From positions 62,001 through 126,000 of IMG/VR virus record IMGVR_UViG_3300029922_000014: a stretch of DNA of 64,000 bases; one strand, written 5' to 3'. The stretch is from a virus. Positions 1 through 64,000 of the stretch are shown here, one piece after another (position 1 is the first letter of the stretch; every line of letters starts with the position of its first letter). Under the pieces are notes generated by a model that was given only the letters and a program-made list of their open reading frames with translations, was not told the origin of the DNA and did not search any database. The position numbers and the translations under genes are program-made.

Positions 1-313
1 GCCCCAGCGCCTTGGCCGCGATCACGTTCGCGTCTTCGGCAATGGTGGTCGCCAGTGCCATGCGCACGGCCTTCACCGGGTCAGGATCGAAGGCGGTCTT
101 GCCGTTCGACAGGCAGCACTCGTAGTCCTGCCCGCTTCCGCCCCAGAGCAACACGCCCAGGCGCACCTGCCAGATCGCGTCGGGGATCTTGATGGTGATG
201 TTCCAAGTCGATTCATAATTGGGCGACAGCGCGACGGTCCAGCCTTCGGGCCACTTCGCATCGGTGACCACCTTGATGGCAGCCTGCAATTCGCGTTCGT
301 TGGCATCTTCCAT
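1..313 (-). CDS. Hypothetical protein, 3' end beyond window
   Basis: The minus-strand frame opens at ATG 313, three bases after the TGA of the upstream gene, and stays open to position 1, giving at least 104 residues. The protein begins MEDANERELQ and continues with a Trp-rich stretch (WPEGWTVAL, WNITIKIPDAIWQVRLGVLLWGG) and then DYECCLSNGKTAFDPDPVKA. It has no membrane segment or familiar motif. The near-zero spacing to the zinc-binding gene before it implies co-translation from the promoter at 567-619. Function unknown. Confidence 0.7.
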   Translation of the reverse strand, partial: MEDANERELQAAIKVVTDAKWPEGWTVALSPNYESTWNITIKIPDAIWQVRLGVLLWGGSGQDYECCLSNGKTAFDPDPVKAVRMALATTIAEDANVIAAKALG

Positions 314-316
314 GAC

Positions 317-547
317 TCACTCCGACTCGCCAACGCGACGCATCCGGTGCGGTGCGAGGCTGGTGACGATGTTGTACCCGCATCCGTTGGTCGGACACGG
401 CACGGTGTAGTCATCTTCAACTGCACCGGAAGGAACCACTTGGCAATCACCTTGCATACAGGTGATTTCACATTTGCAGTTATTACACTTCCCCTGGCGC
501 GCGATCGTCTCCGGTAATTTTCCGGGTGTGGTTATCTTGACGGTCAT
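317..547 (-). CDS. Small cysteine-rich, probably zinc-binding protein
   Basis: 76 residues starting MTVKITTPGK, chosen because an AGGGGA sequence lies about 7 nt upstream; an earlier in-frame start at 571 would fall inside the promoter. Cysteines occur as CNNCKC, CMQGDC and CPTNGC, a pattern expected of a compact zinc ribbon; no other fold signature is seen. It is the first gene behind the promoter/operator at 567-619, so it heads this operon. The role is unknown; a nucleic-acid or protein-binding adaptor is only a guess from the metal-binding pattern. Confidence 0.7.
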   Translation of the reverse strand: MTVKITTPGKLPETIARQGKCNNCKCEITCMQGDCQVVPSGAVEDDYTVPCPTNGCGYNIVTSLAPHRMRRVGESE

Positions 548-566
548 GGCGCATCCCCTGAGACGC

Positions 567-619
567 ACCATACGCCAACTGACACGATGTCAATCCATGT
601 TTTCCGCATGACGCGGAAA
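567..619 (-). promoter_or_regulatory. Promoter with overlapping 15-bp operator
   Basis: Reading the minus strand: an inverted repeat (TTTCCGCGTCATGCGGAAA type, 600-619), then TTGACA (593-588), a 15-nt spacer and TATGGT (572-567). The TTGACA is the left half of the dyad TTGACATCGTGTCAG at 579-593. This is the standard promoter arrangement of the window and would transcribe the genes from 547 downward. Confidence 0.75.
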
Positions 620-620
620 G

Positions 621-1103
621 TCAGCTTGCAGCGGTTCCCGTGGCCTTTTTTTCCTCTTCCGCGGCGTGGCAGTGCCGAGACAGCGCAGCATTGGTGAACG
701 CCAGGAGCTTGTTGTATTCGACGTGCTTGGACGCCGCAGCGATTGCCTTGTCGAGGTCGGTCAGCGGATCAGCGGGAACATCGGCCGGAGCCACCGCCAC
801 GGCTTCGTAGTGCTCACCGTCGAGCTTGACGGCACCGCAGCCCAGCAGATTCACCAGTGCGGACTCGATGGTGTCGCGGTCGCGGTCATAGCTCCGCTTC
901 ATCGCTTCCATGTACTCCCGCTGGAACTTCTGCTGTTCCACCAATGTCTCCGCCCGGCGCTTCGGTTTGAACTGTTCCGTGTACGCCGGCAGGTATCTCC
1001 CCAGATCCTGACGGATGGCGGTCACCAGTTCGATCAGTGTCCCGCGCCCGTTTCTGCGAATCGTGTTGAGGATCAGAGAAGTTGAAATTGCGAGAGCGCT
1101 CAC
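621..1103 (-). CDS. Hypothetical protein, possibly 3' part of a frameshifted gene
   Basis: 160 residues beginning with GTG (MSALAIST). A GGAG lies about 6 nt upstream, so an independent start is plausible. The protein is charged and helical in character (KPKRRAETLVEQQKFQREYM, DRDRDTIESALVNLLG) and ends in an acidic/lysine tail. A second frame (886-1380) overlaps its first 218 bases and appears coding only before the overlap, so the two may once have been one gene separated by a +1 frameshift. Last gene before the promoter at 567-619. No family recognised. Confidence 0.65.
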   Translation of the reverse strand: MSALAISTSLILNTIRRNGRGTLIELVTAIRQDLGRYLPAYTEQFKPKRRAETLVEQQKFQREYMEAMKRSYDRDRDTIESALVNLLGCGAVKLDGEHYEAVAVAPADVPADPLTDLDKAIAAASKHVEYNKLLAFTNAALSRHCHAAEEEKKATGTAAS

Positions 1104-1380
1104 GCTTTACTCCGTCGTTGATGGACCAGAACGCAAAGCCCACATCCATGCTCTTGATGAGCCGTTTGGACTTCTGCAAGGAACGTAGCGTAGCGTTGAT
1201 CACGAACCATTCAAAGGTCAGGTGATCTTCGAGAAATCCAGCGGTGACGCCCGCGTGATTCTTTGGGCTCTTCCGGCGCTCGAACAGCAGGGCCTGAATT
1301 GCGACACCGCACGCTTCGATCTTGGCCGGATCAACTGATCGCCCTGATGGGGCAATGCGATCGTCTTCGTCGTCAGTCAC
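886..1380 (-). CDS. Hypothetical protein; 3' third probably out of frame
   Basis: Opens with GTG at 1380 (MTDDEDDRIA), four bases below the stop of the MerR-like gene. About the first 95 residues look like protein (IEACGVAIQALLFERRKSPK, FLEDHLTFEWFVINATLRSL). Beyond about position 1105 the composition becomes Arg/Gly/His-rich and mirrors the overlapping gene 621-1103 in another frame. Either the true protein ends in the overlap by frameshifting into that frame, or the gene is damaged. Function unknown. Confidence 0.5.
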   Translation of the reverse strand: MTDDEDDRIAPSGRSVDPAKIEACGVAIQALLFERRKSPKNHAGVTAGFLEDHLTFEWFVINATLRSLQKSKRLIKSMDVGFAFWSINDGVKRERSRNFNFSDPQHDSQKRARDTDRTGDRHPSGSGEIPAGVHGTVQTEAPGGDIGGTAEVPAGVHGSDEAEL

Positions 1381-1383
1381 GTA

Positions 1384-1956
1384 TCACGCCAGCCGGATCT
1401 TGATGTTGGCGACGGTGTTTTGTACGGCCATCAGCGCGGAACCTGCGGCAGCGGCGAGGCGGTTGGCGATGAAGGTGCGATGTTCAGGACGGAGTTCGGT
1501 GGCAACCAGCCAGCATTGGATCGGAAGGTAGACGGCGGCGGCGCGCTCTTCCGGGCGGATCTGCACGCTGGCGTCGATGAACTCTGCGATACGTCCGATT
1601 TGCGCGGTCTCCAGGCATTCGACGACCTGTTCACGGATTCGGATGCCCACTACGGATGCCGGTTTTGGGGTTCGGGAAAGAAGGCGACCGAAGCTGACGG
1701 TTCGAGTGTCGTTCGCGTAGGGCAGCCCGGTCGAGGCGTCGATCAGATCGGAGATGGGGTGGCCTTCCTTGAGCTTCTTGCCGATGGCGACTACTTCGCG
1801 GAGGTCGCCGGCTGAATAGACCCGATAACCGTTGTCGTCGCGGCGGGGGCGGGGCCAGTGCAAGCGCTGTTCCCAGGCGCGCAGCTTTTCCTGGGGGATG
1901 CCGGATAGATCGGCCACGTCGGAAATGGAATATTCTTGCTTGGTCAACGTGGCCAT
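1384..1956 (-). CDS. MerR-family-like transcriptional regulator
   Basis: 190 residues from MATLTKQEYS, start supported by GGAG about 8 nt upstream. Residues about 8-70 form a MerR-type winged helix-turn-helix: YSISDVADLSGIPQEKLRAW, then EQRLHWPRPRRDDNGYRVYS and DLREVVAIGKKLKEG, with the GYRVYS wing and an R-x-W helix typical of the family. The C-terminal 110 residues (VECLETAQIGRIAEFIDASV and onward) could be a ligand or dimerisation domain and show no cysteine or cobalamin-binding signature. MerR proteins usually act on promoters with altered spacer length, noteworthy beside this phage's short-spacer promoters. Target unknown. Confidence 0.75.
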   Translation of the reverse strand: MATLTKQEYSISDVADLSGIPQEKLRAWEQRLHWPRPRRDDNGYRVYSAGDLREVVAIGKKLKEGHPISDLIDASTGLPYANDTRTVSFGRLLSRTPKPASVVGIRIREQVVECLETAQIGRIAEFIDASVQIRPEERAAAVYLPIQCWLVATELRPEHRTFIANRLAAAAGSALMAVQNTVANIKIRLA

Positions 1957-1970
1957 GGGGTTCTCCGGGG

Positions 1971-2468
1971 TCAGTGGGTGGACTCCAGAGCGTTCCAATC
2001 TGCCAGATCACCCATGGTAAAATTACCCTGAGTTATTTTTGCCTTTGGTACGAACTGCGTGAGCCAGCGCACATCGGACACCGTGAAGGTGACCAGATTG
2101 CGCGCGCCCCACATTCGCTTCCATCGGTTCATGGTAGAGATGCCCTGAAGTGGGCTCAACCTATGCGCCGCACACAGGTGGTCCAGTGCCGCCCTGCTCT
2201 GGCCGGGTGTAGCTGTCAAGTGGGGGTGACACAGTATATGACACAGTTGACAAAGCGGATTGACGGCGCGCAGCATCTGCACGTGTCCCTCGTAGTCCCA
2301 GGATGCATGCAGATGAAGCGGCCCATTGATCTTCTGCTGGCACCCATGACAGGTTCTGTTTGCCTTCGATGTGATGCGATCCGTCAGTCGCCGGTGTTGT
2401 TGCTGGTCAACCAGCGATTCGATGTCACCTGAATGTGCAGTCAGCGGCAGATACCTGACAATCAGCAC
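1971..2468 (-). CDS. HNH-like zinc-containing protein
   Basis: 165 residues if GTG at 2468 is used; it overlaps the end of the upstream gene by 7 nt. The middle carries CHGCQQ, then LHLHASWDYEGHVQMLRAVN and PLCQLCHILCHPHL. Two Cys pairs around an H-x-H segment resemble an HNH/zinc-finger nuclease core, but the usual central Asn is not obvious, so activity is uncertain. The C-terminus (WLTQFVPKAKITQGNFTMGD) may bind DNA. Sits directly before the MerR-like gene. A free-standing homing-type nuclease or a simple zinc protein are both possible. Confidence 0.55.
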   Translation of the reverse strand: MLIVRYLPLTAHSGDIESLVDQQQHRRLTDRITSKANRTCHGCQQKINGPLHLHASWDYEGHVQMLRAVNPLCQLCHILCHPHLTATPGQSRAALDHLCAAHRLSPLQGISTMNRWKRMWGARNLVTFTVSDVRWLTQFVPKAKITQGNFTMGDLADWNALESTH

Positions 2469-2830
2469 AGACGCCTCTCAGAGGCGCGTACAGCGGCTTT
2501 CGTTACCGTAAAGACCCAGGGCCTGCTGTCGGATCCCAAGCGATATCCGTAGGCCTTCATGAAGGCTGATCCGGTATCGGTACCGGTTCGGGAAATGATC
2601 GAACGGACGTCGCCAGACGTCACCAGCGTATCATTGATCACGGTGCGCAGTCCACACCGACGGCGGGCTTCCATGGTATGACTGGACAGAATCTCGATCA
2701 CCCCCGGAATAGATGACCAGCGCGCGTACACCACGCAGGCAGGACACGGCAGATCCTCGACACTGGCTTCGTAGACGAAAACGCCAGGGACGGTGCTGAA
2801 GCGTCGGGCGACGGTGGGCTTGATTGACAT
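2462..2830 (-). CDS. Hypothetical protein, possible GNAT-like acetyltransferase
   Basis: 122 residues starting MSIKPTVARR. The ATG and the two following codons lie inside the operator dyad at 2824-2838. The layout (PGVIEILSSHTMEARRRCGL, then SAFMKAYGYRL and a terminal RPWVFTV strand) is compatible with a small GNAT fold, but the acetyl-CoA loop is not convincing, so the family call is weak. The gene follows 2835-3212 with stop and start separated by four bases within the operator. Confidence 0.55.
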   Translation of the reverse strand: MSIKPTVARRFSTVPGVFVYEASVEDLPCPACVVYARWSSIPGVIEILSSHTMEARRRCGLRTVINDTLVTSGDVRSIISRTGTDTGSAFMKAYGYRLGSDSRPWVFTVTKAAVRASERRLC

Positions 2831-2838
2831 CGTGTCAG
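2824..2838. promoter_or_regulatory. 15-bp operator dyad at a gene junction
   Basis: TTGACATCGTGTCAG on the plus strand. Read on the minus strand it contains the TGA stop of 2835-3212 and the ATG start of 2462-2830. No -10 element lies at the expected distance, so it looks like an operator or roadblock site rather than a promoter. Confidence 0.7.
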
Positions 2839-3212
2839 TTCAGAGACGGTTCAAGCTGAATGGATCCACCAGTGAACTCGCACGCCTTTTCGGATGGTGC
2901 AAAACCCGGTTGCGCGATGAACCCATGCGCCCAATGGCTGCGCTGAATGTGATTCAGCACTTGTTGCACGATCACCGGAACCACTTCCGGGTCGACGCCC
3001 ATGGTGCGCAAGCGCTCTGCGAGAAATTGCAAATGGGTACCGAACATACCCCATGAGGTCATCACAGACGCCGCAGGGGTGTCGATAATCCCCACGCTGC
3101 ACACGCCGGAAACTGGCGACAGTCGCGTCAGGATAAAATATCCACGACAGCCATCAGCGCGGGCGTGCGCATCCGCGGCGCGTGCGCGTTGGTAGTGGGC
3201 AAGAATGCTCAC
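2835..3212 (-). CDS. Hypothetical protein
   Basis: 125 residues from GTG 3212 (MSILAHYQRARAAD), preceded by AGAGGAAG and only two bases after the upstream stop. A longer TTG-initiated reading is less likely. The body contains YFILTRLSPVSGVCSVGIID and FGTHLQFLAERLRTMGVDPE, suggesting an alpha/beta protein of unknown fold. Its stop codon is the TGA inside the operator at 2824-2838. No family recognised. Confidence 0.6.
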   Translation of the reverse strand: MSILAHYQRARAADAHARADGCRGYFILTRLSPVSGVCSVGIIDTPAASVMTSWGMFGTHLQFLAERLRTMGVDPEVVPVIVQQVLNHIQRSHWAHGFIAQPGFAPSEKACEFTGGSIQLEPSLN

Positions 3213-3214
3213 AA

Positions 3215-3373
3215 TCAGTACTTCCTCTGACTCTTCCGCAATGCGCGAAGAACGAAGTTCTTTCTCTTTCTCCACGGGATGAAGACGTCGTTCCGTGGCC
3301 TCCAACCCTCAAGCGGCAAACGCGCCGGTTTATCAATACCAAAGAGGCGAAAGAATGCGTCGCGCCAGTTCAT
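3215..3373 (-). CDS. Small basic hypothetical protein
   Basis: 52 residues (MNWRDAFFRLFGIDKPARLP then WRKRKNFVLRALRKSQRKY). The C-terminal half is strongly basic and could bind nucleic acid or membrane. The start ATG follows the upstream stop by one base (TGATATG). Reality is supported by packing between two well-formed genes rather than by similarity. Confidence 0.5.
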   Translation of the reverse strand: MNWRDAFFRLFGIDKPARLPLEGWRPRNDVFIPWRKRKNFVLRALRKSQRKY

Positions 3374-3374
3374 A

Positions 3375-3668
3375 TCAGCGCTTGTCTTCGCGCAGTTCGC
3401 GATTCCAGGAAAACTCCGAACGCGGAATGAACGGTTCGGCCAAGTCACGCTCCCACACCGTGATCACATCACCGTCTTCGTTCACCACACGGTATCCCGG
3501 GCATACACCCGTGCTCGTCGTGACCACGCACGGGCGAATGATACCGACCTGCTTCCCCTTGTAGTGGGCGATGGTGCCTTCGCCGGTGACGGAGTTCTTC
3601 GCCGCATCGGTGATCATAGCCGGGTTGAACCGGAACTTCATGGGGGCGGGTGCGGTGGCGGTCGGCAT
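3375..3668 (-). CDS. Hypothetical protein, SH3-like beta character
   Basis: 97 residues. After an Ala/Pro-rich start, the centre alternates short strands (GTIAHYKGKQVGIIRPCVVT, CPGYRVVNEDGDVITVWERD) in a manner typical of small SH3-like beta barrels, ending in a charged tail. Located between the zinc-ribbon gene 3677-4096 and the small basic gene, in the same operon. No specific function can be given. Confidence 0.6.
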   Translation of the reverse strand: MPTATAPAPMKFRFNPAMITDAAKNSVTGEGTIAHYKGKQVGIIRPCVVTTSTGVCPGYRVVNEDGDVITVWERDLAEPFIPRSEFSWNRELREDKR

Positions 3669-3676
3669 GGCGTCTC

Positions 3677-4096
3677 TCAGAAAGAGGAGTTGGACGGGGT
3701 CGAGAACCCCGAGGTGTAGTAGAATCCCTGGTGTTTCGGGCGAGGCGGAGGTTGTGGCGTACGCTGGCGCTTCAGGCGATCCTGTCGCGCCTGCTCGTAC
3801 AGGTCCAGCTTCTTTCCGAATGCGCGTTTGGTCGCCAGTTCAGCTTCGGAGGGAAGCGGCCACAGATATTCAATGTCGGGTTTCGCTTGCATCGACCGCA
3901 GCGGAAAGTGAGTGCCGCAACCGGCGCAGTGGAACATAGCAGGAATCAGTGTGGTTGCGTTGACGCGCAGGTTGAACTTGACGCAACCACACGTGCAGAT
4001 CACTGGAACCTGTGACACCTGCCGGACGCCAGCGGCGCTGATGAAAAAGTCGAGTTCAGCGCCGTTGACACTCGCGCGGTAGTGGGATTCAGCCAT
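3677..4096 (-). CDS. Zinc-ribbon-like hypothetical protein
   Basis: 139 residues. CTCGCVKF and FHCAGCGTHF, about 20 residues apart, form two CxC/CxxC knuckles expected to hold one zinc. A Pro/Arg-rich C-terminus follows (RLKRQRTPQPPPRPKHQGFY). Small zinc ribbons of this kind are common in phage accessory regions, with roles from transcription to host takeover; nothing here decides between them. Confidence 0.65.
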   Translation of the reverse strand: MAESHYRASVNGAELDFFISAAGVRQVSQVPVICTCGCVKFNLRVNATTLIPAMFHCAGCGTHFPLRSMQAKPDIEYLWPLPSEAELATKRAFGKKLDLYEQARQDRLKRQRTPQPPPRPKHQGFYYTSGFSTPSNSSF

Positions 4097-4147
4097 GGAC
4101 GACTCACAGACAAAAGCCGCGCGTTGGGCGTCGCGCTCAAACGCATA

Positions 4148-4465
4148 TCACCAAGCGTTCGATCCGCGCGAGAAAGCGCGGATGCGATCGAGCCGGCCGG
4201 GTCTGACGTAGGGCTGTTCTTTGTCGACGGCAACGGTCGCGGTCGATTCGATCACCTGCGGGAACAGCTTGATCGCCTTGGGCGCTTCGATCCGGTTCTG
4301 CGCGTAGACCGTCGCGAAAAAGGGAACGGTCGGCTTTTCCTTGTGCCCCTTCCGCACTTTCGGACCGGGCAGGTGACCGCTGACTATGCAGCGCACGCGG
4401 TTCTGGGTGGTGGGGTGCATGGTCACGACGTGTGACGGACGCTTGGGCTGGGTTTCAGGGGGCAT
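4148..4465 (-). CDS. Hypothetical protein translated from a near-leaderless mRNA
   Basis: 105 residues from MPPETQPKRP. An ATG at 4477 is rejected because it forms part of the -10 hexamer TATGCT at 4478-4473, leaving only 7 nt between -10 and this ATG. The sequence is basic and Pro-rich at the start (KVRKGHKEKPTVPFF) with a central VYAQNRIEAPKAIKLFPQVI segment. Function unknown. Confidence 0.6.
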   Translation of the reverse strand: MPPETQPKRPSHVVTMHPTTQNRVRCIVSGHLPGPKVRKGHKEKPTVPFFATVYAQNRIEAPKAIKLFPQVIESTATVAVDKEQPYVRPGRLDRIRAFSRGSNAW

Positions 4466-4472
4466 GTTGGCG

Positions 4473-4525
4473 AGCATAAGGTCAAGTCCGTACTGTCAAC
4501 AAGATTGCCGCGTGACGCGGAAAAC
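4473..4525 (-). promoter_or_regulatory. Promoter without operator dyad
   Basis: CCGCGTCACGCGG inverted repeat (4520-4508), TTGACA (4499-4494), 15-nt spacer, TATGCT (4478-4473). The right half of the operator dyad is missing, showing that the -35 and the upstream repeat are promoter elements in their own right. The predicted start point falls at or next to ATG 4465. Confidence 0.7.
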
Positions 4526-4545
4526 ACCGAATAACACGACGTCAA

Positions 4546-5199
4546 TCAGGGGCGACGTGGAATGTCAGAAAACGCGCGGCCTTCGATGTCTTCGGACAGG
4601 TAGCCGGGTGGTGTTCCATTCACTCCGACCCATCCGTGGTATTCGTTTCGTCCGTTCTCCCAGCCCATCGCAATCGACGGCGTGACGGTGAGAGCTTCAA
4701 TGGGGCCACTACGGGTCCAGCCTCCGCCGTTTGAAGACCCACCGTCGATATGCCAGTCGTGATGGCGCTTTCCAGGCGGGCAGCGAAGGATCAGCGGCCA
4801 CATCGGCTGGCCGCGGTTGTGGGGACAGTTGGTTTCATCCAGCCACCACGCCTGCCAGCAGGCACCGACCGGCGCGTCATAATCGCTGAACACACTGCCG
4901 TCGGCGGCTTCCATCAGATGCTCTTCGTGAATGTCCCACTGGTCGCTGTCCGTGAACTCATACCCGCACTGGCAGGTCTTTGGCCAGCGGACATCTTCGT
5001 TCGGGTAGTCGTTCTTGTCGATACCAACGCAATACCCATGCTCATTGAAGTTGCCGTGAGCGCGCGGTTCAACCACGAACGCCACGTCATGGTATCCCGT
5101 CGGGCTGGTCGGACAGGTGGACGTGGCTCTGAACGCATACCGGCGCAGCGAGATGCGGACGGATTCAGTGCGCTTGAGCGGGAGGAGTTTCCAAGGCAT
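4546..5199 (-). CDS. Hypothetical protein with zinc-finger-like motif
   Basis: 217 residues from MPWKLLPLKR, with GGAGA about 6 nt upstream. CQCGYEFTDSDQWDIHEEHL (near residue 75) resembles a C2H2-like finger, followed by CWQAWWLDETNCPHNRGQPM and a Gly/Trp-rich C-terminal half (HIDGGSSNGGGWTRSGP). Many aromatic residues and conserved-looking GYHDVAFVVEPRAHG suggest an enzyme or binding fold, but I do not recognise it. It overlaps the upstream gene by 35 nt. Confidence 0.6.
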   Translation of the reverse strand: MPWKLLPLKRTESVRISLRRYAFRATSTCPTSPTGYHDVAFVVEPRAHGNFNEHGYCVGIDKNDYPNEDVRWPKTCQCGYEFTDSDQWDIHEEHLMEAADGSVFSDYDAPVGACWQAWWLDETNCPHNRGQPMWPLILRCPPGKRHHDWHIDGGSSNGGGWTRSGPIEALTVTPSIAMGWENGRNEYHGWVGVNGTPPGYLSEDIEGRAFSDIPRRP

Positions 5200-5830
5200 G
5201 GGGGTCTCCAGCCTGTATTGCAGCAACTGGTGACTGACCGGCAATGGTGATCGCACGATCCTTGCAGAACTCATCGAAGCGCTTACGCGCATTCTCTGCA
5301 TTGCCACAAGCATACGACGACACGCTGCCGGCTGCCCAAAGGTCACAGCGGATGGTGCTGCCTTCGACTTCCACATGAAAGTGGTGACACCGATCATCGA
5401 CATCGTGCACCGCAAAGGTCATGCGCACGATGGCTGGATGAATGAACTTCGCGGTGTAGTCGACCTTGCACGCGATGCCCGAGAAAAGCTGTATCGTTTT
5501 GGTGAGATACACGGTCATCATCTGCGACTCGAACAGGTCCTTCCGCAACTTCTCGGTCTCTGCGCCGTACCGTGCGGAAAGCGCTTGCAGCGTTTCGCCT
5601 GCGGTGACCGGATTGCGTAGGGGCAGAAGCGAAGCGAGTTCATCGAAAGATTCCGCCGCGATGTGCGCTTCGCCACATTTCGTGCAGATCATCACATCGT
5701 CGGTCGTCGCCTGCACGACCAGACTTGCGACGGCGTCCACTGGGATCACCACCGGAAGCGGCTTCGGATACTTTCGCGCCTGCCCTGCAATAAATGCGCC
5801 AGTAGCAGTGAATCGGATGAACTCGGTCAT
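5165..5830 (-). CDS. Hypothetical protein
   Basis: 221 residues from MTEFIRFTAT, with GAGG 7 nt before the ATG. CTKCGEAH gives one Cys pair. A helical region (TLQALSARYGAETEKLRKDL) is followed by a strand-rich C-terminal domain (RMTFAVHDVDDRCHHFHVEV). The end runs 35 nt into the next gene, the longest overlap in this operon besides the suspected frameshifts. Unrecognised. Confidence 0.6.
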   Translation of the reverse strand: MTEFIRFTATGAFIAGQARKYPKPLPVVIPVDAVASLVVQATTDDVMICTKCGEAHIAAESFDELASLLPLRNPVTAGETLQALSARYGAETEKLRKDLFESQMMTVYLTKTIQLFSGIACKVDYTAKFIHPAIVRMTFAVHDVDDRCHHFHVEVEGSTIRCDLWAAGSVSSYACGNAENARKRFDEFCKDRAITIAGQSPVAAIQAGDPHALETPPAQAH

Positions 5831-5837
5831 GGCTGCC

Positions 5838-6311
5838 TCAGATGGGATAAAGCGGGCGTGGAAGGAACTTCGCAACAGCGTTCCATTCGGGATCGTTCAA
5901 CGTGTTGATGATCCCGTGAATAAGCGTCAGCTTGCTGGGACTGGCTTTGAAGTCACGCAAACGTCCATCATCCAGCGCCTTTGCAGTGAGAATCGCCTTC
6001 GGGTCGCCCAGGCTCAAGATGAGCATGCGCTTGAGATTCTGCACCGTGGTCAATCCAGGCGCCTTCTGCTCGACGGCTCCGGTGGCAGGATCACGCCAAT
6101 CCGCCGGAACCGTAGCGGTGTCTTTGAACCGGTCATTGAAGGCTGCGATCTTCGGATCGACTTCCTCCCAGATGACCCTGCCGTCAACGGTCTTGGCACG
6201 CTGCACCAGCCGCTTCGATTCGGTACCGTCAGGCATCTTGATCGTGGCCCAGCCATACACCTCATCGACCACCTGCCCAACGATGGTCTCGGCTGCGGGA
6301 TTGCGCGTCAT
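5838..6311 (-). CDS. Hypothetical protein
   Basis: 157 residues from MTRNPAAETI. It begins with a strand-rich domain (GQVVDEVYGWATIKMPDGTE) and continues as helices (LKRMLILSLGDPKAILTAKA, LTLIHGIINTLNDPEWNAVA). The ATG is two bases after the stop of the upstream gene with no clear Shine-Dalgarno, so re-initiation is likely. No family recognised. Confidence 0.6.
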   Translation of the reverse strand: MTRNPAAETIVGQVVDEVYGWATIKMPDGTESKRLVQRAKTVDGRVIWEEVDPKIAAFNDRFKDTATVPADWRDPATGAVEQKAPGLTTVQNLKRMLILSLGDPKAILTAKALDDGRLRDFKASPSKLTLIHGIINTLNDPEWNAVAKFLPRPLYPI

Positions 6312-6313
6312 GT

Positions 6314-6583
6314 TCAAACCGGCTGGAGATGGCGATTGGTCGGGCTGTGGGATTTGCGCTGGTCGTGCTGCGCCCGGTAGTGGGCACGATACACGTCGCT
6401 TTCTTTGTCGCTCTGACGGGTGATGTCGCCGCCGCGGGACAGGAACAGCAGCGCATCGCCATTGGCGCCACGATTCTCCGCGCGTTTGGCTTCACCGGGC
6501 GGAAGCGGCGAACCGTCAGGCGCAGTGACGGAGGCGGCGAGGGTGGCCAGGAAGGCGGCCATGTGGCGAGGGTTGAGAGCCAT
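6314..6583 (-). CDS. Hypothetical protein
   Basis: 89 residues: a short hydrophobic N-terminal helix (HMAAFLATLAASV) followed by a polar, basic stretch (GDITRQSDKESDVYRAHYRA). The Shine-Dalgarno is weak (GAAAG). Position between two well-formed genes with close spacing supports it. Function unknown. Confidence 0.5.
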   Translation of the reverse strand: MALNPRHMAAFLATLAASVTAPDGSPLPPGEAKRAENRGANGDALLFLSRGGDITRQSDKESDVYRAHYRAQHDQRKSHSPTNRHLQPV

Positions 6584-6598
6584 GTAGTAGTCTTTCGG

Positions 6599-7060
6599 TC
6601 AGGGCTTCTGGATGCGGCGGGGGCCGGGTTTGACGATGGTGTTGGATGCCAGGGCAGAGAGGCGTTTCCCGACCGCGCCGAGTCCGTTGGCGATCTCGGT
6701 CAGGGCGTTGCCGTAAACGATCGGCAAGAGGCTTGCAGCAGCCTCCCTGGCGGCCCAGGGGGCATAGAGGATGACGTCGAGGTCGAACTGACGGATCCAC
6801 CCCTTGCAATGGTTGAACAGTAGTCCTTCGACGGGATGCGGGGTGCCGTCTTCACGCCGCACATCGAACTGCATCGCACGACGGGCGACGACCACGAGCT
6901 TCACAGGCGGAACCAGGACGATCTCTTCTTCACCCGGGTCGCGCGTGGGACCGTTGATGACGAGCTTGCATTCCGCGATCTCGTACCCGTTCAGCGCCCC
7001 CGTCGGAATCTCGAAGTTGGGGGAGCGGGGGCCGATCTCGTATGGGAGTGTCCAGGGCAT
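6599..7060 (-). CDS. Hypothetical protein from a leaderless promoter
   Basis: 153 residues (MPWTLPYEIG). The -10 hexamer TATTCT ends 7 nt before the ATG, so transcript start and start codon nearly coincide. Strand-rich centre (EEEIVLVPPVKLVVVARRAM) and FNHCKGWIRQFDLDVILYAP, then helices. First gene of a new transcription unit that begins inside the end of 7104-7751. Function unknown. Confidence 0.6.
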   Translation of the reverse strand: MPWTLPYEIGPRSPNFEIPTGALNGYEIAECKLVINGPTRDPGEEEIVLVPPVKLVVVARRAMQFDVRREDGTPHPVEGLLFNHCKGWIRQFDLDVILYAPWAAREAAASLLPIVYGNALTEIANGLGAVGKRLSALASNTIVKPGPRRIQKP

Positions 7061-7067
7061 GGCGGGG

Positions 7068-7121
7068 AGAATATGGGCCGAACCGAAGTGTCAAGAATCG
7101 ACTTTACGCGTTATGCGCAAA
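7068..7121 (-). promoter_or_regulatory. Promoter, leaderless type
   Basis: GCGCATAACGCGTAA repeat (7121-7104), TTGACA (7094-7089), 15-nt spacer, TATTCT (7073-7068), then ATG at 7060. No operator right half. The upstream repeat overlaps the last codons of gene 7104-7751. Confidence 0.7.
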
Positions 7122-7751
7122 TTGGCGCATCCGCTGAGGAAGTGGCAAAATGCTGTACACGGGAGCGGATAGCGCGCGTGCCCGTTCCGTATTTCCAGCC
7201 AGTTCCTTCAGTAGGCGATACGAAAGCCGGCGACCGGGCATAGGCTGTGCCGCACGTCCATCCGACCGGGCGGCACGGTAATTCATGATCTGCGCAGGGA
7301 TGGACTGGCACGCTTGTTCCAACTGATCAAAAGGAACCACCAAAATCTCTTCGACGTTTCGCGCCAGTTCATCGCGGAGAACATGCAGGCTGTGACACTT
7401 CGCCGCTTCGACATTGTGGATCCAGAAGACGTAGTGCAGCGTGCCTTTGGTATAATTCACGAGGTCGCGGTCGTGGGCGAGACGATTGGAATAGATCAAA
7501 CTTTGCCGACTTAGTCCAACCGATTTCACTTCGAGATACTGGCCTTTTCCGAGGCTCAAGTCAGGGCAGATGTCCGCAGTGCTGTCAATGACGTGGCGGT
7601 CGGCTTGAAAGAGGTTGCAGGTCGCCTCCTCGTAAAACGCACCGCAATGCACGCGCGTCTGCGCCATACAGCGGAATGTGCGATCGTAGTATTCGCGCGG
7701 GAGAAATGATTGCTGGACATCTTTCGGTGGGAGGATCGCAGATATTTTCAC
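7104..7751 (-). CDS. Putative PD-(D/E)XK-type endonuclease
   Basis: 215 residues from GTG 7751, which shares GTGA with the upstream stop. The segment ADICPDLSLGKGQYLEVKSV (about residues 58-77) has the D-x(n)-E-x-K spacing of the restriction-endonuclease-like fold, with an upstream Glu in GAFYEEATCN. The following VFWIHNVEAAKCHSLHVL could be the core strand and helix. Such nucleases in phages process or degrade DNA; substrate unknown. No methyltransferase partner is adjacent. Based on motif spacing only. Confidence 0.55.
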   Translation of the reverse strand: MKISAILPPKDVQQSFLPREYYDRTFRCMAQTRVHCGAFYEEATCNLFQADRHVIDSTADICPDLSLGKGQYLEVKSVGLSRQSLIYSNRLAHDRDLVNYTKGTLHYVFWIHNVEAAKCHSLHVLRDELARNVEEILVVPFDQLEQACQSIPAQIMNYRAARSDGRAAQPMPGRRLSYRLLKELAGNTERARALSAPVYSILPLPQRMRQFAHNA

Positions 7752-8128
7752 GCGTGCACCGTTGCCAAGGAGTCTGCGGTCTCATCTTCTTTCCAAAGCA
7801 TACGCGCCTCTTCGAGCAGTTCAGCGGCAAATGTCGAAGCAGAAGAATCGCCGCGGCTGAGTTTATCCAAACACTCCTGAATCCGCTTCCGGCTGACCTT
7901 GGTGTCAAAACTCTGCTTGTGTGGGCTCTGTTTGGCAGTGGAGCGATAGCGAGAACAGAGCTTCTGGTACCAATCAGGATTTTGCGAATTGACCACGCGG
8001 ATGCCGCAAGGTCCGCGTTCACGCGGAGCGGTGGCAACCACAACTTCCAACCGATTCCTCCGCAAATCATCTGCGAGGAGTTTGACGTACCGGCGCAGGG
8101 CAGGCGGACAGGTAGTCGTCGGTGTCAC
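7748..8128 (-). CDS. Hypothetical protein
   Basis: 126 residues from GTG 8128, giving a GTGA overlap upstream and another downstream with the nuclease gene. It contains RYVKLLADDLRRNRLEVVVA and a helical C-terminus (RIQECLDKLSRGDSSASTFA, AELLEEARMLWKEDE). Coupling on both sides suggests a fixed stoichiometry with the PD-(D/E)XK protein, perhaps as a partner. No fold recognised. Confidence 0.55.
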   Translation of the reverse strand: MTPTTTCPPALRRYVKLLADDLRRNRLEVVVATAPRERGPCGIRVVNSQNPDWYQKLCSRYRSTAKQSPHKQSFDTKVSRKRIQECLDKLSRGDSSASTFAAELLEEARMLWKEDETADSLATVHA

Positions 8129-8295
8129 AGGCCGCGGATCCACAACCCGATGGCGTCAAGTTCATCAACGAGGTCAGATGCCCAGCGAGTGAACTTCGGT
8201 TCGTCGAGCATCCCTGTCACGGCGCCGAGAATGACGAAGAACGGGATGATCGGGATGAGGAAGATCCAGTAAGCGACGCGGCGAAGAATGCGCAT
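8125..8295 (-). CDS. Small single-span membrane protein
   Basis: 56 residues from MRILRRVAYW with a perfect GGAGG 6 nt upstream. An N-terminal Arg-rich patch precedes a hydrophobic span (YWIFLIPIIPFFVILGAV), giving a likely cytoplasm-in N-terminus and a soluble C-terminal tail with DLVDELDAIGLW. Could alter the host membrane; unrelated to any holin I recognise. Confidence 0.65.
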   Translation of the reverse strand: MRILRRVAYWIFLIPIIPFFVILGAVTGMLDEPKFTRWASDLVDELDAIGLWIRGL

Positions 8296-8312
8296 ATGGT
8301 CCTCCGCGAAAA

Positions 8313-8340
8313 ACATCGCGTCATGCAAGATTATGTCAAG
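8313..8340 (-). promoter_or_regulatory. Weak candidate promoter for 8295
   Basis: TTGACA (8339-8334) with a GCATGACGCG box inside the spacer and CGATGT at 15 nt. The -10 is poor and the box lies downstream of its usual position, so this is tentative. It sits between the operator dyad at 8350-8364 and the GGAGG of the membrane-protein gene. Confidence 0.35.
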
Positions 8341-8349
8341 CGCATTGAA

Positions 8350-8364
8350 TTGACACGATGTCAA
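8350..8364. promoter_or_regulatory. 15-bp operator dyad, perfect
   Basis: TTGACACGATGTCAA, the full consensus, directly after the stop of 8365-8673 and upstream of the membrane-protein gene. No -10 element at 15-16 nt on the minus strand. Confidence 0.75.
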
Positions 8365-8673
8365 TCAGGCAAAGTCACACGGGTCTTTGATCCGTAGGTG
8401 GTCGCAGGCGCGCTTGGCCACCTCGTATTCCGGCGTCTCTTGAATCTCTTCCCGCGCCAGATCCTTCGGGAAATGTTTGATGATCATCAAAATCGCGGCG
8501 TACAGCATCTCTTCGGCGGATTCACATCGCTTCGCCGCGTCGATGATACGTTGCTGTTTGTCGGAAACGTGCGACTCCAACGCGGACGTGTCCGAGTCGT
8601 GCGGCGGGGTGGGGGGTGACATTGGTGGCTTCCCCTTCTTGATGTGCTTGACGTTTTTCGTGCGTGGACGCAT
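8365..8673 (-). CDS. Hypothetical basic/helical protein
   Basis: 102 residues from MRPRTKNVKHIKKGKPPMSP, with GGAGG 6 nt before the ATG. The N-terminus is highly basic and Pro-rich, then a coiled helical region (DKQQRIIDAAKRCESAEEML, AAILMIIKHFPKDLAREEIQ). Divergent from the plus-strand gene at 8831, with 157 bases between the starts that must hold both promoters. Function unknown. Confidence 0.6.
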   Translation of the reverse strand: MRPRTKNVKHIKKGKPPMSPPTPPHDSDTSALESHVSDKQQRIIDAAKRCESAEEMLYAAILMIIKHFPKDLAREEIQETPEYEVAKRACDHLRIKDPCDFA

Positions 8674-8830
8674 GGCTGCCTCCGACATCCAAAACGTAGT
8701 TGATGAATCGGGAGTGTGAAGCGACGCAGACGAAAGGTTCAAGCACCAATCACCAAAACACCCTGGTCGTTTGTCAATAGCGTACGTAGCATGCAGGAAC
8801 TCGAACAAACCGCACACGCAGGAGATTCCC
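8674..8830. promoter_or_regulatory. Divergent intergenic region
   Basis: Separates the only plus-strand gene from the minus-strand operon. I see no good match to the phage's TTGACA-15-TATNNT promoters on the plus strand; TTGTCA near 8769 is the nearest -35-like hexamer and lacks a convincing -10. A GGAG Shine-Dalgarno lies just upstream of ATG 8831. Confidence 0.3.
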
Positions 8831-10144
8831 ATGGCCGACCGCGCTAACGATCAGACCTTGAAGGATACGATTCGAGTGTACGAAAAATGTGGCTGCAATG
8901 CCAGCGCGGCTTCGCAAAAACTGAACCTTGCGGTATCCGCCGTGCAGAAGCGAATCAACACCGCCATACGTCGCGGGCTGTACGTCAAAGAGATAAGGCC
9001 CAAATGGTCGGCCGAAGATATTGCCGATGCCAAGGAACTGATCGAAGTTTGGAAAGCGCACCACCACCGTGACACCGCAACCGCGCAAGCGATGCACATG
9101 GATCGTAGCACCTTCCGCGGACGTCGCGACAAGGCGCTCAGGATCCTCGGATTGGAAAAGGCGGCGCTGGTTCCTTCCGTAGTGCCTGAAGGCATGCGCA
9201 TGGGCAAGACGACCGTGCAGCTTGGACCTGACGGTACGGTGCTCCAGGAATGGCGCCGGTTGCATCCGGAGATTGAAACCCTTCAAGCGGTGGCTGATGC
9301 CCTCGTGAAGATCGTAGATGGCAAGAGTCCAAAACTTCCCAGGCCCATCAATGAACCGACAACCGATCTTCTTCTTGAGATTCCGTTCTTCGATTCGCAC
9401 GCTGGCAAATACGCCTGGGCTTCCGAGACCGGAGGAGACGACTTCGATCTCAAAATATTCGAGAAGCTGATGACGGGTACGGTTGCCAACATGATCGCGG
9501 AAGCGGGTGAGTTCGGAAAAGCCCTGTTGGTGATCGGTGGAGACTTTTTCCACGCTGATTCGCGCGTTGCACAAACGCCTCAAAGCCACCATGCGCTTGA
9601 TGTCGATTCCAGGTTTTTCAAGGTTTGGGAGGTTGCCACAAGATCCCTCCACACGTGCATCGCCATGCTCTCTGCAAAGTGCGCCAAAGTGCAGGTAGTA
9701 ACGTTGCCGGGAAACCACGACCACGAAAGCGCATTTGCGCTCATGCGGGTCCTTTCGGCGTACTATCACAATGAACCGCAAGTCGAGGTCGTGCACAATC
9801 CGAGAACCAGACAATACATCCGCCACGGAACCTGCCTCCTCGGATTTATCCACGGTGAAATTATCAAGATGAAGGACTTGCCGTCGCTCATGGCATTCGA
9901 GAACAAAAAGGATTGGGCAGAAACCACGGAGCGCGCTTGGCACATGGGGCATGTGCACAAGATGGTTATCGGTGACACGCTCCACGGGGTGACCATGGAG
10001 CACTTGGAATCGTTCACGTCAACGGATGCGTGGCATGCAGAGCACGGCTATGTCGGCAGCCCCAGGCGCACCACCGGGTTCCTCTGGAGCGCCAAGTGGG
10101 GTCTCAAGAAGCGGATCTATGTGCGCGTTGAAGAGTTCGTCTGA
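8831..10144 (+). CDS. HTH-metallophosphoesterase fusion
   Basis: 437 residues from MADRANDQTL, start chosen by the AGGAG upstream. Residues 8-50 (AASQKLNLAVSAVQKRINTA) and about 60-105 look like two helix-turn-helix units. The C-terminal half is a calcineurin-type phosphoesterase with all metal motifs: FFDSH (D188, H190), GGDFFHAD (D238), GNHDHE (N295, H296), H341 and GHVH (H374, H376). It is the only plus-strand gene and ends 5 bases from a convergent neighbour. Phage proteins of this design are often called DNA-repair nuclease-like; DNA-targeted phosphodiesterase activity is inference. Confidence 0.75.
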   Translation: MADRANDQTLKDTIRVYEKCGCNASAASQKLNLAVSAVQKRINTAIRRGLYVKEIRPKWSAEDIADAKELIEVWKAHHHRDTATAQAMHMDRSTFRGRRDKALRILGLEKAALVPSVVPEGMRMGKTTVQLGPDGTVLQEWRRLHPEIETLQAVADALVKIVDGKSPKLPRPINEPTTDLLLEIPFFDSHAGKYAWASETGGDDFDLKIFEKLMTGTVANMIAEAGEFGKALLVIGGDFFHADSRVAQTPQSHHALDVDSRFFKVWEVATRSLHTCIAMLSAKCAKVQVVTLPGNHDHESAFALMRVLSAYYHNEPQVEVVHNPRTRQYIRHGTCLLGFIHGEIIKMKDLPSLMAFENKKDWAETTERAWHMGHVHKMVIGDTLHGVTMEHLESFTSTDAWHAEHGYVGSPRRTTGFLWSAKWGLKKRIYVRVEEFV

Positions 10145-10149
10145 GGTAG

Positions 10150-10548
10150 TCAGGCCGCGTTCACGTGCGCGCGGGTGTCGGTCAGCTTGTACAGCGCTTT
10201 GCAGCCGGTACAGGTGGCCAGTCCTTCGGCGCCGACGGTGAAGGTAGTGCTGTCACAACTTGGAGCAGGACAGGAGAGCGGATTGCGGGAACGGATCGCC
10301 GTTCCTTTGACGCAGACGGGATACGCCCGGCCGCCGACGGTGAGGAGATGGGTCGTTTGCATGGTAACGTCCTTGCGGGTCGCATTGGTTATTTCAGCCA
10401 GTTCATAGGCGAGTTTGGCGTCGCTGAGTTTGATCATGGCGGGGTGGTGACGGTCAACGGTGCCGGCGTGGCTGGCAATGGCACCAACGGCGCGGGCAGC
10501 CTCGAAGAGGTCGCTGGCGAGCTTGCGGATGGTGGCTTCGTCGATCAT
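10150..10548 (-). CDS. Zinc-binding hypothetical protein
   Basis: 132 residues. N-terminal helices (TIRKLASDLFEAARAVGAIA, HHPAMIKLSDAKLAYELAEI) are followed by a zinc ribbon: CPAPSCDSTTFTVGAEGLAT then CTGC, with KALYKLTD. The ATGA overlap couples it to 10545-11003. It ends 5 bases from the plus-strand gene, with no terminator hairpin visible between them, so transcripts may run into each other. Confidence 0.6.
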   Translation of the reverse strand: MIDEATIRKLASDLFEAARAVGAIASHAGTVDRHHPAMIKLSDAKLAYELAEITNATRKDVTMQTTHLLTVGGRAYPVCVKGTAIRSRNPLSCPAPSCDSTTFTVGAEGLATCTGCKALYKLTDTRAHVNAA

Positions 10549-11003
10549 TTCAATCTCTTACGCAGGCTGATGGACGCGGATTGGACGATCTCGGATTCAA
10601 CATCGCCTGCCATAGACCCGCCGGGATCGCGGTTGTAGTTGATCGTGAATCCGAGCGCTTGAACACGCTTCCAGGCATCTGCCAAAATGGCACGGGCGGT
10701 GATCTCCGGAGACGTGAAGTCGTAAATAAGCGCAACGCTCGCGTCGGCATTCATGAGGTGCCAGCGGTTTCCGTTATTGTCAGATTCCACGACATACCCC
10801 TTGAACGTCGCGTAACTTGGTTCTTTGCCGCCTTCCCGAAGGAGTGAGTACCCGTTGGACGTAACGCAGTCAACGGAGGCAGGAGCACGGAGACGTGGGA
10901 ACTTATCACTCAGCGCGTCGACGCGAATCAGACGCTCATTCTTCGCCTTGGCTTCTTCCAGGCGACGGCGGAAGGCTGCGATGGTGGAACGGATCATGGT
11001 CAT
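10545..11003 (-). CDS. Hypothetical protein with NYNRDPGGSM module
   Basis: 152 residues from ATG 11003 (ATGA overlap with the LuxR-type gene). Helical start (TIAAFRRRLEEAKAKNERLI), then a central domain and a C-terminal module AWKRVQALGFTINYNRDPGG followed by SMAGDVES. The same module recurs near the end of the 705-residue protein 19544-21661 and, more loosely, in 15121-15798 (ALGFDVES). The module's role is unknown; the recurrence implies a shared partner or a duplicated domain. Confidence 0.6.
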   Translation of the reverse strand: MTMIRSTIAAFRRRLEEAKAKNERLIRVDALSDKFPRLRAPASVDCVTSNGYSLLREGGKEPSYATFKGYVVESDNNGNRWHLMNADASVALIYDFTSPEITARAILADAWKRVQALGFTINYNRDPGGSMAGDVESEIVQSASISLRKRLK

Positions 11004-11209
11004 AAGATGAGCCCGGCGCTGGCCGCGTAGCGGGTGAGCCCGGCGGTGTTGTGCAGGTCGAGCTTCTGCATCAGGTGTTCGCGGTGCTTTTCCACCGTCT
11101 TGACGCTCATGCCAAACATCTCTGCGATCTCTTGCTTGGTCGCACCGTCGGCGGTCATGATCAAGACTTGGCGCTCGCGTTTGGTCAGGTAAGGGCGGGT
11201 CGTGGGCAT
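11000..11209 (-). CDS. LuxR/GerE-type HTH protein, domain alone
   Basis: 69 residues from MPTTRPYLTKRERQ, with GAAGG 5 nt upstream. Nearly the whole protein is a LuxR-family C-terminal DNA-binding domain: LTKRERQVLIMTADGATKQE, then IAEMFGMSVKTVEKHREHLM and QKLDLHNTAGLTRYA. The receiver or autoinducer domain is absent, as in stand-alone GerE-like regulators. It follows the operator at 11294-11308, so it may itself be controlled by the network. Likely a transcription factor; target unknown. Confidence 0.85.
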   Translation of the reverse strand: MPTTRPYLTKRERQVLIMTADGATKQEIAEMFGMSVKTVEKHREHLMQKLDLHNTAGLTRYAASAGLIL

Positions 11210-11281
11210 GGCCTTCGTTATGCACCCCGGAAGAGGCATGCAAGCGGTTTTTCGCATGACGCGGTAAACAGCGCAACACCC

Positions 11282-11308
11282 ACAACATGCCAACTGACAC
11301 GATGTCAA
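11282..11308 (-). promoter_or_regulatory. Operator dyad with weak promoter
   Basis: Dyad CTGACACGATGTCAA on the plus strand (11294-11308). On the minus strand TTGACA is followed at 15 nt by TGTTGT, a poor -10. A GCGTCATGCG box lies downstream at about 11251-11262 instead of upstream. It would lead to the LuxR-type gene with a roughly 70-nt leader. Confidence 0.5.
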
Positions 11309-11312
11309 TCGA

Positions 11313-11564
11313 CTACGTGATCCTGAACTCGGGCGGGATCTCCCGCATTGATGAGCAAATGGACTGGTTGCAGTGGTGAACGAGGCAGCGCCGACAGAAC
11401 GCCGCGCCGCAGTCAAAGCAGCGGTACATCATCGTCAGCGGGATCGTCTGTCGGCATCCAACGGCCGGACCGCCCCATGACGCTGGAAGAGGCGTGCCGC
11501 ATTCAAACGACTGCCCCTCGGGTCCGGGGATGACATGAACAGAACAATCGCGGATGTCGGGCAT
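11313..11564 (-). CDS. Small zinc-finger protein
   Basis: 83 residues. Cysteines in YRCFDCGAAFCRRCLVHHCN form a compact treble-clef-like cluster (CxxC, CxxC plus HHC). The N-terminus includes VIPGPEGQSFECGTPLPAS. The stop lies a few bases before the operator at 11294. Possibly protein- or nucleic-acid-binding; no closer assignment. Confidence 0.6.
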   Translation of the reverse strand: MPDIRDCSVHVIPGPEGQSFECGTPLPASWGGPAVGCRQTIPLTMMYRCFDCGAAFCRRCLVHHCNQSICSSMREIPPEFRIT

Positions 11565-11568
11565 GTAG

Positions 11569-11898
11569 TTACAGCAGGTGAATGATCATGTCGGACCCTG
11601 CCCGCTGATGAGCGACGCTGCGACCGGTAATCGACAAGTCGCGCAGCTTGCCATCGGGACCGATCTCGAAAACGACCAGACCGCGGTCGTTCGTGCGCTG
11701 AATGTCAATGCCGCCGTCTTCTTCGACATCGAAGTCGACAAAGCCTTCAGGGAGCATGCGCAGAAGAGCGTCGGCAGCAGCACGCGCAGGGCTGTGTTCA
11801 CGAATACGATCACAGCACGCACATTGGATGCGCCCATCCGCGAGGATCCTGTGTTCCGTCGTACGGTCGCACGTCTTGCATGTTCCTGTAGTAGTCAC
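11569..11898 (-). CDS. Zinc-ribbon hypothetical protein
   Basis: 109 residues from GTG 11898 (GTGA overlap with the cupin gene). Begins TTTGTCKTCDRTTEHRILAD and IQCACCDRI, two CxxC knuckles as in zinc ribbons, followed by an alpha/beta region (DALLRMLPEGFVDFDVEEDG, LVVFEIGPDGKLRDLSITGR). The earlier in-frame start is rejected because it would deeply overlap the cupin gene. Function unknown. Confidence 0.6.
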   Translation of the reverse strand: MTTTGTCKTCDRTTEHRILADGRIQCACCDRIREHSPARAAADALLRMLPEGFVDFDVEEDGGIDIQRTNDRGLVVFEIGPDGKLRDLSITGRSVAHQRAGSDMIIHLL

Positions 11899-12542
11899 GC
11901 GGTTTCCTTCTTGACGTCCAGATAGGCATGCGCTTCGACCCATGGTTTGCCGGGCGGATGGAACCCCCACGGCCGGCGAAACGCGCCCATCTGCACGATC
12001 GACACCGTACCCGGCTCGACGTTTTTGACAGCGTGCAGGTCTTCCGCCTTGTGGATGATCCTGTCTCCCGCGCAGTGGTCCTTGAAGATCGTCGTCAGCG
12101 GGCCGCGAATGATGATCGGTTCAATGACACGCTGTTCTCCGGTATGGTGGTTTACGCTTATCCGCTGCGAATTGTAGTCGCGTCCCCGCTGCGGCCAGTC
12201 GAGCGCAGGAAGCTCCTCGCTGTACATGCCTTCGAGGAGATAGCTGACAAAGTCGCACGGATGATCGTGCAAGGCATCATCGTCATCACCCCTGGCGAAG
12301 AAATGCAGCACCGTCGCGAGATGAACGCTGTGAAGATCAGAGTCACCTGGGGCTTTCGGAGTGAGCCAGCAGCGCAGCAGGTACGGCGTGTCGGAGGTGC
12401 GCCCGGTGAAGATGCGCCAACGCCCACCGTAAACGGCAGCAAACGCGGCTTGTTCCCACCACAGCCCATGTGGCGACTGCTGTTTCTTCCTCGCGAGGTG
12501 CGCCGCGTTATGGATCAGTTCGCAGGCTTGTTCAGTGCTCAT
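11895..12542 (-). CDS. Cupin-fold protein
   Basis: 215 residues. HLATVLHFFARGDDDDALHD followed by HPCDFVSYLLEGMYSEEL gives the H-x-H...G pattern of cupin motif 1. Later AEDLHAVKNVEPGTVSIVQM and RRPWGFHP provide the second motif. Cupins bind a metal through these His residues and act as dioxygenases, isomerases or sugar/small-molecule binders. Which one applies cannot be seen. Coupled by ATGA to the gene before and GTGA to the gene after. Confidence 0.65.
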   Translation of the reverse strand: MSTEQACELIHNAAHLARKKQQSPHGLWWEQAAFAAVYGGRWRIFTGRTSDTPYLLRCWLTPKAPGDSDLHSVHLATVLHFFARGDDDDALHDHPCDFVSYLLEGMYSEELPALDWPQRGRDYNSQRISVNHHTGEQRVIEPIIIRGPLTTIFKDHCAGDRIIHKAEDLHAVKNVEPGTVSIVQMGAFRRPWGFHPPGKPWVEAHAYLDVKKETA

Positions 12543-12823
12543 GACCGTTCACCGCGATCAAAGAAGTGCCACACAAATTGCCCGTGGTCGGTTTGGATGG
12601 TAGTAAGATAGAGGCGGATATTTGCATCGGGATCCGGAACCTGCATGCCCGTACCAAAGCATTCGATGATACGACGAACTGGCTTGGCGTGCGGATCAAT
12701 CAGCGCCCACAAAAACAGCCGATTGTGTTGATGCTGGATGCTCAATATTTTCGCCCCTGGCGACAACGGAATCTCTTGAACATCCGCTATCTCAACGGAA
12801 AACTTGTGAATGGTCAAGGACAT
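12539..12823 (-). CDS. DUF7352-like conserved phage protein
   Basis: 94 residues from MSLTIHKFSVEIAD. The pattern IHKFSVEIADVQEIPLSPGA, ILSIQHQHNRLFLWALIDP and FGTGMQVP matches a small family common in phages and annotated as DUF7352: an IHKF strand, a central QHxxLFLWALVD strand, and a GTG turn. Role unknown; probably a small beta-sandwich. Overlaps the upstream gene by 10 nt. Confidence 0.65.
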   Translation of the reverse strand: MSLTIHKFSVEIADVQEIPLSPGAKILSIQHQHNRLFLWALIDPHAKPVRRIIECFGTGMQVPDPDANIRLYLTTIQTDHGQFVWHFFDRGERS

Positions 12824-13008
12824 GGTTCCGACTCCGTAGTAGGGTTCTTGCGCTCTTTGTCGAGGGCATCGAGACATTTGCGCAGGCGCTTGATGGCCTT
12901 CAGCGGGGTTTCATCCACGGCGCGCAGGATAACCATCCCGGTCCTGGTTTTCACTTCGACAGCGTTGCCGGCGACGCCGACCTTGAGGAATGGATCGTTG
13001 ATGATCAT
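12814..13008 (-). CDS. Small hypothetical protein
   Basis: 64 residues from MIINDPFLKV, with an ATGA overlap to the membrane-anchored XRE gene. Strand-rich start (VGVAGNAVEVKTRTGMVILR) followed by a basic helix (LKAIKRLRKCLDALDKERK). Coupling suggests a functional link with the XRE protein, for instance as a small modulator, but this is inference. Confidence 0.55.
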   Translation of the reverse strand: MIINDPFLKVGVAGNAVEVKTRTGMVILRAVDETPLKAIKRLRKCLDALDKERKNPTTESEPCP

Positions 13009-13565
13009 TGCGCACGCGGCGATTTCATGGAGGAAACGGACCGCGCGGCGATACTCTGACGATAGCGCGCTTCGATGATGACAGCCTCTTCCTGACCGAA
13101 CTCGTTGGCAAGGTCGTGGTATGCCGCACGCCCTGGACACTCCCATACGAGATCATTGTCGCTTTGTAGTGCGCTCGCCCTTTTTGGCGTCTGGTGCAAG
13201 AACTCCCGGGCCATTTCCCAAATGGTGTTGTATACCGCCTCTGCCATTTCCGCAGGGAGCGGGTCTGCCCGCAGATACGCGGTACAAATCTGCCAGAGTT
13301 CATCCGACGTGATGCCCCGGCGCCCCTCTTCGATCTCAACCAGAATCGGGAAGGACCAGCCAAGCTGATGCGCTGCCTGCGTAGTGGTCAATCCGCACTT
13401 CTCGCGAAGGTCGCGCAGCTTCATTCCGATCGCCTGCCAGTCGATTGTCTTCGACGGCGCGTCGCGCTTTACCCTGCGGTTCACGAGGTATGCGACGGTA
13501 GCACCACACGAATAGAGCACTGCCAAAACAGCAGCCAAAAACACGATGGCGGCAATGATTGACAT
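13005..13565 (-). CDS. Membrane-anchored XRE-type HTH protein
   Basis: 186 residues from MSIIAAIVFLAAV. Residues 1-27 form a hydrophobic span (IIAAIVFLAAVLAVLYSCGA). About residues 45-95 carry an XRE-type helix-turn-helix: MKLRDLREKCGLTTTQAAHQ, LGWSFPILVEIEEGRRGIT. A C-terminal helical region follows. The ATG lies inside the operator dyad 13559-13573, so the gene could be autoregulated. Membrane-tethered HTH regulators usually respond to envelope or redox signals. A candidate regulator of the operator network. Confidence 0.7.
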   Translation of the reverse strand: MSIIAAIVFLAAVLAVLYSCGATVAYLVNRRVKRDAPSKTIDWQAIGMKLRDLREKCGLTTTQAAHQLGWSFPILVEIEEGRRGITSDELWQICTAYLRADPLPAEMAEAVYNTIWEMAREFLHQTPKRASALQSDNDLVWECPGRAAYHDLANEFGQEEAVIIEARYRQSIAARSVSSMKSPRAQ

Positions 13566-13573
13566 CGTGTCAG
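13559..13573. promoter_or_regulatory. 15-bp operator dyad carrying stop and start codons
   Basis: TTGACATCGTGTCAG. On the minus strand its TGA ends gene 13570-13911 and its ATG starts the membrane-anchored XRE gene. No -10 at the usual distance. Same design as 2824-2838. Confidence 0.7.
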
Positions 13574-13911
13574 TCCTGACGGGGGTCGCGGATGGCGCGG
13601 TTCGGCAGCTTGCGGATACGCTCACGCTCGACGTAGTCGTCGATCAGGCCCCAGGCAGCATCTTCGGTTTCGGCCGCAGGGAAGCCGGTGGCAAAACCTT
13701 CAAGGCAGGTCTCTTCCAGGTGAACCCAGACCGGCCACCACCAGTTCCACTTCTCAGGAACGAAGAGCTTTTCGCTTTGGACGTGGACGACGCGGTATTT
13801 CGTGCGCCTGGACGAACCGCCGCAGGTTTCCGATCCGATCAGGATCCACAGGAGCCAGATCGGGCCGAGGATGATGAGAGCCAGCAGCACGATGTCGGTA
13901 GCCGGATTCAT
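13570..13911 (-). CDS. Small membrane protein with Trp-rich soluble part
   Basis: 113 residues: MNPATDIVLLALIILGPIWL begins one transmembrane helix (to about residue 26), followed by a soluble segment with EKWNWWWPVWVHLEETC. The ATG overlaps the upstream stop (ATGA) and its own stop lies in the operator. Together with the next gene (also single-span) it forms a membrane pair. Function unknown. Confidence 0.6.
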   Translation of the reverse strand: MNPATDIVLLALIILGPIWLLWILIGSETCGGSSRRTKYRVVHVQSEKLFVPEKWNWWWPVWVHLEETCLEGFATGFPAAETEDAAWGLIDDYVERERIRKLPNRAIRDPRQD

Positions 13912-14156
13912 GTGGGTTCCGCAGTCATAAAAGCGGGCAAGTTGGCGCTGATGTGCGCCAGATAGCGCGGGTGGATGAGCAGATGCGCGGTTCCGCCAGA
14001 CGGTTCGACGCTGGTAATGCGGCCAACGACAAACCCATCGCGCGTGAGCACGTCGCCTGCCATCGCCGCGTATCCGCCAGCATCAGGGTCCCACGGTGTG
14101 ACGTTCATCCGCGCCTTCACCCAGGACTTTTCTTCGTAGGCGACACCGGAGTTCAT
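13908..14156 (-). CDS. Hypothetical beta-rich protein
   Basis: 82 residues from MNSGVAYEEKSWVKARMNVT (ATGA overlap). The sequence GGYAAMAGDVLTRDGFVVGR and TSVEPSGGTAHLLIHPRYLA reads as a small beta barrel. No membrane segment. Unrecognised. Confidence 0.6.
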   Translation of the reverse strand: MNSGVAYEEKSWVKARMNVTPWDPDAGGYAAMAGDVLTRDGFVVGRITSVEPSGGTAHLLIHPRYLAHISANLPAFMTAEPT

Positions 14157-15124
14157 TGCGGCAGTTCCCAGCCCAGACCGAGGCATTGCGCGCAGGACGG
14201 ATGCCCAGGCGGTCCGAATATCGCGTTGTGGTGCCCGGTGCCCTTACAGTGGCGGCAATCGACCGGCGGCGCCTGGGGCAGTTCCATCCACACGGCGTCC
14301 TTGTCCACCTCGACACCGATGACGGCCCCGCTGCACCAGACGCCGCGATTGTTTCCGCCGGTAAGGTAACGCATCACCTGCCATGAACTGTCCCGCCACA
14401 TAAACACGTTGCGTCCAGTGTCAGGAACGGTGAGCGAAACGGGATAGAGCGAAGCGCGCATGGTCGCACGTAGCGCCTTGCGCGTTCCCTCAAAGGTCGC
14501 CATGGTCCCGCCCGCTGCGATCTCCACGGGCTTGAGCGCAGGAACTGTCGGGAGAGCATCCGAGGCTTCTTCCGACGAGGTGCGGTGATTGAAGCGCGCC
14601 ACCGCCCCCGGCGCAGGCGGCAGGCACGGACCGTCGTGATGAAGATCACGGACGCAATGTGGACAACGTGCAGGCGTAGTGGGTTCGGCGGCCGGGTCCT
14701 GATCACTGCCCTTGACGACGGAGTAACCGTCACCGACATCACGCCATTCCGGCGCCGGGGAGGCCGCTGGGAGGCTCTTGGCAGGGCTTTCGGGCGTGGG
14801 CGGTACCGGCGGTGAGGGTTTGTCCTCGCGCATGACCTGAACCGCCAATTCGGGGCTCTCCCAGTCCAACCCCAGCTTGATGCAGCGGGCCTTGGTCACG
14901 TAGTAGCCGTCGTTCGGTTCGACCGGCATGATGGAGACGCGGCCGACTTCCTTCTGCACGCGCTCTGTCCACTTACGCTTGGCCTTTTCCGCCTCTTCGC
15001 GCGTGGGAAAGGTCGCAGCGCCGGTGCGGTTTGCAAAGTTGTTCCGGGAGAAGACGGGCTCATTGGACATGGTGCCCAGGAAGATGCCCATGTCGTCGGT
15101 GGTGATCAGAAAGCGTGCGGTCAT
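14153..15124 (-). CDS. Multi-zinc protein with DnaJ-like CxxCxGxG motif
   Basis: 323 residues. Residues about 1-60 resemble a small alpha/beta domain (FPTREEAEKAKRKWTERVQK). A Pro-rich linker (residues about 103-125) precedes CPHCVRDLHHDGPC, then a central region. The C-terminus has CRHCKGTGHHN and CAQCLGLGW, two CxxCxGxG repeats as in the DnaJ zinc domain. No J-domain is present. Such proteins may hold or present client proteins or RNA. ATGA-coupled on both sides. Confidence 0.6.
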   Translation of the reverse strand: MTARFLITTDDMGIFLGTMSNEPVFSRNNFANRTGAATFPTREEAEKAKRKWTERVQKEVGRVSIMPVEPNDGYYVTKARCIKLGLDWESPELAVQVMREDKPSPPVPPTPESPAKSLPAASPAPEWRDVGDGYSVVKGSDQDPAAEPTTPARCPHCVRDLHHDGPCLPPAPGAVARFNHRTSSEEASDALPTVPALKPVEIAAGGTMATFEGTRKALRATMRASLYPVSLTVPDTGRNVFMWRDSSWQVMRYLTGGNNRGVWCSGAVIGVEVDKDAVWMELPQAPPVDCRHCKGTGHHNAIFGPPGHPSCAQCLGLGWELPQ

Positions 15125-15798
15125 GGCAGCCCTTCAGGGTACAGCGTGCGTTCGAGGTCGGCGTCTTCGTCTTCTTCCTTGACCGACGGACTGACGTCGA
15201 TGGCAGCTTCGCGCTTTTCGTCGGCGGTCTTGTGCCGCTTCACGAAGTAGAGGTTATCGACTGCCAGCACATCAGGGTGGTCGGTGTTCGACGTGCTCTC
15301 GACATCAAAGCCCAGCGCTTTGATCTCGGCCAGGGCGCGGAGCATGACGTCGCGGGCTTCGGCGTCGTAGTCGCGGATGTGGGGACAGACGATGTCCCAC
15401 TTCAACACACAGCAATCGTACCAGGGACCAAACGTATTGTATTCCATGTCGGTGCCACCGGCACGGTGCAGGCGGTCGATCAAGACGGCGCGATGGGGCG
15501 GACGGACTTCGCGCCAACCCGGCGTGACGATCATTTCAATGTAGTCACTGATCAACGAGTCGCCATTCGACCACGCACACTTGAAGTACAACCGCGCGGA
15601 CTTGTACGAGTAACAGGCATCGCGGCTGTACGCCTCTTTGGTCGCACGCCAATGCACGCCACCGCGAACGATCGCACCCCAGCGCTGTTGCTGGTCACGG
15701 GTAACGCGATTGAGGTCGACGGTGGGCTGTCCTGGAACGGTCGGTAGTTCGGCCATCAGGGCGTTGAGTTGCTGTTTTTTCTCTTCTTCAATGGTCAT
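15121..15798 (-). CDS. Hypothetical protein
   Basis: 225 residues from MTIEEEKKQQLNALMAELPT (ATGA overlap upstream). Central strands include SARLYFKCAWSNGDSLISDY and IEMIVTPGWREVRPPHRAVL; VMLRALAEIKALGFDVESTS loosely matches the ALGFTINYNRDPGGSM module of 10545-11003. Very acidic C-terminus (VKEEDEDADLERTL). Function unknown. Confidence 0.6.
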   Translation of the reverse strand: MTIEEEKKQQLNALMAELPTVPGQPTVDLNRVTRDQQQRWGAIVRGGVHWRATKEAYSRDACYSYKSARLYFKCAWSNGDSLISDYIEMIVTPGWREVRPPHRAVLIDRLHRAGGTDMEYNTFGPWYDCCVLKWDIVCPHIRDYDAEARDVMLRALAEIKALGFDVESTSNTDHPDVLAVDNLYFVKRHKTADEKREAAIDVSPSVKEEDEDADLERTLYPEGLP

Positions 15799-16430
15799 GA
15801 CTTGGTCTTTTCCAGAGCGGTGTTGATGCGTTCTTCGAGCTTGGCTTCGCGGGCGCATTCAAGCGACGCCAGCAACGCCTCACGCAGCAGAGCGATCTTT
15901 TCGGCGTCGGTCACGGCTTCGCCGGAATGGATGTAGTCCATGACGTTGTCGGAAAGTCCGCAGAAGGCGAGCAGCGCCTGACAAGCTGCGACTCCCTCTG
16001 CGGTCATCTTCCGCCGCACCTCCAGCACATTCTCACGCCGCTGCATAAGCATGTGTGAGTTGAAAACGTGTTCCGCTGCACGTGCGTCGAGCACGCAGTG
16101 GATGTACACTTTGCTGTGCGTCCACTTGTACAAGTTGTGCGCGGAAAAGGCGTACCAGATCAGGTCCACGCGCACCATATGTTCAGCAAGGTTCAAAAAC
16201 CATTGTGCTTCACCCGGCACGGTACCGTTGCCGTGAAAGCCCAGGAGCATAGCCACGTGTCCGTATTCAACCTCGACGCTTTCATCGTCGCGTAGTGCGT
16301 TGTCGATCGCATTGACGATCCGGAACCGGCGCTTCTCGGGCAGGTCTGCGCCGCTGGCTGCCATCAGCGCCGCCAGGGGACCGGTGCGAAACTTGACGAT
16401 CTCGTCGTCTGCGATGAAAGGATCAGACAT
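15795..16430 (-). CDS. Hypothetical helical protein
   Basis: 211 residues from MSDPFIADDEIVKF. It reads as mostly helical: LAALMAASGADLPEKRRFRI, VEVEYGHVAMLLGFHGNG, AEHMVRVDLIWYAFSAHNLY, and a charged C-terminal helix ending ERINTALEKTKS. ATGA overlap with 15121-15798. No catalytic pattern stands out. Confidence 0.6.
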   Translation of the reverse strand: MSDPFIADDEIVKFRTGPLAALMAASGADLPEKRRFRIVNAIDNALRDDESVEVEYGHVAMLLGFHGNGTVPGEAQWFLNLAEHMVRVDLIWYAFSAHNLYKWTHSKVYIHCVLDARAAEHVFNSHMLMQRRENVLEVRRKMTAEGVAACQALLAFCGLSDNVMDYIHSGEAVTDAEKIALLREALLASLECAREAKLEERINTALEKTKS

Positions 16431-16432
16431 GG

Positions 16433-16903
16433 TCAAGCATCCCGAGGCAGGGAAATGGTATGTCCGTTGACAAACAACGTCGTCGAACGGTGTGGTTGAA
16501 GTTTCGCACGACACAGCGCCTGCATCAGCAGGGATTCCGTGACCGTGATCTTGGTACCTGGAAACGTAGTGATTCGGTGAAGGTCGGCGCGGACGACTTT
16601 CAACAAACACTCCAAAAATTCTTCAGTGACGGTCTGCCGACTCTGCGATGCAGGTTCCTCGGCCCACCATGCCTGATCGAAGTCCGCCATGGCCAACCCA
16701 GGGGACGCGCCGGTACCGACAACGCCTTCTTGCAGATTGGCGCCGAAGCAGGCAATCCAGGTATCGCCGTCTTGGGTCAGGCGCGGCGGAAAGATCACGC
16801 ACGGGCGCGTGCGCTCTTCCATCTCAACCTGCGCGTGAACGCGCTGCATGTGGCGCACACCGGCCAGATTCTCAGCGTCGCGTTGTTCAGCTTCCGTGCT
16901 CAT
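16433..16903 (-). CDS. Hypothetical protein
   Basis: 156 residues, GGAG 8 nt before the ATG. Starts with a coiled segment (MSTEAEQRDAENLAGVRHMQ), then strands (TWIACFGANLQEGVVGTGAS) and PGLAMADFDQAWWAEE, a pattern reminiscent of short phage alpha/beta domains with a ...GASPxxAxxxFxxxW motif found in HicB-like or RNase H-like antitoxin folds. That likeness is weak. The C-terminal part is basic. Confidence 0.55.
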   Translation of the reverse strand: MSTEAEQRDAENLAGVRHMQRVHAQVEMEERTRPCVIFPPRLTQDGDTWIACFGANLQEGVVGTGASPGLAMADFDQAWWAEEPASQSRQTVTEEFLECLLKVVRADLHRITTFPGTKITVTESLLMQALCRAKLQPHRSTTLFVNGHTISLPRDA

Positions 16904-16972
16904 TTATGTCTCCAAAAGGCGTGAATGAAAATGATCGAACCCGATGCAGATGAACCACTGGATCCCGCTCAT
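16904..16972 (-). CDS. Micro-ORF, 22 residues
   Basis: MSGIQWFICIGFDHFHSRLL plus two residues. Its ATG overlaps the stop of 16969-17106 (ATGA) and its TAA is followed directly by the ATG of 16433-16903. The double coupling fills an otherwise odd 66-base gap and the region contains the Shine-Dalgarno of the next gene. May be a translational relay more than a functional peptide. Confidence 0.45.
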   Translation of the reverse strand: MSGIQWFICIGFDHFHSRLLET

Positions 16973-17106
16973 GCGTCACACCGGACCAGGGGATCGTAGT
17001 CACACATCAGCGCTGCAAAGCACGCCATCACATCACAGGTGTTGACGAAACGATTCGTCGACCACCAGCAGAGCAGGCGCGCAAGGAAGGTGATGTGGTA
17101 ACGCAC
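16969..17106 (-). CDS. Small hydrophobic/Cys-containing peptide
   Basis: 45 residues from GTG 17106, two bases after the upstream stop: MRYHITFLARLLCWWSTNRF then CDVMACFAALMCDYDPLV. Two moderately hydrophobic segments; might associate with membrane. Supported by tight packing only. Confidence 0.45.
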   Translation of the reverse strand: MRYHITFLARLLCWWSTNRFVNTCDVMACFAALMCDYDPLVRCDA

Positions 17107-17108
17107 GA

Positions 17109-17405
17109 TCAGTTGGCAAGCCGGATATGGGTGAACTCGCCGTTGGGTGCCAGCACCACCGGGTGGCAATACCGGCTGGAAGCGCCACTGAGCACCACGT
17201 ACAGGGTGCCATTGGCCAGCGCGGTGCAGAAGTTAACATCCTCGCGGATGAACGACCGTGCGCCGCGAACATCGTAGACGCCAGTGACTTTGTCTCCGAG
17301 CAGGCGAACGGCAGCGCGCAGCAGTCCAGGAATGGGGCGACCGGCAAAGACGAAGCTGTCGGTTTGCATGGCGGGCGGCGTCGGCTGTTTCTTGCTGCGG
17401 GGCAT
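17109..17405 (-). CDS. Hypothetical protein
   Basis: 98 residues with GGAG upstream of the ATG; first gene behind the promoter at 17446-17495. Contains GRPIPGLLRAAVRLLGDKVT and strands LANGTLYVVLSGASSRYCHP, VVLAPNGEFTHIRLAN. No family recognised. Confidence 0.6.
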   Translation of the reverse strand: MPRSKKQPTPPAMQTDSFVFAGRPIPGLLRAAVRLLGDKVTGVYDVRGARSFIREDVNFCTALANGTLYVVLSGASSRYCHPVVLAPNGEFTHIRLAN

Positions 17406-17445
17406 GGCTGGCTCCTGATCCGTGGGATCGTCGGTTGTGCCGCTG

Positions 17446-17495
17446 ATGGTACCGACCTTGAATCCCTGTCAATGCGCAGTTTTCCGCGTCATGCA
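17446..17495 (-). promoter_or_regulatory. Promoter
   Basis: GTGCATGACGCGGAAAA repeat (about 17495-17478), TTGACA (17472-17467), 15-nt spacer, TACCAT (17451-17446). A separate operator dyad lies just upstream at 17507-17521, so here operator and -35 are distinct. Confidence 0.65.
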
Positions 17496-17506
17496 CAAAT
17501 GGTCAA

Positions 17507-17521
17507 TTGACATCGTGTCAG
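17507..17521. promoter_or_regulatory. 15-bp operator dyad
   Basis: TTGACATCGTGTCAG between the terminator at 17526-17556 and the promoter at 17446-17495. It would place a bound protein about 35 bp upstream of the -35. Confidence 0.7.
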
Positions 17522-17525
17522 TCAA

Positions 17526-17556
17526 CAAAAGCCCCTGGGAGGTCATCCCAGGGGCA
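17526..17556 (-). terminator. Strong intrinsic terminator
   Basis: On the minus strand a perfect 10-bp stem (GCCCCTGGGA / TCCCAGGGGC) with a 5-nt loop is followed by TTTTG. It lies about 37 nt beyond the stop of 17593-17847 and is the clearest rho-independent terminator in the window. Confidence 0.85.
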
Positions 17557-17592
17557 GTGGTCATCGGTAGTCGATGCCGAGGCCGAGGCCGA

Positions 17593-17847
17593 TCAGGCGG
17601 TGTGGTTGGTCACGGTGATGGTCAGGTCGACGACTTCGACCTGGGTGCCGGCGTCGATGGAAACGACCGCGTCGGTGTCGATGTTCAGCGCGCTGCCGGC
17701 AGCCGGGTTGGCGGTGGCGCTGGCGGCCACGGGAACGGTGAGCAGCATGAAGGTGCCGCCGGAAAGGGCGTAGCCGGTGCCGATGGTGAGCGAGGCGACG
17801 TCGACGAGGGTCGGGACGGTCTCATTGTGGACGACTTTGGTGGTCAT
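17593..17847 (-). CDS. Small Ala/Thr/Val-rich protein, likely well expressed
   Basis: 84 residues from MTTKVVHNETVPTLVDVASL with an AGGAAACC ribosome site. Composition is strand-rich and small-residue-rich (TGYALSGGTFMLLTVPVAAS, ASATANPAAGSALNIDTDAV) and reads as a compact beta fold; no cysteines. Uniquely in this region it is monocistronic in appearance, with a strong terminator behind it, as for genes needing high expression. A small decoration or virion protein is one possibility. Confidence 0.6.
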   Translation of the reverse strand: MTTKVVHNETVPTLVDVASLTIGTGYALSGGTFMLLTVPVAASATANPAAGSALNIDTDAVVSIDAGTQVEVVDLTITVTNHTA

Positions 17848-17956
17848 GGGATGGTTTCCTGAAGAGGGATGATGTGGATGAAGCAGGGGCGTGAACGATA
17901 AACGGCGTCGATGTCGATTCAAGCCAAGATCCCTTGAAGAATTGACGTAGTCGAAC

Positions 17957-18565
17957 TTACGCCGTGATCTTCAGCGCTTCGAGCAGCTTTTGCTTTTGTT
18001 CATCCCAGGACGGGAGCACGTTGCGCGCCTCCCACGTTCCGATGGACATGACGCTGCAACCGACGCGCTTGGCCAATTCCTCTTGCGTCAGTTTCAGGGC
18101 GTTGCGCGCTTCGAGCAGATTGAACGACGCAGGTTTATTGCCTGACGCCGCAACGGGCTTGACCGGATTCGGAGACGAAACCGTAGTGGTCACCGCCGCT
18201 TTCGGTGAGGCTGCTTTCGGGGGCGGCGTCGGGGGCCAGACTTTCGGATCCGTGCCCTTGGCAAGATTCTGCTGCGCCATCGCCTTGAACTTGGCAAGGG
18301 CCGCTTCATCGCGAAACAGGACCGTGCTACGATACGCCGTCGGCGCCAGGGCATTCAGTTCCTCGATGGTCAAGCCGGTCAGCTTGGACAACTCCGCTTG
18401 TACCACCTCGCGGATGCCGGGGTTGATTGGCCATTTGTCGCTGCGGAACATGTTGCTCAGCGTCGATGGCTTCAACCCTGCATCGGATGTGATTTTGTGC
18501 AGGGGAACACCGGTGGCGCGGCATAGCTCACGCAAGATGGCGGTCTGTGCTCGACGGTTGCTCAT
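17957..18565 (-). CDS. Transcriptional regulator with two HTH domains
   Basis: 202 residues. N-terminal HTH about residues 8-45 (ILRELCRATGVPLHKITSDA, GLKPSTLSNMFRSDKW), then a helical region (residues 46-100). A Pro/Ala linker (WPPTPPPKAASPKAAV) leads to a second, C-terminal XRE domain: ARNALKLTQEELAKRVGCSV, MSIGTWEARNVLPSW. Two DNA-binding domains joined by a flexible linker suit binding to dyads or to distant sites. It is the most repressor-like protein in the window and the first candidate for the operator network. No cleavage or peptidase domain, so not LexA/CI-type. Confidence 0.8.
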   Translation of the reverse strand: MSNRRAQTAILRELCRATGVPLHKITSDAGLKPSTLSNMFRSDKWPINPGIREVVQAELSKLTGLTIEELNALAPTAYRSTVLFRDEAALAKFKAMAQQNLAKGTDPKVWPPTPPPKAASPKAAVTTTVSSPNPVKPVAASGNKPASFNLLEARNALKLTQEELAKRVGCSVMSIGTWEARNVLPSWDEQKQKLLEALKITA

Positions 18566-18567
18566 GC

Positions 18568-18903
18568 TCAGGTTCCTTTCAGGAATTGCAGCGCCGCTTT
18601 GGCTTCGACTACCGTCGCTTTGTCCGCTTCGGAGGTTGGGAAGCCTTCGCCTTCGATCGCCACGAAGGAACTCTCAGCAATTGCGATCACGCGTTCAAGC
18701 AGATCCAGCACACTGCCTGGGGCGAAACACCCGGTGAGCGTGCGAATGGCTTTGAGGGCATCTGCTTCACTGATCTCAAACGGAATCGACAGCGGCTTGT
18801 CGTTCAGGACGTACCACGCTTCCGCCGGAGCGCCCAGGGAAGCGCGGTCGGCGCTGTAGTCCGCGTCCCCTGGATCGGGAAGAGCTTTTCGGTCATACGC
18901 CAC
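18568..18903 (-). CDS. Hypothetical protein
   Basis: 111 residues from GTG 18903, overlapping the upstream gene by 11 nt. Acidic; contains IPFEISEADALKAIRTLTGC and LLERVIAIAESSFVAIEGEG. It precedes the double-HTH regulator by two bases and may be co-regulated with it. Unrecognised. Confidence 0.55.
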   Translation of the reverse strand: MAYDRKALPDPGDADYSADRASLGAPAEAWYVLNDKPLSIPFEISEADALKAIRTLTGCFAPGSVLDLLERVIAIAESSFVAIEGEGFPTSEADKATVVEAKAALQFLKGT

Positions 18904-19258
18904 ACGCAGACTTGCAGGCGTCTTTCATCTCCGGGAACATCTCTCCGCGTTCGCACCACGCATGCTGCCACGTCTGCCAGTGCGCCTGAATGTGTGGGAG
19001 GAGATATTCCGAATGGATGGACGTTGTTCCGCCAAGTGCAAAACCGCGACGTTGACGCCACCGAAAAGCGGCATCGGGATACAGCGCTTTATCGGCGGCC
19101 CACAGCCGGAGACCTTCGACCAGCCTTTCAAATGCCGGGCGCATGTAGCGTTCTTGCTCCACCTCTGTGGGGCTATGCGCATGAAGACCAGCACGGTGAC
19201 AGATGTCGCAGCGGTCATCGGCAATAGCCATCACCCATCTCCTTTCGGTATCGCTCAT
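18893..19258 (-). CDS. Hypothetical protein with CxxC motif
   Basis: 121 residues from MSDTERRWVMAIADDRCDIC (ATGA overlap). CDICHRAGLHAH gives a possible metal site; further on helices (FERLVEGLRLWAADKALYPD) and aromatic-rich HIQAHWQTWQHAWCERGEMF. Late cysteines (DACKSACGV) may complete the site. Function unknown. Confidence 0.55.
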   Translation of the reverse strand: MSDTERRWVMAIADDRCDICHRAGLHAHSPTEVEQERYMRPAFERLVEGLRLWAADKALYPDAAFRWRQRRGFALGGTTSIHSEYLLPHIQAHWQTWQHAWCERGEMFPEMKDACKSACGV

Positions 19259-19569
19259 CTGCCCGTAATCCATACGCTGAACATGACGGTAAGCAAAACC
19301 AGCGTGACCGCAGCAAGCACGATGATGACTCCCTCGCGATAGCGTTCATAGGCATACCCGCGCAGGATGGCCTGAACGTAGTCACCATTCAAATAGGCGT
19401 GATATTCCTGTTCGCCCATATTGCCGGGCACCTCGGGGTGCTCGCGCAGGAATCGGACAAGGTCATGGCCTTGGCCAAGAGAACAGTTCTTCAAGCTGAC
19501 AGTGTAAAGCACGGCTTCTCCGCAGGTAGACACAGTGGCACGGTCAGCTTTCCGTAGTCGATCGAGCAT
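19255..19569 (-). CDS. Tail-anchored membrane protein
   Basis: 104 residues from MLDRLRKADRATVSTCGEAV; its start overlaps the previous gene's end by 26 nt. A soluble N-terminal domain (GHDLVRFLREHPEVPGNMGE) is followed by one C-terminal membrane helix (GVIIVLAAVTLVLLTVMFSV) and a short WITGR tail, so it should be anchored with the domain facing the cytoplasm. Role unknown. Confidence 0.6.
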   Translation of the reverse strand: MLDRLRKADRATVSTCGEAVLYTVSLKNCSLGQGHDLVRFLREHPEVPGNMGEQEYHAYLNGDYVQAILRGYAYERYREGVIIVLAAVTLVLLTVMFSVWITGR

Positions 19570-21661
19570 CACCGTCGCGATCAAGGTGGCGCTCGATCTC
19601 GCCGCACTTGGTGCAAAAGATGGTTCGTGATCCCATCTTGAAGTCATGCTCGCAGTGTTTGTCGTCGGACTTCGACGCCGCTTCCTCCTGTTCTGCGCGT
19701 GGTCTGATGATCAACGATTCCGGTTTGTCGATGTGCGATTCGACGTCACCGAACATGGAACCGCCGGGATCACGATTGTAGTTGATCGTCAATCCACGCT
19801 TGTGCACTTCGCCCCACGCCTCCTTCAGAATCGCCTGCGCTTCTTGCATCCGACATTCCAGCGTGGGCGGCAGCGACGCTTCCTGTTCTGCCTTGCGCTT
19901 CGCCGCGTCGATCGCTTTCTGTTCTTCCGCTTTGCGCGCAGCATGGATCACGCGCGCCTTGGCCGCTTCGGGTTCATTGGCCGGGATCACGCGGTACTTG
20001 TCGACGACGAAGGCATTGCCGGCGACCTTGACCGTCACGCTGTCAGCATCGCGGTCGATAATCTTGCCGGTCTCCCCGATCCACTTGCCGCTGATGATGG
20101 TGACGACGTCAGCGGCGAACTCCTTCGGAGCGCCGGGGGTGATCTCGTGGTAGTGGCCGTCGATGTCCAACCAGTCCACAGCGCGCTCTTTGTCGGTGCA
20201 GGTGCGACAGAGGCCATTGGCAGTTGTCGGCTCATCGCAGTCGGCATTGGCGCACTTGGACGTCACCGAAACCGACTGGTCCGTAGTGCCGAGAGCGACC
20301 CCGTCGACGCCCATGATCTTGAAGGGCGCTTGCAGTTCCACCTCACCATTGCGGACGGCGATCTTCAGCCCGTCGAACAGCTTCCCCCACGCAGGAACAC
20401 GGAACCCCCTCCAGGCGTAAAGGTGCTGATCGAAGCTCTCGATCGCATTCGGACCGTTGACGGGATAGGGTCCGCGGCTTCCACGCTCGGCACGGATGAC
20501 GTGCACATACCCGTCAAGCGCACGCCCATCTTCATTCCACCCTGGCCACGTCTTCAGATAGATCAGCAGAGCCTCGCGCAGTTCAGTCATCAGCGCCGTC
20601 TGTTCCTCCTCGACCGTAGTAGGCGCATCGGCAGCCGGCCAGTGGGCGTCCGGTGAAGCGGTCACCCGGAACGAAGCGGGATTGACCATCCCAGGAAGCT
20701 CAGGAAGCCTCTTTAACGCAGCCGCAGCCGCGGATGGTCCTTCGGTGACCGGCAGGAGCGCGGGGTCCACCAGCGGCCCCGGAAGAGGCTGCATTCTGGC
20801 AGCGGCGGCAGCGGCGACTGCCTTCTCGCGCCCCTGGCAGGTGTGGCCAGTTCCGGCACCTTCGACACGGGCAGCTTTCAGCTGCTTGAGAATGTAATAC
20901 AGCGACTGGATGGGTTCGCCGGATTCAGGCATCTCGGGCGGGGGATCCTGTTTAACCAGCGGCTGGTTGGCAGCGATCTCATCCGTCAGCGCATCGACAT
21001 CGGCACCTCGGTAGTCGTTCGGTTGGGCGGCAGGCGTCGTCAGGCTCTTCACCGCCAACCGGTGCGCGGACCGCGCTTTGAGCAACCGCGCCAGATCAGT
21101 AGTCGTGAACGCCACATTGTTGGCGACATAGCCGTCACCGGCCTGCGTGAGCTTGACGTTGAACACACTTTCGACGGCTTCGGTGAGCGTCACGGGAGGA
21201 AGGAAGCCTTCACGATACGTAGTGCAGGAGAGCGACGCACAGTGCCACTTCCCATCCACCGGTTGCAACTTCCACAGCAGGATGCGCGATGCATCGAAGT
21301 TAGCGCCAACCTGCACAGCGTCGTCCCATTCGATACGTCCGTTACGCGAGGTCTCCGTGGGCCGGGTCGCACCCCAGCGCACCGCTTCCGCCAGCGCTTC
21401 CCACACGGCCATGTCGGCGCGACTGATCCTGGTGACGTCGAGGAAGTCGCGGCTGTGCCATTCGAGCCCATCGACGAAGCGCTCGAAGGTCACGCTGAGG
21501 TCGAGCATGTAGTCTTTACGGGCGTCCATGGCGCTCTCGAACGCGTTCAAGCAGTCCACCATGAAGCGGGCGGCAATGTCGGGCGGCAGGAAGCTCGCAC
21601 GCGCGCTGAAGGATTCCAGGGCGGACTGGACGGCAGCGATGACGGAGGTGGGCTTGGGCAT
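19544..21661 (-). CDS. 705-residue multidomain protein with KOW-like motif
   Basis: Starts MPKPTSVIAAVQ. N-terminal 150 residues helical; a central Ala/Pro-rich linker (AVAAAAAARMQPLPG) separates further domains. A zinc site CANADCDEPTTANGLC/CRTC precedes VVTIISGKWIGETGKIIDRD, which fits the KOW motif of NusG/ribosomal-type proteins. The C-terminus has the module GLTINYNRDPGGSMFGDVES shared with 10545-11003 and a last zinc pair CTKCGE. KOW domains bind nucleic acid or RNA polymerase, so a transcription or translation role is conceivable; overall identity unknown. Confidence 0.6.
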   Translation of the reverse strand: MPKPTSVIAAVQSALESFSARASFLPPDIAARFMVDCLNAFESAMDARKDYMLDLSVTFERFVDGLEWHSRDFLDVTRISRADMAVWEALAEAVRWGATRPTETSRNGRIEWDDAVQVGANFDASRILLWKLQPVDGKWHCASLSCTTYREGFLPPVTLTEAVESVFNVKLTQAGDGYVANNVAFTTTDLARLLKARSAHRLAVKSLTTPAAQPNDYRGADVDALTDEIAANQPLVKQDPPPEMPESGEPIQSLYYILKQLKAARVEGAGTGHTCQGREKAVAAAAAARMQPLPGPLVDPALLPVTEGPSAAAAALKRLPELPGMVNPASFRVTASPDAHWPAADAPTTVEEEQTALMTELREALLIYLKTWPGWNEDGRALDGYVHVIRAERGSRGPYPVNGPNAIESFDQHLYAWRGFRVPAWGKLFDGLKIAVRNGEVELQAPFKIMGVDGVALGTTDQSVSVTSKCANADCDEPTTANGLCRTCTDKERAVDWLDIDGHYHEITPGAPKEFAADVVTIISGKWIGETGKIIDRDADSVTVKVAGNAFVVDKYRVIPANEPEAAKARVIHAARKAEEQKAIDAAKRKAEQEASLPPTLECRMQEAQAILKEAWGEVHKRGLTINYNRDPGGSMFGDVESHIDKPESLIIRPRAEQEEAASKSDDKHCEHDFKMGSRTIFCTKCGEIERHLDRDGDARSTTES

Positions 21662-21687
21662 GGTGTTCTCGGCGTGGCAGAAGTGGA

Positions 21688-21702
21688 TTGACGACGTGTC
21701 AG
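21688..21702. promoter_or_regulatory. Degenerate operator dyad
   Basis: TTGACGACGTGTCAG, two departures from consensus, between the stop of 21703-21867 and the start of the 705-residue gene. No -10 visible. Confidence 0.45.
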
Positions 21703-21867
21703 TTAGCAACGCGCCGCGATGGCAGATCCCAGCCACACGACGCAGAGCCCAGCGACGCCCAGATAGGTGCCGAATTGGTAGTCGTGATGCAGGGCTCCAG
21801 CGATGAAGCCGACAACCATCAGCACGATGGCGATGAAGGCGGCGATGAGGATGATTGCTTTGTTCAT
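21703..21867 (-). CDS. Two-span small membrane protein
   Basis: 54 residues: MNKAIILIAAFIAIVLMVVG forms the first span, and YLGVAGLCVVWLGSAIA a second, separated by HHDYQFG. Size and topology are compatible with a class II holin-like protein or a membrane modulator, but no lysis genes are adjacent. GAGAACACC precedes the ATG. Confidence 0.55.
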   Translation of the reverse strand: MNKAIILIAAFIAIVLMVVGFIAGALHHDYQFGTYLGVAGLCVVWLGSAIAARC

Positions 21868-21874
21868 GGTGTTC

Positions 21875-22444
21875 TCAGGGTGCGGGAGGAGCGGGTGGCA
21901 GGTTGTTATACAGCGCATTCCACAAACCAGAAATGATGGCAGCTCCTGACGATCCGGCCACGTGCTGCGCGTCCGAAACGTCAGGCGACAAAGCCCATTC
22001 GGATAAACCAAGTTGACGGATGAGGGCGATGTCCTCTTCGGACACGATGACATGCAAGACAATGCTGCGGTCCATTTTCCCTGACGTCGGTTCCGCGTCA
22101 TAGGTCGCAGCAAAAATGTCAGGCTTGCAGGGATAGCGCTCACCCTTGACGCCGGTGATGATCCAGTCCCCAGGGCAGACGATGTGGCCGCCTTCGAGGG
22201 TGTCGATCCAGCCGTGGTCGTGCAGGGTATGCGTGCAATAATGGCAACCCTCATGACCTTTCACATCAGGCCGGCGGAAGTAGCGGACGACCGCGCCTTC
22301 GCGAATCACGCGTGGGCGCTGAAATACCTGACCGTCGGCGTCAGGGTAGTCGAACATCTCGGTCGCCTTGTCGTCAGGATGGTCGCCATTCTTGAACCAT
22401 TGCACGGCTTCGATGACGACAGGCTTTTTTCTGAAGGCAGGCAT
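21875..22444 (-). CDS. Conserved phage protein, PGDYG-like
   Basis: 189 residues starting MPAFRKKPVVIEAVQWFKNG. The pattern F-R-K-K-P-V-x-I-E-A-V-Q-W, later CPGDWIITGVKGERYPCKPD and IFAATYD is shared by many phage proteins that end a domain in PGD-W/Y-I-I-x-G-V-x-G-E. CHYCTHTLHDHGWIDTLEGG adds metal-type residues. Known only as a conserved phage family; the role is not established. Confidence 0.7.
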   Translation of the reverse strand: MPAFRKKPVVIEAVQWFKNGDHPDDKATEMFDYPDADGQVFQRPRVIREGAVVRYFRRPDVKGHEGCHYCTHTLHDHGWIDTLEGGHIVCPGDWIITGVKGERYPCKPDIFAATYDAEPTSGKMDRSIVLHVIVSEEDIALIRQLGLSEWALSPDVSDAQHVAGSSGAAIISGLWNALYNNLPPAPPAP

Positions 22445-22451
22445 GGTGTTC

Positions 22452-22952
22452 TCAGTTCTTGGGAGCGGGGAAGAGTTGAACGATCCACTGGCACGCGCCG
22501 ACCTGCTTCAGCGTCCAGTAGTCGGGATTGTCTTGGGCGGGGTCATTGACGGTGCAGCCAGTCCCGTCGCCATGCAAGCAGACGCAGTGCCCGTCACCAC
22601 CAGGGATGATGTAACCGACCACGCAAACGGCGCCGGTCGCGGTGGCGGCTTCGGGCTGGACCGGGACGCAGGACATGCCCTTGACCTGAAGCGCACGCAG
22701 CACGTTGTCGCGATATGAGCCGATGCTGGCGATCGTGCCGCACAGCGGAATCATTTCATATTGGGTTGTGATGACACCAAAATAACTCAAGGCGGAGACA
22801 CACGCGCACGGGGCACAGTCAGAAGGGTGTGTCCCACGGCATTGATGGTTGGAGTCAGCGCCGGGTAGTGGGCGGAGGATCAGAACGACGGTAAACGCCG
22901 CCGCCAACAAGGTGACCAGGGCGGCAATGATGATCAGCGGGGTTTTTTTCAT
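22452..22952 (-). CDS. Membrane-anchored C39-like cysteine peptidase
   Basis: 166 residues from MKKTPLIIIAALVTLLAAAF; AAAGGTG is the ribosome site. One N-terminal hydrophobic span is followed by a C39-like layout: CAPCACVSALSYFGV supplies the candidate nucleophile Cys, GDGHCVCLHGDG the His, and VNDPAQDNPDYW the Asp. Either exported and anchored, or processed as a signal peptide. C39-type enzymes cleave double-glycine leaders or act as bacteriocin-like hydrolases. Many extra Cys residues suggest disulfides outside the cytoplasm. Confidence 0.5.
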   Translation of the reverse strand: MKKTPLIIIAALVTLLAAAFTVVLILRPLPGADSNHQCRGTHPSDCAPCACVSALSYFGVITTQYEMIPLCGTIASIGSYRDNVLRALQVKGMSCVPVQPEAATATGAVCVVGYIIPGGDGHCVCLHGDGTGCTVNDPAQDNPDYWTLKQVGACQWIVQLFPAPKN

Positions 22953-22971
22953 GCTCTGCACCTTTCGTGAA

Positions 22972-22986
22972 TTGACACGATGTCAA
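22972..22986. promoter_or_regulatory. 15-bp operator dyad, perfect
   Basis: TTGACACGATGTCAA, 20 bases upstream of the C39-like gene start on the minus strand, with no recognisable -10 between. Confidence 0.75.
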
Positions 22987-22989
22987 TCA

Positions 22990-23211
22990 TCAGCCGGGGT
23001 GGTTATCAGTGGGGGCACGTGCAAACGCCGCGGACATGGCGGCCTCCGCACGTGCGCGTTGCACCGGGGTCGCGATGCCCCATTCGATGCGGACACTGAA
23101 TGCGGTCTTGGTCAGGACCGGTTCCTGTCCTTCGAGGTCAATGCCCAGGCGATCGGCAATGGCTTGGATCACCATGGCGTCACTGAGTTCGACGTAGTAG
23201 GGAAAGGTCAC
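22990..23211 (-). CDS. Hypothetical protein
   Basis: 73 residues from GTG 23211 (GTGA overlap with the 34-residue gene). Contains YYVELSDAMVIQAIADRLGI and an amphipathic C-terminal helix (PVQRARAEAAMSAAFARAP). Ends just before the operator at 22972. Unrecognised. Confidence 0.55.
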   Translation of the reverse strand: MTFPYYVELSDAMVIQAIADRLGIDLEGQEPVLTKTAFSVRIEWGIATPVQRARAEAAMSAAFARAPTDNHPG

Positions 23212-23312
23212 GGTTTGACTCCTGCGTGTTTGAGGCCGAGTTCATACCAGCGCCATTCATTCGCTTCGATGCCGCTGAGTTTCGAGAGTGCAGTTATGGC
23301 GTCGTCGGTCAT
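23208..23312 (-). CDS. Small gene, 34 residues
   Basis: MTDDAITALSKLSGIEANEW followed by RWYELGLKHAGVKP. ATGA overlap with the upstream gene and GTGA overlap with the downstream gene make it part of the coupled series, and it fills the only gap there. Helical, soluble. Function unknown. Confidence 0.6.
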   Translation of the reverse strand: MTDDAITALSKLSGIEANEWRWYELGLKHAGVKP

Positions 23313-23968
23313 ACCGGTTTCTTTTTCTTTTTCGGCTTCTTCGGAGCATCGAGAAAATCGTCGCCGGAACCAAAGCGGTAACAATCCGTAGTGATGTGCG
23401 CCGGTTCGATGCGCAGCTTGTGGTCATTGTTTGAGAGCGCCAGGAACGCCACGTCCCAGCGCTGTTCGTCGGTCAGGTTGTTCCACTCCTCGGATTCTTC
23501 GTCATCAAAGGAGCCATGTTCATATTCAGCGGAAATACCATCGACGGTATTTGACGGAAAGCGTTCCGTGACGCTGTAGGACATGACCACAGGACCGGAA
23601 TAACAGCGCAATGACGTGATCAGCGTCGTATAGCCCATGTCGGCCTTTTCCAACTTGTGGCGGAAAAGACCTTCACGGCATCCGCGTTCGAGCAGGTCCG
23701 CAAAGAACTCACGGTCGTCTCCGTGGATCCACGCGAAAATCTCACACTGACCATGCACACGCGCCATCCACCGGACGAACTCATTGCCCAGGCGCAGCGC
23801 GGTGTTGAGCTTCATGGCGAACTGCTTCGGATCGTAGTCGATGCCGCGAGCATGATTCGGAATGAAGCTGTACGCGATGCTTTCCAGAACATGCCCGTAC
23901 CAAAAGCGTTCCGCCCCGCGCAGGCGCACGTCCGGGGCATCGCGTTGATGGAAAAGAATCGCGCTCAT
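23309..23968 (-). CDS. Hypothetical protein
   Basis: 219 residues, ATGA overlap with the MazG-like gene. Includes ERFWYGHVLESIAYSFIPNH, MARVHGQCEIFAWIHGDDRE and an acidic stretch (SFDDEESEEWNNLTDEQRWD), ending in a polybasic tail (KKPKKKKKPV). The lysine tail could bind nucleic acid. No family recognised. Confidence 0.6.
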   Translation of the reverse strand: MSAILFHQRDAPDVRLRGAERFWYGHVLESIAYSFIPNHARGIDYDPKQFAMKLNTALRLGNEFVRWMARVHGQCEIFAWIHGDDREFFADLLERGCREGLFRHKLEKADMGYTTLITSLRCYSGPVVMSYSVTERFPSNTVDGISAEYEHGSFDDEESEEWNNLTDEQRWDVAFLALSNNDHKLRIEPAHITTDCYRFGSGDDFLDAPKKPKKKKKPV

Positions 23969-24582
23969 GTCGTGAGGGCTTTGGCTTCATTGTTGACGTC
24001 GCGGTCGATCGCTTTGACCGCATCGAAGCGGTCAGGATAGCGCAGGCGCAGCTTGGCGATGTTGCGATCGAGGATGCCAGGAAAGGCGGTGGGATCGAAG
24101 GCGACCAGGGTGTGATAGATGCCGATCACAAGTTGCCCGGCGTTCACTTCGTTCAGCGGCTTTCCGTAGTAGATCGCGCGCTTGAGCAGGTCGCCCAGGT
24201 CACCGGTCTGCTTCAACAGAGCACCTTCGAGGTCATGGACAGAAGCGATCATGCCGCGCAGACGCACTTCCAGCGTATCGCGATTGGCAAGAAATTGCGA
24301 TTCGGCAAGGACGGCCGATGGACTGATGTAGTCGTCTTCCGTCACCTCCAGGTGCAGTGCGTCGCAGGCGATGGCGGTATACCACGCCAAGTCCCCGATC
24401 TCCTCCGCCCGGTGTTCGGTGATGGAGAGCTTGGGCGTACGCGTCGCGGTGGTCAGTTCCGCGAACTCGGTCACCAGCCCGGTGAAGGCGTGGTTGAGGC
24501 GCGCGAGCAGGGGATCGACGATCCTGCCGCTGTGGGGCGCTTCGGTGCGGATGGCGAGCGGGACGTATGACTTCCAGTCCAT
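23965..24582 (-). CDS. MazG-like nucleotide pyrophosphohydrolase
   Basis: 205 residues from MDWKSYVPLAIRTEAPHSGR. The all-alpha NTP-PPase core is suggested by LTEFAEL-type helices (GLVTEFAELTTATRTPKLSI), then EEIGDLAWYTAIACDALHLE, the E-x-x-D helix that binds Mg and nucleotide. The C-terminus (NIAKLRLRYPDRFDAVKAID, RDV) closely follows the MazG signature N-x-x-K-L-x-x-R-Y-P-x-x-F. Likely hydrolyses (d)NTPs or (p)ppGpp-type alarmones in the infected cell. A second MazG-like gene is at 62125-62514. Confidence 0.7.
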   Translation of the reverse strand: MDWKSYVPLAIRTEAPHSGRIVDPLLARLNHAFTGLVTEFAELTTATRTPKLSITEHRAEEIGDLAWYTAIACDALHLEVTEDDYISPSAVLAESQFLANRDTLEVRLRGMIASVHDLEGALLKQTGDLGDLLKRAIYYGKPLNEVNAGQLVIGIYHTLVAFDPTAFPGILDRNIAKLRLRYPDRFDAVKAIDRDVNNEAKALTT

Positions 24583-24589
24583 GTGATTC

Positions 24590-24982
24590 CTAACGGGAGC
24601 GGGTTGGTCTGAGGGCAGAGAGGAGGATGCGCGTCGCTTCATCGCGGTTGCGGTCACGGCTGCGGTGCTTCTCACAGGCGCCAGTGCGCCCGGTCACGGG
24701 ATCTTTCACCTTACAGGCGGTCGCGTTCACGTTCACGCCTTCACCGAGGCGTCGGTAGTAGGTCACTTCAAACGGCGGAGGCTGGCCACCGTACTTGTCG
24801 ATGTGCACACGCTGGTTGCCCCAACGCTTGATGGCACCCGCTTCCGTAGTGGCAATTGGGCCTGATGCACCACAGCGCCGGGAGGTGCAATCCACCCACC
24901 ACACGTTGTCCCGACTGGACTGTATCTCAGTCTTTTTGCTGCTGCAAAACGGGCAGCGGGCGAGCTTCTTCGTTTTCTTCAC
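24590..24982 (-). CDS. Lar-like restriction alleviation protein
   Basis: 130 residues from GTG 24982 (GTGA overlap). CPFCSSKKTEIQSSRDNVWW and VDCTSRRCGASGPIATTEAG, AIKRWG match the Lar pattern: CPFC, a W-x-V-x-C strand, CGA-x-GP and a terminal AI-x-x-W. In Rac prophage Lar modifies type I restriction by enhancing methylation; many phage homologues have unproven roles. The extra C-terminal 70 residues are basic and not part of the usual short Lar. Confidence 0.7.
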   Translation of the reverse strand: MKKTKKLARCPFCSSKKTEIQSSRDNVWWVDCTSRRCGASGPIATTEAGAIKRWGNQRVHIDKYGGQPPPFEVTYYRRLGEGVNVNATACKVKDPVTGRTGACEKHRSRDRNRDEATRILLSALRPTRSR

Positions 24983-25431
24983 GGGCTGACACCAACGGAA
25001 ACCTGCGCTTCGTACTGCTGCGCTGCCCACGTCTGCACGTAGTCCGCTTCTTCGTCCACGCCATCACAGACACGACGAAACTTCAGCAGGTGCAGGTGAT
25101 GATTGCGCAGGTGAAATGCAACGATTTCAACAACCTGCCGATCCGTCAACGGAGGATTCCAGCTTCGCGGATAGATCGGAAAGAAGTCCAGGAGTGCAAG
25201 CTTCGCGGTCACAAAAATCACCGGGTCGACACCAAGCAATACACCCACGACGCTGTGGACCATCTTACCGTAGTTCCGGTCAGGTGCATCGCAGGCGCGA
25301 CGATATTCCATTACGGCGGCGTCGATGTTCAGACTGTTTGCTGCTGCGACACGGCACGCTTCCAGGTGTGCGCGCAATTCGTCAGCATGGCGCTGCTGCA
25401 AAGCAATGAGCGCTTCAAGAGCATTCTTCAT
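24979..25431 (-). CDS. Hypothetical helical protein
   Basis: 150 residues from MKNALEALIALQQRHADELR, a long amphipathic helix, followed by RVAAANSLNIDAAVMEYRRA and VHSVVGVLLGVDPVIFVTAK. His-rich segment FHLRNHHLHLLKFRRVCDGV. GTGA-coupled to the Lar-like gene. No known family. Confidence 0.55.
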   Translation of the reverse strand: MKNALEALIALQQRHADELRAHLEACRVAAANSLNIDAAVMEYRRACDAPDRNYGKMVHSVVGVLLGVDPVIFVTAKLALLDFFPIYPRSWNPPLTDRQVVEIVAFHLRNHHLHLLKFRRVCDGVDEEADYVQTWAAQQYEAQVSVGVSP

Positions 25432-25433
25432 GG

Positions 25434-26093
25434 TCAGGGTCCTTCGTAGGGGTGGCCAAGGTCTTCGCAACATTCACGCGCCGACTTGGCTTCGTCATCG
25501 CGTTCTTTCTCCACGCGCTCATCGCGGATCCGTTCCGCTTCCTTATCGCCTTCAGCCGCGAGGCATCGGAGTTCAGCAATCTCGGCCGGCGTGAACGACA
25601 CCGCGGTATTGTCCAAGTCGTGATCGGTGAAGTTCGATCCTTCACTCTCAAAGACGTGGCGTATGTACCGGCGCAGAAGACCGCGATAATCGTCGATCGC
25701 TTCCGTAGTCGTTCCGCGGATGGCCAAACCGGGTTGATCTGCGCTCTGACTGACGACGTCGACAGATTCCAAGTTTACCCGTTCGATCAGCGTGCCGGGA
25801 AGATTGCCCGCCGAAAACAGGTTCCATCCTTTCATGCCGTAAACGTAGATGTCTCCGCCTTCGCGCCGGCTGTCGCCCAGCTTCGGGCCGCTGACGTACA
25901 CAGGATCGTCGAGGGTCCATCCTTCGCTCCAATCGCGGTGACCGCGACAGGACGGACTCTTTTGCGCATGCTCGGAACGGCATTCACCCAGAAGCATGGC
26001 GCCGGTCTGTCCATCCATCTCCGGATGCGGATGGGTGATGGTGTCGAACACGGTGCAACAAACGGGACAGCGGGCGGTGGTCTGATAGGTCAT
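25434..26093 (-). CDS. Hypothetical protein with N-terminal zinc site
   Basis: 219 residues. CPVCCTVFDTITHPHPEMDG and CRSEHAQKSPSCRGH suggest a zinc-binding N-terminus. The middle is strand-rich (REGGDIYVYGMKGWNLFSAG) and the last 70 residues are a charged helix (AELRCLAAEGDKEAERIRDE, RVEKERDDEAKSA). Start one base after the stop of 26095-26382. Unrecognised. Confidence 0.6.
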   Translation of the reverse strand: MTYQTTARCPVCCTVFDTITHPHPEMDGQTGAMLLGECRSEHAQKSPSCRGHRDWSEGWTLDDPVYVSGPKLGDSRREGGDIYVYGMKGWNLFSAGNLPGTLIERVNLESVDVVSQSADQPGLAIRGTTTEAIDDYRGLLRRYIRHVFESEGSNFTDHDLDNTAVSFTPAEIAELRCLAAEGDKEAERIRDERVEKERDDEAKSARECCEDLGHPYEGP

Positions 26094-26094
26094 T

Positions 26095-26382
26095 TTATTT
26101 TTTCGTCTTTGATGTCCTGCTGAACTTCGCCATCATCGCTTCGCGCTCTTCGCGTCGCGCTTTCACGTTTGGGTGCTCACCAGCGGGAATCGTCGCGACT
26201 GGAACCGGAACCCAAAGCGGCTCTGATCCGTCGGAGGTCGCCTCGGCCATTTGTAGTTCGTCCGTGCTCTTGACGGAATAAAAACCGTGATCGCCGCCAG
26301 GACCGATGACGGTGTGGTCGTTGAACCGCGCGCTGACGCGTTCCCAGGTCTGTTTGCGCAGAATGCGGAGCATGAGGGTCAT
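26095..26382 (-). CDS. Hypothetical protein
   Basis: 95 residues, ATGA overlap with the upstream repeat-containing gene. Contains RKQTWERVSARFNDHTVIGP and GGDHGFYSVKSTDELQMAE; ends in a basic tail (KARREEREAMMAKFSRTSKT). Unrecognised. Confidence 0.55.
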   Translation of the reverse strand: MTLMLRILRKQTWERVSARFNDHTVIGPGGDHGFYSVKSTDELQMAEATSDGSEPLWVPVPVATIPAGEHPNVKARREEREAMMAKFSRTSKTKK

Positions 26383-26747
26383 GGCATACCGTGATCAGTT
26401 TGCGTGTGCTTTTTGAGTTCTTCCACGGTGGCGCAACCCCAACCGCACCCTGAACAAATATAGGGATACGGCAGAGTGAAGGAACATTTGATGAACTCGA
26501 AGAAATGCCTGCCGTCAGCATCGAACTTGAGCACAGCACAATCGGGAATGTCGGCCGGTAGTACGGCGCCACATTCCGTGCGCAGTTGTCCTGCCGTCAT
26601 GCCTCCCATTGTGCTTGGGAGTGTGTGCAGCGTAATCGTCGCGGTCATGGACTTCGCGGTCATGGACTTCGCGGTCATGGACTTCGCGTCTGCTTTGTTT
26701 CCAGCAGATTCATTTACCGTCACGTGAAAGTCTTCAAGTCTGTTCAT
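26379..26747 (-). CDS. Zinc-finger protein with KSMTA tandem repeat
   Basis: 122 residues. Near residue 20-35 the five-residue unit KSMTA occurs three times, encoded by three exact 15-bp repeats (26641-26685). The C-terminus has a C2H2-like finger, CSGCGWGCATVEELKKHTQT then DHGMP. The repeat units each contain an internal ATG, so alternative starts are possible. Tandem repeats of a multiple of 3 vary protein length without frameshift. Function unknown. Confidence 0.6.
   Translation of the reverse strand: MNRLEDFHVTVNESAGNKADAKSMTAKSMTAKSMTATITLHTLPSTMGGMTAGQLRTECGAVLPADIPDCAVLKFDADGRHFFEFIKCSFTLPYPYICSGCGWGCATVEELKKHTQTDHGMP
26641..26685. repeat. Three tandem 15-bp repeats
   Basis: Unit GCGGTCATGGACTTC on the plus strand, three exact copies, encoding K-S-M-T-A units of 26379-26747. 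Confidence 0.9.
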
Positions 26748-26813
26748 GGCGTTATGCGCTTATTCTCGCGCTATGCCATAAAGTCAATCCCCCAACAATT
26801 GACACGATGTCAA
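26748..26813 (-). promoter_or_regulatory. Operator dyad plus inverted-repeat boxes
   Basis: Perfect dyad TTGACACGATGTCAA at 26799-26813; its TGA ends gene 26810-27010. Downstream on the minus strand come TTGACT and two box-like sequences (GGCATAGCGCGAG and GCGCATAACGC) directly before ATG 26747. No -10 is convincing, so promoter assignment stays open. Confidence 0.55.
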
Positions 26814-27010
26814 TCGGCGTCGGTGCCCAGGAGAGAACGAACTTGGGCGTACCCTTCCGCATGCTGTTGCTGACCCTTGATCACCGCAGAACGAAACAGC
26901 GGATCATATTCGATGTCGAACCAGTAGTGCTGCGACTCGCGAACTATTGAAGAAAGGACCGCAGCGTCTTTCTGAAGTTCGATGACGGCCTGAAGGCGAC
27001 GCGTAGTCAT
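26810..27010 (-). CDS. Hypothetical helical protein
   Basis: 66 residues from MTTRRLQAVIELQKDAAVLS (ATGA overlap). Helical with FDIEYDPLFRSAVIKGQQQH and a short acidic end (LLGTDAD). Its stop is provided by the operator dyad. Unrecognised. Confidence 0.55.
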   Translation of the reverse strand: MTTRRLQAVIELQKDAAVLSSIVRESQHYWFDIEYDPLFRSAVIKGQQQHAEGYAQVRSLLGTDAD

Positions 27011-27195
27011 GATTGTACGGCGATTCGCAACGACAGGCAGACCCAAAGAAGCGGTTGATGGCGCAGTACTAACTCACAGAGCCTGCTGCATTTGCCCAGC
27101 GCCCGCAAGAGTGCCGTCGACAGCCGGTGCGTTGCCGCATTCAGCCCCGGCACCAGCGCCCTCAACCGAAATATTTGTGCGTCGTAGAAGCTCAT
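27007..27195 (-). CDS. Small hydrophobic/basic protein
   Basis: 62 residues: MSFYDAQIFRLRALVPGLNA then LLRALGKCSRLCELVLRHQP, LLWVCLSLRIAVQS. The last 20 residues could be a weak membrane segment. Coupled by ATGA to the next gene and three bases below the previous stop. Confidence 0.5.
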   Translation of the reverse strand: MSFYDAQIFRLRALVPGLNAATHRLSTALLRALGKCSRLCELVLRHQPLLWVCLSLRIAVQS

Positions 27196-27198
27196 CGG

Positions 27199-27507
27199 TC
27201 AGACGTCGCGACGGACGTAAACGGCGGACGGTTCGGTCAACCCGTCAGCAACCACACCGACGAATTGTAGTGGTCGCCCAGGCTCATCTTCCGGAACAAC
27301 GCCACCGTCGATGCAGCGATAGATCCCAAACGTCAAACTGGAAACGCTGGCATTCCGCGAATGCGCAGTCATCAGCACAACACTGCGGCGGTCGCAGTGC
27401 ACAACGCCGAGAAACGTTATGTCACTCGGAAAGGTGTGCTCGACGTAATCGCCATAACCGACGTTGACGTTGATGGTGTCGATGCGCCGCAGCAGGTTTG
27501 TAGTCAT
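27199..27507 (-). CDS. Hypothetical beta-rich protein
   Basis: 102 residues, ATGA overlap. Mostly strands: VGYGDYVEHTFPSDITFLGV, VHCDRRSVVLMTAHSRNASV, SLTFGIYRCIDGGVVPEDEP, LQFVGVVADGLTEPSAVYVR. Reads as a small beta-sandwich or barrel. No family recognised. Confidence 0.55.
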   Translation of the reverse strand: MTTNLLRRIDTINVNVGYGDYVEHTFPSDITFLGVVHCDRRSVVLMTAHSRNASVSSLTFGIYRCIDGGVVPEDEPGRPLQFVGVVADGLTEPSAVYVRRDV

Positions 27508-27887
27508 GGCGCATCGTCCAACGGCAAACCCAACGCATGCCGCTCAGCCCGGTTGAGTTTGGCCAGCCCGGACTTCTTGAGTTCAGCGGTGCGCTGCTTG
27601 TTGTCGACATCGACCGAAACCGGCTCCTGCTGCGCCACGATGTACCATTCGGTGCGGGAATCTCCGCCCTCACGCGAAAGCGGATATTCGACCGGCACAG
27701 CATACACATTTTCGATGATGCCGTTCTGGTCCTGCTGCCCTGCAAAACCAGATTCGGCTTGTCCGGACGCTTCAATCTGCGCGCGGTGAATCGTCGAGTA
27801 GTAGCCGATCAACTTGCCGCAAACGCTGTTGCCGTCGGTGTCATGGCTGCGGTAGGAAACGCGATGGATCAAACGAACATAGCTCAT
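27504..27887 (-). CDS. Hypothetical protein
   Basis: 127 residues starting MSYVRLIHRVSYRSHDTDGN. Strand-rich N-terminal half and a helical C-terminus (RTAELKKSGLAKLNRAERHA, LGLP) whose KLNxAERxALGL wording is seen in several phage small proteins. Role unknown. Confidence 0.55.
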   Translation of the reverse strand: MSYVRLIHRVSYRSHDTDGNSVCGKLIGYYSTIHRAQIEASGQAESGFAGQQDQNGIIENVYAVPVEYPLSREGGDSRTEWYIVAQQEPVSVDVDNKQRTAELKKSGLAKLNRAERHALGLPLDDAP

Positions 27888-27890
27888 GGG

Positions 27891-28634
27891 TCAGCCTTTC
27901 AGCAGGTCTTTGACGGTGGGGTCTTTCAGCTTTGCCAGAATGCGCGCAGCTTTCTTGTCGATCGTCGCTTTGGTCTTCTTGAGGTGTGCACTACATCCAC
28001 CGGCGTCGCACGGATCGTGCTTGGTCAGATAGGCAGTGGCGGCGGCGTCCTGTGCGGCGAAGTGGGCGCGGTGTTCACGCATGTCCGGCATCGCCAATCG
28101 CTCCGCCACTTCGGCAGCAGACACTTCGATGAACATGTCGGTGTAGTCGCGTGTCAGTCCGCGGATGGCCGGCGTGTCGTGGCCCAGCACCTTGTCCCAG
28201 ACCTTGCCGCGGTTGTTCCATTCTCGCAGCGTCATGCCTTGCGGCAGGTCGGTGTTGTCCCAGTACGACCACTCCCTGACCAGCGGTGAACTGGTGAAGC
28301 TCGCGGACAGGTCCTTGTGCTCGCAGAAGACGAGCGCCGGTGTGTAGTCGTACGGCCCGGGAAAGATGGTGATGGCCAGTTCAAAGTCGAACGCGGGATT
28401 CCTGAGCCCGGTCCGCTTGATGTCGCGCGCCTGATCCTCAAGGAGGTTGCGCGCGCTTTGCAGAACGTTGGGCTTCTTCTCATGCAGAAGCGGAACGATG
28501 CACGCGGCCAGGGTGTCGATGCGCCGTTTCTTGGCAGCAATCGCATAGGCTTTCTGGACGTTGTCGAGCAGGTCGACGATGGCGCGGATGTTGCCGGTGT
28601 CGATCCGGTAACCGTTGTAAATCTTGGCGCTCAT
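27891..28634 (-). CDS. Hypothetical protein
   Basis: 247 residues from MSAKIYNGYRIDTGNIRAIV. N-terminal helices with YAIAAKKRRIDTLAACIVPL, a central strand section (LAITIFPGPYDYTPALVFCE), then PDMREHRAHFAAQDAAATAY and a C-terminal basic helix with CDAGGCSAHLKKTKATIDKK. The first 40 residues resemble phage proteins of unknown function that begin YNGYR-type. ATGA overlap with the small membrane gene upstream. Confidence 0.6.
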   Translation of the reverse strand: MSAKIYNGYRIDTGNIRAIVDLLDNVQKAYAIAAKKRRIDTLAACIVPLLHEKKPNVLQSARNLLEDQARDIKRTGLRNPAFDFELAITIFPGPYDYTPALVFCEHKDLSASFTSSPLVREWSYWDNTDLPQGMTLREWNNRGKVWDKVLGHDTPAIRGLTRDYTDMFIEVSAAEVAERLAMPDMREHRAHFAAQDAAATAYLTKHDPCDAGGCSAHLKKTKATIDKKAARILAKLKDPTVKDLLKG

Positions 28635-28783
28635 AGGTCCTTCTTCAGTTTCTCCGCTTCAGCGCGGGCAGCTTTCCACACCATTCGCAGCATGAGGCTG
28701 GCGGCAGTGAGCGATGAAAGCGTAGTGATGATGTCAGCGATGAGCGTCGCCCAGAGAACGAGGTTTGGGTCGAGGTGTGGCAT
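28631..28783 (-). CDS. Small membrane protein
   Basis: 50 residues from MPHLDPNLVLWATLIADIIT. One membrane span (about residues 8-34, ILADIITTLSSLTAASLM-type) followed by a basic cytoplasmic helix (RMVWKAARAEAEKLKKDL). A longer reading from 28876 is possible but conflicts with the coupled 33-residue gene. Function unknown. Confidence 0.5.
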   Translation of the reverse strand: MPHLDPNLVLWATLIADIITTLSSLTAASLMLRMVWKAARAEAEKLKKDL

Positions 28784-28794
28784 GTTATTTCTTT

Positions 28795-28896
28795 TCAGCG
28801 CACAGCTTCTTGGCAATCCAAGGAGCGCACATGCGCAGAGCGCCGATTTCCCAGGACAATCAATAGCGCCGGCCATTCAACAGCGAGGAAGTGCAT
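28795..28896 (-). CDS. Candidate 33-residue gene
   Basis: MHFLAVEWPALLIVLGNRRS and AHVRSLDCQEAVR. Its ATG shares a base with the upstream TAA (TAATG), the coupling style used elsewhere. Hydrophobic N-terminal helix. An alternative is that this stretch is the N-terminal extension of 28631-28783 in another frame. Confidence 0.4.
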   Translation of the reverse strand: MHFLAVEWPALLIVLGNRRSAHVRSLDCQEAVR

Positions 28897-29048
28897 TACC
28901 GGAGTCCGCTCAGGATGCGCACGCGCCATTGGCGTTGGTGCTGGGTGACGATGGTACAGGCGATCCAATGCTTCCGTAGTACGGTTGCGGATGTTTGGTG
29001 TTCACCCGGGTGAAGCAACCACGCCGGAGGCAGAGGAAAGCGGATCAT
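28896..29048 (-). CDS. Small hypothetical protein
   Basis: 50 residues from MIRFPLPPAWLLHPGEHQTS (ATGA overlap), then VLRKHWIACTIVTQHQRQWR and VRILSGLR. Basic and aromatic. Supported only by coupling and packing. Confidence 0.45.
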   Translation of the reverse strand: MIRFPLPPAWLLHPGEHQTSATVLRKHWIACTIVTQHQRQWRVRILSGLR

Positions 29049-29293
29049 GCGACGGCAGGAGGTGCAGGGTGAGGGATCCAAACAGAACCAGGACCGGGCT
29101 GCTTGGTCTCCCATATAGGTGGACCGTTAGGAATGCCCCACCCAGGGGAAAGCCCTAACGTCCCGTGGAAATAATACCGGAACTGCCACCAGCCGACAGC
29201 CGGATCCCACACCATGGCCATGTCTTCTGCCCGTGGTGTTTCTTCGGCGCAGGAACGCAGTTGCGCACGGAGTTTGTAGTCGGGCAGGCTCAT
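29045..29293 (-). CDS. Hypothetical protein
   Basis: 82 residues, ATGA overlap with the GroES-like gene. MSLPDYKLRAQLRSCAEETP, then Trp/Tyr-rich MVWDPAVGWWQFRYYFHGTL and a Pro-rich C-terminus. Co-translation with the co-chaperonin may be incidental. Confidence 0.5.
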   Translation of the reverse strand: MSLPDYKLRAQLRSCAEETPRAEDMAMVWDPAVGWWQFRYYFHGTLGLSPGWGIPNGPPIWETKQPGPGSVWIPHPAPPAVA

Positions 29294-29664
29294 GACCGCG
29301 TGACCTTATACGGACGATTGACGGTGGATTTGGAGGTGCGTTGAAACAGGCGTTCAAACAAACCATCGCCTCCTTCAGGGATGGCCACCCCCAGGACATA
29401 CACCTCGCGAATGATCAGCAGGTCCTGACCTTCCGCTTTGACGTCGTTGCCCTCGTATTGCTTGAAGTAGACGTAGTCGCCCACCTGCACTTCGACGGGG
29501 ATGCGGACGCCGCGCTTGTTGCGCAGGCCGGGACCGACGGCGATCACGGTGCCTTCGAGGGTGAGCGCATGGAGGTTATCCGGCGCCAGGATGCGGCCGA
29601 TGGTGATGACGTCGCGGGGCTTGGCGCGGCGGATGGCGAGGTTGTCGTCGATGAGAGTCAGCAT
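29290..29664 (-). CDS. GroES-like co-chaperonin
   Basis: 124 residues from MLTLIDDNLAIRRAKPRDVI with AAGGA 6 nt upstream. The GroES core is clear: LEGTVIAVGPGLRNKRGVRI, VEVQVGDYVYFKQYEGNDVK and QDLLIIREVYVLGVA, i.e. the G-T-V-x-A-V-G-x-G strand, the V-G-D turn and the terminal L-x-I-R-E. In T4 the GroES analogue gp31 partners host GroEL for capsid-protein folding; the same job is inferred here. The mobile loop lies about residues 18-35. No GroEL gene in the window. Confidence 0.8.
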   Translation of the reverse strand: MLTLIDDNLAIRRAKPRDVITIGRILAPDNLHALTLEGTVIAVGPGLRNKRGVRIPVEVQVGDYVYFKQYEGNDVKAEGQDLLIIREVYVLGVAIPEGGDGLFERLFQRTSKSTVNRPYKVTRS

Positions 29665-29810
29665 GGGAGTCCTTCGTTGAGGCTGAGGCAGGTTGAACGA
29701 TGGGATCACCCGCGGGATGGGCGGCAGCGGATCACCAGATCGGTGAAATAAAACGTCACGGCTCAGAAGAGTAGCCATGAATTACTTTCTGCGCTTCGTG
29801 AAGGCAGAGG
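29665..29810. other. Leader between 29811-30281 and the GroES-like gene
   Basis: 146 bases without a clear gene. It carries one copy of an 18-bp repeat (29782-29799) that also ends gene 30285-30770; in minus-strand reading it would encode a short peptide ending FTKRRK. No promoter of the phage type is seen. Confidence 0.4.
29782..29799. repeat. 18-bp direct repeat, copy 1
   Basis: TTACTTTCTGCGCTTCGT, identical to 30285-30302 where it encodes TKRRK-stop of gene 30285-30770. Suggests a small duplication of a gene's 3' end. Confidence 0.8.
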
Positions 29811-30281
29811 TCAGCATGGAAGTCCTTCACAGGGAATGTTGTGTTCTTTCATCAGTGCGCAGATCAATTCAAAGGCAGCACGGTCGCAGCAACCTGGACG
29901 GATGATGTCCCGATAGCGACTGGAACGCTCGAAGTGTCCGATCTCGGTAGTGGTATAGAACGAACCGCCACACGGCCACCAGCGCACAGGAGATGTCGAT
30001 GGCAGCATGGATGAGTTGTACGCATCCCACGGAACTTCGTTCTCGTCTTGGAATGACAAGTCATCATCGTTTGCGCTGCGTGCCCAGGTGAACAATTGAT
30101 CCGGAAAGGTGCTGGCGTGGTGCGGTAGTGCGGCAATGCACTCGTCGAAGTCCGGGCGATCATTCAGAATCGCAGCGGTGCAGGCGTCCATGAATGAATC
30201 ACGGAAGTGCTCACCGCGATGTTTGCCGCAGTCGAAGTATTGTTTCCGCTTCGCGTCGATGATGTAGTAGAAGACGCCCAT
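29811..30281 (-). CDS. Hypothetical protein
   Basis: 156 residues beginning MGVFYYIIDAKRKQYFDCGK. Continues RDSFMDACTAAILNDRPDFD and WWPCGGSFYTTTEIGHFERS, ending CALMKEHNIPCEGLPC. No membrane segment; unrecognised. Starts 3 bases after the stop of 30285-30770. Confidence 0.6.
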   Translation of the reverse strand: MGVFYYIIDAKRKQYFDCGKHRGEHFRDSFMDACTAAILNDRPDFDECIAALPHHASTFPDQLFTWARSANDDDLSFQDENEVPWDAYNSSMLPSTSPVRWWPCGGSFYTTTEIGHFERSSRYRDIIRPGCCDRAAFELICALMKEHNIPCEGLPC

Positions 30282-30284
30282 GGG

Positions 30285-30302
30285 TTACTTTCTGCGCTTC
30301 GT
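30285..30302. repeat. 18-bp direct repeat, copy 2
   Basis: Identical to 29782-29799; contains the TAA stop of 30285-30770. Confidence 0.8.
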
Positions 30303-30770
30303 AAAAGTGGAATTGTTCCAATTGTCGGTGTACAGGAGCAGGCCGCCATTGCGACCGCAGCGACTCCGCATGCGGTCTTCTGCGCTGCACAGGTCATGCA
30401 AAAAGGTCCTGCGCTGTGGGCTTTCGCTGTCTAACCACAGCGCAATCACATTCCGGCCGAGCAACACGCGTTCGTCGATGTCAGTCAGAAAGGTGACTTC
30501 CAGACCATAGCAGGACGCTTCAAACCGATGCGTTACGCCGCGATGCGCATGGATTCCGTAGGCGGTCAGCGCTGTGATCATCGCCTCCACATATCGGGCA
30601 GGGACGACCACGCATGCATGCTGTCCGGATATCATGGTGGCGGCGGTGTGCTTGATGGACTTCATCAAGAGCGGAATCGCCACCGCGATTTTATCTGCGG
30701 GCAGGTTGACGAAGGGAAGATCGAAGTTGTAGCCGTCGACGATCCGCTGATCTTCGGATGAAAGCGTCAT
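30285..30770 (-). CDS. Hypothetical protein
   Basis: 161 residues from MTLSSEDQRIVDGYNFDLPF, the ATG two bases after the upstream TAG. Contains IAVAIPLLMKSIKHTAATMI and ACVVVPARYVEAMITALTAY, then an alpha/beta C-terminus ending NSTFTKRRK. The last 18 bases are duplicated at 29782. Function unknown. Confidence 0.6.
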   Translation of the reverse strand: MTLSSEDQRIVDGYNFDLPFVNLPADKIAVAIPLLMKSIKHTAATMISGQHACVVVPARYVEAMITALTAYGIHAHRGVTHRFEASCYGLEVTFLTDIDERVLLGRNVIALWLDSESPQRRTFLHDLCSAEDRMRSRCGRNGGLLLYTDNWNNSTFTKRRK

Positions 30771-30772
30771 GG

Positions 30773-31351
30773 CTAAAGCTCCCACGCGTCATACATGCGC
30801 TCTGCCTCGAACCAGTCCGCCTCAGCAAACCCGTCGACGCGTCCACGCTTCTCGTACAGGCCATAGGCGATCACTGCGATTTGTGCGTGTCGGTAGCGCG
30901 CGTACTGGTGATGAGCACCGCGCCGCGTCGCCTCTTCGGCTACGTAGTCGACGGCGCGCTTCTCCATCGCTGCAAGAATGCCCTGACGCTCTTCGGCGCT
31001 CAGGGCAGGTGCCGGGGCTTCCATTTCATCCAGCCCCGTAGTGGCCTCTTCCTCGTCTTCGTCGCGCGCAAGGATCTCCGGCACCTTGGCGAACTCCGCC
31101 AGCAGGATGGCCATCACTTCGTCGACGCTCATCCACCCATGCGACGGGTCGTGCCCATCAGCGTGATGGACCATCTGCTTCTTCGGCCAGACAGGGTCGT
31201 CTCCCGGACGCACGACCTGCAACGACCAGTCCCCATGCCGCGCACGGAAATAGAACGGGAAGCCGTGCATGGTGCCACTGGCTTGCGCGGGACAGGCGCC
31301 GCCAATGTCGGTGATGACAAGGCCGGCGGGGAGAGTTTCGAGACTGATCAT
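30773..31351 (-). CDS. Hypothetical protein
   Basis: 192 residues, ATGA overlap. N-terminal beta domain (LPAGLVITDIGGACPAQASG, FPFYFRARHGDWSLQVVRPG), then WPKKQMVHHADGHDPSHGWM, an acidic linker (ARDEDEEEATTGLDEMEAPA) and a C-terminal helical domain. Unrecognised. Confidence 0.6.
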   Translation of the reverse strand: MISLETLPAGLVITDIGGACPAQASGTMHGFPFYFRARHGDWSLQVVRPGDDPVWPKKQMVHHADGHDPSHGWMSVDEVMAILLAEFAKVPEILARDEDEEEATTGLDEMEAPAPALSAEERQGILAAMEKRAVDYVAEEATRRGAHHQYARYRHAQIAVIAYGLYEKRGRVDGFAEADWFEAERMYDAWEL

Positions 31352-31629
31352 CGTAGTGCCTTCTTGAGTTTGTTGCGGGTCTTGCGGTACGCCTTCTTGT
31401 CGATCGGCTGCTTGCCGGTGCCCTTTCGGTAAAAGCCGGATCGGCGCAGGTCATCTTCCTTCGCCGCCTGCACGTTCATGTCCACACCGTTCATCCAGGT
31501 GATGAAGTGGGCGTTGGTGGTTTGGCGAAAGTGGCCGCCCTTGGCATGCAAAGCCTCCGCCTCATCCGCGAATGCCATCGGCACGGGGTAACCGTAGTAG
31601 GACGGAACGGGATCGACGGTCTCTTGCAT
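31348..31629 (-). CDS. Small basic hypothetical protein
   Basis: 93 residues from MQETVDPVPSYYGYPVPMAF with GAGGAAG upstream; a GTG start seven codons earlier would lie in the operator 31644-31658. The C-terminus is lysine/arginine-rich (QPIDKKAYRKTRNKLKKALR). Unrecognised. Confidence 0.55.
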   Translation of the reverse strand: MQETVDPVPSYYGYPVPMAFADEAEALHAKGGHFRQTTNAHFITWMNGVDMNVQAAKEDDLRRSGFYRKGTGKQPIDKKAYRKTRNKLKKALR

Positions 31630-31643
31630 GACACTTCCTCGGA

Positions 31644-31658
31644 TTGACACGATGTCAG
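31644..31658. promoter_or_regulatory. 15-bp operator dyad
   Basis: TTGACACGATGTCAG between the stop of the pilin-like gene and the start of 31348-31629. No -10 on the minus strand. Confidence 0.7.
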
Positions 31659-31967
31659 TTAGCGATTCTCGACTTGCTCAGGCAGCGCTTCGATCTCGGC
31701 GGGAAAGAAGCGGATCTCCTGGAACCGCGGCGTGGCTTGCGGTCCGTTGTCGATGCGACAGATAAACACGTAACCGGAATCGGCCAGTTCCGACTTCATG
31801 ATCGTCGCTTGCGCGTGGCTGGACTTGATGACTACGACCTGCCCGACGGTAAATACGTGGCGGTTCCGTATCAGCACGATGGCCGGAATAATCATTCCGG
31901 CGATGATTGCGAGGATGCTGATGACGATCAGCAGTTCGATGATGGTGAAACCTTTGATCGTTTTCAC
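31659..31967 (-). CDS. Type IV pilin/pseudopilin-like protein
   Basis: 102 residues from GTG 31967 (GTGA overlap). The N-terminus MKTIKGFTIIELLIVISI and LAIIAGMIIPAI is a class III/type IV prepilin signal: short basic leader, Gly at the cleavage site, Phe+1, Glu+5, then a hydrophobic helix that serves as both membrane span and filament core. A small strand-rich head (VGQVVVIKSSHAQATIMKSE) follows. Host prepilin peptidase could process it. Encoded in a phage operon between unrelated genes, so perhaps a decoy minor pilin affecting pili or type II secretion; that is inference. Confidence 0.7.
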   Translation of the reverse strand: MKTIKGFTIIELLIVISILAIIAGMIIPAIVLIRNRHVFTVGQVVVIKSSHAQATIMKSELADSGYVFICRIDNGPQATPRFQEIRFFPAEIEALPEQVENR

Positions 31968-32500
31968 GGGTGCAGCCCTTGGGTGTTGAGCGCTTTGATG
32001 CGCGCTTCTTTTTCAAAGCGCTGCTTCGTTTCGATGTCGCGATAGTTCCAGCGCGGCGCGATGGTGCCATCCGGCCGCAGCCGAAACTCATCCACTGACC
32101 ACCACGTCAGCGAACCGACGACGGCCCAGCGTTCGTGTGCCCAGCGCATGCTGTCACCGACGAGGTCAACATAGGTGATGATGAAGCCGCGGTGGCGCGG
32201 GAGCGGAACGTAGTTGGGCGAGAGGAAGATGGATGCTGGCGGATCGGGACGGCGGTCTTTGATCAGCAGACCTTCAGCGATCCAGCGCCAGCCCAGTTCG
32301 GTCAGGTGCTTCGGCGCTTGGCCCTCCCAGCGTAGTCCTTCCGGGCTGTTCCACAGCCAGTCCCAGGCTTCGCGGTCATCCGTGGCAACCGCGTCGATGA
32401 GCATGGCGCCCATGTCCTGCGCGCTGTGCCGGTAACGGTCGCAACTGAACTCGAACACTTCGCCTCGGTCGAGGTCTGCGAGACTGCGAGCGTCGGTCAT
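31964..32500 (-). CDS. Hypothetical protein
   Basis: 178 residues from MTDARSLADLDRGEVFEFSC (ATGA overlap). Trp-rich helices (REAWDWLWNSPEGLRWEGQA, LTELGWRWIAEGLLIKDRRP) then strands (GFIITYVDLVGDSMRWAHER, AVVGSLTWWSVDEFRLRPDG). No membrane segment. Coupled to the pilin-like gene by GTGA, but no fold is recognised. Confidence 0.6.
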   Translation of the reverse strand: MTDARSLADLDRGEVFEFSCDRYRHSAQDMGAMLIDAVATDDREAWDWLWNSPEGLRWEGQAPKHLTELGWRWIAEGLLIKDRRPDPPASIFLSPNYVPLPRHRGFIITYVDLVGDSMRWAHERWAVVGSLTWWSVDEFRLRPDGTIAPRWNYRDIETKQRFEKEARIKALNTQGLHP

Positions 32501-32862
32501 TGGAGCTTCCCGTCGACGACATGCGCGCAGACGTGCGTCTCGTACGAGGGGATGTATGCCGGGCAGGTTGGGCAACGAACCACCGGGGTGATGCGGATGG
32601 CGCCGGTGAACCCAAGAGGAGGGTTGTCGATGAGGGCATGAGCCTCCTTATGGCTTACCGCCATGTCCCACAACCCTTGGCCTTTAATCCAAGCCACTTC
32701 GGTGGTGTTGCGAACAAGCCCCTCAACGCGGTACATCTCTTCGCGCTTGGGCTCCGTAGTGGCTTCCATACGTGCCACCGCAGCCAGCCCTGCGTCCAGT
32801 TCTGGCTGGGTCGGGCGGCCGAGCGTGTGCAGGACCTTGCGGATGATGTCGGCGTCGGTCAT
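32497..32862 (-). CDS. Zinc-containing hypothetical protein
   Basis: 121 residues from MTDADIIRKVLHTLGRPTQP (ATGA overlap). Helical N-terminus, strand AMYRVEGLVRNTTEVAWIKG-type region, and RCPTCPAYIPSYETHVCAH, a C2-type metal pair near the end. Unrecognised. Confidence 0.55.
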   Translation of the reverse strand: MTDADIIRKVLHTLGRPTQPELDAGLAAVARMEATTEPKREEMYRVEGLVRNTTEVAWIKGQGLWDMAVSHKEAHALIDNPPLGFTGAIRITPVVRCPTCPAYIPSYETHVCAHVVDGKLQ

Positions 32863-33080
32863 GACGCAAACTCCCCGCGCCACGCTTCGTCGCGGTCAGT
32901 GTATGGATCCGGTTCAACGCTGATGATGCGGCAGCCACAGAAGCGCATGGGCTTTCCATCCACAATCGCTTCGTAGTCGAACTTGTCAGCGTCAGGAGCA
33001 GCTGCCAGTACGGCAGCAAGCTGTCGGCGCCATTGTTCTAACAACGCAGACACGCTGGTATCAATGTGCTGTTCAATCAT
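32859..33080 (-). CDS. Hypothetical protein
   Basis: 73 residues from MIEQHIDTSVSALLEQWRRQ; first gene behind the promoter array. Strand section MRFCGCRIISVEPDPYTDRD. A GTG at 33101 lies within the predicted -10, so the later ATG is preferred. Function unknown. Confidence 0.55.
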   Translation of the reverse strand: MIEQHIDTSVSALLEQWRRQLAAVLAAAPDADKFDYEAIVDGKPMRFCGCRIISVEPDPYTDRDEAWRGEFAS

Positions 33081-33099
33081 ATCATTTCTCGCGTAGTGC

Positions 33100-33126
33100 A
33101 CGATATGGACCGGAACGAACTGTCAA
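33100..33126 (-). promoter_or_regulatory. Promoter
   Basis: TTGACA (33126-33121), 15-nt spacer, TATCGT (33105-33100); box GCATGACGCGGG about 38 bp upstream at 33164-33175. Drives 33080 downward. Confidence 0.65.
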
Positions 33127-33158
33127 CGACCAGTGAAAGAACTTCGCCCGCTGCATGT

Positions 33159-33201
33159 TGTTTCCCGCGTCATGCGACGACATGGACAGGATTCCTGCGC
33201 G
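33159..33201. repeat. 43-bp direct repeat, copy 1
   Basis: Begins TGTTTCCCGCGTCATGCGAC; identical to 33251-33293, 92 bp apart. Each copy contains one promoter-box inverted repeat. Confidence 0.9.
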
Positions 33202-33217
33202 TGGATGTACATAGCGC

Positions 33218-33244
33218 ACTATGCGTTATTTCTCCCCTGGACAA
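33218..33244 (-). promoter_or_regulatory. Second promoter in the array
   Basis: TTGTCC (33244-33239), 15-nt spacer, CATAGT (33223-33218), preceded by the box of the second 43-bp repeat. Tandem to the promoter at 33100-33126. Confidence 0.45.
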
Positions 33245-33250
33245 TATTCC

Positions 33251-33293
33251 TGTTTCCCGCGTCATGCGACGACATGGACAGGATTCCTGCGCG
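33251..33293. repeat. 43-bp direct repeat, copy 2
   Basis: Identical to 33159-33201; suggests promoter duplication. Confidence 0.9.
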
Positions 33294-33425
33294 CGTGTTT
33301 TCATAGCGCATGACGCGACATTCTGCACCTGGATATAATTCCTATTTACCGCGCTATGCGGTAATGGCGAGCACGAAGAGGGAAGGCTTAACCGATATCC
33401 AGGTGCGTCCGTAGTCGTCACCTGA

Positions 33426-33440
33426 TTGACATCGTGTCAG
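33426..33440. promoter_or_regulatory. 15-bp operator dyad
   Basis: TTGACATCGTGTCAG; supplies the TGA stop of 33437-33772 and marks the upstream edge of the promoter array. Confidence 0.7.
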
Positions 33441-33772
33441 TTGCCTGCATGCCCGAGAGTGCCGTCAGCCGCAGGCGGAGCCCAGTGACAGAACCCACAA
33501 ATCTTGTTTCCGTCATCCAGCTTCGCGGCGACTGGCCAACCCCCCATCGCTTTGATGGCACTGTTCAGTAGTCCGAGAGCAGACAGGGAGTCGTTGCCGG
33601 TTCCGCTGATCAGTTCGGGATCGGAGCCCAGCACGGTGCCGATGGTAACGCGGTTGCGGACCACGGCACCAAAGCCGTCAGGATCGAGGGGGAGGAGGCG
33701 ATTGAAGAGGTCGATCACCGGCTGCGAGATGCCCTTGGCGGTGCGATCGGTGAGGTCTTTGTCTTCGTGCAT
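33437..33772 (-). CDS. Hypothetical protein
   Basis: 111 residues from MHEDKDLTDRTAKGISQPVI. Helices (DLFNRLLPLDPDGFGAVVRN), then SALGLLNSAIKAMGGWPVAA and a CGFCHWAP motif. Overlaps the upstream gene by 58 nt. Unrecognised. Confidence 0.55.
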   Translation of the reverse strand: MHEDKDLTDRTAKGISQPVIDLFNRLLPLDPDGFGAVVRNRVTIGTVLGSDPELISGTGNDSLSALGLLNSAIKAMGGWPVAAKLDDGNKICGFCHWAPPAADGTLGHAGN

Positions 33773-34041
33773 GGGATGTCCTTCAGGATTGATTCGGCAA
33801 TAGATTGAGCGACGTGGGCAACGTAGTGTGCGTCCTGATGCTGGAAGATGTAGTCCGCGAAGTCTTTGAGTTCATCGGATGGGGTCGAAGCCGGAAGCCA
33901 GTTCATCACCTGTTCGACGCGGTAGCCTTCGACCGTGTTCCAGGCGTCGAGGAGCGCTTGGGCCTCTTTGCGGCTGTGGACGTTGTAGGGCTGGTGGGTT
34001 TGTTCGACGGCCTTGAGATAGTCGTCGCGGGTGATGGTCAT
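33715..34041 (-). CDS. Hypothetical protein
   Basis: 108 residues, ATGA overlap. MTITRDDYLKAVEQTHQPYN, HSRKEAQALLDAWNTVEGYR, then VAQSIAESILKDIPC and a basic tail. Its last 58 nt overlap the next gene, where the sequence turns Pro/Ser/Arg-rich, so the true protein may end earlier. Confidence 0.55.
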   Translation of the reverse strand: MTITRDDYLKAVEQTHQPYNVHSRKEAQALLDAWNTVEGYRVEQVMNWLPASTPSDELKDFADYIFQHQDAHYVAHVAQSIAESILKDIPCTKTKTSPIAPPRASRSR

Positions 34042-34481
34042 GGTGTCCTACCTTTGGCGTTCTTGTGCTTGACGCAGTTCCACCATCCAACCGACTTGCA
34101 GCGCCGACAGTCGTCAGGCGGAAGGATCTTGCGGCAGGCGGTGGCGTACTTCTCCGCTTCCTTTTGCGCCTTCGCCCGATCGGGGCGGGGCTTGGCCTTG
34201 TGGATGGTGCTTCCTGTCAGTTGCTTGGGCATCTTCGCATTCCAGACCTTGACCAGGACGGTGTCCCGGCGCTTGGTCAGTCTGCGGATGAGCTTGGTCA
34301 GTTGATGGGCCTTCTTGGCTTGCGCCTGCCATGCTTCGTAGTCGCAGGGGCGCACCCGGGTCATGGCAGAGAGTTGCCGGGCGATGGTCCCACGAATGGT
34401 GTGCATGCGGGCATGAATGCCCTTCAGGTCTGCATTGGCTGAGTCGATCTGCTGCTTCAAGACGGACGGGGTGAGGTTCAC
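34038..34481 (-). CDS. Basic protein with terminal zinc pair
   Basis: 147 residues from GTG 34481 (MNLTPSVLKQQIDSANADLK). Helical and rich in Lys/Arg (LTKLIRRLTKRRDTVLVKVW), ending CRRCKSVGWWNCVKHK, a CxxC...C pair related in style to the zinc motifs of the next upstream gene. Possibly nucleic-acid binding. Confidence 0.6.
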   Translation of the reverse strand: MNLTPSVLKQQIDSANADLKGIHARMHTIRGTIARQLSAMTRVRPCDYEAWQAQAKKAHQLTKLIRRLTKRRDTVLVKVWNAKMPKQLTGSTIHKAKPRPDRAKAQKEAEKYATACRKILPPDDCRRCKSVGWWNCVKHKNAKGRTP

Positions 34482-34485
34482 GGGG

Positions 34486-34815
34486 TCACGCCTTGCCGTT
34501 GCAGGTCTTGCACGGGCGTTGGTGTGGCTCCAGGCGGTATTGAAATGGGTCAATGCCCGTTCCGATACAGTCCTTGCACACGCCGGCCAGGGCTGGCTTT
34601 CCAGTCTCGGCCTCAACAGCCTCTTGATGAGACTTGAGCACTGGGGTGTTGTCAGCGGTCAGGCGGCGGCCTCGGCCGAGGCAAGCGTCACAGCGGGTCA
34701 TACTTCCATGCCCGGTGTCGATGTACGCTTTGCCTTGGCAGGCGGTGCACTTCGCTTTGTAGTCGATGGTGTTGCCGGCCAGCATATCCCCGGCGATGAG
34801 CATGAGCGCCAACAA
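34486..34815 (-). CDS. DnaJ-type zinc-finger protein, apparently 5' frameshifted
   Basis: At least 109 residues with four CxxCxGxG-type repeats: CTACQGKAY, CDACLGRGR, CKDCIGTG, CKTCNGKA, the zinc domain that binds unfolded clients in DnaJ. No J-domain. The frame is open and protein-like upstream of the only start (TTG 34815): HFDRLTDQQLLALMLIAGDM. A good ATG (34865, ATGA overlap) lies in a different frame; one extra base in the CCCC run at 34844-34847 (GGGG on plus) would join them. Hence a probable frameshift or sequence error. Confidence 0.65.
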   Translation of the reverse strand: MLALMLIAGDMLAGNTIDYKAKCTACQGKAYIDTGHGSMTRCDACLGRGRRLTADNTPVLKSHQEAVEAETGKPALAGVCKDCIGTGIDPFQYRLEPHQRPCKTCNGKA

Positions 34816-34861
34816 TTGCTGATCAGTCAGGCGGTCAAAGTGCGGGGCGTCATGGGATTGT

Positions 34862-35161
34862 TCATGCGTTGGCCTTGAGGAGGTTGTCCATGTCGGCCAG
34901 GAAGTTGGCTTCCGTGATGTAGCCGTAGAGTGGTTTGGCGCCTGGGGTAACGATGGCGGCGCCTTTCATCTCTTCCTGCGTGCCCCAGATAAGATCCCCT
35001 CCGAATGTTTCGATCAGGATGATCGGTTCTTTGCCGCCGGTGATCAGGAGAATGGAATGGGCGTGGGCTCTGATCGACTTGAACAGGATCTCCTGAAGGT
35101 CGGGCAGGTCGCTGAGCGAAGCAGAGGCGGCTTCGAGTTCTTCAAAGGGAGGGAGCGTCAC
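34862..35161 (-). CDS. Hypothetical protein
   Basis: 99 residues from GTG 35161. Reads as an alpha/beta protein: LPDLQEILFKSIRAHAHSIL, LITGGKEPIILIETFGGDLI, then YGYITEANFLADMDNLLKAN. Resembles no family I can name. Confidence 0.6.
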   Translation of the reverse strand: MTLPPFEELEAASASLSDLPDLQEILFKSIRAHAHSILLITGGKEPIILIETFGGDLIWGTQEEMKGAAIVTPGAKPLYGYITEANFLADMDNLLKANA

Positions 35162-35175
35162 GTCAGGTCATCCAA

Positions 35176-35190
35176 TTGACACGGTGTCAG
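35176..35190. promoter_or_regulatory. Operator dyad, one mismatch
   Basis: TTGACACGGTGTCAG; provides the TGA stop of 35187-35576. No -10 on the minus strand. Confidence 0.6.
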
Positions 35191-35576
35191 TCCGTGTAGC
35201 AGGCATGATGGGCGGTTCCGGGTTGCCGGTCCTCGTTGTGAGGCTCCACAGAGGCGCTGGAAGGCTGTTGTACGGACTTTCCTGTCTTCTTGGCCACGCG
35301 GGGAGGGTCTGACTGTTTCATAGCCTTTGCGGGGCTTGCAGCAGGTTCTTTGGAATCAGCCGAAACGGCATAAGGGGCGGGCTTGTTGATGGGCATCCAG
35401 GCAGTTATTGACCGCGCAAGCTTGCAAACGATACGAGGACCGCCCACGGTGAGGAAGAGCGGGTGTAAAGCATGGAACGTCGCCCACTCCACACACCCGT
35501 TACGCGTGATCCAGCACTCCTGCCCATCGTCAGGCAGCCGTTCCGCAATCGGGATCCAGAGTTCGGTGGTGCTCAT
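35187..35576 (-). CDS. DUF551-like protein
   Basis: 129 residues. The N-terminal 70 residues follow the DUF551 pattern: LWIPIAERLPDDGQECWITR, a central WATFHALHPLFLTVGG strand pair and TAWMPINKP. DUF551 proteins are small beta proteins common in phages, of unknown function. The C-terminal 60 residues are a low-complexity Ala/Lys/Pro tail. Transcribed from the promoter at 35590-35641. Confidence 0.7.
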   Translation of the reverse strand: MSTTELWIPIAERLPDDGQECWITRNGCVEWATFHALHPLFLTVGGPRIVCKLARSITAWMPINKPAPYAVSADSKEPAASPAKAMKQSDPPRVAKKTGKSVQQPSSASVEPHNEDRQPGTAHHACYTD

Positions 35577-35589
35577 GGCTGTGAGGAAG

Positions 35590-35641
35590 AGCGTACCAGA
35601 TCGAATGGCGCGTCAACCAGTATTTTCCGCATCATGCCGGA
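35590..35641 (-). promoter_or_regulatory. Promoter without operator
   Basis: Repeat TTCCGGCATGATGCGGAAAA (about 35641-35622), TTGACG (35616-35611), 15-nt spacer, TACGCT (35595-35590). Lies just beyond the tnpB-like gene. Confidence 0.65.
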
Positions 35642-35720
35642 AGTATGTTCAGAATCCAAAGTCGGAATCAGGCACGGCGCTGTTGTCCTAAGTTCACGTA
35701 TTCACCGTGCAAATAGGTTC
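35600..35720 (-). ncRNA. Possible omega RNA / right end of the TnpB element
   Basis: TnpB proteins use a guide RNA transcribed across the 3' end of tnpB and the element's right end. The 90 bases after the stop (35694 downward) hold no gene and run into the promoter at 35590. Exact ends and structure cannot be fixed by eye; location is inference from the family. Confidence 0.3.
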
Positions 35721-36887
35721 CTGCTTCACAGACGGTAGTTTCGTCCCGGTCTTACGACCAGGGCCAGAGCTTCCATCTCCACAGGCGTTTATTCCCGCGC
35801 AACTCGCGGTATGGATATTTTTTGCGGCATTCAGATCACGGTCGAGCGTGAAGCCACATGCAGTACAGGAAAAGACCCGCTCTGCGAGCGGAAGGGAATC
35901 TTTCTTGTGACCACAGCTTGAACAGGTCTTTGACGAAGGAAACCAGCGGTCGACGACAAACACCGATTGCGCTTTGTATTCCAGTTGACGTCGAATCTCA
36001 CTGAATCCCACGTCATTCAAGGCGCGTGAAAGATGGCGGTTTGCCATCATGCCTTTCACGTTGAGGTCTTCGAGACCGACAGAACCATACTGCTTGGCTA
36101 TCGCCGTAGTGGTCTTGTGCTGCCAGTCTTTTCTGATTTGAGCTATCCGCCAATGCTGACGACTGAGACGAGCAACGGCTTTCTTCCGGTTGCTGGATCC
36201 TTTGACTTTGCGAGAGACGAAACGAGAGAGACGCTTCAAACGTTCGAGAGCAGACTTGAGCGGTTTGGGAGACTGAAAGGTAGTGCCGTCGGAGAGAACC
36301 AGAGCAGTCTTCAATCCGAGGTCGATGCCGACAGCGGGCTTTGACACGATGTCAGTTGGCGGATCGGGAAGTTCGACTTGAACGGAAAGCCACCAGCGTT
36401 GACCGACAAAAGACAAAACAGCGGAGAGTGGTTTGCCGTCGAAGCGGAGTTCTTCGTGGGTATCAACCCAACCAATATTCGGTAGTTTAACAGCTTTACC
36501 GGCGAACGAAAATGTTCCAGGTCCGTTGTCGAGACGTGCTGATTGCTTGGATTTATGTTTGCTCTTGAAGTCGGGCGGGGACATCTTTGGTCCCTTGCGC
36601 TTGCCTGAGCAGGAGTCGAAAAAGTTTTGGTAGGCGGTGCCGAGGTTGATGATCGCCTGCTGAACAACGCGCTTTGGCACATCCAACATCCAAGGGAACT
36701 CTTCACGCTTGATCGTATTCAAACTCTTCCGCAACGATCCGTCGTTCGGCTTGTACCCAGCGGCAAACTGAGCACGCCAGTGACATAATGCCCAGTTAAA
36801 GGCAAAGCGCGCCGCTCCGACGCACTGCCGGAAGAATGCTTCCTGCTTTCGCGTGGGGGCAAGCTTGATGATGTGGGCGCGGATCAC
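35694..36887 (-). CDS. tnpB: TnpB-type RNA-guided nuclease (IS200/IS605 family)
   Basis: 397 residues from GTG 36887 (MIRAHIIKLAPTRKQEAFFR); a GTG at 36911 is an alternative. RuvC-like catalytic residues are intact: VGIDLGLKTALVLSDG (Asp), GLEDLNVKGMMANRH (Glu) and CGFTLDRDLNAAKNI (Asp). The zinc finger CSSCGHKKDS...CTAC is complete. Typical TnpB C-terminus (GSSGPGRKTGTKLPSVKQEP). No tnpA nearby, so a non-autonomous or domesticated element. A perfect operator dyad lies within the gene just before the first RuvC motif. Confidence 0.9.
   Translation of the reverse strand: MIRAHIIKLAPTRKQEAFFRQCVGAARFAFNWALCHWRAQFAAGYKPNDGSLRKSLNTIKREEFPWMLDVPKRVVQQAIINLGTAYQNFFDSCSGKRKGPKMSPPDFKSKHKSKQSARLDNGPGTFSFAGKAVKLPNIGWVDTHEELRFDGKPLSAVLSFVGQRWWLSVQVELPDPPTDIVSKPAVGIDLGLKTALVLSDGTTFQSPKPLKSALERLKRLSRFVSRKVKGSSNRKKAVARLSRQHWRIAQIRKDWQHKTTTAIAKQYGSVGLEDLNVKGMMANRHLSRALNDVGFSEIRRQLEYKAQSVFVVDRWFPSSKTCSSCGHKKDSLPLAERVFSCTACGFTLDRDLNAAKNIHTASCAGINACGDGSSGPGRKTGTKLPSVKQEPICTVNT
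36341..36355. promoter_or_regulatory. Operator dyad inside tnpB
   Basis: TTGACACGATGTCAG within the coding sequence, encoding T-D-I-V-S just before the first catalytic motif. The only near-perfect copy found inside a gene. Confidence 0.6.
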
Positions 36888-36938
36888 TGCACACACAATA
36901 ACAAAAAACACAGGCGTGGCCAGTATCAGGTATTTCCT

Positions 36939-36976
36939 GGCGGATTGATCGGATCAAGTGGTATGGGGAGCTTCGG
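36939..36976. repeat. 38-bp repeat, copy beside tnpB
   Basis: Identical to 40421-40458. Contains the palindrome TTGATCGGATCAA. In one minus-strand frame it encodes PKLPIPLDPINPPG followed by NT-stop, matching the C-terminus of the LamG-like protein. Confidence 0.9.
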
Positions 36977-37289
36977 CGTCCCATCCGTAGTGGTCCTGGC
37001 CCCGGATGATCTTCCATCCGCGTTCACGTGCATAGGCGGACTTGAAGCGGCGCGCGGCGACGCGGGTAAAGAAACTGCCACCGACGCAGTGGGCTGCCTG
37101 GATTCGGAGCGGCTTGGCCTTGGGGTCTTTGACGTCCTGGTGGACGGTGTAGTAGCCGTCGCCTGACACTTGCGGCTTCTGGTCGAGGTCGGCAGTCACC
37201 CTGCGGACGTGCAGGCTGGTCGATTCCTTCTTGTCTTCCTTCGGGTCGGTGTTGTGAACGATCCAGCGGTATGGCGCGGGGTAAGTCAT
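36954..37289 (-). CDS. Hypothetical protein
   Basis: 111 residues from MTYPAPYRWIVHNTDPKEDK. Strand-rich, with SLHVRRVTADLDQKPQVSGD and IQAAHCVGGSFFTRVAARRF. Its C-terminus (WDAEAPHTT) runs into the 38-bp repeat in a frame other than the LamG-type one, suggesting the 3' end was replaced by recombination. Function unknown. Confidence 0.55.
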   Translation of the reverse strand: MTYPAPYRWIVHNTDPKEDKKESTSLHVRRVTADLDQKPQVSGDGYYTVHQDVKDPKAKPLRIQAAHCVGGSFFTRVAARRFKSAYARERGWKIIRGQDHYGWDAEAPHTT

Positions 37290-37324
37290 TGGTCAATGAG
37301 TCCAGAGAGGCGGATGCCTGATTA

Positions 37325-37687
37325 TCAGAACAGGTCGGTTTGAGGAACAGCGTCGTCGTCTGACCCCTCCACCTCCACAGGTTCAGGTGCACGGACCGCT
37401 TGCATGGCTTCGTAGGCGTTGGCGGGTCTATTCTGTTTTCTGATCTCGTCGCGCTTGGCGCTGACTTGCGCCAGGACCGCGGCCGGCAGGCGTTCGAGCA
37501 GGATGCGTTTGTAGTAGATACTCACGAGCGCCTTGGACTGCTTCTCGCTCCACTCTTCGACGTTCCCAGTTCCGAGTGAACAGAGATTGGCGATAAGGTC
37601 CGACTCGAATGGGGTGAGCTTGGCGAAGTTGTCAGGCGCGGTGAGGGAATGGAGCATTCCTACGGACTGGGCGGGGGTCAGGCGCAT
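37325..37687 (-). CDS. Hypothetical helical protein with acidic tail
   Basis: 120 residues from MRLTPAQSVGMLHSLTAPDN with AAGGA before the ATG. Helices (TPFESDLIANLCSLGTGNVE, EKQSKALVSIYYKRILLERL), then PEPVEVEGSDDDAVPQTDLF. The acidic, aromatic end resembles protein-interaction tails. Unrecognised. Confidence 0.6.
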   Translation of the reverse strand: MRLTPAQSVGMLHSLTAPDNFAKLTPFESDLIANLCSLGTGNVEEWSEKQSKALVSIYYKRILLERLPAAVLAQVSAKRDEIRKQNRPANAYEAMQAVRAPEPVEVEGSDDDAVPQTDLF

Positions 37688-37689
37688 GT

Positions 37690-38043
37690 TCAATCCTTAA
37701 CCGTGATGGTCATGTGCCGTCGGCCCCACTGCACAGCTTCGGCGTGGGTTTTGAATCTGAGGTCGATGTGAACGATTCCGCGCTTGGCATCCTTGCGCAT
37801 GGCGCCGCCGGTATCATCGACCTTTGCCCAATTGCCGTTGTTGTAACCGGTGACTTTGATCAGGGTTCCGTAGGGCAGGATGGTCGGGGCTGCGGCGATG
37901 CCGGTGGGATGATCGTCGGTATCGACATCGGTTGAGGTGATGCCGGAGAAGTCTGAACCACAGTAGCCGGTGACGATCGCCTGGAGTTCGACGGCTGGGG
38001 CGGTGGCGCACAGGACGAGCAGAGCGACGAGCTTGATTGACAC
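37690..38043 (-). CDS. Secreted 3D-domain protein
   Basis: 117 residues from GTG 38043 (MSIKLVALLVLCATAPAVEL), a signal peptide with likely cleavage near residue 18-22. The rest is a 3D domain (double-psi beta barrel): VTGYCGSDFSG, YGTLIKVTGYNNGNWAKVDD, TGGAMRKDAKRGIVHIDLRF and QWGRRHMTITV, with the conserved Asp residues in VDDTGG and HIDL. Such domains occur in MltA/RlpA-type peptidoglycan enzymes, so it may loosen the cell wall. The start codon is inside the operator dyad. Confidence 0.75.
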   Translation of the reverse strand: MSIKLVALLVLCATAPAVELQAIVTGYCGSDFSGITSTDVDTDDHPTGIAAAPTILPYGTLIKVTGYNNGNWAKVDDTGGAMRKDAKRGIVHIDLRFKTHAEAVQWGRRHMTITVKD

Positions 38044-38051
38044 GATGTCAG
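38037..38051. promoter_or_regulatory. 15-bp operator dyad carrying stop and start codons
   Basis: TTGACACGATGTCAG. On the minus strand its TGA ends the preceding frame (38048) and its GTG starts the 3D-domain gene. No -10. Confidence 0.7.
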
Positions 38052-38537
38052 TCCTTCCCGAATCCGCCGGGCTTGTACGCGGCGAGGTTCTTGAAGTGTT
38101 CGAGCTTCGGGCTCGTGCCGTGGTTAACGCGGACCAGCCGGCAGAGTTGCTTCACGTCGCGGCCGGTGGCGCGGGGGAAGGCTTCGACCAGGGACAGCAC
38201 CGTCGCCTTGGTGAGCTTCATTCCGTAGTGGGTGCTCAGGATCGACCAGAGGTCTTCCTTGTCCTTGGCGCTATCCGGGACGCCATAGCTGACTTCCGCG
38301 ATGCAGCGGCTTCGGATGGCGTCGTCGACATCGTCCCCGCGGACTCTTTTCGTAGTGGTCGTGCGCCACCTGCTTGAGGCAGAGCAGGTCCTTCTTGGTG
38401 AACAGCCGGGAGTCGAACGATTTGGGCTCGCCGTCGTTGTAGTTCCAGCCCCACTGGTCAGGGGGATCCATGAACTTGGGGCGGGAATACTGCGCGATGT
38501 AGGATTCCGCGATGGCTTTGGTGATGAACAGTTGCAT
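38048..38537 (-). CDS. Probable AAA+-like fragment, frameshifted
   Basis: Frame 1 opens at ATG 38537 (MQLFITKAIAESYIAQYSRP) and is good to about residue 66 (LCLKQVAHDHYEKS), then becomes Arg-rich. From about 38340 another frame is protein-like to 38048: DDVDDAIRSRCIAEVSYGVP, then FPRATGRDVKQLCRLVRVNH, resembling the sensor/lid part of an AAA+ ATPase. Deleting one base from the GGGG run joins them into one 162-residue protein. Without this the second half could only start at ATG 38221 (57 residues). The P-loop half is absent. Confidence 0.5.
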
Positions 38538-38543
38538 GGGTTC

Positions 38544-38975
38544 TCAGAGTTCGCAGGCGTAGTGGGTGAGCAGGGGCTTCCAGGAATCGAAGTCGTTCGG
38601 GCAGTTGGTCGCGAGGTTCTTCAGCACACGGACCGTGGCGCGGTTGAGGAAGATCACCCGCGGGTTGTTGACCCCACCGCCAACGTAGTTGCTTTCGATG
38701 CGGAAAGGGCAGTCGAACCCCCTTGTCATCAGCGCCGCGTGGATGTCCGAGCGAGCACGAACATAGGTTGCGGTCGTTGCCGACAGGCCAGTGAAGTTAT
38801 CCAATACCGCTTCGACAGCGTCGCTGGCTTCCTTCGTGACGTCCTCGAACGACGTCAGGTTTCTGATCCGGTTCATCCGATCCTGGTGAAGGTCTTCGTC
38901 GTCGCCCGGGAATGACAGCTTCCCGATAAACGTGACGCCGTCGCTATTGTCGCTGTCGCTCATTCCGTCGCTCAT
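38544..38975 (-). CDS. Hypothetical protein
   Basis: 143 residues from MSDGMSDSDNSDGVTFIGKL with GGAGA upstream. Contains RNLTSFEDVTKEASDAVEAV and VRARSDIHAALMTRGFDCPF, RVIFLNRATVRVLKNLA. Acidic N-terminus. Unrecognised. Confidence 0.6.
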   Translation of the reverse strand: MSDGMSDSDNSDGVTFIGKLSFPGDDEDLHQDRMNRIRNLTSFEDVTKEASDAVEAVLDNFTGLSATTATYVRARSDIHAALMTRGFDCPFRIESNYVGGGVNNPRVIFLNRATVRVLKNLATNCPNDFDSWKPLLTHYACEL

Positions 38976-38999
38976 GGCATTCTCCGGTTTGTCGGTCGG

Positions 39000-39527
39000 T
39001 TAGTGGTGGGAGTTGGCAACGCCGAGCGCGGCCTTCGCCATCACAGACGACAGGTAGTCGATCTCGCCTTGGGAGAGCTTGCCGAGACCGTAGCCGTAGG
39101 AGGAGAGCATGGCGGCGATACGGGCTTTCGCTTCAGCCGGCGCGTCCTCGTATTGCAGCGGGTTGTCCTTGGCGCCGATGCTCGCGAGCTTCAGGCCCAA
39201 TGCCCGGAGGTAGGTCACCGCCTTTTCCTCGCCGTAGGCGTGAATGTAGGTCTTGTCCTTGGTCACGTCGTCTTCGGTGAGGATCGCACGCACCGGCGTG
39301 TCGCTCCAGTCGATATCGATCACGCGCTTGCGCCAGCCGAGTTCGATCAAGCCCCACGGGGTCTTCACGAGCCACCAGGGGCTGCGGTGCCGGTAGACGG
39401 CTTCCTTGAGGATGTCGGCGTCGGATTCACCGTCGCGGGTCGTGATGTAGCCGTTGGGCAACCGCCAATGCTTGGTCACGGGGATACCGGCGAGGGTGAA
39501 GATGCCGAGGAGGGTGAGTTCGTTCAT
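39000..39527 (-). CDS. Hypothetical protein
   Basis: 175 residues from MNELTLLGIFTLAGIPVTKH. Strands (LVKTPWGLIELGWRKRVIDI, KDKTYIHAYGEEKAVTYLRA) and a C-terminal helical domain with GKLSQGEIDYLSSVMAKAAL. Starts after the 28-residue cassette gene. Function unknown. Confidence 0.6.
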   Translation of the reverse strand: MNELTLLGIFTLAGIPVTKHWRLPNGYITTRDGESDADILKEAVYRHRSPWWLVKTPWGLIELGWRKRVIDIDWSDTPVRAILTEDDVTKDKTYIHAYGEEKAVTYLRALGLKLASIGAKDNPLQYEDAPAEAKARIAAMLSSYGYGLGKLSQGEIDYLSSVMAKAALGVANSHH

Positions 39528-39535
39528 GTGCTTTT

Positions 39536-39622
39536 CTAGGGCTGGTGCATGGCGCGGCGGGCGATGGCGAGGCTGCGCAGGCAGATGGCGTCGGTGATCT
39601 GAGCGTTCATGGCGATGGTCAT
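39536..39622 (-). CDS. Small gene, 28 residues, in promoter cassette
   Basis: MTIAMNAQITDAICLRSLAI plus ARRAMHQP. It directly follows the leader hairpin and an AAGGAG Shine-Dalgarno, the layout used by well-expressed genes here, so it is more credible than its length suggests. It may also be a leader peptide for 39000-39527, whose ATG is 9 bases beyond its stop. Confidence 0.55.
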   Translation of the reverse strand: MTIAMNAQITDAICLRSLAIARRAMHQP

Positions 39623-39634
39623 GGGAGACTCCTT

Positions 39635-39715
39635 GGTCCTTTGGACCGCTGGTTGGTTGTTGTACCCGCATCATGGTGCGGACTGACATCGTGTCAATTG
39701 CTGTTTTCCGCGTTA
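39635..39715 (-). promoter_or_regulatory. Promoter/operator with leader hairpin
   Basis: Box TTCCGCATAACGCGGAAAA (about 39715-39700), operator dyad 39683-39697 whose TTGACA is the -35 (39697-39692), 16-nt spacer, CATGAT (39675-39670), then leader hairpin GGTCC-AAA-GGACC (39647-39635) and AAGGAG. The dyad's TGA also ends 39694-40040. Confidence 0.75.
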
Positions 39716-40040
39716 TGCGGAACTTCCGCTGGGATGACCGGAACGTTCGCCAGGATTTCGGCCTTGCGCAGCACAATGGCTTCCGCTTCCTGTTCGATGG
39801 TGTCGGTGATCAGCTTGGCGAGGTCCTGGAGGGTGTTGACCTTGACCGTGCGACGGTCGAGCGCCTTGATCAGCTTGGACACGACGGTTTCGCGCAGAAG
39901 CAAGCCACGATGCCCGGCACGCAGGGCGGGTTCGGTGGCGGCTTTGGCGCTGGTATATAATCACCGCCGGTGGGCTTGATCGCGTGCAGGGCGTTGCGGA
40001 ACTTGTCCTGGACGGTGATCGGAGTCTTGTGCATGGCCAT
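39694..40040 (-). CDS. Hypothetical protein, apparently frameshifted
   Basis: Starts at ATG 40040 (MAMHKTPITVQDKFRNALHA, IKPTGGDY) behind a promoter cassette. From about 39955 the protein-like reading moves to another frame: TEPALRAGHRGLLLRETVVS, KLIKALDRRTVKVNTLQDLA, EAEAIVLRKAEILANVPV, ending at 39694. Removing one TA from the TATATA run near 39952-39958 gives a continuous 114-residue protein. As sequenced, the first frame ends at 39870 and the second lacks an ATG (TTG 39903 only). Confidence 0.5.
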
Positions 40041-40051
40041 TGGATGCTCCT

Positions 40052-40130
40052 GGTCCATTGGACCGTTGGCGTTATGGCTGCATCCTGACATGGATTGACA
40101 CGATGTCAATCGAGACTTTCCGCGTAACGC
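40052..40130 (-). promoter_or_regulatory. Promoter/operator with leader hairpin
   Basis: Box around 40115-40130, perfect dyad 40095-40109 with TTGACA as -35, 16-nt spacer, CAGGAT (40087-40082), hairpin GGTCC-AAT-GGACC (40064-40052) and CAGGAG before ATG 40040. Confidence 0.7.
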
Positions 40131-40407
40131 GCGTTTTCCGTGCCTTGAGCACCTTGGCGTACGCAGGACAGAGGTCGGATACAATCGAGCCTGGAAACGC
40201 CTTACAGGTGCCAGTAAACGGCAAACCCGACCCCAACAAGGGATCGGGTCTGGCGTGTTCGCCCGCGGTGCACTTTCACAGGGGAGGGGGGAACTCCAGC
40301 CGAAAAGATCAACGCGCTGCCCAAAGGAAGGAGTGCACGGGGGGACGTGCGGGCAGTGGCAGAACGGTAAGCGCGCATCTTGCGCACTACGCAGAGTCTG
40401 TCAACGG
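40131..40407. other. Noncoding stretch after the LamG-like gene
   Basis: About 280 bases without a credible gene on either strand. Holds the candidate terminator at 40220-40250 and several GC-rich hairpins near 40340-40400 on the plus strand that are not a recognisable tRNA. Confidence 0.4.
40220..40250 (-). terminator. Candidate terminator of the virion-gene unit
   Basis: Minus-strand hairpin ACCCGATCCC-loop-GGGGTCGGGT (six pairs, one mismatch, three pairs) followed by TTTGCCGTTT. The short T-run makes it weaker than the one at 17526. Confidence 0.4.
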
Positions 40408-41157
40408 TCAGGTGTGGCCGGGCGGATTGATCGGATCAAGTGGTATGGGGAGCTTCGGAGGGCGCAGGATTATACTCCCGTAGTTCGGTCCTGGACCGTT
40501 ACCAGTCTGCAAAAGGATCGTCGATGCGGCCATGTGCCGACCGTTGCCGCTGTGGTCGGTGAGGTCGCGGGCGGTGGGTAGTGGCCAATAGGCGTATGGA
40601 CTGCCAATGATGGGCGGGTTCGAGTTGGCTTCCGCAACCAATTGGGTCGGGGTCATGGCGACCTGCCAAATCTTGACCGATTCGAGACTACCGACGAACT
40701 GCGCATGTGCGGTCGACGAGAACAACACGATGCGATCGAACGGGAAGCGGTTGCGGACATCCAGAAGCTGCAAGCTCAATTGCCCGTCGAAGTAGTAACT
40801 GCTGAGGGAACCATCGGAGATGAACCCCCAGTGATGCCAGCGTGTGTCGAGGCTTGGCCACTGCCCCGTAGTCTGGATGCGGTCACCGACAAAGAGTTCA
40901 GGAGTCAGGCCGGATTCATCGGATCCCAGGTACAGTGACTCGGGGCCGCCTTCCGTGCAAATGGCGATGGCGGCGGCGCGCGCGTTGGTGGGCTTCTCCC
41001 AACGCACCCACATGGACACTGTCAGAGGTCCGGTCCCTGGCCCTGCCTGCGGTGACGCGAAAACGCCGCCATAAGGCCATTCCAGGTGGCACTCCCGGAA
41101 GATCGCGTTGCCGATCCCCGGGCCGTAACCGATGACTGCGATGGTCGTGACGCTCAC
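40408..41157 (-). CDS. LamG/concanavalin A-like protein, probable virion component
   Basis: 249 residues from GTG 41157 (GTGA overlap with the 1072-residue gene). The body fits a LamG jelly-roll: GPLTVSMWVRWEKPTNARAA, DTRWHHWGFISDGSLSSYYF, DGQLSLQLLD, and FVGSLESVKIWQVAMTPTQL, the last being the typical ...ID-x-V-x-I-W-x-x-A-L element. Phage LamG domains usually sit in tail or capsid-surface proteins and bind carbohydrate. The C-terminal PKLPIPLDPINPPG is duplicated beside tnpB. Confidence 0.75.
   Translation of the reverse strand: MSVTTIAVIGYGPGIGNAIFRECHLEWPYGGVFASPQAGPGTGPLTVSMWVRWEKPTNARAAAIAICTEGGPESLYLGSDESGLTPELFVGDRIQTTGQWPSLDTRWHHWGFISDGSLSSYYFDGQLSLQLLDVRNRFPFDRIVLFSSTAHAQFVGSLESVKIWQVAMTPTQLVAEANSNPPIIGSPYAYWPLPTARDLTDHSGNGRHMAASTILLQTGNGPGPNYGSIILRPPKLPIPLDPINPPGHT
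40421..40458. repeat. 38-bp repeat, copy in the LamG-like gene
   Basis: Encodes the proline-rich C-terminus of 40408-41157; identical to 36939-36976. Confidence 0.9.
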
Positions 41158-44100
41158 TTCTTGCCCATGGTCCCAAGCGACGTCTTCATGCCGGTATGGT
41201 GTTCGATGGTGCGGTGCAGGTCGTCGGCGTAGACGCCGTCCGCGGAATGCTTCACGGTGTACTTGCCGCCGCTGATCTTGCCAAAGTCCACCTTGTAGGT
41301 GTCGTCGGGCTTGAGGTGCACCTTGATGTGGTTGACGTTCTTGGCGTTCTTGCCGATCTTGAACTGGTAGGATGGCATGCCGGTGCCGGGAACGTGGGTC
41401 TCCTTGCCGTCCTCACCTTTGGTAGTGTAGCCCTGCCCGTGGTCGACCATCATGTTCTTGGCGCCGAGCATGAAGTGCGCCTTGGCACCGATCTGCTTGT
41501 GGATCGCGTGCGCCTTCTCCAGGCCTTCCTTGGCGGCCTTCTCGTTGATGGCTTCGGTAAGGGATTCTTCCTTCTTGCCGAAACCGGGGGCGGCGCGGAC
41601 GCCGTGCTTCTCGCGAACCTTGGCTCGGGCTTCCGGGTCCTGCTTGTGGCCCATGTGCCCCTTGTCGGGCGTGCTGCCGCCCCACTTGCCGCTGTTGATG
41701 TTCTTGAGGATGTCGGAGTACTTGATCTCCATCTTCCCCGGCTTGTGGCCATCCTTGATCGCGTAGGTAGAGACGACGAGCGTCGCGCGGTCCTTATCCA
41801 GGTCGCGGGACTTGATCGTCCACCAGACGTTCTTGATGACTACGGACTTGTTCGGAACGAAGTACTTCCGCAGGTCCTTGTCGTTGAGTTTGCCTTCGGT
41901 CAGCGATTCGTTGTGCAGGTGGATGTGGACGTGCTTGGCCTTGTCCTCGGGGCCTTCGTCTTCGTCGTCGTCGTCTTCATCACCCTTGCTGTTGGCACCG
42001 CCTTCCTCTTCTTCTTCGTCCTCTTCGTCGGGAACGTCGTCGGTACCGGTAGCGCCGGGAGCCGGCGGCGGGACAACGGTCGGGTTGGGCAGTTCGTTGG
42101 CGCCCTGCGCACCAGCACGGGTCATCATCTGTTCGCCCATCTTCGGGACGGAGATGTAGCCGGTGGGGCTGGCCTTCCATTCGTTGGGCTTGAGCCCAAA
42201 GCGCTCTTCGATGCGGACTTCCATCGCGTCGATGTCGCAGTCGGCGCACAGGAGCATATCGTAGTAGGTCTGAACGTCGGCCACGGTGAAGTTCTTGGGA
42301 TCGACACCCTCCGCCAGGATCTTGGCCTTCGCGTCGTCGAGCCGCGTCTTGGCTTCCGTGGTCAGGTTCTTGGACAGCCCAACATACAGCTTCAGCCGCG
42401 CGGCGGCGGTCTTGGCGTTGGGTGACGATTCCAGGAGCCCCTTGGCGATCGACGCGGCAGAGCCCTCAAAGAAGTTCTCCGGCGGGGTCCAAGATTCGCC
42501 CAGTTGGACGAAGTTCTTGCCCTTCATCGCCTGCATCGCGTTGCCCTTGGTCGTGGCGCGCACGCAGGAGACAACCAATTGCCCGTCGGCGTCCATGGTC
42601 TGCTGCATCAGCGATTCGGCTTGATCCATGGTCAGAGCGTTGTTGTTCACCAATTCCCAGCCGTCCTTGGTCTTCTGGCAGATCCAGTAGTCGCAGGAGG
42701 CTTTGCCAGCGGCTTCGGTAGTGGCCTTCTTCGCGAAGCCATGCTCATCGTGGTGGACCTTGTCGAACGTCTTGGCCCGGAGCTTCCCCATGGCTTCGCT
42801 GTGATCCTTGGCCTTGATGTATGCGGCGAAGTGCGGCTTACCGTGAGGGTAGGTCTTCTCGTTGTTTGGACCGGTGTGCGGCGTCAGCGCGTTGTCGATC
42901 GTGCGCTCCAATTCGCCCTTGGTCTTCTTGCCCTGGCCCAGAATGGGCTCATGCATCGTGGTGCCCTTGGCGCCCCGACCGATCACAGGGTAGTGCATGG
43001 TTTCGTCGATTGACGCGATGTCAGTGGCCTCAGTGATGCTCTTCACATGGACGCGGGAATCGTTGTGGACCGGATCATGCGACTGCACCGACGTCGCAAA
43101 CATCTCGGCGTGTTTCTTCGCACCGAACTTGAAGGCGTGATGCTGTTCCTTCGTGTCGCCGCGCGTGCTGGTTCCAACATGCTCACCGGACCGATGACCC
43201 ATGGCACCGGCGGCCTTCTTCAAATGATCGACCGTGAACGGCTTGCCCGACGAATGCTTGGCACTGTGGGCCACCAGCACGTAGTGAGCTTCGTCGATGC
43301 CTTCGTTGCGGCGCTTGAGCATGTTGCGGGCGGTGCCGCGCTTGCGCTTGCCGAGCATGCCGTACTTGGACGGGAAGCTGGCACGGACGGGAGCGAAGGA
43401 GGCAGAGGCGAATCCGCCTACGGTGCCGGAGCGGGTCATCTCGTCGATGTAGTCGAGGAATGATCCGGGAAGCTCCACCTCTGCGCCCTCAGCATTGAGG
43501 AAGATCAGGTCACCGTTGACGTCTTCCGACATGGAACAGGTGTCGCCGGCCGGGGAGATGACGGTCACACCTTCGGTGCCGATGACAAGCTTCCAGGTCT
43601 GGTCTGATTCGACGGATTCCTTGACGGAAAAGTCGCCCATCAGAAAGTTCATGATGTCGACGTGGGCGGCGGTCGAATCGCCATTGTGCTTGGTCAGGAT
43701 CTTGTCGATCCCACTACGGTAGAGAACCATGTCGCCTTCGTCGACGTAGCGGAACACATTCTCGTCATCGCGGATGGTCACGGAGACGACGCCGGGTTCG
43801 ATCTCGACTACTTCCCAGGCCGGCTGCTCCAGCGATTCGCGGACCTTGGTCGCGGCGTCAGCGGGCTGTTCGTCGGCGTTGGGGTCCTTGATCTTCTTCG
43901 GCGGGACGGGCTGCTTGCCGAGCGGGGTACATTCGATGATCGACACATCGGAGACGCGGTCGTTGGCGATGTCGGTGGTGCCGGCGGTCAGGGACAGCTT
44001 GTATTTGAGGAACTGTGCTTCCCCCAGCTTGCCGGTGTCGTCGCGGGTCAGGGCGCCCTCGAAGATGGCGGTGAAGCTCTTGGGGCCGACTACGGTCTCG

Positions 44101-44372
44101 ACGAGCTTCGCGTAGAGCGAGGCGGATTCCTGCATCAGCCAGGACTCGAACTGCAACGCGCACAAGCCGACGTCGGTCGCGGTGAAGATCGGATCGCGGG
44201 CGAGGAACTGCGCGGCGAAGGTCTTCGGATCGTCCTGCACGCCGGCCCACTCCAGGACCTTGTTGATGACGGCGCGCGGATGGGCGATGGTGTCGCCGGT
44301 CTCGATCAGGTCGAGTTCAGCGCGGAGCGCGGCGATGTCTTCGGTCTTCGGTTGGATCGTGAGCTTCTTCAT
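41154..44372 (-). CDS. 1072-residue protein, probable structural/morphogenesis protein
   Basis: Starts MKKLTIQPKTEDIAALRAEL. The first 330 residues are a well-ordered acidic domain (VLEWAGVQDDPKTFAAQFLA, FLKYKLSLTAGTTDIANDRV). About residues 340-480 hold basic, His-rich segments (HYVLVAHSAKHSSGKPFTVD). Near residue 800 a Pro and then very acidic linker (DVPDEEDEEEEEGG, EDDDDEDEGPEDK) precedes His-rich HVHIHLHNESLTEG and the C-terminal part. The phrase (E)SLTE(A/G) recurs, as in some T4-type head scaffold proteins. GTGA-coupled to the LamG-like gene. No enzymatic motif recognised. Confidence 0.6.
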   Translation of the reverse strand: MKKLTIQPKTEDIAALRAELDLIETGDTIAHPRAVINKVLEWAGVQDDPKTFAAQFLARDPIFTATDVGLCALQFESWLMQESASLYAKLVETVVGPKSFTAIFEGALTRDDTGKLGEAQFLKYKLSLTAGTTDIANDRVSDVSIIECTPLGKQPVPPKKIKDPNADEQPADAATKVRESLEQPAWEVVEIEPGVVSVTIRDDENVFRYVDEGDMVLYRSGIDKILTKHNGDSTAAHVDIMNFLMGDFSVKESVESDQTWKLVIGTEGVTVISPAGDTCSMSEDVNGDLIFLNAEGAEVELPGSFLDYIDEMTRSGTVGGFASASFAPVRASFPSKYGMLGKRKRGTARNMLKRRNEGIDEAHYVLVAHSAKHSSGKPFTVDHLKKAAGAMGHRSGEHVGTSTRGDTKEQHHAFKFGAKKHAEMFATSVQSHDPVHNDSRVHVKSITEATDIASIDETMHYPVIGRGAKGTTMHEPILGQGKKTKGELERTIDNALTPHTGPNNEKTYPHGKPHFAAYIKAKDHSEAMGKLRAKTFDKVHHDEHGFAKKATTEAAGKASCDYWICQKTKDGWELVNNNALTMDQAESLMQQTMDADGQLVVSCVRATTKGNAMQAMKGKNFVQLGESWTPPENFFEGSAASIAKGLLESSPNAKTAAARLKLYVGLSKNLTTEAKTRLDDAKAKILAEGVDPKNFTVADVQTYYDMLLCADCDIDAMEVRIEERFGLKPNEWKASPTGYISVPKMGEQMMTRAGAQGANELPNPTVVPPPAPGATGTDDVPDEEDEEEEEGGANSKGDEDDDDEDEGPEDKAKHVHIHLHNESLTEGKLNDKDLRKYFVPNKSVVIKNVWWTIKSRDLDKDRATLVVSTYAIKDGHKPGKMEIKYSDILKNINSGKWGGSTPDKGHMGHKQDPEARAKVREKHGVRAAPGFGKKEESLTEAINEKAAKEGLEKAHAIHKQIGAKAHFMLGAKNMMVDHGQGYTTKGEDGKETHVPGTGMPSYQFKIGKNAKNVNHIKVHLKPDDTYKVDFGKISGGKYTVKHSADGVYADDLHRTIEHHTGMKTSLGTMGKK
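43010..43024. promoter_or_regulatory. Degenerate operator dyad inside a gene
   Basis: TTGACGCGATGTCAG within the 1072-residue gene, one mismatch in the left arm. May be vestigial or an internal roadblock. Confidence 0.35.
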
Positions 44373-44439
44373 GCCCCGAAACGTAGTGGAGGCGTACGAG
44401 CGGGGAAGGCAGAAACAACGAACCTCGGGAACCTCAGGA

Positions 44440-44982
44440 TCAGATATGTGCCCAGCGCCTGGGAGCGCCACCGCGAAAAGGAGCAATAGCACGAATCGCC
44501 CGCGGTGAAACTCCGTATTTCGACGCTACTGCAATTACGGCGCCGTCTCGCCATGTGCGGTGTTTCAATATATCACGAATTGCCAGAACATCTGCTTCAC
44601 TAAGCCGGGCTGCGCCATGTTTTTCCCCATGTGCGTGACGACGCTGTGCCACAGTATCTGCAATATTATCAATTTGTGTCCCAAGCACGAGATGCTGCGG
44701 ATTCACACAAGCGGGGTGGTTGCAACGATGCCTAACAACTGCGCCATCCGGAATATCCCCATAGGCCATTTGCCAAGCCCACCGATGCGCTTTGACCGGC
44801 CACGATGAAATAATTCGAGACGAAACAGGACGAAACTCGCCATACCCATTCGGATTCTTAGCGCCCGTCCAGAGCCAGCAGGTATCGGTTTTTTGCACCT
44901 TCGCGTAAAATCGCTTCCGCGCGGTCAAATAACCTGCATCTGTACGTTGCTGTACCGTCAAACGCTTCCGCACCATATTCAA
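44440..44982 (-). CDS. HNH homing endonuclease
   Basis: 180 residues from TTG 44982 or ATG 44976; GGAGGG overlaps the end of the glycohydrolase gene. Zinc/HNH core: CWLWTGAKNPNGYGEFRPVS, AHRWAWQMAYGDIPDGAVVR, HRCNHPACVNPQHLVLGTQ. The tail EKHGAARLSEADVLAIRDIL and VASKYGVSPRAIRAIAPF is a DNA-binding repeat/HTH as in NUMOD-type endonucleases. Free-standing gene between the glycohydrolase and the virion gene; expected to cut a homologous phage locus lacking it. Confidence 0.85.
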   Translation of the reverse strand: MNMVRKRLTVQQRTDAGYLTARKRFYAKVQKTDTCWLWTGAKNPNGYGEFRPVSSRIISSWPVKAHRWAWQMAYGDIPDGAVVRHRCNHPACVNPQHLVLGTQIDNIADTVAQRRHAHGEKHGAARLSEADVLAIRDILKHRTWRDGAVIAVASKYGVSPRAIRAIAPFRGGAPRRWAHI

Positions 44983-44984
44983 CC

Positions 44985-45950
44985 CTAACCCTCCATGAGA
45001 CAGGTGTCAGCGAAGTCCACAGCGAGTTTGACAACATCGGCTTCACGTGCAATCACACGCTGCCATTCCAGCGGCAGCGCCTCTGCACCATGGATCCATC
45101 CGGACAGCGCGCCGGTAATCGCCGCCGTCGTATCAGTGTCAGACCCTAAGTTCACTGCGGCCAGGACGCTATGCGCAAATGCTTCGGTACCAACCAGACC
45201 CAAGGTCTCTGTCTGGTGCAAGCACCACACTGCGGATTCCAGCGAATGGATGCAGTACCCTCCGCTCTGAATGTCCCTGCGCGCGGCAGCGAAAATCGAA
45301 CCATCCTCAAGGCGAGCAAACTCGCGCTTATCCTCGGTCCCGAGCAACATGCCGCCGACAGCCATGGCCAACGCTTCGCGAATGCTGCGCCCGTTAGCCA
45401 GCGGCGAGAGCATGCGCGCATGCGTAACACACGTATAGGTCGAACGGTCGTGGGCGTGCGTCAGGGCGGACCCCTCGCGGGCAAAACGTTCGATATGGTG
45501 CGGATTGCTGAAAAGGGCATACACGTTCAAGGGCATGCAACGCATCAAGCTGCCATTGCCGTTGCTGCTCAGACTGGTGCCGCCGCACTGACTGGCAGGA
45601 AAACCGGCTTTGCGCTTGGCAATCGCTGCGCGCGTCGCATTTCCACAGTCGAAGTTCACACCGTGGGCGGTCCAAGTCGCATGGTCATACCAGGAAACAA
45701 ACGAATCCATGACGGCTTCGAGGTCCCAGCCCTTGCGGACCAGAACGTCAGCGGCGGCCAGGGTCATGGAGGAGTCGTCAGACCACGTCCCAACCGGTTG
45801 ATTCCAGGTGCCGTGTCCACGCATCTCTTTAATCGGATCCGCATCGCGTGCTTCACGGGTGCTGAACTCTGCATAAACCCCAAGAGCGTCGGAAATGCAG
45901 GTGCCGATGATCGAACCGATGATGCGCGAGCGAAGGGTGGGGGTCGACAT
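44985..45950 (-). CDS. ADP-ribosylglycohydrolase (DraG family)
   Basis: 321 residues from MSTPTLRSRIIGSIIGTCIS. Family motifs are complete: ISDALGVYAEF, GTWSDDSSMTLAAADVL (metal-binding S/T-D-D), SSNGNGSLMRCMP and NLGSDTDTTAAITGALSGWI (the G-x-D-x-D-T second metal site). These enzymes remove ADP-ribose from proteins, DNA or small molecules. Placed behind a strong promoter cassette, it may counter host ADP-ribosylation-based defence or reset phage-made modifications; target not visible. Confidence 0.85.
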   Translation of the reverse strand: MSTPTLRSRIIGSIIGTCISDALGVYAEFSTREARDADPIKEMRGHGTWNQPVGTWSDDSSMTLAAADVLVRKGWDLEAVMDSFVSWYDHATWTAHGVNFDCGNATRAAIAKRKAGFPASQCGGTSLSSNGNGSLMRCMPLNVYALFSNPHHIERFAREGSALTHAHDRSTYTCVTHARMLSPLANGRSIREALAMAVGGMLLGTEDKREFARLEDGSIFAAARRDIQSGGYCIHSLESAVWCLHQTETLGLVGTEAFAHSVLAAVNLGSDTDTTAAITGALSGWIHGAEALPLEWQRVIAREADVVKLAVDFADTCLMEG

Positions 45951-45961
45951 GGCAGGCTCCA

Positions 45962-46040
45962 GGTCCGGGGGACCGTTGGGGTATGGCTGCATCATGGCGG
46001 GATTGACACGATGTCAATCGCTGTTTTCCGCGTCATGCGG
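45962..46040 (-). promoter_or_regulatory. Promoter/operator with leader hairpin
   Basis: Box TTTCCGCATGACGCGGAAAA (46040-46021), perfect dyad 46003-46017 with -35 TTGACA (46017-46012), 15-nt spacer, CATGAT (45996-45991), leader hairpin GGTCC-CCC-GGACC (45974-45962), TGGAG, then ATG 45950. Confidence 0.8.
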
Positions 46041-46051
46041 AAAGCACCGCA

Positions 46052-46543
46052 TCAGCGACGGGGGACGCCCGGTCCTTGGATCCTGGCGCTCTGGGCCATG
46101 TGCTGCTTGAACTGTTCCGACAGCACATCGGCAAACTGGCGATTGCCGTCGTTCTGGGCGGTCTGGCAGCAGGGTCCGTAGTAGGCGATGGCCTCGTCGA
46201 GGTTGTTCGCGCCGATCAGCGGGAAGTCCAGCATGGCGTTGGTCTTGCGCACGCGGCCGAGCGGATCCTTGGCCGTCAATTCCATCTGCTGGCGCCCGAT
46301 GAAGGGGTGGAACTCCAGCGGGAAGATGCCGGTGATCACACGGCGATGGATGATGCGCGCCACGGGGCCATAGCCGTAGACGTGCTCCTCGTACGTGAAG
46401 GCCTGCGCGAGCCCCGCCAGAGCCTCCAAAGACAGCCCGGTGCCTTCGGGAGGGGCCGCCGCTTCCGGTGCCGTCTGAGAGGCTTCCTGTGGCTGCACGG
46501 GAGCTTCCGGGGCGGTGGTATCGGCGGCGTTCTCGGTGTTCAT
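46052..46543 (-). CDS. Hypothetical protein
   Basis: 163 residues from MNTENAADTTAPEAPVQPQE, an Ala/Pro/Glu-rich disordered N-terminus, then a folded part: LAGLAQAFTYEEHVYGYGPV, IIHRRVITGIFPLEFHPFIG, LDEAIAYYGPCCQTAQND. ATGA overlap. Unrecognised. Confidence 0.6.
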   Translation of the reverse strand: MNTENAADTTAPEAPVQPQEASQTAPEAAAPPEGTGLSLEALAGLAQAFTYEEHVYGYGPVARIIHRRVITGIFPLEFHPFIGRQQMELTAKDPLGRVRKTNAMLDFPLIGANNLDEAIAYYGPCCQTAQNDGNRQFADVLSEQFKQHMAQSARIQGPGVPRR

Positions 46544-46839
46544 GGGGATGCCTTGACTGATGGCTTGTGGTTGATGCGCGGACGGCGCACGGGGGTCTGA
46601 CGGAGGTTGCGGGATTCGTTGTACTGCCGGATCAGGTCGACGTAGACATCGACGTTCTCTGCCAGCGTGATGATCGCTTTGCGGATGGCCTTCTCGGACA
46701 TCGTCTTCGGCATGGTGACGGCGACCTTGATTGGGCAATTCTCGAAGCTCAGGAAGTCGACAGTGAACGTCGCACCGTCGTCATCACGGACGATGACGCC
46801 TGCATCATTTTCCTCTTCAGTCAAGATGGTCTTGTTCAC
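46540..46839 (-). CDS. Hypothetical protein
   Basis: 99 residues from GTG 46839. Acidic start (MNKTILTEEENDAGVIVRDD), strand TFTVDFLSFENCPIKVAVTM, helices, then a basic Arg/Pro tail (RQTPVRRPRINHKPSVK). Unrecognised; a 20-base gap separates it from the nucleotidase-like gene upstream. Confidence 0.55.
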   Translation of the reverse strand: MNKTILTEEENDAGVIVRDDDGATFTVDFLSFENCPIKVAVTMPKTMSEKAIRKAIITLAENVDVYVDLIRQYNESRNLRQTPVRRPRINHKPSVKASP

Positions 46840-46860
46840 GGGTTCAGATTGTAGTAAATG

Positions 46861-47430
46861 TCAATAGTGTTTCAATAGATTGTTTCGCGCGCAATTGCCT
46901 GCAAATAGTTTGAGGAGGCTTTCGACATCTTTCACCATGTCCATTTCACGTAGCGGATTGAAATGAATGGCGTGGCCGCCGTTCTGGATGAACTCGCGCA
47001 CGTTGGTGCGATTGTCGTCGATCAGAATCGTATTCGACTGGGCCAGGAAACGGCGATGGCTGGTGATGTAGTACGGCGCCCCGGCGGCATTCTTCTTGAA
47101 CCACAGCATCATTCCGCGCGGCGCCCACAGGTAATCACGCGGGTCGGTGACAAAGCGCAATTCGCCATAACGGACAACGGCACGAAACAGTTCTCCGTAG
47201 TGGGCGAATGGCTTCATCTCAGACCAGAACGTGATGCCTTTGGCGTCGATGATCTCAACCAATTGAGGGTAGGTCATGCCGAATGAGTTCTGCACATTCT
47301 GACGGTCGAGGTCGGGGTGCGCGTACAGTTCTTCACGCCCAACCAATCGCAGACATTCTCGCATCCACGGTGCGCAGACATCATGCACGTCCAGGTAGAT
47401 CACCGGCGGAGGTGGATCATGAAGCGGCAT
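46861..47430 (-). CDS. HAD-superfamily 5'-nucleotidase-like protein
   Basis: 189 residues from MPLHDPPPPVIYLDVHDVCA. Motif I IYLDVHDV (D-x-D position partly altered, D-V-H-D), motif II ITSHRRF, and motif IV-like NTILIDDNRTNVREFIQNGG then HAIHFNP match the deoxyribonucleotidase (NT5C) branch of HAD phosphatases. It would dephosphorylate nucleoside monophosphates during nucleotide remodelling. The His in motif I is unusual and may change activity. Confidence 0.65.
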   Translation of the reverse strand: MPLHDPPPPVIYLDVHDVCAPWMRECLRLVGREELYAHPDLDRQNVQNSFGMTYPQLVEIIDAKGITFWSEMKPFAHYGELFRAVVRYGELRFVTDPRDYLWAPRGMMLWFKKNAAGAPYYITSHRRFLAQSNTILIDDNRTNVREFIQNGGHAIHFNPLREMDMVKDVESLLKLFAGNCARNNLLKHY

Positions 47431-47626
47431 CGGTGTCCTTAACGGCGAGCGCCACAACGCGCCCGTAGGGGGAGCGGCCAAAACGTCGAGAGACGATCTT
47501 GAACGGGGTGCGCCAGAGGAACCATGCCAGGATCCGTAGTGGGCGGGGGTACATGTCGACGGCGCGGGCAACACCAACCACCTTGAATCCAGGCGGGGCT
47601 TTTGGTGCTCCAATGCGCGGTTTCAC
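47417..47626 (-). CDS. Small basic hypothetical protein
   Basis: 69 residues from GTG 47626 (GTGA overlap): MKPRIGAPKAPPGFKVVGVA and LRILAWFLWRTPFKIVSRRF. Basic and aromatic with a possible amphipathic or membrane-surface helix. Overlaps the nucleotidase-like start by 14 nt. Confidence 0.5.
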   Translation of the reverse strand: MKPRIGAPKAPPGFKVVGVARAVDMYPRPLRILAWFLWRTPFKIVSRRFGRSPYGRVVALAVKDTDAAS

Positions 47627-47856
47627 AGTGCCCTCAACTGGTCCAGGCGGAAGAAGTCCGTCTTCCAGGCCGGGGCATTCGTTTGCGGGTCCATGTACGG
47701 GATCTTGAGATACACCGCATGCGCCTTGTCGCTGTCGTAGGTGAAGCTCATGATCGTGCCCAACATACGGAAGCTCAGACTCTTTTCGTCGAGCACACGC
47801 ATGCGCATGCCAACACGGAGATTCGCGCGGTCGGGAATGTCCAGGGTGACGTTCAT
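47623..47856 (-). CDS. Small beta-barrel-like protein
   Basis: 77 residues, ATGA overlap. Strand pattern MNVTLDIPDRANLRVGMRMR, GTIMSFTYDSDKAHAVYLKI reads as an SH3/OB-like small barrel. Unrecognised. Confidence 0.55.
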   Translation of the reverse strand: MNVTLDIPDRANLRVGMRMRVLDEKSLSFRMLGTIMSFTYDSDKAHAVYLKIPYMDPQTNAPAWKTDFFRLDQLRAL

Positions 47857-48122
47857 AGGGATCGAATCTCGCCTTCGCCAGTGGACAGGTATGCTTTTGC
47901 GCGTTCCGCTTCAACGGACATTCGGTGCAGGTATGCCCGTCCGTCCTCCATGCAATAGACCGTAGTGGTGATGCGCCGCCCGGCGCCGGCATCAACGACC
48001 AGTCGCCGTTCCTGCGGAAGACAGTTGCACACCGCACACAGTTTCTTTTGTGCCGGTGTGACATTTTCGACTTCGATGGAGATTGACCGAAACCATAGCC
48101 CCGGCTTGCGGCGGGAGGTCAT
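47853..48122 (-). CDS. Hypothetical protein
   Basis: 89 residues, TGATG overlap. Contains CAVCNCLPQERRLVVDAGAG with three cysteines and VYCMEDGRAYLHRMSVEAER. Possible metal site. Unrecognised. Confidence 0.55.
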   Translation of the reverse strand: MTSRRKPGLWFRSISIEVENVTPAQKKLCAVCNCLPQERRLVVDAGAGRRITTTVYCMEDGRAYLHRMSVEAERAKAYLSTGEGEIRSL

Positions 48123-48484
48123 CAGTTATCGAACCATATGACAACCAGAGGATCGCGCGTGAGCTTGCGCGCATCGGCCAGAACCTGAACGAACGACACC
48201 TCGTCATCGGATGGATCCGGGGGATCGAAGTGATGAGGCTCTGCCTGCCTGACCGTGGCCTCAAGCTCATCAGGCGTCAGCGCCTGGATTCCAAAAAAAT
48301 CGTACTCCATAAAATCTGCAAGCCCATCGACGTAGTGCCAGTGGTCACGCTCTGCATTGAGAAGGGCAGGAAAAATATTGACGTACCGTGGCAAATGGTA
48401 GTCGGAATGCGCCGACGGCCATATGCGAGGATACTTCCCGTACTCATCTTTCTGGATGAGTTTGATGTTGATGTCAGTGCCCAT
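48122..48484 (-). CDS. Hypothetical acidic protein
   Basis: 120 residues: MGTDINIKLIQKDEYGKYPR, YVNIFPALLNAERDHWHYVD, FDPPDPSDDEVSFVQVLADA, ending VVIWFDN. Resembles small phage proteins that begin MG-x-D-I and have a central aromatic cluster; no function known. Confidence 0.55.
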   Translation of the reverse strand: MGTDINIKLIQKDEYGKYPRIWPSAHSDYHLPRYVNIFPALLNAERDHWHYVDGLADFMEYDFFGIQALTPDELEATVRQAEPHHFDPPDPSDDEVSFVQVLADARKLTRDPLVVIWFDN

Positions 48485-48487
48485 GGC

Positions 48488-48937
48488 TCAGGAGACCGTA
48501 GTGATGCCGACGCGGGTTTCCGGCTTCTCGGATGCAGCCTGGATACCTTCGACGTAAGCGGCCTCATCGAACGGGACGCCCTGCACGGTGGCGAGTTGCT
48601 GGGCGGTCGTAGTGGCGACTTCCTTCCACTTCGGACGGCGGCCAGTGGTTTCCTCGACGAAGGGGGCGAAGCGGCCGGGCTCGAAGGACAGGCCCTGGTC
48701 GGTGGCGGCCTTGATCTGGATCTGGATGTGCTTGAAGGCCTTCTCGGCTTCGCCGCGTAGCGCATTCAGCAGGTACGCGGCTTCGAGCGAATCCTGACTG
48801 GTGACATCGCCAGGAGCGGCGTTGCCGAGCGCTTCCAGGACGTTGACGAGATTGGAAACGCTGGCCTCGACGCGCCGGGCCAGGGTCGGCTTCTTGGGTT
48901 TGACTGCGGGAACGGTGGCGAGCTTGCGGACGGCCAT
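48488..48937 (-). CDS. Hypothetical helical protein
   Basis: 149 residues from MAVRKLATVPAVKPKKPTLA, basic start, then long helices (RRVEASVSNLVNVLEALGNA, AEKAFKHIQIQIKAATDQGL) and EETTGRRPKWKEVATTTAQQ. Looks like a structural or DNA-condensing helical protein, but this is only character. Unrecognised. Confidence 0.6.
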   Translation of the reverse strand: MAVRKLATVPAVKPKKPTLARRVEASVSNLVNVLEALGNAAPGDVTSQDSLEAAYLLNALRGEAEKAFKHIQIQIKAATDQGLSFEPGRFAPFVEETTGRRPKWKEVATTTAQQLATVQGVPFDEAAYVEGIQAASEKPETRVGITTVS

Positions 48938-49015
48938 GGCGTATTCCTGGTAATGTGGTGCAACACTGAAGCCCATCCGCCATGACAGCGGATGGGCCAG
49001 GAACAGAGCGGATGA

Positions 49016-49444
49016 TCAGACCTTGAACTTTTCCAAGAGCAGGTTGAAGGCGAAGGCATAGGCCTTGGCCTTGGTTTCCTTGGTCGGGACCAAGCCCTTG
49101 ATGGCCTTGTACTGGGCGTGGCCTTCGGGGCAGGTCACCTTGAGAAGATCCGCGATGTTGTGGGCAAAGAAGTCGACCGCCTTGGCCACCTTCTCCGGAG
49201 TGGCACCTTCGGGCATGACGGTGGGATATTTCTCCCCGTCGGTGGTCTGGGCAGCCGGGACGGTCGCCTTGGCAGCGGTTTTGGCCTTGGCGTCCGCGAT
49301 GGCGTTGACGGTCGGCATGAAGATGACCTGTTCATCGGCGGTCATGGGCGCGAAGCCCTTTTCCTGGAGTTTCGCGTTGATTTCCGCGAGGGGCTTGGCC
49401 ATCTCGACGAGGAGGGTGATGATGTCGGTACGGGTGGCTTTCAT
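49016..49444 (-). CDS. Hypothetical protein, strongly expressed cassette gene
   Basis: 142 residues from MKATRTDIITLLVEMAKPLA behind the complete promoter-hairpin cassette. Helical with an Ala/Lys-rich middle (AIADAKAKTAAKATVPAAQT) and a C-terminal helix ending AFAFNLLLEKFKV. Likely abundant protein given the leader design; function unknown. Confidence 0.65.
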   Translation of the reverse strand: MKATRTDIITLLVEMAKPLAEINAKLQEKGFAPMTADEQVIFMPTVNAIADAKAKTAAKATVPAAQTTDGEKYPTVMPEGATPEKVAKAVDFFAHNIADLLKVTCPEGHAQYKAIKGLVPTKETKAKAYAFAFNLLLEKFKV

Positions 49445-49456
49445 GGGAGGCTCCTT

Positions 49457-49530
49457 GGTCCATTGGACCGTTGGTGTGATGAGCGAAGCATATGCGGACT
49501 GACATCGTGTCAATGCCTCTTTTCCGCATA
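49457..49530 (-). promoter_or_regulatory. Promoter/operator with leader hairpin
   Basis: Box TTTACGCGCTATGCGGAAAA (about 49536-49517), dyad 49499-49513 with -35 TTGACA, 15-nt spacer, TATGCT (49492-49487), hairpin GGTCC-AAT-GGACC (49469-49457), AAGGAG, ATG 49444. Confidence 0.8.
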
Positions 49531-49546
49531 GCGCGTAAAATGCTCT

Positions 49547-49774
49547 TTAAGCAATGCGGTCCTGGTCCAGCAGAGCAAAAACCACCGGTTCTTGGGTGGT
49601 CGGGCAGACAGAATAGAAATTGAAGACACTGGGGCGGGTAAAACGCCGAGCGAGAAGACCGTGCCGCAAACTGCAACGGGGGCAGGATTCGACGACGATA
49701 TTTACCGCAGTAAGAGGAATGCGAATAACAAACTCTTTCTTAGGTTCAGCCGCTGGTTTGGTTGCGGATCCCAT
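49547..49774 (-). CDS. Small zinc-type protein, start in doubt
   Basis: 75 residues from MGSATKPAAEPKKEFVIRIP with AAGGA upstream. VNIVVESCPRCSLRHGLLAR includes a CxxC motif. It overlaps 49702-49878 by 73 nt; the two might be one gene broken by a frameshift near 49774. Unrecognised. Confidence 0.5.
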   Translation of the reverse strand: MGSATKPAAEPKKEFVIRIPLTAVNIVVESCPRCSLRHGLLARRFTRPSVFNFYSVCPTTQEPVVFALLDQDRIA

Positions 49775-49878
49775 CCATCCTTGCAGGCTTCTGCAACGGT
49801 GACGGCAAACAGGACAACATCCGAATCTTCAAAGACGCGGTTGTCGATGCTCCGAGACAGGATTTTGTAGTCGAGCAT
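49702..49878 (-). CDS. Small hypothetical protein
   Basis: 58 residues from MLDYKILSRSIDNRVFEDSD, GGAAG about 5 nt upstream. The first 37 residues look like protein; the end (NLRKSLLFAFLLLR) lies in the overlap with 49547-49774. Either an independent gene or the 5' part of that gene. Confidence 0.45.
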   Translation of the reverse strand: MLDYKILSRSIDNRVFEDSDVVLFAVTVAEACKDGWDPQPNQRLNLRKSLLFAFLLLR

Positions 49879-49893
49879 CAGACTTCCGCGCGA

Positions 49894-50073
49894 TCAGTGC
49901 TTTTTTGCGCGCTCACGCGGATCGGTGGCCTTGACCGATTCGTCGGCGTGGCCGTCGGTGGTCTTCGGACGGATCACGGGGGCGTTGGTGGCAGCATCAT
50001 GGCCGCCGACGGAGTCCAGGTCTTCGACGATGGGTCCGCGGGCGGGCGGTGGGATCTGGCGCTTCTCGTTCAT
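49894..50073 (-). CDS. Small disordered hypothetical protein
   Basis: 59 residues from MNEKRQIPPPARGPIVEDLD with GGAG upstream; Pro, Asp and Lys-rich, no hydrophobic core, ending DPRERAKKH. Probably unstructured; function unknown. Confidence 0.55.
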   Translation of the reverse strand: MNEKRQIPPPARGPIVEDLDSVGGHDAATNAPVIRPKTTDGHADESVKATDPRERAKKH

Positions 50074-50106
50074 GGGTTCTCCGGGCGACAGTATCCGCGC
50101 CATGCG

Positions 50107-50397
50107 TCAGTGTGCAACGTAGTCGTTGCCGAATAGCTCGTCGAGCAGCGAACGGTCACCGGTACAGGACCATTCCCGGCACTGATGCGGGGCGGTGCTG
50201 TAACACCACACGAAGCCTTCCCGGCCATCGTCGTGCTGGAACCCCCAGGACGCGCCGACCTTGTCAGCATCGTCCAGGGCAGTCGCATTCGGCATGCCGA
50301 GGATGGTGATCAGCGTGCGAAAGTCGGCGGTGATGGTACCGGTGCGGGATGCGCCGGTCTTCGGGATGGGGTTGATCATGGCGGCAATCGCGCTCAC
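50107..50397 (-). CDS. Hypothetical protein
   Basis: 96 residues from GTG 50397 (GTGA overlap). Strand-helix mix: TITADFRTLITILGMPNATA, GASWGFQHDDGREGFVWCYS, EWSCTGDRSLLDELFGNDYV. The last part (D-x-S-L-x-D-E-L-F-G) is a motif seen in several small phage proteins. Function unknown. Confidence 0.6.
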   Translation of the reverse strand: MSAIAAMINPIPKTGASRTGTITADFRTLITILGMPNATALDDADKVGASWGFQHDDGREGFVWCYSTAPHQCREWSCTGDRSLLDELFGNDYVAH

Positions 50398-50933
50398 AGC
50401 AGCACCGGTTCCAGGCCAAAATCCGCGTCATCAGAAGGGGACGCGTCCAGCACGATCTTCCGCTTGCGGCGGTTCTTCCTGCCCTTGTCCGCGCGCGGGG
50501 TCTGTTCGTGATCGAACCAGGAACCGTACAGCCCGGAACCGGGGTGCAGAGCCTGCTGCAAGGCGTTTCCGAGCCCCCAAACCTTGTGGAGGAGGTCCAG
50601 GTACCCTTTGCGCTCCGGAATGTCCTTGGCGCGTTCTTTGGCGGCGTCCTTGAAGTTGGAATAGTCGATGGCCTCCGCGAGGTGCGACATGACCAGCATC
50701 AGTTCGACCTTGGTGACGAAGATGCGGAAGGCGTAATCGCGGCCGGGGATCTCGTGGATCTCGCGACCATCGAGCAAAGGGACAACGCGGATGAGCGTGA
50801 CCATGCTTTCGAGGGTGCGCGCACGGATGACGCGTTCGTCGGGAGACGCCCGGGTGAAGGACACCTTGCCGCGGGTGATGGTCTCTTTCTCAGCGACGAC
50901 TGAGAACATCCCGAAAGTCGTTAGAACCCACAT
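50394..50933 (-). CDS. Hypothetical protein behind promoter cassette
   Basis: 179 residues from MWVLTTFGMFSVVAEKETIT. An N-terminal beta domain (VSFTRASPDERVIRARTLES), EIHEIPGRDYAFRIFVTKVE, then helices with YLDLLHKVWGLGNALQQ and a polybasic section (RADKGRKNRRKRKIVLD). Could bind nucleic acid through the basic tail. Unrecognised. Confidence 0.6.
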   Translation of the reverse strand: MWVLTTFGMFSVVAEKETITRGKVSFTRASPDERVIRARTLESMVTLIRVVPLLDGREIHEIPGRDYAFRIFVTKVELMLVMSHLAEAIDYSNFKDAAKERAKDIPERKGYLDLLHKVWGLGNALQQALHPGSGLYGSWFDHEQTPRADKGRKNRRKRKIVLDASPSDDADFGLEPVLL

Positions 50934-50945
50934 TTTTGACTCCTT

Positions 50946-51025
50946 GGTCCTTTGGACCGTTGGTGTGATGAGCAAAGCGTATACAGACTGACACGATGTC
51001 AATCAAGTTTCTGCATAGCGCGGCA
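50946..51025 (-). promoter_or_regulatory. Promoter/operator with leader hairpin
   Basis: Box GCCGCGCTATGCAGAAA (about 51025-51007), dyad 50988-51002 with -35 TTGACA, 15-nt spacer, TACGCT (50981-50976), hairpin GGTCC-AAA-GGACC (50958-50946), AAGGAG, ATG 50933. It lies directly after the HNH stop. Confidence 0.8.
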
Positions 51026-51578
51026 AATGCCGATAAGTTTGACCGCGACGGATGTATTCGATCACATCGCGTGACACTCCGTACGTTTGGGCTAACGCTG
51101 TGATCGAATCAGCAGAAGCAATGATCTCCGCAGCCTGCGCATTGGTCAGGAGCGCTTTGCAATGCTCCTCGCCCCAGGGCATGCGCCCGTTGCGTATAGC
51201 ATCAGCAGCATTGGCCGCCTGTGTGTCGTATCGCAAATTGTCTAGACGGTTGTCAAATGGGTTGTCGTTCGCGTGGCACATGACCGCCCTGGAAGGGCGC
51301 GGGCCGACAAACGCCCGTAGAACAATCAGCCCAACCGGCCTGACGAGTCTATTTGCGCGCCCGTTACGCAAATTGCAAATCGGAATCGCGCGACGCCTGT
51401 ACCCAACCCGTGCAACAGTCAATTTCAGTTCAGCCGGCTCCTGATCCAGTTCGATCGTCGAAGTCCTGAACCCCTGGTGCTTGAACGAAAACACACGCCC
51501 GTGATCAGTAACGTAATAACCGTCCCAGCCCACAACCGGAAGCTGGTGCTCACCATCTCGAAGATGAGCAATCCACAT
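51003..51578 (-). CDS. HNH homing endonuclease with NUMOD4-like domain
   Basis: 191 residues from MWIAHLRDGEHQLPVVGWDG, AGGAGTC upstream. N-terminal NUMOD4-type start (VVGWDGYYVTDHGRVFSFKH), HNH core with RPVGLIVLRAFVGPRPSRAV, MCHANDNPFDNRLDNLRYDT, and a C-terminal HTH (AEIIASADSITALAQTYGVS, RDVIEYIRRGQTY). Free-standing homing endonuclease; notably it has its own promoter cassette. Confidence 0.85.
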   Translation of the reverse strand: MWIAHLRDGEHQLPVVGWDGYYVTDHGRVFSFKHQGFRTSTIELDQEPAELKLTVARVGYRRRAIPICNLRNGRANRLVRPVGLIVLRAFVGPRPSRAVMCHANDNPFDNRLDNLRYDTQAANAADAIRNGRMPWGEEHCKALLTNAQAAEIIASADSITALAQTYGVSRDVIEYIRRGQTYRHLPRYAET

Positions 51579-51589
51579 ATAAGACTCCT

Positions 51590-51670
51590 GGTCCAGGGGA
51601 CCGCTGGTGATGGGGGGTCATCATGCACGGACTGACACGATGTCAATCGCTGTTTTCCGCGTCACGCGGG
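51590..51670 (-). promoter_or_regulatory. Promoter/operator with leader hairpin
   Basis: Box CCCGCGTGACGCGGAAAA (about 51669-51651), dyad 51632-51646 with -35 TTGACA, 15-nt spacer, CATGAT (51625-51620), hairpin GGTCC-CCT-GGACC (51602-51590), CAGGAG, ATG 51578. Confidence 0.8.
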
Positions 51671-52174
51671 AAGCGGGTAACTGGCGCGGTCGGCGTTCCG
51701 GATCAGGTTGCAACGCATGACGTACAGCGCCATTTCCATGTCGCGGCGGTTTGGGCGACTCGGGCGCGGCTTGGAACGCCGCCCGCCTGCCCGACGGTGG
51801 TTCTTCATGTACTGGCTCAATATCTTGCCGCAGACGTCCCAGTCGGGGATGGTCTCGCGGGCGACGCGCATCTGCCATTGGTAGTTGGCGTAAAAGGCCA
51901 CGTGTGCGCAAGACGGTGCACCGTACTCGACGCGCAGTTCGTTCTTGCACGGACGCGGACCGAATTGCCCGAATCCCGGAATGGTCACCGGTCGGCCGAG
52001 CACTACCTGTTCCATGATCGCTTCGCACAGATAAGTCAGCGCGATGCCCATCTCGTATTCGTTCTTGCCGGAGGCGCGGGCGGCTTGAACCAGCGCATCC
52101 CCAAGCCCGTCGATTGGATTCGAGCGGACGCTGGTGATGCGGGTGGTATTGTTCTGTGGAATGCCTTTGGGCAT
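51662..52174 (-). CDS. HU/IHF-like DNA-binding protein
   Basis: 170 residues from MPKGIPQNNTTRITSVRSNP, two bases after the portal stop. The middle, ALTYLCEAIMEQVVLGRPVT followed by IPGFGQFGPRPCKNELRVEY, matches the HU/IHF core (helix, I-x-G-F-G-x-F strand turn and arm start). Basic C-terminus (HRRAGGRRSKPRPSRPNRRD). Probably compacts or bends DNA in replication or packaging. A second HU-like gene is at 58124-58525. Confidence 0.6.
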   Translation of the reverse strand: MPKGIPQNNTTRITSVRSNPIDGLGDALVQAARASGKNEYEMGIALTYLCEAIMEQVVLGRPVTIPGFGQFGPRPCKNELRVEYGAPSCAHVAFYANYQWQMRVARETIPDWDVCGKILSQYMKNHRRAGGRRSKPRPSRPNRRDMEMALYVMRCNLIRNADRASYPLPA

Positions 52175-52176
52175 GA

Positions 52177-55100
52177 CTACGCCTTCTTGGCGCGGAGTGT
52201 TTCCAAGTCTTCGTTCAACTGCTTGCGCTCTTCGGAATCTTCGATGCCGTCGGTGATGTCCTGACCCATCCACAGCGGGGGCAGGGTCGACGGGTCGGTC
52301 TGCTGCACGATCTGATCGTCCAGGTGTGCTTCTGCGATGTCACCGATGATCTTGCGCAGCGCAGGGGAACGGTGGATCGACTCGGCAATGCGCTTCTTCT
52401 CCCCTGACGACAGGCAGTAGTAGCCTTCGGTACCAGTCATGCGCGCCGCTTCCAGAATAGCCTTCTGATTCGTCAGCGACTCCTCAGGCGTGTTTCCGCC
52501 GCCCGTCACACTGGTAGCTTCGGGACCGGCCACCTCTTTCGAGAGCAGACGCAAGACGACGTCTTCGGGAAGCTTGGCGTATTGGGTGAGGATGTAGACG
52601 CTCCACACCTTGGGATTCACGCCGAGGGTCTGGCCAAACTGGGCCATCGCACCCATGAGTTCGCTGCGAAGCTGAATCAATTCGAGGCGTTCGAGTTCGT
52701 CGAGGTAGGAGCTTGGCGGGACGCAAACGAGGTAACGGTTCTCTTCGGCGGTGGGATCGTAGTCGGAGTTTCCGACGGCGAGCAGGGTGTAATGGATGTC
52801 GAGGGTCTGACGGATGCCGTATTTGTAGGCCTTCTGAATGCGTTTGATGGTGCGGGCAAAGCGCACATCCTGCTGGAGCAGGGTAGCTTTTGCGTTGACA
52901 TCCCCTTCAAAGCCGATATAGGCAGCCGGAATCTTCGCCACACCGCAGAAGATTTTCCGGTTCATGTCCACGTCTTGGATCTCACCGGCATTGCCAGCAC
53001 CAGACATCGGTTCGATGCGCGTTTCGGAGTCGGCACCGCGCACAGGCAGGAAGACATCTTCCCACGGGGTCAGGGGATTGAATTGTTTCCTGTAATTGGG
53101 GCTCGCCGGGTCAATATACTCGTTCTTCCGAAAGGCTTTCTTAAATTGATTCACGTAGTCCATCGCCTCGGACTCTTCCATATTACCAACATCAACAAGC
53201 ACCATGTTACGGTCTGGCGCACGGCGAAGGCGATACATAAGCACAGCATCCATGCTCAGCGTATTGTGTGAAACAACGCCATTAGCAACGAAGTTGTGAA
53301 GATCGTCGGCAACGGTGATGTCATACGTCTCCCCTTCCCCTATAGGCTCGACGTGCGTTACAGGTTCGTAGACAACAGGAGCATCAGTCGCCTCGTCACT
53401 GACAAAAATACGGAATGCGCGCAGCGCCTTGGCGCGCTTTCCGCGAATTGTGGTCTCCCTGTCGATTGACTTGATCTCGCGACTGACTCTGTATCCCGAC
53501 ATCTGCGCCAACGTCCAGCAGCCCCGCATCAGTTCTTCGTTGGAAAGCCCAAGACGCCAACCGTTGCTCTGGAAACCTGCGTCGGCATCAAACATCCCTT
53601 GCAAGAAAGCACGCCGCACTTCCAGAGACATCCCATAAAGCCACGACGGAACACGCTTCTTCGCAAAACCGTGAATGAAACCAACAGATTCCAACATGCG
53701 CTTAATCCCAAGCCCGAGAACCTGCACATGCCCGGCGCCGAGCGCATTGAAGGTTGCCGCCCCCCGAGGCTCTGGGGTGCAATTGAACAATTCACGACAC
53801 AGGTCGATGTAGTAGGTGTTGCAGCCATCGTCCTCGCCCAACGCAAATGCGATGCCTTTCGACTCGAACCATCCGTCGCCAAGCATGAAGCCGAGAAACC
53901 GTGCAAAGCGCGCATCGACTTCAAAAGAAAGCGTATCCAGGTCAACCCCGTGCACCGGATTTTTCCCTGTGCGAACCACAAGATCAACCGGAGGAACATC
54001 AATACCGGCAGCGCGCAAGCGCAGATAGTTCGCATGTGATATGCCGTTCTTGCCACGCAAAAAGGCATGCGCAACCTTCTGAATATGCTTATGTCCGACG
54101 AGTTGGGCGGAACGCAGCTTATCCATAATCCCAGGAGGGGTTTCGACAGGCCCGCGCGGGAGCACTGACCATGCATCACCACTCAGCGTAAACCTCCGCG
54201 TAGCGTCCCCATCAACCAAACGAGGGAGCACAAGCGAATCACGATCCCGATAGGCAGGCCAAACCGTCCGATCGGGCGCCGCGACCAGATGATCGGCACG
54301 CTTGTAGAGAAAGTTGCCGTCCTTGTCGCGCGCCAACATCCCATGATTGGCAGTAACGACAATCTGCCGATGCGCGGTCCGAATCCGAACCAGCTTCTGC
54401 ACACCCTGCTTCAAGACCGCAACAATCTCTGTCTTCCGCGTCTCACCCGTAGCCGGGTCGTGAGCGTAAGTGACCTGTCCACGACAAACACTCTCGGCTG
54501 TCGTGGGGCCGTCAGTGGTCCAGATAAGAGTTCCGGCAGCGATGCAATAGGTGCGCCACGGGTTGAACCACGTGTCGAGCAGCGCCGTGCCGTATCCAGT
54601 CTCTTCGTCTTTGCCGAGCAGGCGGAAATGCGTGTAGTCCCAGGGCCAGGAGGTCGCGCGTTTGCCGTTGCGAAACTGGACGCCGTCCTGACGGAATCCG
54701 ACGAGGCGGCCGTATTTGTCCTCGACGCGGTGCATCTTGTCGGTGCGGCAGTACTTCCACCCGATGACACCTTTTCCAGCTTGGTAGATGTTGCGCTGGA
54801 AGCCATCGCCCATCTTGCACATGCGCCGGACCAGCGGGGTGCCGCGGTCTTCGATCATGATGTTGTGCAGGCATTCGTTGCCCGCCTTGATCATCTTCTC
54901 GTTCTTCGATTCGATCCAGACGTGGCGCCCACGTTCATGGTCGGGCTGGGTGGCCTCTTCCGCGTAGATGTCGAGGAAGCTCGACACCATGCCGCTGCCA
55001 TCCATCTCCTCGAAGATGCGGTAGCGTTCGAGCCTGGACCCGGCGATGTGGAAGAGGCGGCGCCACCATTCCTGCGCCTGTTCTTCCGCGTCACTGCGCT

Positions 55101-55248
55101 GTTCACCGTCGGTGTCGTATTGGGTAGCGTGGGTCTGCTTGTCGTACAGCCCGAGCAAACGCCAGTACCACGCCTGCTTGTGCGGGGTTCCGACCAGTTC
55201 GGACTGACCGTTTGTCGAACCTACGGGAGAATCGGGCATCTGCGGCAT
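52177..55248 (-). CDS. Portal protein (T4 gp20-type) with intein
   Basis: 1023 residues including a 428-residue intein (residues 235-662); the spliced portal is 595 residues. Extein signatures of T4-type portals: VLMYRLRRAPDRNMVLVDVG, NMEESEAMDYVNQFKKAFRK, FLPVRGADSETRIEPMSGAG, IPAAYIGFEGDVNAKATLLQ. The portal forms the dodecameric vertex ring through which terminase pumps DNA. The insertion site lies just before the conserved SMDAVLMYRL helix, typical of inteins choosing essential conserved sites. Starts at ATG 55248 behind the promoter/operator 55272-55298. Confidence 0.9.
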   Translation of the reverse strand: MPQMPDSPVGSTNGQSELVGTPHKQAWYWRLLGLYDKQTHATQYDTDGEQRSDAEEQAQEWWRRLFHIAGSRLERYRIFEEMDGSGMVSSFLDIYAEEATQPDHERGRHVWIESKNEKMIKAGNECLHNIMIEDRGTPLVRRMCKMGDGFQRNIYQAGKGVIGWKYCRTDKMHRVEDKYGRLVGFRQDGVQFRNGKRATSWPWDYTHFRLLGKDEETGYGTALLDTWFNPWRTYCIAAGTLIWTTDGPTTAESVCRGQVTYAHDPATGETRKTEIVAVLKQGVQKLVRIRTAHRQIVVTANHGMLARDKDGNFLYKRADHLVAAPDRTVWPAYRDRDSLVLPRLVDGDATRRFTLSGDAWSVLPRGPVETPPGIMDKLRSAQLVGHKHIQKVAHAFLRGKNGISHANYLRLRAAGIDVPPVDLVVRTGKNPVHGVDLDTLSFEVDARFARFLGFMLGDGWFESKGIAFALGEDDGCNTYYIDLCRELFNCTPEPRGAATFNALGAGHVQVLGLGIKRMLESVGFIHGFAKKRVPSWLYGMSLEVRRAFLQGMFDADAGFQSNGWRLGLSNEELMRGCWTLAQMSGYRVSREIKSIDRETTIRGKRAKALRAFRIFVSDEATDAPVVYEPVTHVEPIGEGETYDITVADDLHNFVANGVVSHNTLSMDAVLMYRLRRAPDRNMVLVDVGNMEESEAMDYVNQFKKAFRKNEYIDPASPNYRKQFNPLTPWEDVFLPVRGADSETRIEPMSGAGNAGEIQDVDMNRKIFCGVAKIPAAYIGFEGDVNAKATLLQQDVRFARTIKRIQKAYKYGIRQTLDIHYTLLAVGNSDYDPTAEENRYLVCVPPSSYLDELERLELIQLRSELMGAMAQFGQTLGVNPKVWSVYILTQYAKLPEDVVLRLLSKEVAGPEATSVTGGGNTPEESLTNQKAILEAARMTGTEGYYCLSSGEKKRIAESIHRSPALRKIIGDIAEAHLDDQIVQQTDPSTLPPLWMGQDITDGIEDSEERKQLNEDLETLRAKKA
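53263..54546 (-). mobile_element. Intein with LAGLIDADG homing endonuclease
   Basis: 428 residues from Cys235 (CIAAGTLIWTTDGPTT, splicing block A) to Asn662 (FVANGVVSHN), followed by Thr663 as the +1 extein nucleophile. Block B is TAHRQIVVTANHGMLA. LAGLIDADG motifs are FLGFMLGDGW and FLQGMFDADAGF, both with the acidic residue, so the endonuclease may be active. The penultimate His661 and terminal Asn are present, so splicing should work. Removing it restores the continuous extein ...WRTY-TLSMDAV. Confidence 0.92.
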
Positions 55249-55271
55249 GGCTCAGAGCGTAGTAACCGTGA

Positions 55272-55298
55272 AGCATGCGGCAATTGACATCGTGTCAG
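55272..55298 (-). promoter_or_regulatory. Promoter/operator before the portal gene
   Basis: Dyad 55284-55298 with CTGACA as the -35-like half, 15-nt spacer, CATGCT (55277-55272). No upstream box and no leader hairpin, so probably a weaker version. Lies between terminase and portal genes. Confidence 0.6.
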
Positions 55299-55304
55299 TC
55301 CATC

Positions 55305-57434
55305 TCACAGATTTTTTTCCAGCGACTGCCAATCCATCTTCCCGCCCTCGCCGGTGATGATCGGCGGCTGACGCGATTGCAGTGCAGATTCGGTACGCGG
55401 GTCGACCATGTGCGTGTTGGTCTTGATGTCGTTGCTGTAGTGGGCAGCGATGGCAACCTGACTGTGGAGCGCATTCCAGACAGACCCACAGCAACTATCA
55501 GCTACGTCTTTGCTGCCTTTTCCGCCCTTCGCATTCTTCACTGGGTGATCGACCTTGCCCTTTCCCTTGATGTCGCGGGTGAGGTCCAGGACTTCTTCAA
55601 TGAAGGGTTCGTAGCGGTACGTGTGAATGCGCCGCTCAGAGAACGCAGCGCGCAGACCGACGTATTTAATGTCGTCCCGGTCGACGCTGATCTCCTTCGC
55701 CATGATTCCCATCTTGTTCAGGATCTGTTGACTGTCCTCCGATTCGTAACCGTCGAAGGTGACAACATGGACTGGAAAGAACTTGGTCAGGTATGCAACG
55801 AATGAGCGGATCTTCGAGAGGTCAATACGACTACCGGGCGGCGGCCGGATACGCAGCATGAAGTCCACCATCGCCACCGGCAGGTTCTCTGTGGTCGTGA
55901 TCCCGAGGTTCGCGGGATCGGTACGCTTGACGCTCTTAAAACCCGCGAGGTGCGACATCGCGATGCCGGCACAGTCCCCCGTCAGTGCGATGTCGACGTG
56001 GAGGTAGCGGGGAGCGCCTCGGTTAAGGCGCGGCGTCCACTTGCCATCAACGACCTGACACACGCGCTCAACATTGAACGCATCTTGCAGGTGGAAGTCG
56101 GTGGCGATGTCGATGGTCAGTTCTTCGCGATCAAACGGACATGGGATCTGATCGGTGATCGCGTCGAAGATCGAAGCGCGGTCGTGGATAAGCGGACTGA
56201 CATTGAAGGTGGCAACGCCTGCGATGTCACGCAGCGCTTGGTCGGTGTCTTCGATGAACTGCTTGTAGTAGTCCTGGGGGATCTCGACGAGCTTGGCGCC
56301 GTCGCGCGGCTTCTCATCGGGCTTCAGGATGCGACTGCGCGCAATACGGTCACCGACTTCGACCTTGAACCACGACTGCTTGGCGAACTCCTTGGGCTTG
56401 AGGTCCCAGATGGCGTAGTCGCTGACGTACACCGCTGAATCATTCTTCGTCAACTTGATGCGCTCTTCGAGGAAGGCGCCCAAACCTGCACGCGATGAAC
56501 CCAGCAACATGATGCCCGGAATAGTCCCACCGGGGCGCTTGAAACGACTCAAGACACGCGTGCTGGTGTTGTCGTAAAGCTTCTTGGCCTGCCCGACTTC
56601 GCCTTCAATCTCCGCCTTGGTCTTTCCTGGCATGTGCATGAAGTTGACTTCGTCCATGACGAAGCTGTAGAGGTCGAGACCGAGAGCATGAAACTCCCGA
56701 GAACCTAAAATGATTTTCACGTTCGACTTATCGAACTCGATTTCCGATGAGAGCCGCAGATTGTGCGGAAACTCCTGTTGAAAGTACGGACTGCTTTCCA
56801 GATAGCTGCGAAGTTTGGCATAAGCACTATCGGTGACTTGTTTCTTCGTAATCGAATAAATGCCAAACGTGATGAACGAATCAATCATCAGTCCGTAGTA
56901 TTGCGCGGGATTCCGCATACAGGACATGTAATAGATTTTGTACCCGAGCGCGCCTCCCATCATGCTCGTTTTTCCAGTTCCTATGCCCCCAGTTAGTAGC
57001 CACTCAGTAATTCCTGAGTTCGGATGCAGCACCGTGCACAGGTCGTGCATCCACTTGTCGTAAATCTTGGAGAAGTTGCGCCCAAAGTATTTCTGGTCAG
57101 TGAAGAATACTTCTGGCATCACCGGCTTGTGGATGAAGTCGATCTCCCAGATGGCATCGTGGATGACGTTGTAGGCGTCGCCTTCGCCCAAGCTGCTGAC
57201 CAGCCATTCGATCACCAGCTTGCGCTCATAGGAGTTCAGCGCATCAAATGCCGTGCGAATGTCATCGCCACTGCCGTTGATGACGTCTTCAGCGAACTTG
57301 TCGAAGAGCGCGATGGTGTCGGCGTTCGCTTCGGTCGGCCGGATGCCGTTCGCGGGGTTGCCCGGCCGCGGACGCGCGTGCTGATCAGTTCCGCCAAAGA
57401 CGGGATTCTTGGGAGGGAGCCTGCGAACAGCCAT
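55305..57434 (-). CDS. Terminase large subunit
   Basis: 709 residues. ATPase domain: Walker A LLTGGIGTGKTSMMGGALGY (GxGxxGKT at about 149-156), Walker B LYSFVMDEVNF (D261, E262), and motif III LLGSSRAG. Nuclease domain: YLHVDIALTGDCAGIAMSHL (D481), VVTFDGYESEDSQQ (D561) and SKDVADSCCGSVWN (D643/D646). This RNase H-fold nuclease cuts concatemers and the ATPase drives packaging through the portal. Starts immediately after the putative small-subunit stop. Confidence 0.93.
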   Translation of the reverse strand: MAVRRLPPKNPVFGGTDQHARPRPGNPANGIRPTEANADTIALFDKFAEDVINGSGDDIRTAFDALNSYERKLVIEWLVSSLGEGDAYNVIHDAIWEIDFIHKPVMPEVFFTDQKYFGRNFSKIYDKWMHDLCTVLHPNSGITEWLLTGGIGTGKTSMMGGALGYKIYYMSCMRNPAQYYGLMIDSFITFGIYSITKKQVTDSAYAKLRSYLESSPYFQQEFPHNLRLSSEIEFDKSNVKIILGSREFHALGLDLYSFVMDEVNFMHMPGKTKAEIEGEVGQAKKLYDNTSTRVLSRFKRPGGTIPGIMLLGSSRAGLGAFLEERIKLTKNDSAVYVSDYAIWDLKPKEFAKQSWFKVEVGDRIARSRILKPDEKPRDGAKLVEIPQDYYKQFIEDTDQALRDIAGVATFNVSPLIHDRASIFDAITDQIPCPFDREELTIDIATDFHLQDAFNVERVCQVVDGKWTPRLNRGAPRYLHVDIALTGDCAGIAMSHLAGFKSVKRTDPANLGITTTENLPVAMVDFMLRIRPPPGSRIDLSKIRSFVAYLTKFFPVHVVTFDGYESEDSQQILNKMGIMAKEISVDRDDIKYVGLRAAFSERRIHTYRYEPFIEEVLDLTRDIKGKGKVDHPVKNAKGGKGSKDVADSCCGSVWNALHSQVAIAAHYSNDIKTNTHMVDPRTESALQSRQPPIITGEGGKMDWQSLEKNL

Positions 57435-58124
57435 TCATTCTACTACTTTCGCGGCTTTGATCTCGCGGGCAGCCTGCCTGACCGCCCGTGGCTTCTGCAT
57501 CTTCTGCTGAATCGCCTTGGCCAAGTCGGCAGCGCGGGGTCCGAGCTTTTCGATCAGGTTGCGCACACGTTCACGCGCCAGGGCTTGTTCCTTCGGATCC
57601 AGGCCGCCGGTATCTTCCACGTCGATGCGTGCGCTGGCAATCTCCGCCGGCTTCATGAGCACGTCGAGGTTGCTGTCGGCACGGATGTCGATGCGGACCT
57701 TGGATTCTATGCCAAGGCACTCCATGACCTTTTCCGCGGCGCGAAGCTGCGTTGGGGTGATCCCAGCATCGCGCGTCAGCGGATTGCCGTGGCGGTCCTG
57801 CATGATCCTGCCTTCAGGATCGCGGATGTATGTCGGTCCGGCCATGGCCCGGTTGAGGGTAGACACCGCAGTCGGCGCCAGCCGCGCCAGCCCGCGCTTG
57901 GTGCTGAACTGGACACGGGATTGGATCGCCTCCTGATTGTCGAACTCGTGCTTGAGCAAGTCGAGTTGCGTCCGCACCTCAGGACGATTGAGGAAGTCGC
58001 TGACCTGCGTGATGGTCCAGCCAAGCTCGACAAGAACAGACGCCCCACGCGAAAAGAGTTCGACGACTACGCCTCGCTCTTCCGGTGAAAGCTGCGCCTG
58101 TGCAATGGCGACTTCGGACGACAT
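57435..58124 (-). CDS. Probable terminase small subunit
   Basis: 229 residues, directly upstream of and touching the large terminase gene. N-terminal region GASVLVELGWTITQVSDFLN, RPEVRTQLDLLKHEFDNQEA resembles the HTH/helical part of small terminases; central LTRDAGITPTQLRAAEKVME and a long charged C-terminal helix (KAIQQKMQKPRAVRQAAREI). Assigned mostly from position; sequence identity with known families is not visible by eye. Confidence 0.6.
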   Translation of the reverse strand: MSSEVAIAQAQLSPEERGVVVELFSRGASVLVELGWTITQVSDFLNRPEVRTQLDLLKHEFDNQEAIQSRVQFSTKRGLARLAPTAVSTLNRAMAGPTYIRDPEGRIMQDRHGNPLTRDAGITPTQLRAAEKVMECLGIESKVRIDIRADSNLDVLMKPAEIASARIDVEDTGGLDPKEQALARERVRNLIEKLGPRAADLAKAIQQKMQKPRAVRQAAREIKAAKVVE

Positions 58125-58525
58125 CAGATTTTCTTTTCCTTGAGCGCTTGCTTGAGGCTGGTGGCCGGGATGAACCGAACATACCGACGCGCGGGAACAC
58201 GCCGCAGGGTATCGCCGCCGGCCTCGCGATAGTTGGTCGGCTTCTTGACGTACGGTTCGAGCGTGCCGACGTTGACCAGTGACACGGTGCGACCGGTCTG
58301 GATGGCCTCCGTGATCACGCCGAGCAATGCGGTCCAGGCAGCGGTCGCTTGCAGCTTGGTGCAGGCCTTCTTGCCCAGGGTATGGCGCAGGACCTTTTCG
58401 AGGTGCCCACTACCGACCCGGCCGCCGACGGGGATGTCCGTCAGAAGGTCAGGGGCATCAGTGTCGGTGTCGGCATCAGCATCGTCCGCCACTGCGGTAT
58501 CGACTTTGTCTTCGTCTTCGTTCAT
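58124..58525 (-). CDS. HU-like DNA-binding protein with acidic tail
   Basis: 133 residues. The first 30 are highly acidic (DADADTDTDAPDLLTDIPVG). The rest matches HU: AAWTALLGVITEAIQTGRTV, SLVNVGTLEPYVKKPTNYRE, VPARRYVRFIPATSLKQALK, including the terminal P-A-R-x-x-V-x-F-x-P-x-x-x-L-K helix. TGATG overlap with the small terminase. Likely aids genome compaction or terminase site recognition. Confidence 0.75.
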   Translation of the reverse strand: MNEDEDKVDTAVADDADADTDTDAPDLLTDIPVGGRVGSGHLEKVLRHTLGKKACTKLQATAAWTALLGVITEAIQTGRTVSLVNVGTLEPYVKKPTNYREAGGDTLRRVPARRYVRFIPATSLKQALKEKKI

Positions 58526-58532
58526 GGGGATC

Positions 58533-59033
58533 TCACAGGGTAGAAGGAGGGGTGGATGACGTCAGAACGTCCAGTGGCAACACGACAGCATCATTGAACA
58601 TAATCCGCGGTGTTGGTTCAGGACCAATGCGGTGCATGTTGAAAAACGCTGCCTTGGACAACAGGGCAAGATCGGGTGACCGATTCTTGGAAAAGATAAG
58701 GAGTGGCGTGAGTTCAGCTTCTACGGCTTGCCGCTTCGCCTGTTCCCACCACATCCACGGCCCCCACTTTGAACTGGTCATCGCAATGCCCAAGTCCCAA
58801 TTGGCTTCCACTTTCTTGAGTTCAATGCACCACGGCACCTTGATGCGTGGATCATGAATCAGGTCCCGGCCCCCCACCCAGGTACTGATCAGATTGCTGT
58901 CGTCCGCTTCCCTCCGCCGAAACAAAAGATTGGTCGTCGACATATCCTTGAACGACGGTCCCCCATACCAGATCGACATCTTTCGTGCGATCTCGTTCTC
59001 GTAGCTGTTTCCCTTGCGTCGTCCGTCGGTCAT
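58533..59033 (-). CDS. PD-(D/E)XK nuclease, possible Holliday junction resolvase
   Basis: 166 residues from MTDGRRKGNSYENEIARKMS. The KGNSYENEIAR start (G-x-x-x-E), GGRDLIHDPR (Asp) and VPWCIELKKVE (E-x-K) give the Hjc-type resolvase pattern. Then MWWEQAKRQAVEAELTPLLI forms the conserved Q-x-x-x-A helix. Directly after the gp46-like gene in a recombination cluster, matching a resolving role. The start is four bases after the upstream stop; the longer 197-residue reading is rejected. Confidence 0.65.
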   Translation of the reverse strand: MTDGRRKGNSYENEIARKMSIWYGGPSFKDMSTTNLLFRRREADDSNLISTWVGGRDLIHDPRIKVPWCIELKKVEANWDLGIAMTSSKWGPWMWWEQAKRQAVEAELTPLLIFSKNRSPDLALLSKAAFFNMHRIGPEPTPRIMFNDAVVLPLDVLTSSTPPSTL

Positions 59034-59037
59034 ATGG

Positions 59038-60927
59038 TCAGTGTGCCGCGGAGAGCGTAGTGGTTTTCGCGCCATGCGCAACAACAACGGAAGAGCCGCC
59101 GCGGTCGACCACAGAGAACACGACATCCGCCGCAGCTTTTATGCGTTCGTCGTGGGTCACCATGATCACCGGGCAGGTCGCTGCGGTTTCTTTCAGAATG
59201 TCGATCACGTAGGAGCAACCCTGACGATCGAGCCCGTCAAAAATCTCGTCGACGAAAAGCTGGTTGAATGGCTTGACGGTCCGGGACGCCAGGAGGTCCC
59301 GGAAAGCGCAGAGAAGCGAAACATCGAACCGGCGCTTCTGCCCCTTGCTCGCGCCGTGGTACAGGTCGGTCTTGCCGGGAATGACGGCCTCGACGGACAG
59401 TTCCTCGCGGTAGACATCGCGCTTGGTCTTGAGTTCCCGGGTAGCATGGAGGCGCAGGATCGCCCCGGGTCCGAGGAGACGTTGCGCGTAGGCCGTGGCC
59501 CTGCGGTTGATCTCAGGTATCTCGGATTCGATCAGGAAGCTCTTGATCCCGGAGTTGCCAAATGCTTCGATCCAGAACAGGAGTTGATCCTGGCGCCCGC
59601 GCAGTTCGGCCTGTTCTTCGGTCAGCTTGAGGAGCTTGTTGCGCCCAATGGCGATCTCGGATTCAAGTGCAGTCACAGCGGCGCGGTCCTGGGACATGCG
59701 AGACTTCAACGATGCCACGCGTTCGCGCAGGGTGGCAGCTTCGGCCCGGAGGCGGCTCAACTCTTCGTCTTTGTGGGCAATTGCAGCCGCGTAAAGGCCT
59801 GCCCAGCGATCATTCGGTTGCAGCACGTCCGCCAGGGAGTCCTGCGCCGTTCTGGCCTCTGTGAGCCTCCGTTTGGCATCTGCAAGCTGGGGCGCCAAAG
59901 CTTCGATCGAATCACGCAGGGCGCGGACGTTCATGTCCGCGTGGCTGGCTTTGACTTCCTGCTCGCAAGCGGGACAGCGACTGCCGGTCATGTTCGCCCA
60001 CGACGCCATCTCTTTCTTCTGCGCACTGAGCCTGACTTCGGTGCGAGCGATCTCACCAGAGATGGTGGAGATGATGTCGGTGTGCGCACTGCGCTGCGCG
60101 TTGATGGCGGCCTGCTTGACCGCGACTTCACGGCGGCGAATGGTGATGGCAGCGGCGGCTTTTTGCTGACGCTCGACAAGACGAGCACGATCGACGGTCG
60201 TTCGGATTGACATCGCGTTAGTCCGACGAAGCCGAGCCTGCGCACGGATGAAGTCGAAGGACACTTCGCTATTGTCCTGGTTCGCCTTCTCCTGAAGGAC
60301 TTGCAGGCGCACGTTCTGATTCTCCAGCACCGCAGTCACCGACGCGATCTCCGTGTCGATGCGGTCGAGGTTCGGCTGGATCATCTTGGAGTCAGAAGCG
60401 GCGAGCTTGCGCGCATCCTCATACAGTTCGAGGCACAGCATCTTGTCAAAGATGCGTTTACGGTCGCTGTCGTCGGCGGAGAAGAACGACTTCACCTCTT
60501 CGCGCACGCCGAAAGCGACCACGTTCATGAAGCTCAGGTAGTCGACACCGATCATCTGCACGATCGCGGCGTCGGTCTGCGCGTTGGTTCCGCGAGTGAC
60601 TTCAACGTCATCGACGAAGAGGCGCACGTTGTCGCGGTGCTTCGGGTGCTTGCGGTAACGGATGCAGCGGATCCTGGTTTTTCCGTCGGTGATGTTGACG
60701 GACACATACGTACCGCCCGTGGAGTCGTGCCGGATGATGTTGTCGCCGTCGTACTTCGGCCGAATACACTTACTATAGAGTGAAAAACTAATACCGTCGA
60801 ACAGGGCACTTTTGCCCATGCCGTTATCACCCTCAATGAGGGTCAATCCAGTCTTCGCAAAGTCGAAGCTCGTCTGCTCGAAGAACATGAAGTTGCCGTA
60901 GTCGACCAACCCAATGACAAAGCTCAC
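59038..60927 (-). CDS. Rad50/SbcC-like recombination endonuclease subunit (T4 gp46-like)
   Basis: 629 residues from GTG 60927 (GTGA overlap). Walker A GDNGMGKSALF (33-43), coiled-coil arms with zinc hook CPACEQEV (318-325), and Walker B QLFVDEIFDGLDRQG (D560, E561) with a following VTHDER switch His. Size near T4 gp46 (560). Forms an ATP-controlled complex with the Mre11-like protein upstream to resect ends for recombination-dependent replication. A degenerate operator dyad (60207-60221) lies inside. Confidence 0.92.
   Translation of the reverse strand: MSFVIGLVDYGNFMFFEQTSFDFAKTGLTLIEGDNGMGKSALFDGISFSLYSKCIRPKYDGDNIIRHDSTGGTYVSVNITDGKTRIRCIRYRKHPKHRDNVRLFVDDVEVTRGTNAQTDAAIVQMIGVDYLSFMNVVAFGVREEVKSFFSADDSDRKRIFDKMLCLELYEDARKLAASDSKMIQPNLDRIDTEIASVTAVLENQNVRLQVLQEKANQDNSEVSFDFIRAQARLRRTNAMSIRTTVDRARLVERQQKAAAAITIRRREVAVKQAAINAQRSAHTDIISTISGEIARTEVRLSAQKKEMASWANMTGSRCPACEQEVKASHADMNVRALRDSIEALAPQLADAKRRLTEARTAQDSLADVLQPNDRWAGLYAAAIAHKDEELSRLRAEAATLRERVASLKSRMSQDRAAVTALESEIAIGRNKLLKLTEEQAELRGRQDQLLFWIEAFGNSGIKSFLIESEIPEINRRATAYAQRLLGPGAILRLHATRELKTKRDVYREELSVEAVIPGKTDLYHGASKGQKRRFDVSLLCAFRDLLASRTVKPFNQLFVDEIFDGLDRQGCSYVIDILKETAATCPVIMVTHDERIKAAADVVFSVVDRGGSSVVVAHGAKTTTLSAAH
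60207..60221. promoter_or_regulatory. Degenerate dyad inside the gp46-like gene
   Basis: TTGACATCGCGTTAG, two mismatches. Possibly chance. Confidence 0.25.
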
Positions 60928-61928
60928 GACAGCCCCTTCGCTCTCTCCAGCAGTTCATTGCCGAGTTTGGACAGGTGCCCACCCGGATCAGGCAGATCGC
61001 GGTATTTCAGATAGGCGGTGATGATGTCGCCGTGGGTGTGGCTGGTGCGGATGTCGATCCGCGGCGGGGCTCCTGGCGCTTCGGAATAGCTCGACCTGAC
61101 GATGCGGGCATGTTCGACCTTGGCCTTGATCTTCAGGTAGGTCGCGTGGTCCGGAGCGTCGATCCAGATGAAGTCGTTTTCGCCAACCTCCGGGACCGCG
61201 AAGGAGTCGGTGATCTTATAGAACCGCGGGCTGACGGTGTTCTCGACGAATGACAACGTGTCAGTCTCGGTATCGAGGATGCGCACCCCGCGCTTCCCGC
61301 CGCAGTCACCAAAGTCCAATTGCATCGGGGAGCCGATGTAGTGGATGTTGTCGGTATCCTTCGGTGCGTGCACGTCACCCAGCAGAACACGCTTCCAGGA
61401 CCGGGGCTTGAGCGCTTCGATCGGCAGAGTTTTGGCGGACTTGTGGACGGCGCCGTCGATCAGGGCATGCGCCAGCAGGTAGTCGCAATGCGATTCCTCG
61501 GCGGCCTGGGCGATGTCTTCGGCCAGTTGGGTGTTGTCGTCCGTCCAGGGCATGAGCATGAACGGCGGCATCATGAATGGCTGATCAATCACCTCACCGC
61601 TGCCGAGAAAAATCTGCATCGAATTGATGCCGGGCGTACGCAGGTAAGAATCGTGGTTCCCGACGATGAAGCACAGATCGACGCTTTGCGATGTTTCATG
61701 CACGACGCGGCAGAGGCGGTCCAGCACCGACATGTCGATGCTGGTGCGGGAGTCGATGAAGTCCCCGACCACGAAGATACGCTCGCACTTCTGGTCGATC
61801 GCGATTTTGGTCATCCACCGCCAGCAGTCGAGCATATCGGTCAAACGCGTCGAAACGCCGTCGACGCCGATCGTCGAAAGACCGGCGTAGGTATCGAACT
61901 GCCAGTCGGCGGTGAGCAGAACTTTCAC
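60924..61928 (-). CDS. Mre11/SbcD-like recombination nuclease subunit (T4 gp47-like)
   Basis: 334 residues from GTG 61928, sharing GTGA with the upstream stop (longer start rejected). Phosphoesterase motifs: KVLLTADWQFDTY (D-x-H position reads D-W-Q), FVVGDFIDSRTS, FIVGNHDSYLRTPG, LLAHALIDGAV and LLGDVHAPKD. Motif I Gln in place of His is typical of some phage homologues. Works with the gp46-like subunit. Confidence 0.9.
   Translation of the reverse strand: MKVLLTADWQFDTYAGLSTIGVDGVSTRLTDMLDCWRWMTKIAIDQKCERIFVVGDFIDSRTSIDMSVLDRLCRVVHETSQSVDLCFIVGNHDSYLRTPGINSMQIFLGSGEVIDQPFMMPPFMLMPWTDDNTQLAEDIAQAAEESHCDYLLAHALIDGAVHKSAKTLPIEALKPRSWKRVLLGDVHAPKDTDNIHYIGSPMQLDFGDCGGKRGVRILDTETDTLSFVENTVSPRFYKITDSFAVPEVGENDFIWIDAPDHATYLKIKAKVEHARIVRSSYSEAPGAPPRIDIRTSHTHGDIITAYLKYRDLPDPGGHLSKLGNELLERAKGLS
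61250..61264. promoter_or_regulatory. Degenerate dyad inside the gp47-like gene
   Basis: ATGACAACGTGTCAG, two mismatches. Possibly chance. Confidence 0.25.
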
Positions 61929-62128
61929 GGCACCACCACAACAGTCAGGTTCCGCGCCATCCGCATCCAACGCCCATCAGCGCTCAACACATCGCGACGC
62001 AGGTCGGTAGGCAGATAACCTGGATACTCCGCGCTGCCGCGGACCGTGCGAACCGGCGGAAGAATCCTGCCATTTTTTGCCACGACACGAAACTTGTCGC
62101 CGGGCTTGAGGTCATTGAGCGCCGTCAT
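61925..62128 (-). CDS. Small hypothetical protein
   Basis: 67 residues from MTALNDLKPGDKFRVVAKNG (ATGA overlap). PGDKFRVV and LPPVRTVRGSAEYPGYLPTD suggest a small beta barrel. Coupled on both sides between the MazG-like and gp47-like genes. Unrecognised. Confidence 0.6.
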   Translation of the reverse strand: MTALNDLKPGDKFRVVAKNGRILPPVRTVRGSAEYPGYLPTDLRRDVLSADGRWMRMARNLTVVVVP

Positions 62129-62514
62129 GCGAACTGCCCGATGCGCATGTCCAAGCCGACGCGCTGGGACACTTCGTCCCACTTATCGGCGGTCGCCTTG
62201 CCAAGGTCGATGCCGAGACGGAAGGCGAGGATGTCGAGGTAGACCACGACATCGGCCAGTTCCTTCGCCAGCATGATCCTCCGTGACTCCTCGGGCAGAT
62301 TGTCGAGGTCGCCGCGCCGGATCTTCTTCTTGAGGTTGGCGTATTCCCCCAACTCACCCAGCACCGCTTCGAGCCATTCGGCGTCGGACCAGTCGGAACC
62401 GTCCGCCACGTGGACCACCTTGCCGAGGGCATCCTTGAAAAGCGGGAGGCGCGCGACGTTGGCACGGCGCAGGGCGGCGAAGGTGAGGGGGTTGAGTTCG
62501 TCGGAGATGGACAT
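62125..62514 (-). CDS. MazG-like nucleotide pyrophosphohydrolase
   Basis: 129 residues from MSISDELNPLTFAALRRANV, two bases after the ThyX stop. All-alpha NTP-PPase pattern: LEAVLGELGEYANLKKKIRR (E-x-x-E type), LAKELADVVVYLDILAFRLG (E-x-x-D), then GKATADKWDEVSQRVG. Beside ThyX, a likely role is controlling dNTP/dUTP pools. A larger MazG-like protein is at 23965-24582. Confidence 0.75.
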   Translation of the reverse strand: MSISDELNPLTFAALRRANVARLPLFKDALGKVVHVADGSDWSDAEWLEAVLGELGEYANLKKKIRRGDLDNLPEESRRIMLAKELADVVVYLDILAFRLGIDLGKATADKWDEVSQRVGLDMRIGQFA

Positions 62515-62516
62515 GG

Positions 62517-63518
62517 TTATTTCCTGTCGGGCCATGCGCAGTTGACGGTCTCGAAGATGACGGCTTCTGAGACAAAGTCGTTCTTGCGAATCTTCTTGGC
62601 AAACTCGTCGAAGCGACGCTGACTCCAACCGGCATTCTCAATCGCGATTCGCGCGCAGTGACAACCGGCAAGCATCCCACCCAAAATCAACAACTCCACC
62701 TTGCTGAGATTGATACCGTCGATGAAGTGGTCTTTGTAGCTGGCCCATGCAGCAGGAAACAGCACTTCCGTGACGCGAGCAATGGCATCAGCGAACACGC
62801 GAATCTCAAACTGCGCATGCTTATCTGTGCGCAGACGCAGGTAGTTCAGCAGATTCTTGAGGTCGCACTTCCACACGCACTGGGTGTAAATGTTCACACC
62901 GAGAACCATGCGGGCTTGCTCACGGGCAATTCCCGGAATCTTGAGACCGCTGGCACCGTGTTCATCGTTGATACCGCTGAGCAACGCCTGATAGAGCCCG
63001 TAGCTGTTGTCGTTATGCTCCTTGAGCCAATCGTAGAGCCTATGCGCAATCTTCGGATCCAGTTCATATTGAATGGTGGCCTGCTTGTTCACCGTCGTAT
63101 TCATCGCCCAGTGCTCGGGCTTCGGAACGTAGAAGTCGCTGGCCAGTTCTGAATATCGCGCGCTCTCCTCATTCAAAGAGGCAGTGCGATGACGAACGTG
63201 CTGCCGCATAACAAAGATCGGCAGACGGATGTGGAACTTCAACTCCCCCATCTCAATCGGGCTGGTGTGTTGGTTTCGGATGAGGTGGTCAATAAGGGCA
63301 GCGTCGGCGCTTACCTTGCGGGTACCTTTCTGGTAACTGATACGCGCAGCGTCGGCCAGAGCAAAGTCGCAACCAACAGCGTCAGTCGGAATCAGACGCG
63401 GCATGCAATCCAGCACCTTGACGAATCCATGATCGAGGCACGGCTGATCAAGCAAATTGACAGGCAGACGCGAGAGAGCGTCAACAACAGCGTCGCCAGT
63501 AATCGGATCAGTGAACAT
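62517..63518 (-). CDS. thyX: Flavin-dependent thymidylate synthase
   Basis: 333 residues. ThyX signature RHRTASLNEESARYSEL at 109-125 (R-H-R-x(7)-R-Y-S) is complete. Converts dUMP to dTMP using FAD, NADPH and methylene-tetrahydrofolate. Later motifs: REQARMVLGVNIYTQCVWKC and NLLNYLRLRTDKHAQFEIR, with the conserved R-x-x-x-x-A-Q-x-E. Longer than typical (about 220-260) by an N-terminal extension. Reads into MazG-like in the same unit. Confidence 0.95.
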   Translation of the reverse strand: MFTDPITGDAVVDALSRLPVNLLDQPCLDHGFVKVLDCMPRLIPTDAVGCDFALADAARISYQKGTRKVSADAALIDHLIRNQHTSPIEMGELKFHIRLPIFVMRQHVRHRTASLNEESARYSELASDFYVPKPEHWAMNTTVNKQATIQYELDPKIAHRLYDWLKEHNDNSYGLYQALLSGINDEHGASGLKIPGIAREQARMVLGVNIYTQCVWKCDLKNLLNYLRLRTDKHAQFEIRVFADAIARVTEVLFPAAWASYKDHFIDGINLSKVELLILGGMLAGCHCARIAIENAGWSQRRFDEFAKKIRKNDFVSEAVIFETVNCAWPDRK

Positions 63519-63527
63519 AATATTTCC

Positions 63528-64000
63528 TTACAGCCAAGGTGCGGTTTGAACGATGGACTTGAACACGATCTCGGCGGAGAAGGTCGGCACGCTGGTGTCG
63601 TAATAGTCGATGGTGAAGTCGTGCGCCGCGAGATAGGCGAGGATGTTGTAGACCATCGGAATGTCACCATGCAGCCGCGCCTGCGCCAGCTTCATCCGCT
63701 CTGTATCGAGTTCGTCACGGGCAGTGACGCGCTTCTCGCGCACGTCGGGCGGTGCCCAAAGATGCACGAACATGCTGCGGTAGGGCAGCGCGATGGCGTC
63801 GTGCATCTGCTGCCAATCCCGCGGCTGCCCGTCGATCAGAATGACCTTCTTGCCTGCGGCGGTGTGGGCGCTGATCCCATCGACACACATCTTCCACGCT
63901 TCAACCGCGGTGTGCGCCGGGGCTGCTTGGCCTTGAAAGTGGGATGGCGGATACTTCGCCCGCATCATCTTTCCGACTTCGACCAGCCCGACGGTGGACT
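63528..64000 (-). CDS. Adenylate-kinase-like NMP/dNMP kinase, 5' end beyond window
   Basis: The frame is open to the window edge; the last visible upstream residues read STVGLVEVGKMMRAKYPPSH, the helix after a P-loop Ser-Thr in adenylate-kinase-like enzymes. GKKVILIDGQPRDWQQ matches the I-L-D-G-x-P-R-x-x-x-Q AMP-binding signature; FVHLWAPPDVREKRVTARD is the LID approach with Arg residues. The P-loop itself lies outside. Probably phosphorylates dNMPs alongside ThyX. Confidence 0.75.
   Translation of the reverse strand, partial: STVGLVEVGKMMRAKYPPSHFQGQAAPAHTAVEAWKMCVDGISAHTAAGKKVILIDGQPRDWQQMHDAIALPYRSMFVHLWAPPDVREKRVTARDELDTERMKLAQARLHGDIPMVYNILAYLAAHDFTIDYYDTSVPTFSAEIVFKSIVQTAPWL

Follow-up and report, generated by a model that had tools for sequence, protein, structure and literature searches.

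A genome-wide palindrome array and its candidate ParB-like binder in a tailed phage

Introduction

Several systems are known in which one DNA-binding protein acts from short sites spread along a replicon. KorB acts as a long-range repressor: it is a sliding clamp that depends on CTP and that silences promoters after moving in from distal sites (PMC11790492), and, to judge from a title cited in PMC5577506, KorB of plasmid RK2 has 12 dispersed OB operators. In Cluster A mycobacteriophages, including L5 and Trixie, short repressor sites (stoperators), as many as about 30, are dispersed over the genome (PMC6550527, PMC9283540). Proteins of the ParB fold that lack a ParA partner are, in addition, widespread in phages (PMC12704722).

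Here we describe a dispersed array of palindromes in a tailed phage, starting from a window of 64,000 nucleotides (positions 62001-126000 of a record of 150,436 bp) and extending to the whole record. KorB of plasmid RK2 and the mycobacteriophage stoperators are the nearest known analogues of the array. As with RK2 KorB, a member of the ParB family, a ParB-fold protein occurs together with short dispersed palindromes, some of them at promoters (here predicted); the differences are that the phage has 55 sites, an over-regular spacing, no ParA that we could find and a different palindrome, and that it is a virus. As with stoperators, short sites are scattered over a phage genome; however, stoperators lack symmetry, mostly follow the direction of transcription and are the targets of an immunity repressor, whereas the sites described here are palindromes, for which we identified no repressor of that kind. 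The phage-plasmid N15 likewise has a ParB-family protein, SopB, whose centromere sites are separate inverted repeats (IR1-4; PMC7205306), but these number four, SopB has a SopA partner, and the system serves partition of a linear prophage. With ParB-parS and Noc the phage shares a protein with ParB_N and ParB helix-turn-helix (HTH) domains and a palindromic target (here a candidate), and Noc, too, is an orphan (PMC12704722); unlike those canonical systems, the protein is phage-encoded, has another candidate target sequence and no ParA, and carries a GHRR variant and an insertion in ENxxR. Dispersed operators were already known (KorB/RK2, stoperators, N15 SopB); what sets this phage apart is an orphan ParB that apparently goes with an evenly spaced series of sites along the whole genome, and in the open-access literature we found no account of phage ParB sites arrayed in this way.

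Results

Gene 13005-13565 is predicted to encode a membrane-anchored XRE protein

The open reading frame at 13005-13565 (minus strand) encodes 186 aa from an ATG at 13565, 4 nt past the stop of the upstream gene (13570-13911, minus strand), which encodes a 113-aa protein that also has an N-terminal hydrophobic helix and whose stop overlaps the dyad treated below. The assignment combines the reading frame with domain matches, a structural model and coding score. Residues 3-29 (13479-13559, minus strand) are strongly hydrophobic (best 19-residue Kyte-Doolittle mean 2.59, at residue 3) and form a predicted transmembrane helix; a hydropathy of at least 1.9 is reached by 16 of the 181 predicted genes of the record. 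The RRVKR that follows the helix points to an N-out/C-in topology, which would place the DNA-binding part in the cytoplasm. Residues 46-101 (13263-13430, minus strand) match the XRE-type HTH families HTH_31 (E 1.3e-8) and HTH_3 (E 4.7e-6), both above the curated cut-offs. A single-sequence AlphaFold2 model has a single helix spanning residues 3-34 and, over residues 43-98, an XRE fold of five helices, with pLDDT of about 84-94 across blocks 41-80 and low confidence at the C-terminus. Because codons 1-47 have a coding score in their own frame and in none of the other five, the hydrophobic helix is read as part of the gene, and the long form is preferred over an internal start at Met48, which would yield a soluble product.

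In its HTH domain the protein resembles XRE/HTH_3 regulators, from which it differs in the predicted transmembrane helix preceding the HTH. No close relative was found in the collections searched; the relatives there were remote and matched the HTH alone, and Foldseek with the model returned only generic XRE folds (best E 7e-3). Hydropathy, domain matches and model agree, at the level of prediction, with the claim of an earlier note on this DNA that an N-terminal helix is fused to an XRE HTH. We infer that the gene probably specifies a small protein of the inner membrane whose XRE DNA-binding domain lies in the cytoplasm.

The dyad at the XRE start codon belongs to a set of 55 dispersed copies

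The gene was also said to start within a dyad, and the palindrome TGACACGATGTCA (13560-13572, minus-strand reading) does contain its ATG. Lone dyads with 5-bp arms occur in the window at chance level (about 11 per kb), and what lifts the dyad at the XRE gene far above chance is solely the recurrence of its 13-mer across the genome: allowing at most one mismatch, the 13-mer occurs at 23 sites in the window, against 2.2 expected, and the whole record holds 56 matches, against 2 for a reversed control pattern. The record ends in a 127-bp direct terminal repeat, which indicates that the 150-kb genome is probably complete; with this repeat removed, 55 distinct sites remain. The full site is GAYTGACA-NNN-TGTCARTC (19 bp), its centre occurs in both orientations, and beyond it nothing is conserved across all copies. 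The dyad is thus one of 55 dispersed copies and not a private operator, which speaks against the autoregulation through it that the earlier note had envisaged.

The full copy at the XRE gene occupies 13557-13575. Further copies in the window lie at 580-592, 8351-8363, 11295-11307, 17508-17520, 21689-21701 (1 mismatch), 22973-22985, 26800-26812, 31645-31657, 33427-33439, 35177-35189 and 55285-55297. Two further reading frames start inside copies, with an ATG within the dyad at 2825-2837 and a GTG start within the dyad at 38038-38050.

Array sites are evenly spaced and concentrated in front of genes

Gene calls and gene starts, comprising 181 predicted proteins, are our own codon-usage calls and not those of a published caller; on these calls almost all genes of the record lie on the minus strand, 75% of array site centres are intergenic, as against 9.9% of the genome that is non-coding, and 55% of sites lie at most 100 nt upstream of a start, as against 12% of random positions. 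Sites are about 2.7 kb apart, with a spacing coefficient of variation (CV) of 0.535 versus 0.97 for random placement (0 of 5000 simulations as low), and are also more evenly spaced than random gene starts. In long genes, sites fall inside the coding sequence, as at 36342-36354 within tnpB, at 43011-43023 (1 mismatch) within a gene of 1072 aa and, likewise within coding sequence, at 61251-61263. The tnpB gene (35694-36887), which carries its array palindrome in the coding sequence, encodes an IS605 OrfB/TnpB-like protein.

At 9 of the 41 intergenic sites TAnnnT follows TTGACA by exactly 15 nt in the direction of transcription, whereas any different offset, or the opposite strand, gives TAnnnT at 0-1 of the intergenic sites. 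These promoter-like units (TTGACA-N15-TAnnnT) are consensus matches and are predicted only. A standard promoter scan found none, because that scan demands a spacing of 16-18 nt. About ten intergenic sites have a TTTCCGC/GCGGAAA palindrome approximately 20 nt upstream together with a GGTCC/GGACC stem adjoining the ribosome-binding site. Within the window, the upstream palindrome and the downstream stem both accompany the copies at 39684-39696, 46004-46016, 49500-49512 (with TTGACA-N15-TATGCT), 50989-51001 (with TTGACA-N15-TACGCT) and 51633-51645, and the downstream stem accompanies the copy at 40096-40108. A modular intergenic cassette, composed of a TTTCCGCRTNAYGCGGAAA palindrome, the array palindrome and the GGTCC/GGACC ribosome-binding-site stem, can be recognized at 39684, 46004, 49500, 50989, 51633 and other positions. 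The copy at the XRE gene has no -10-like TAnnnT 15 nt downstream and neither the upstream palindrome nor the GGTCC/GGACC stem that flank promoter-type copies, and therefore falls into a non-promoter class, a further point against autoregulation through it.

Other genes of the window include a phage-encoded GroES-like chaperonin (Cpn10; 29290-29664), a protein whose start, MKTIKGFTIIELLIVISIL, by eye resembles a type IV prepilin signal (31659-31967), an ADP-ribosylglycohydrolase-like protein (44985-45995) and an SbcC-like plus SbcD-like nuclease pair (59038-61970).

The phage encodes an orphan ParB-like protein

Outside the window, at record positions 128145-129335, lies a ParB-family gene whose product matches ParB_N (the CTPase-fold domain; E 1e-14), HTH_ParB (PF17762; E 6e-7, above cut-off) and TIGR00180 (over cut-off), and whose best solved relative is Caulobacter ParB (E 1e-16); no KorB-named family was among its ParB domain and profile matches. 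No second ParB_N protein was found in the record. A search of the record for a ParA-type ATPase gave no AAA_31 match (14 of 14 controls positive), which makes classical partition unlikely. The protein has GHRR where canonical ParBs, and the ParBs of the two relatives described below, have GERR, and its ENxxR motif carries a clade insertion, so that its CTP switch may differ.

A relative retains the array and the ParB-like protein and has no XRE protein

Close relatives at the nucleotide level were absent from the phage collection searched, and viral_contigs gave only a fragment of the same virus. A search with a ParB profile, in which the palindrome was not used, retrieved a distant relative, the 156-kb contig G022, that contains 17 TGACA-CGC-TGTCA sites with CCAG/CTGG flanks and none of the control pattern. 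Its sites have a spacing CV of 0.40 (0 of 5000 simulations as low), and 15 of the 17 are intergenic. Comparison of all 181 predicted proteins of the phage with G022 showed a conserved core in which the ParB-like protein (38% identity over 308 aa, E 4e-47) and an HU-like protein are kept, and no match there for the XRE, double-HTH, MerR-like or GerE-like proteins. A second relative, the 19.6-kb fragment G023 (ParB 31%), has 5 GGACA-N3-TGTCC sites versus 0.035 expected; this case is only suggestive, because 5 of 5 sites lie in coding sequence. Neither G022 nor G023 contains an HTH_3 protein. At 12 loci with more remote ParBs the core was never present in more than one copy. The phage and these relatives are uncultivated contigs, and the co-occurrence of array and ParB is drawn from one full and one partial relative of common ancestry.

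Relatives chosen by TerL that encode a ParB_N protein (G007, G009, G011, G015 and G017) were considered and set aside, their genomes being without the array; the five ParB_N proteins seem, by eye, to belong to a different, shorter family. One of these TerL relatives, G011 (the contig of L050), carries a different, unrelated 18-bp palindrome, TGCGTCCATATGGACGCA, in eight copies scattered from 10969 to 163420.

G022 keeps the array and the ParB-like protein and has no XRE/HTH_3 protein, which makes ParB, and not XRE, the best candidate for the binder; ParB is, moreover, the only recognized sequence-specific DNA-binding family found to be common to both phages with a full array. We conclude that the 55-site array, the palindrome over the XRE start included, is probably bound by the orphan ParB-like protein of the phage, as comparison of the genomes suggests.

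Alternative explanations of the array

The array could instead consist of stoperator-like operators of another regulator, a reading that we regard as rather unlikely. Dispersed repressor sites are known from Cluster A mycobacteriophages (PMC6550527, PMC9283540). A subset of the array sites overlaps -35-like boxes, and the record encodes a GerE-like protein (a stand-alone 69-aa GerE/LuxR-type HTH protein, 11000-11209), a MerR-like protein (1384-1956), a double-HTH protein (17957-18565) and an HU-like protein (58124-58525), to which a host factor may be added as a candidate; but G022 lacks homologues of the GerE-like, MerR-like and double-HTH proteins. A 19-bp palindrome is not the kind of target that proteins of the HU/IHF type would be expected to single out, which weighs against the HU-like protein; nevertheless, since much of the core genome is common with G022, another conserved protein, HU-like or without a recognized domain, could be the binder. 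A host transcription factor was rejected as the source of the site: in a collection of 84,980 species the exact 18-bp form gave only isolated single matches in nine unrelated genomes, and the site is therefore not a common host operator.

Instead of protein operators, the copies might be REP-like cassettes, promoter or intergenic, that were multiplied by duplication, or sites for packaging or replication, but this is improbable. The flanking hairpins and GGTCC/GGACC ribosome-binding-site stem common to about ten intergenic copies speak for such a reading; yet most copies have only the palindrome in common and their flanks are not conserved, copies lie inside the coding sequence of long genes, the spacing is over-regular, and G022 has the same core with a different flank.

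Finally, it is highly improbable that the XRE protein, acting at the dyad from the membrane, is its own repressor and perhaps that of the whole array. One palindrome does span its start codon, and short palindromes are the usual targets of XRE proteins, but the copy there is without promoter elements and mid-operon, with the upstream stop 4 nt away, array copies contain the starts of two further reading frames, and in G022 the array is present although HTH_3 proteins, and any homologue of the XRE gene, are missing. The last point led us to reject XRE as master repressor of the array, and it also counts against the autoregulation first suggested.

Discussion

If the ParB-like protein is the binder, then, by analogy with ParB and KorB, ParB dimers would be loaded at every palindrome, undergo nucleotide-dependent closure and then slide; with approximately 2.7 kb between sites, the clamps would be able to cover the phage chromosome in full. 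At copies that include a promoter-like TTGACA (-35 box), bound ParB would block or modulate the promoter; at other copies, including the one over the XRE ribosome-binding site and start, the palindrome would be a loading or roadblock site. On this analogy we infer that ParB loading may serve transcription control, coating of the phage DNA, or both. More tentatively, and as a possibility that we do not regard as the expected outcome, there may be large tailed phages, forming one lineage, that combine an orphan ParB with loading sites set at regular intervals over the genome, so that sliding clamps coat the entire chromosome, acting at once as a global transcription regulator and as a nucleoid-like means of packaging or protection.

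The locus also carries a caution for the reading of phage genomes, namely that a dyad beside a regulator gene need not be the operator of that regulator. The ParA-less ParB proteins of phages are mostly unexplained; this phage and G022 give one of them a concrete candidate target, so that its function becomes directly testable. The array suggests that ParB-type clamps can organize or regulate a whole viral genome.
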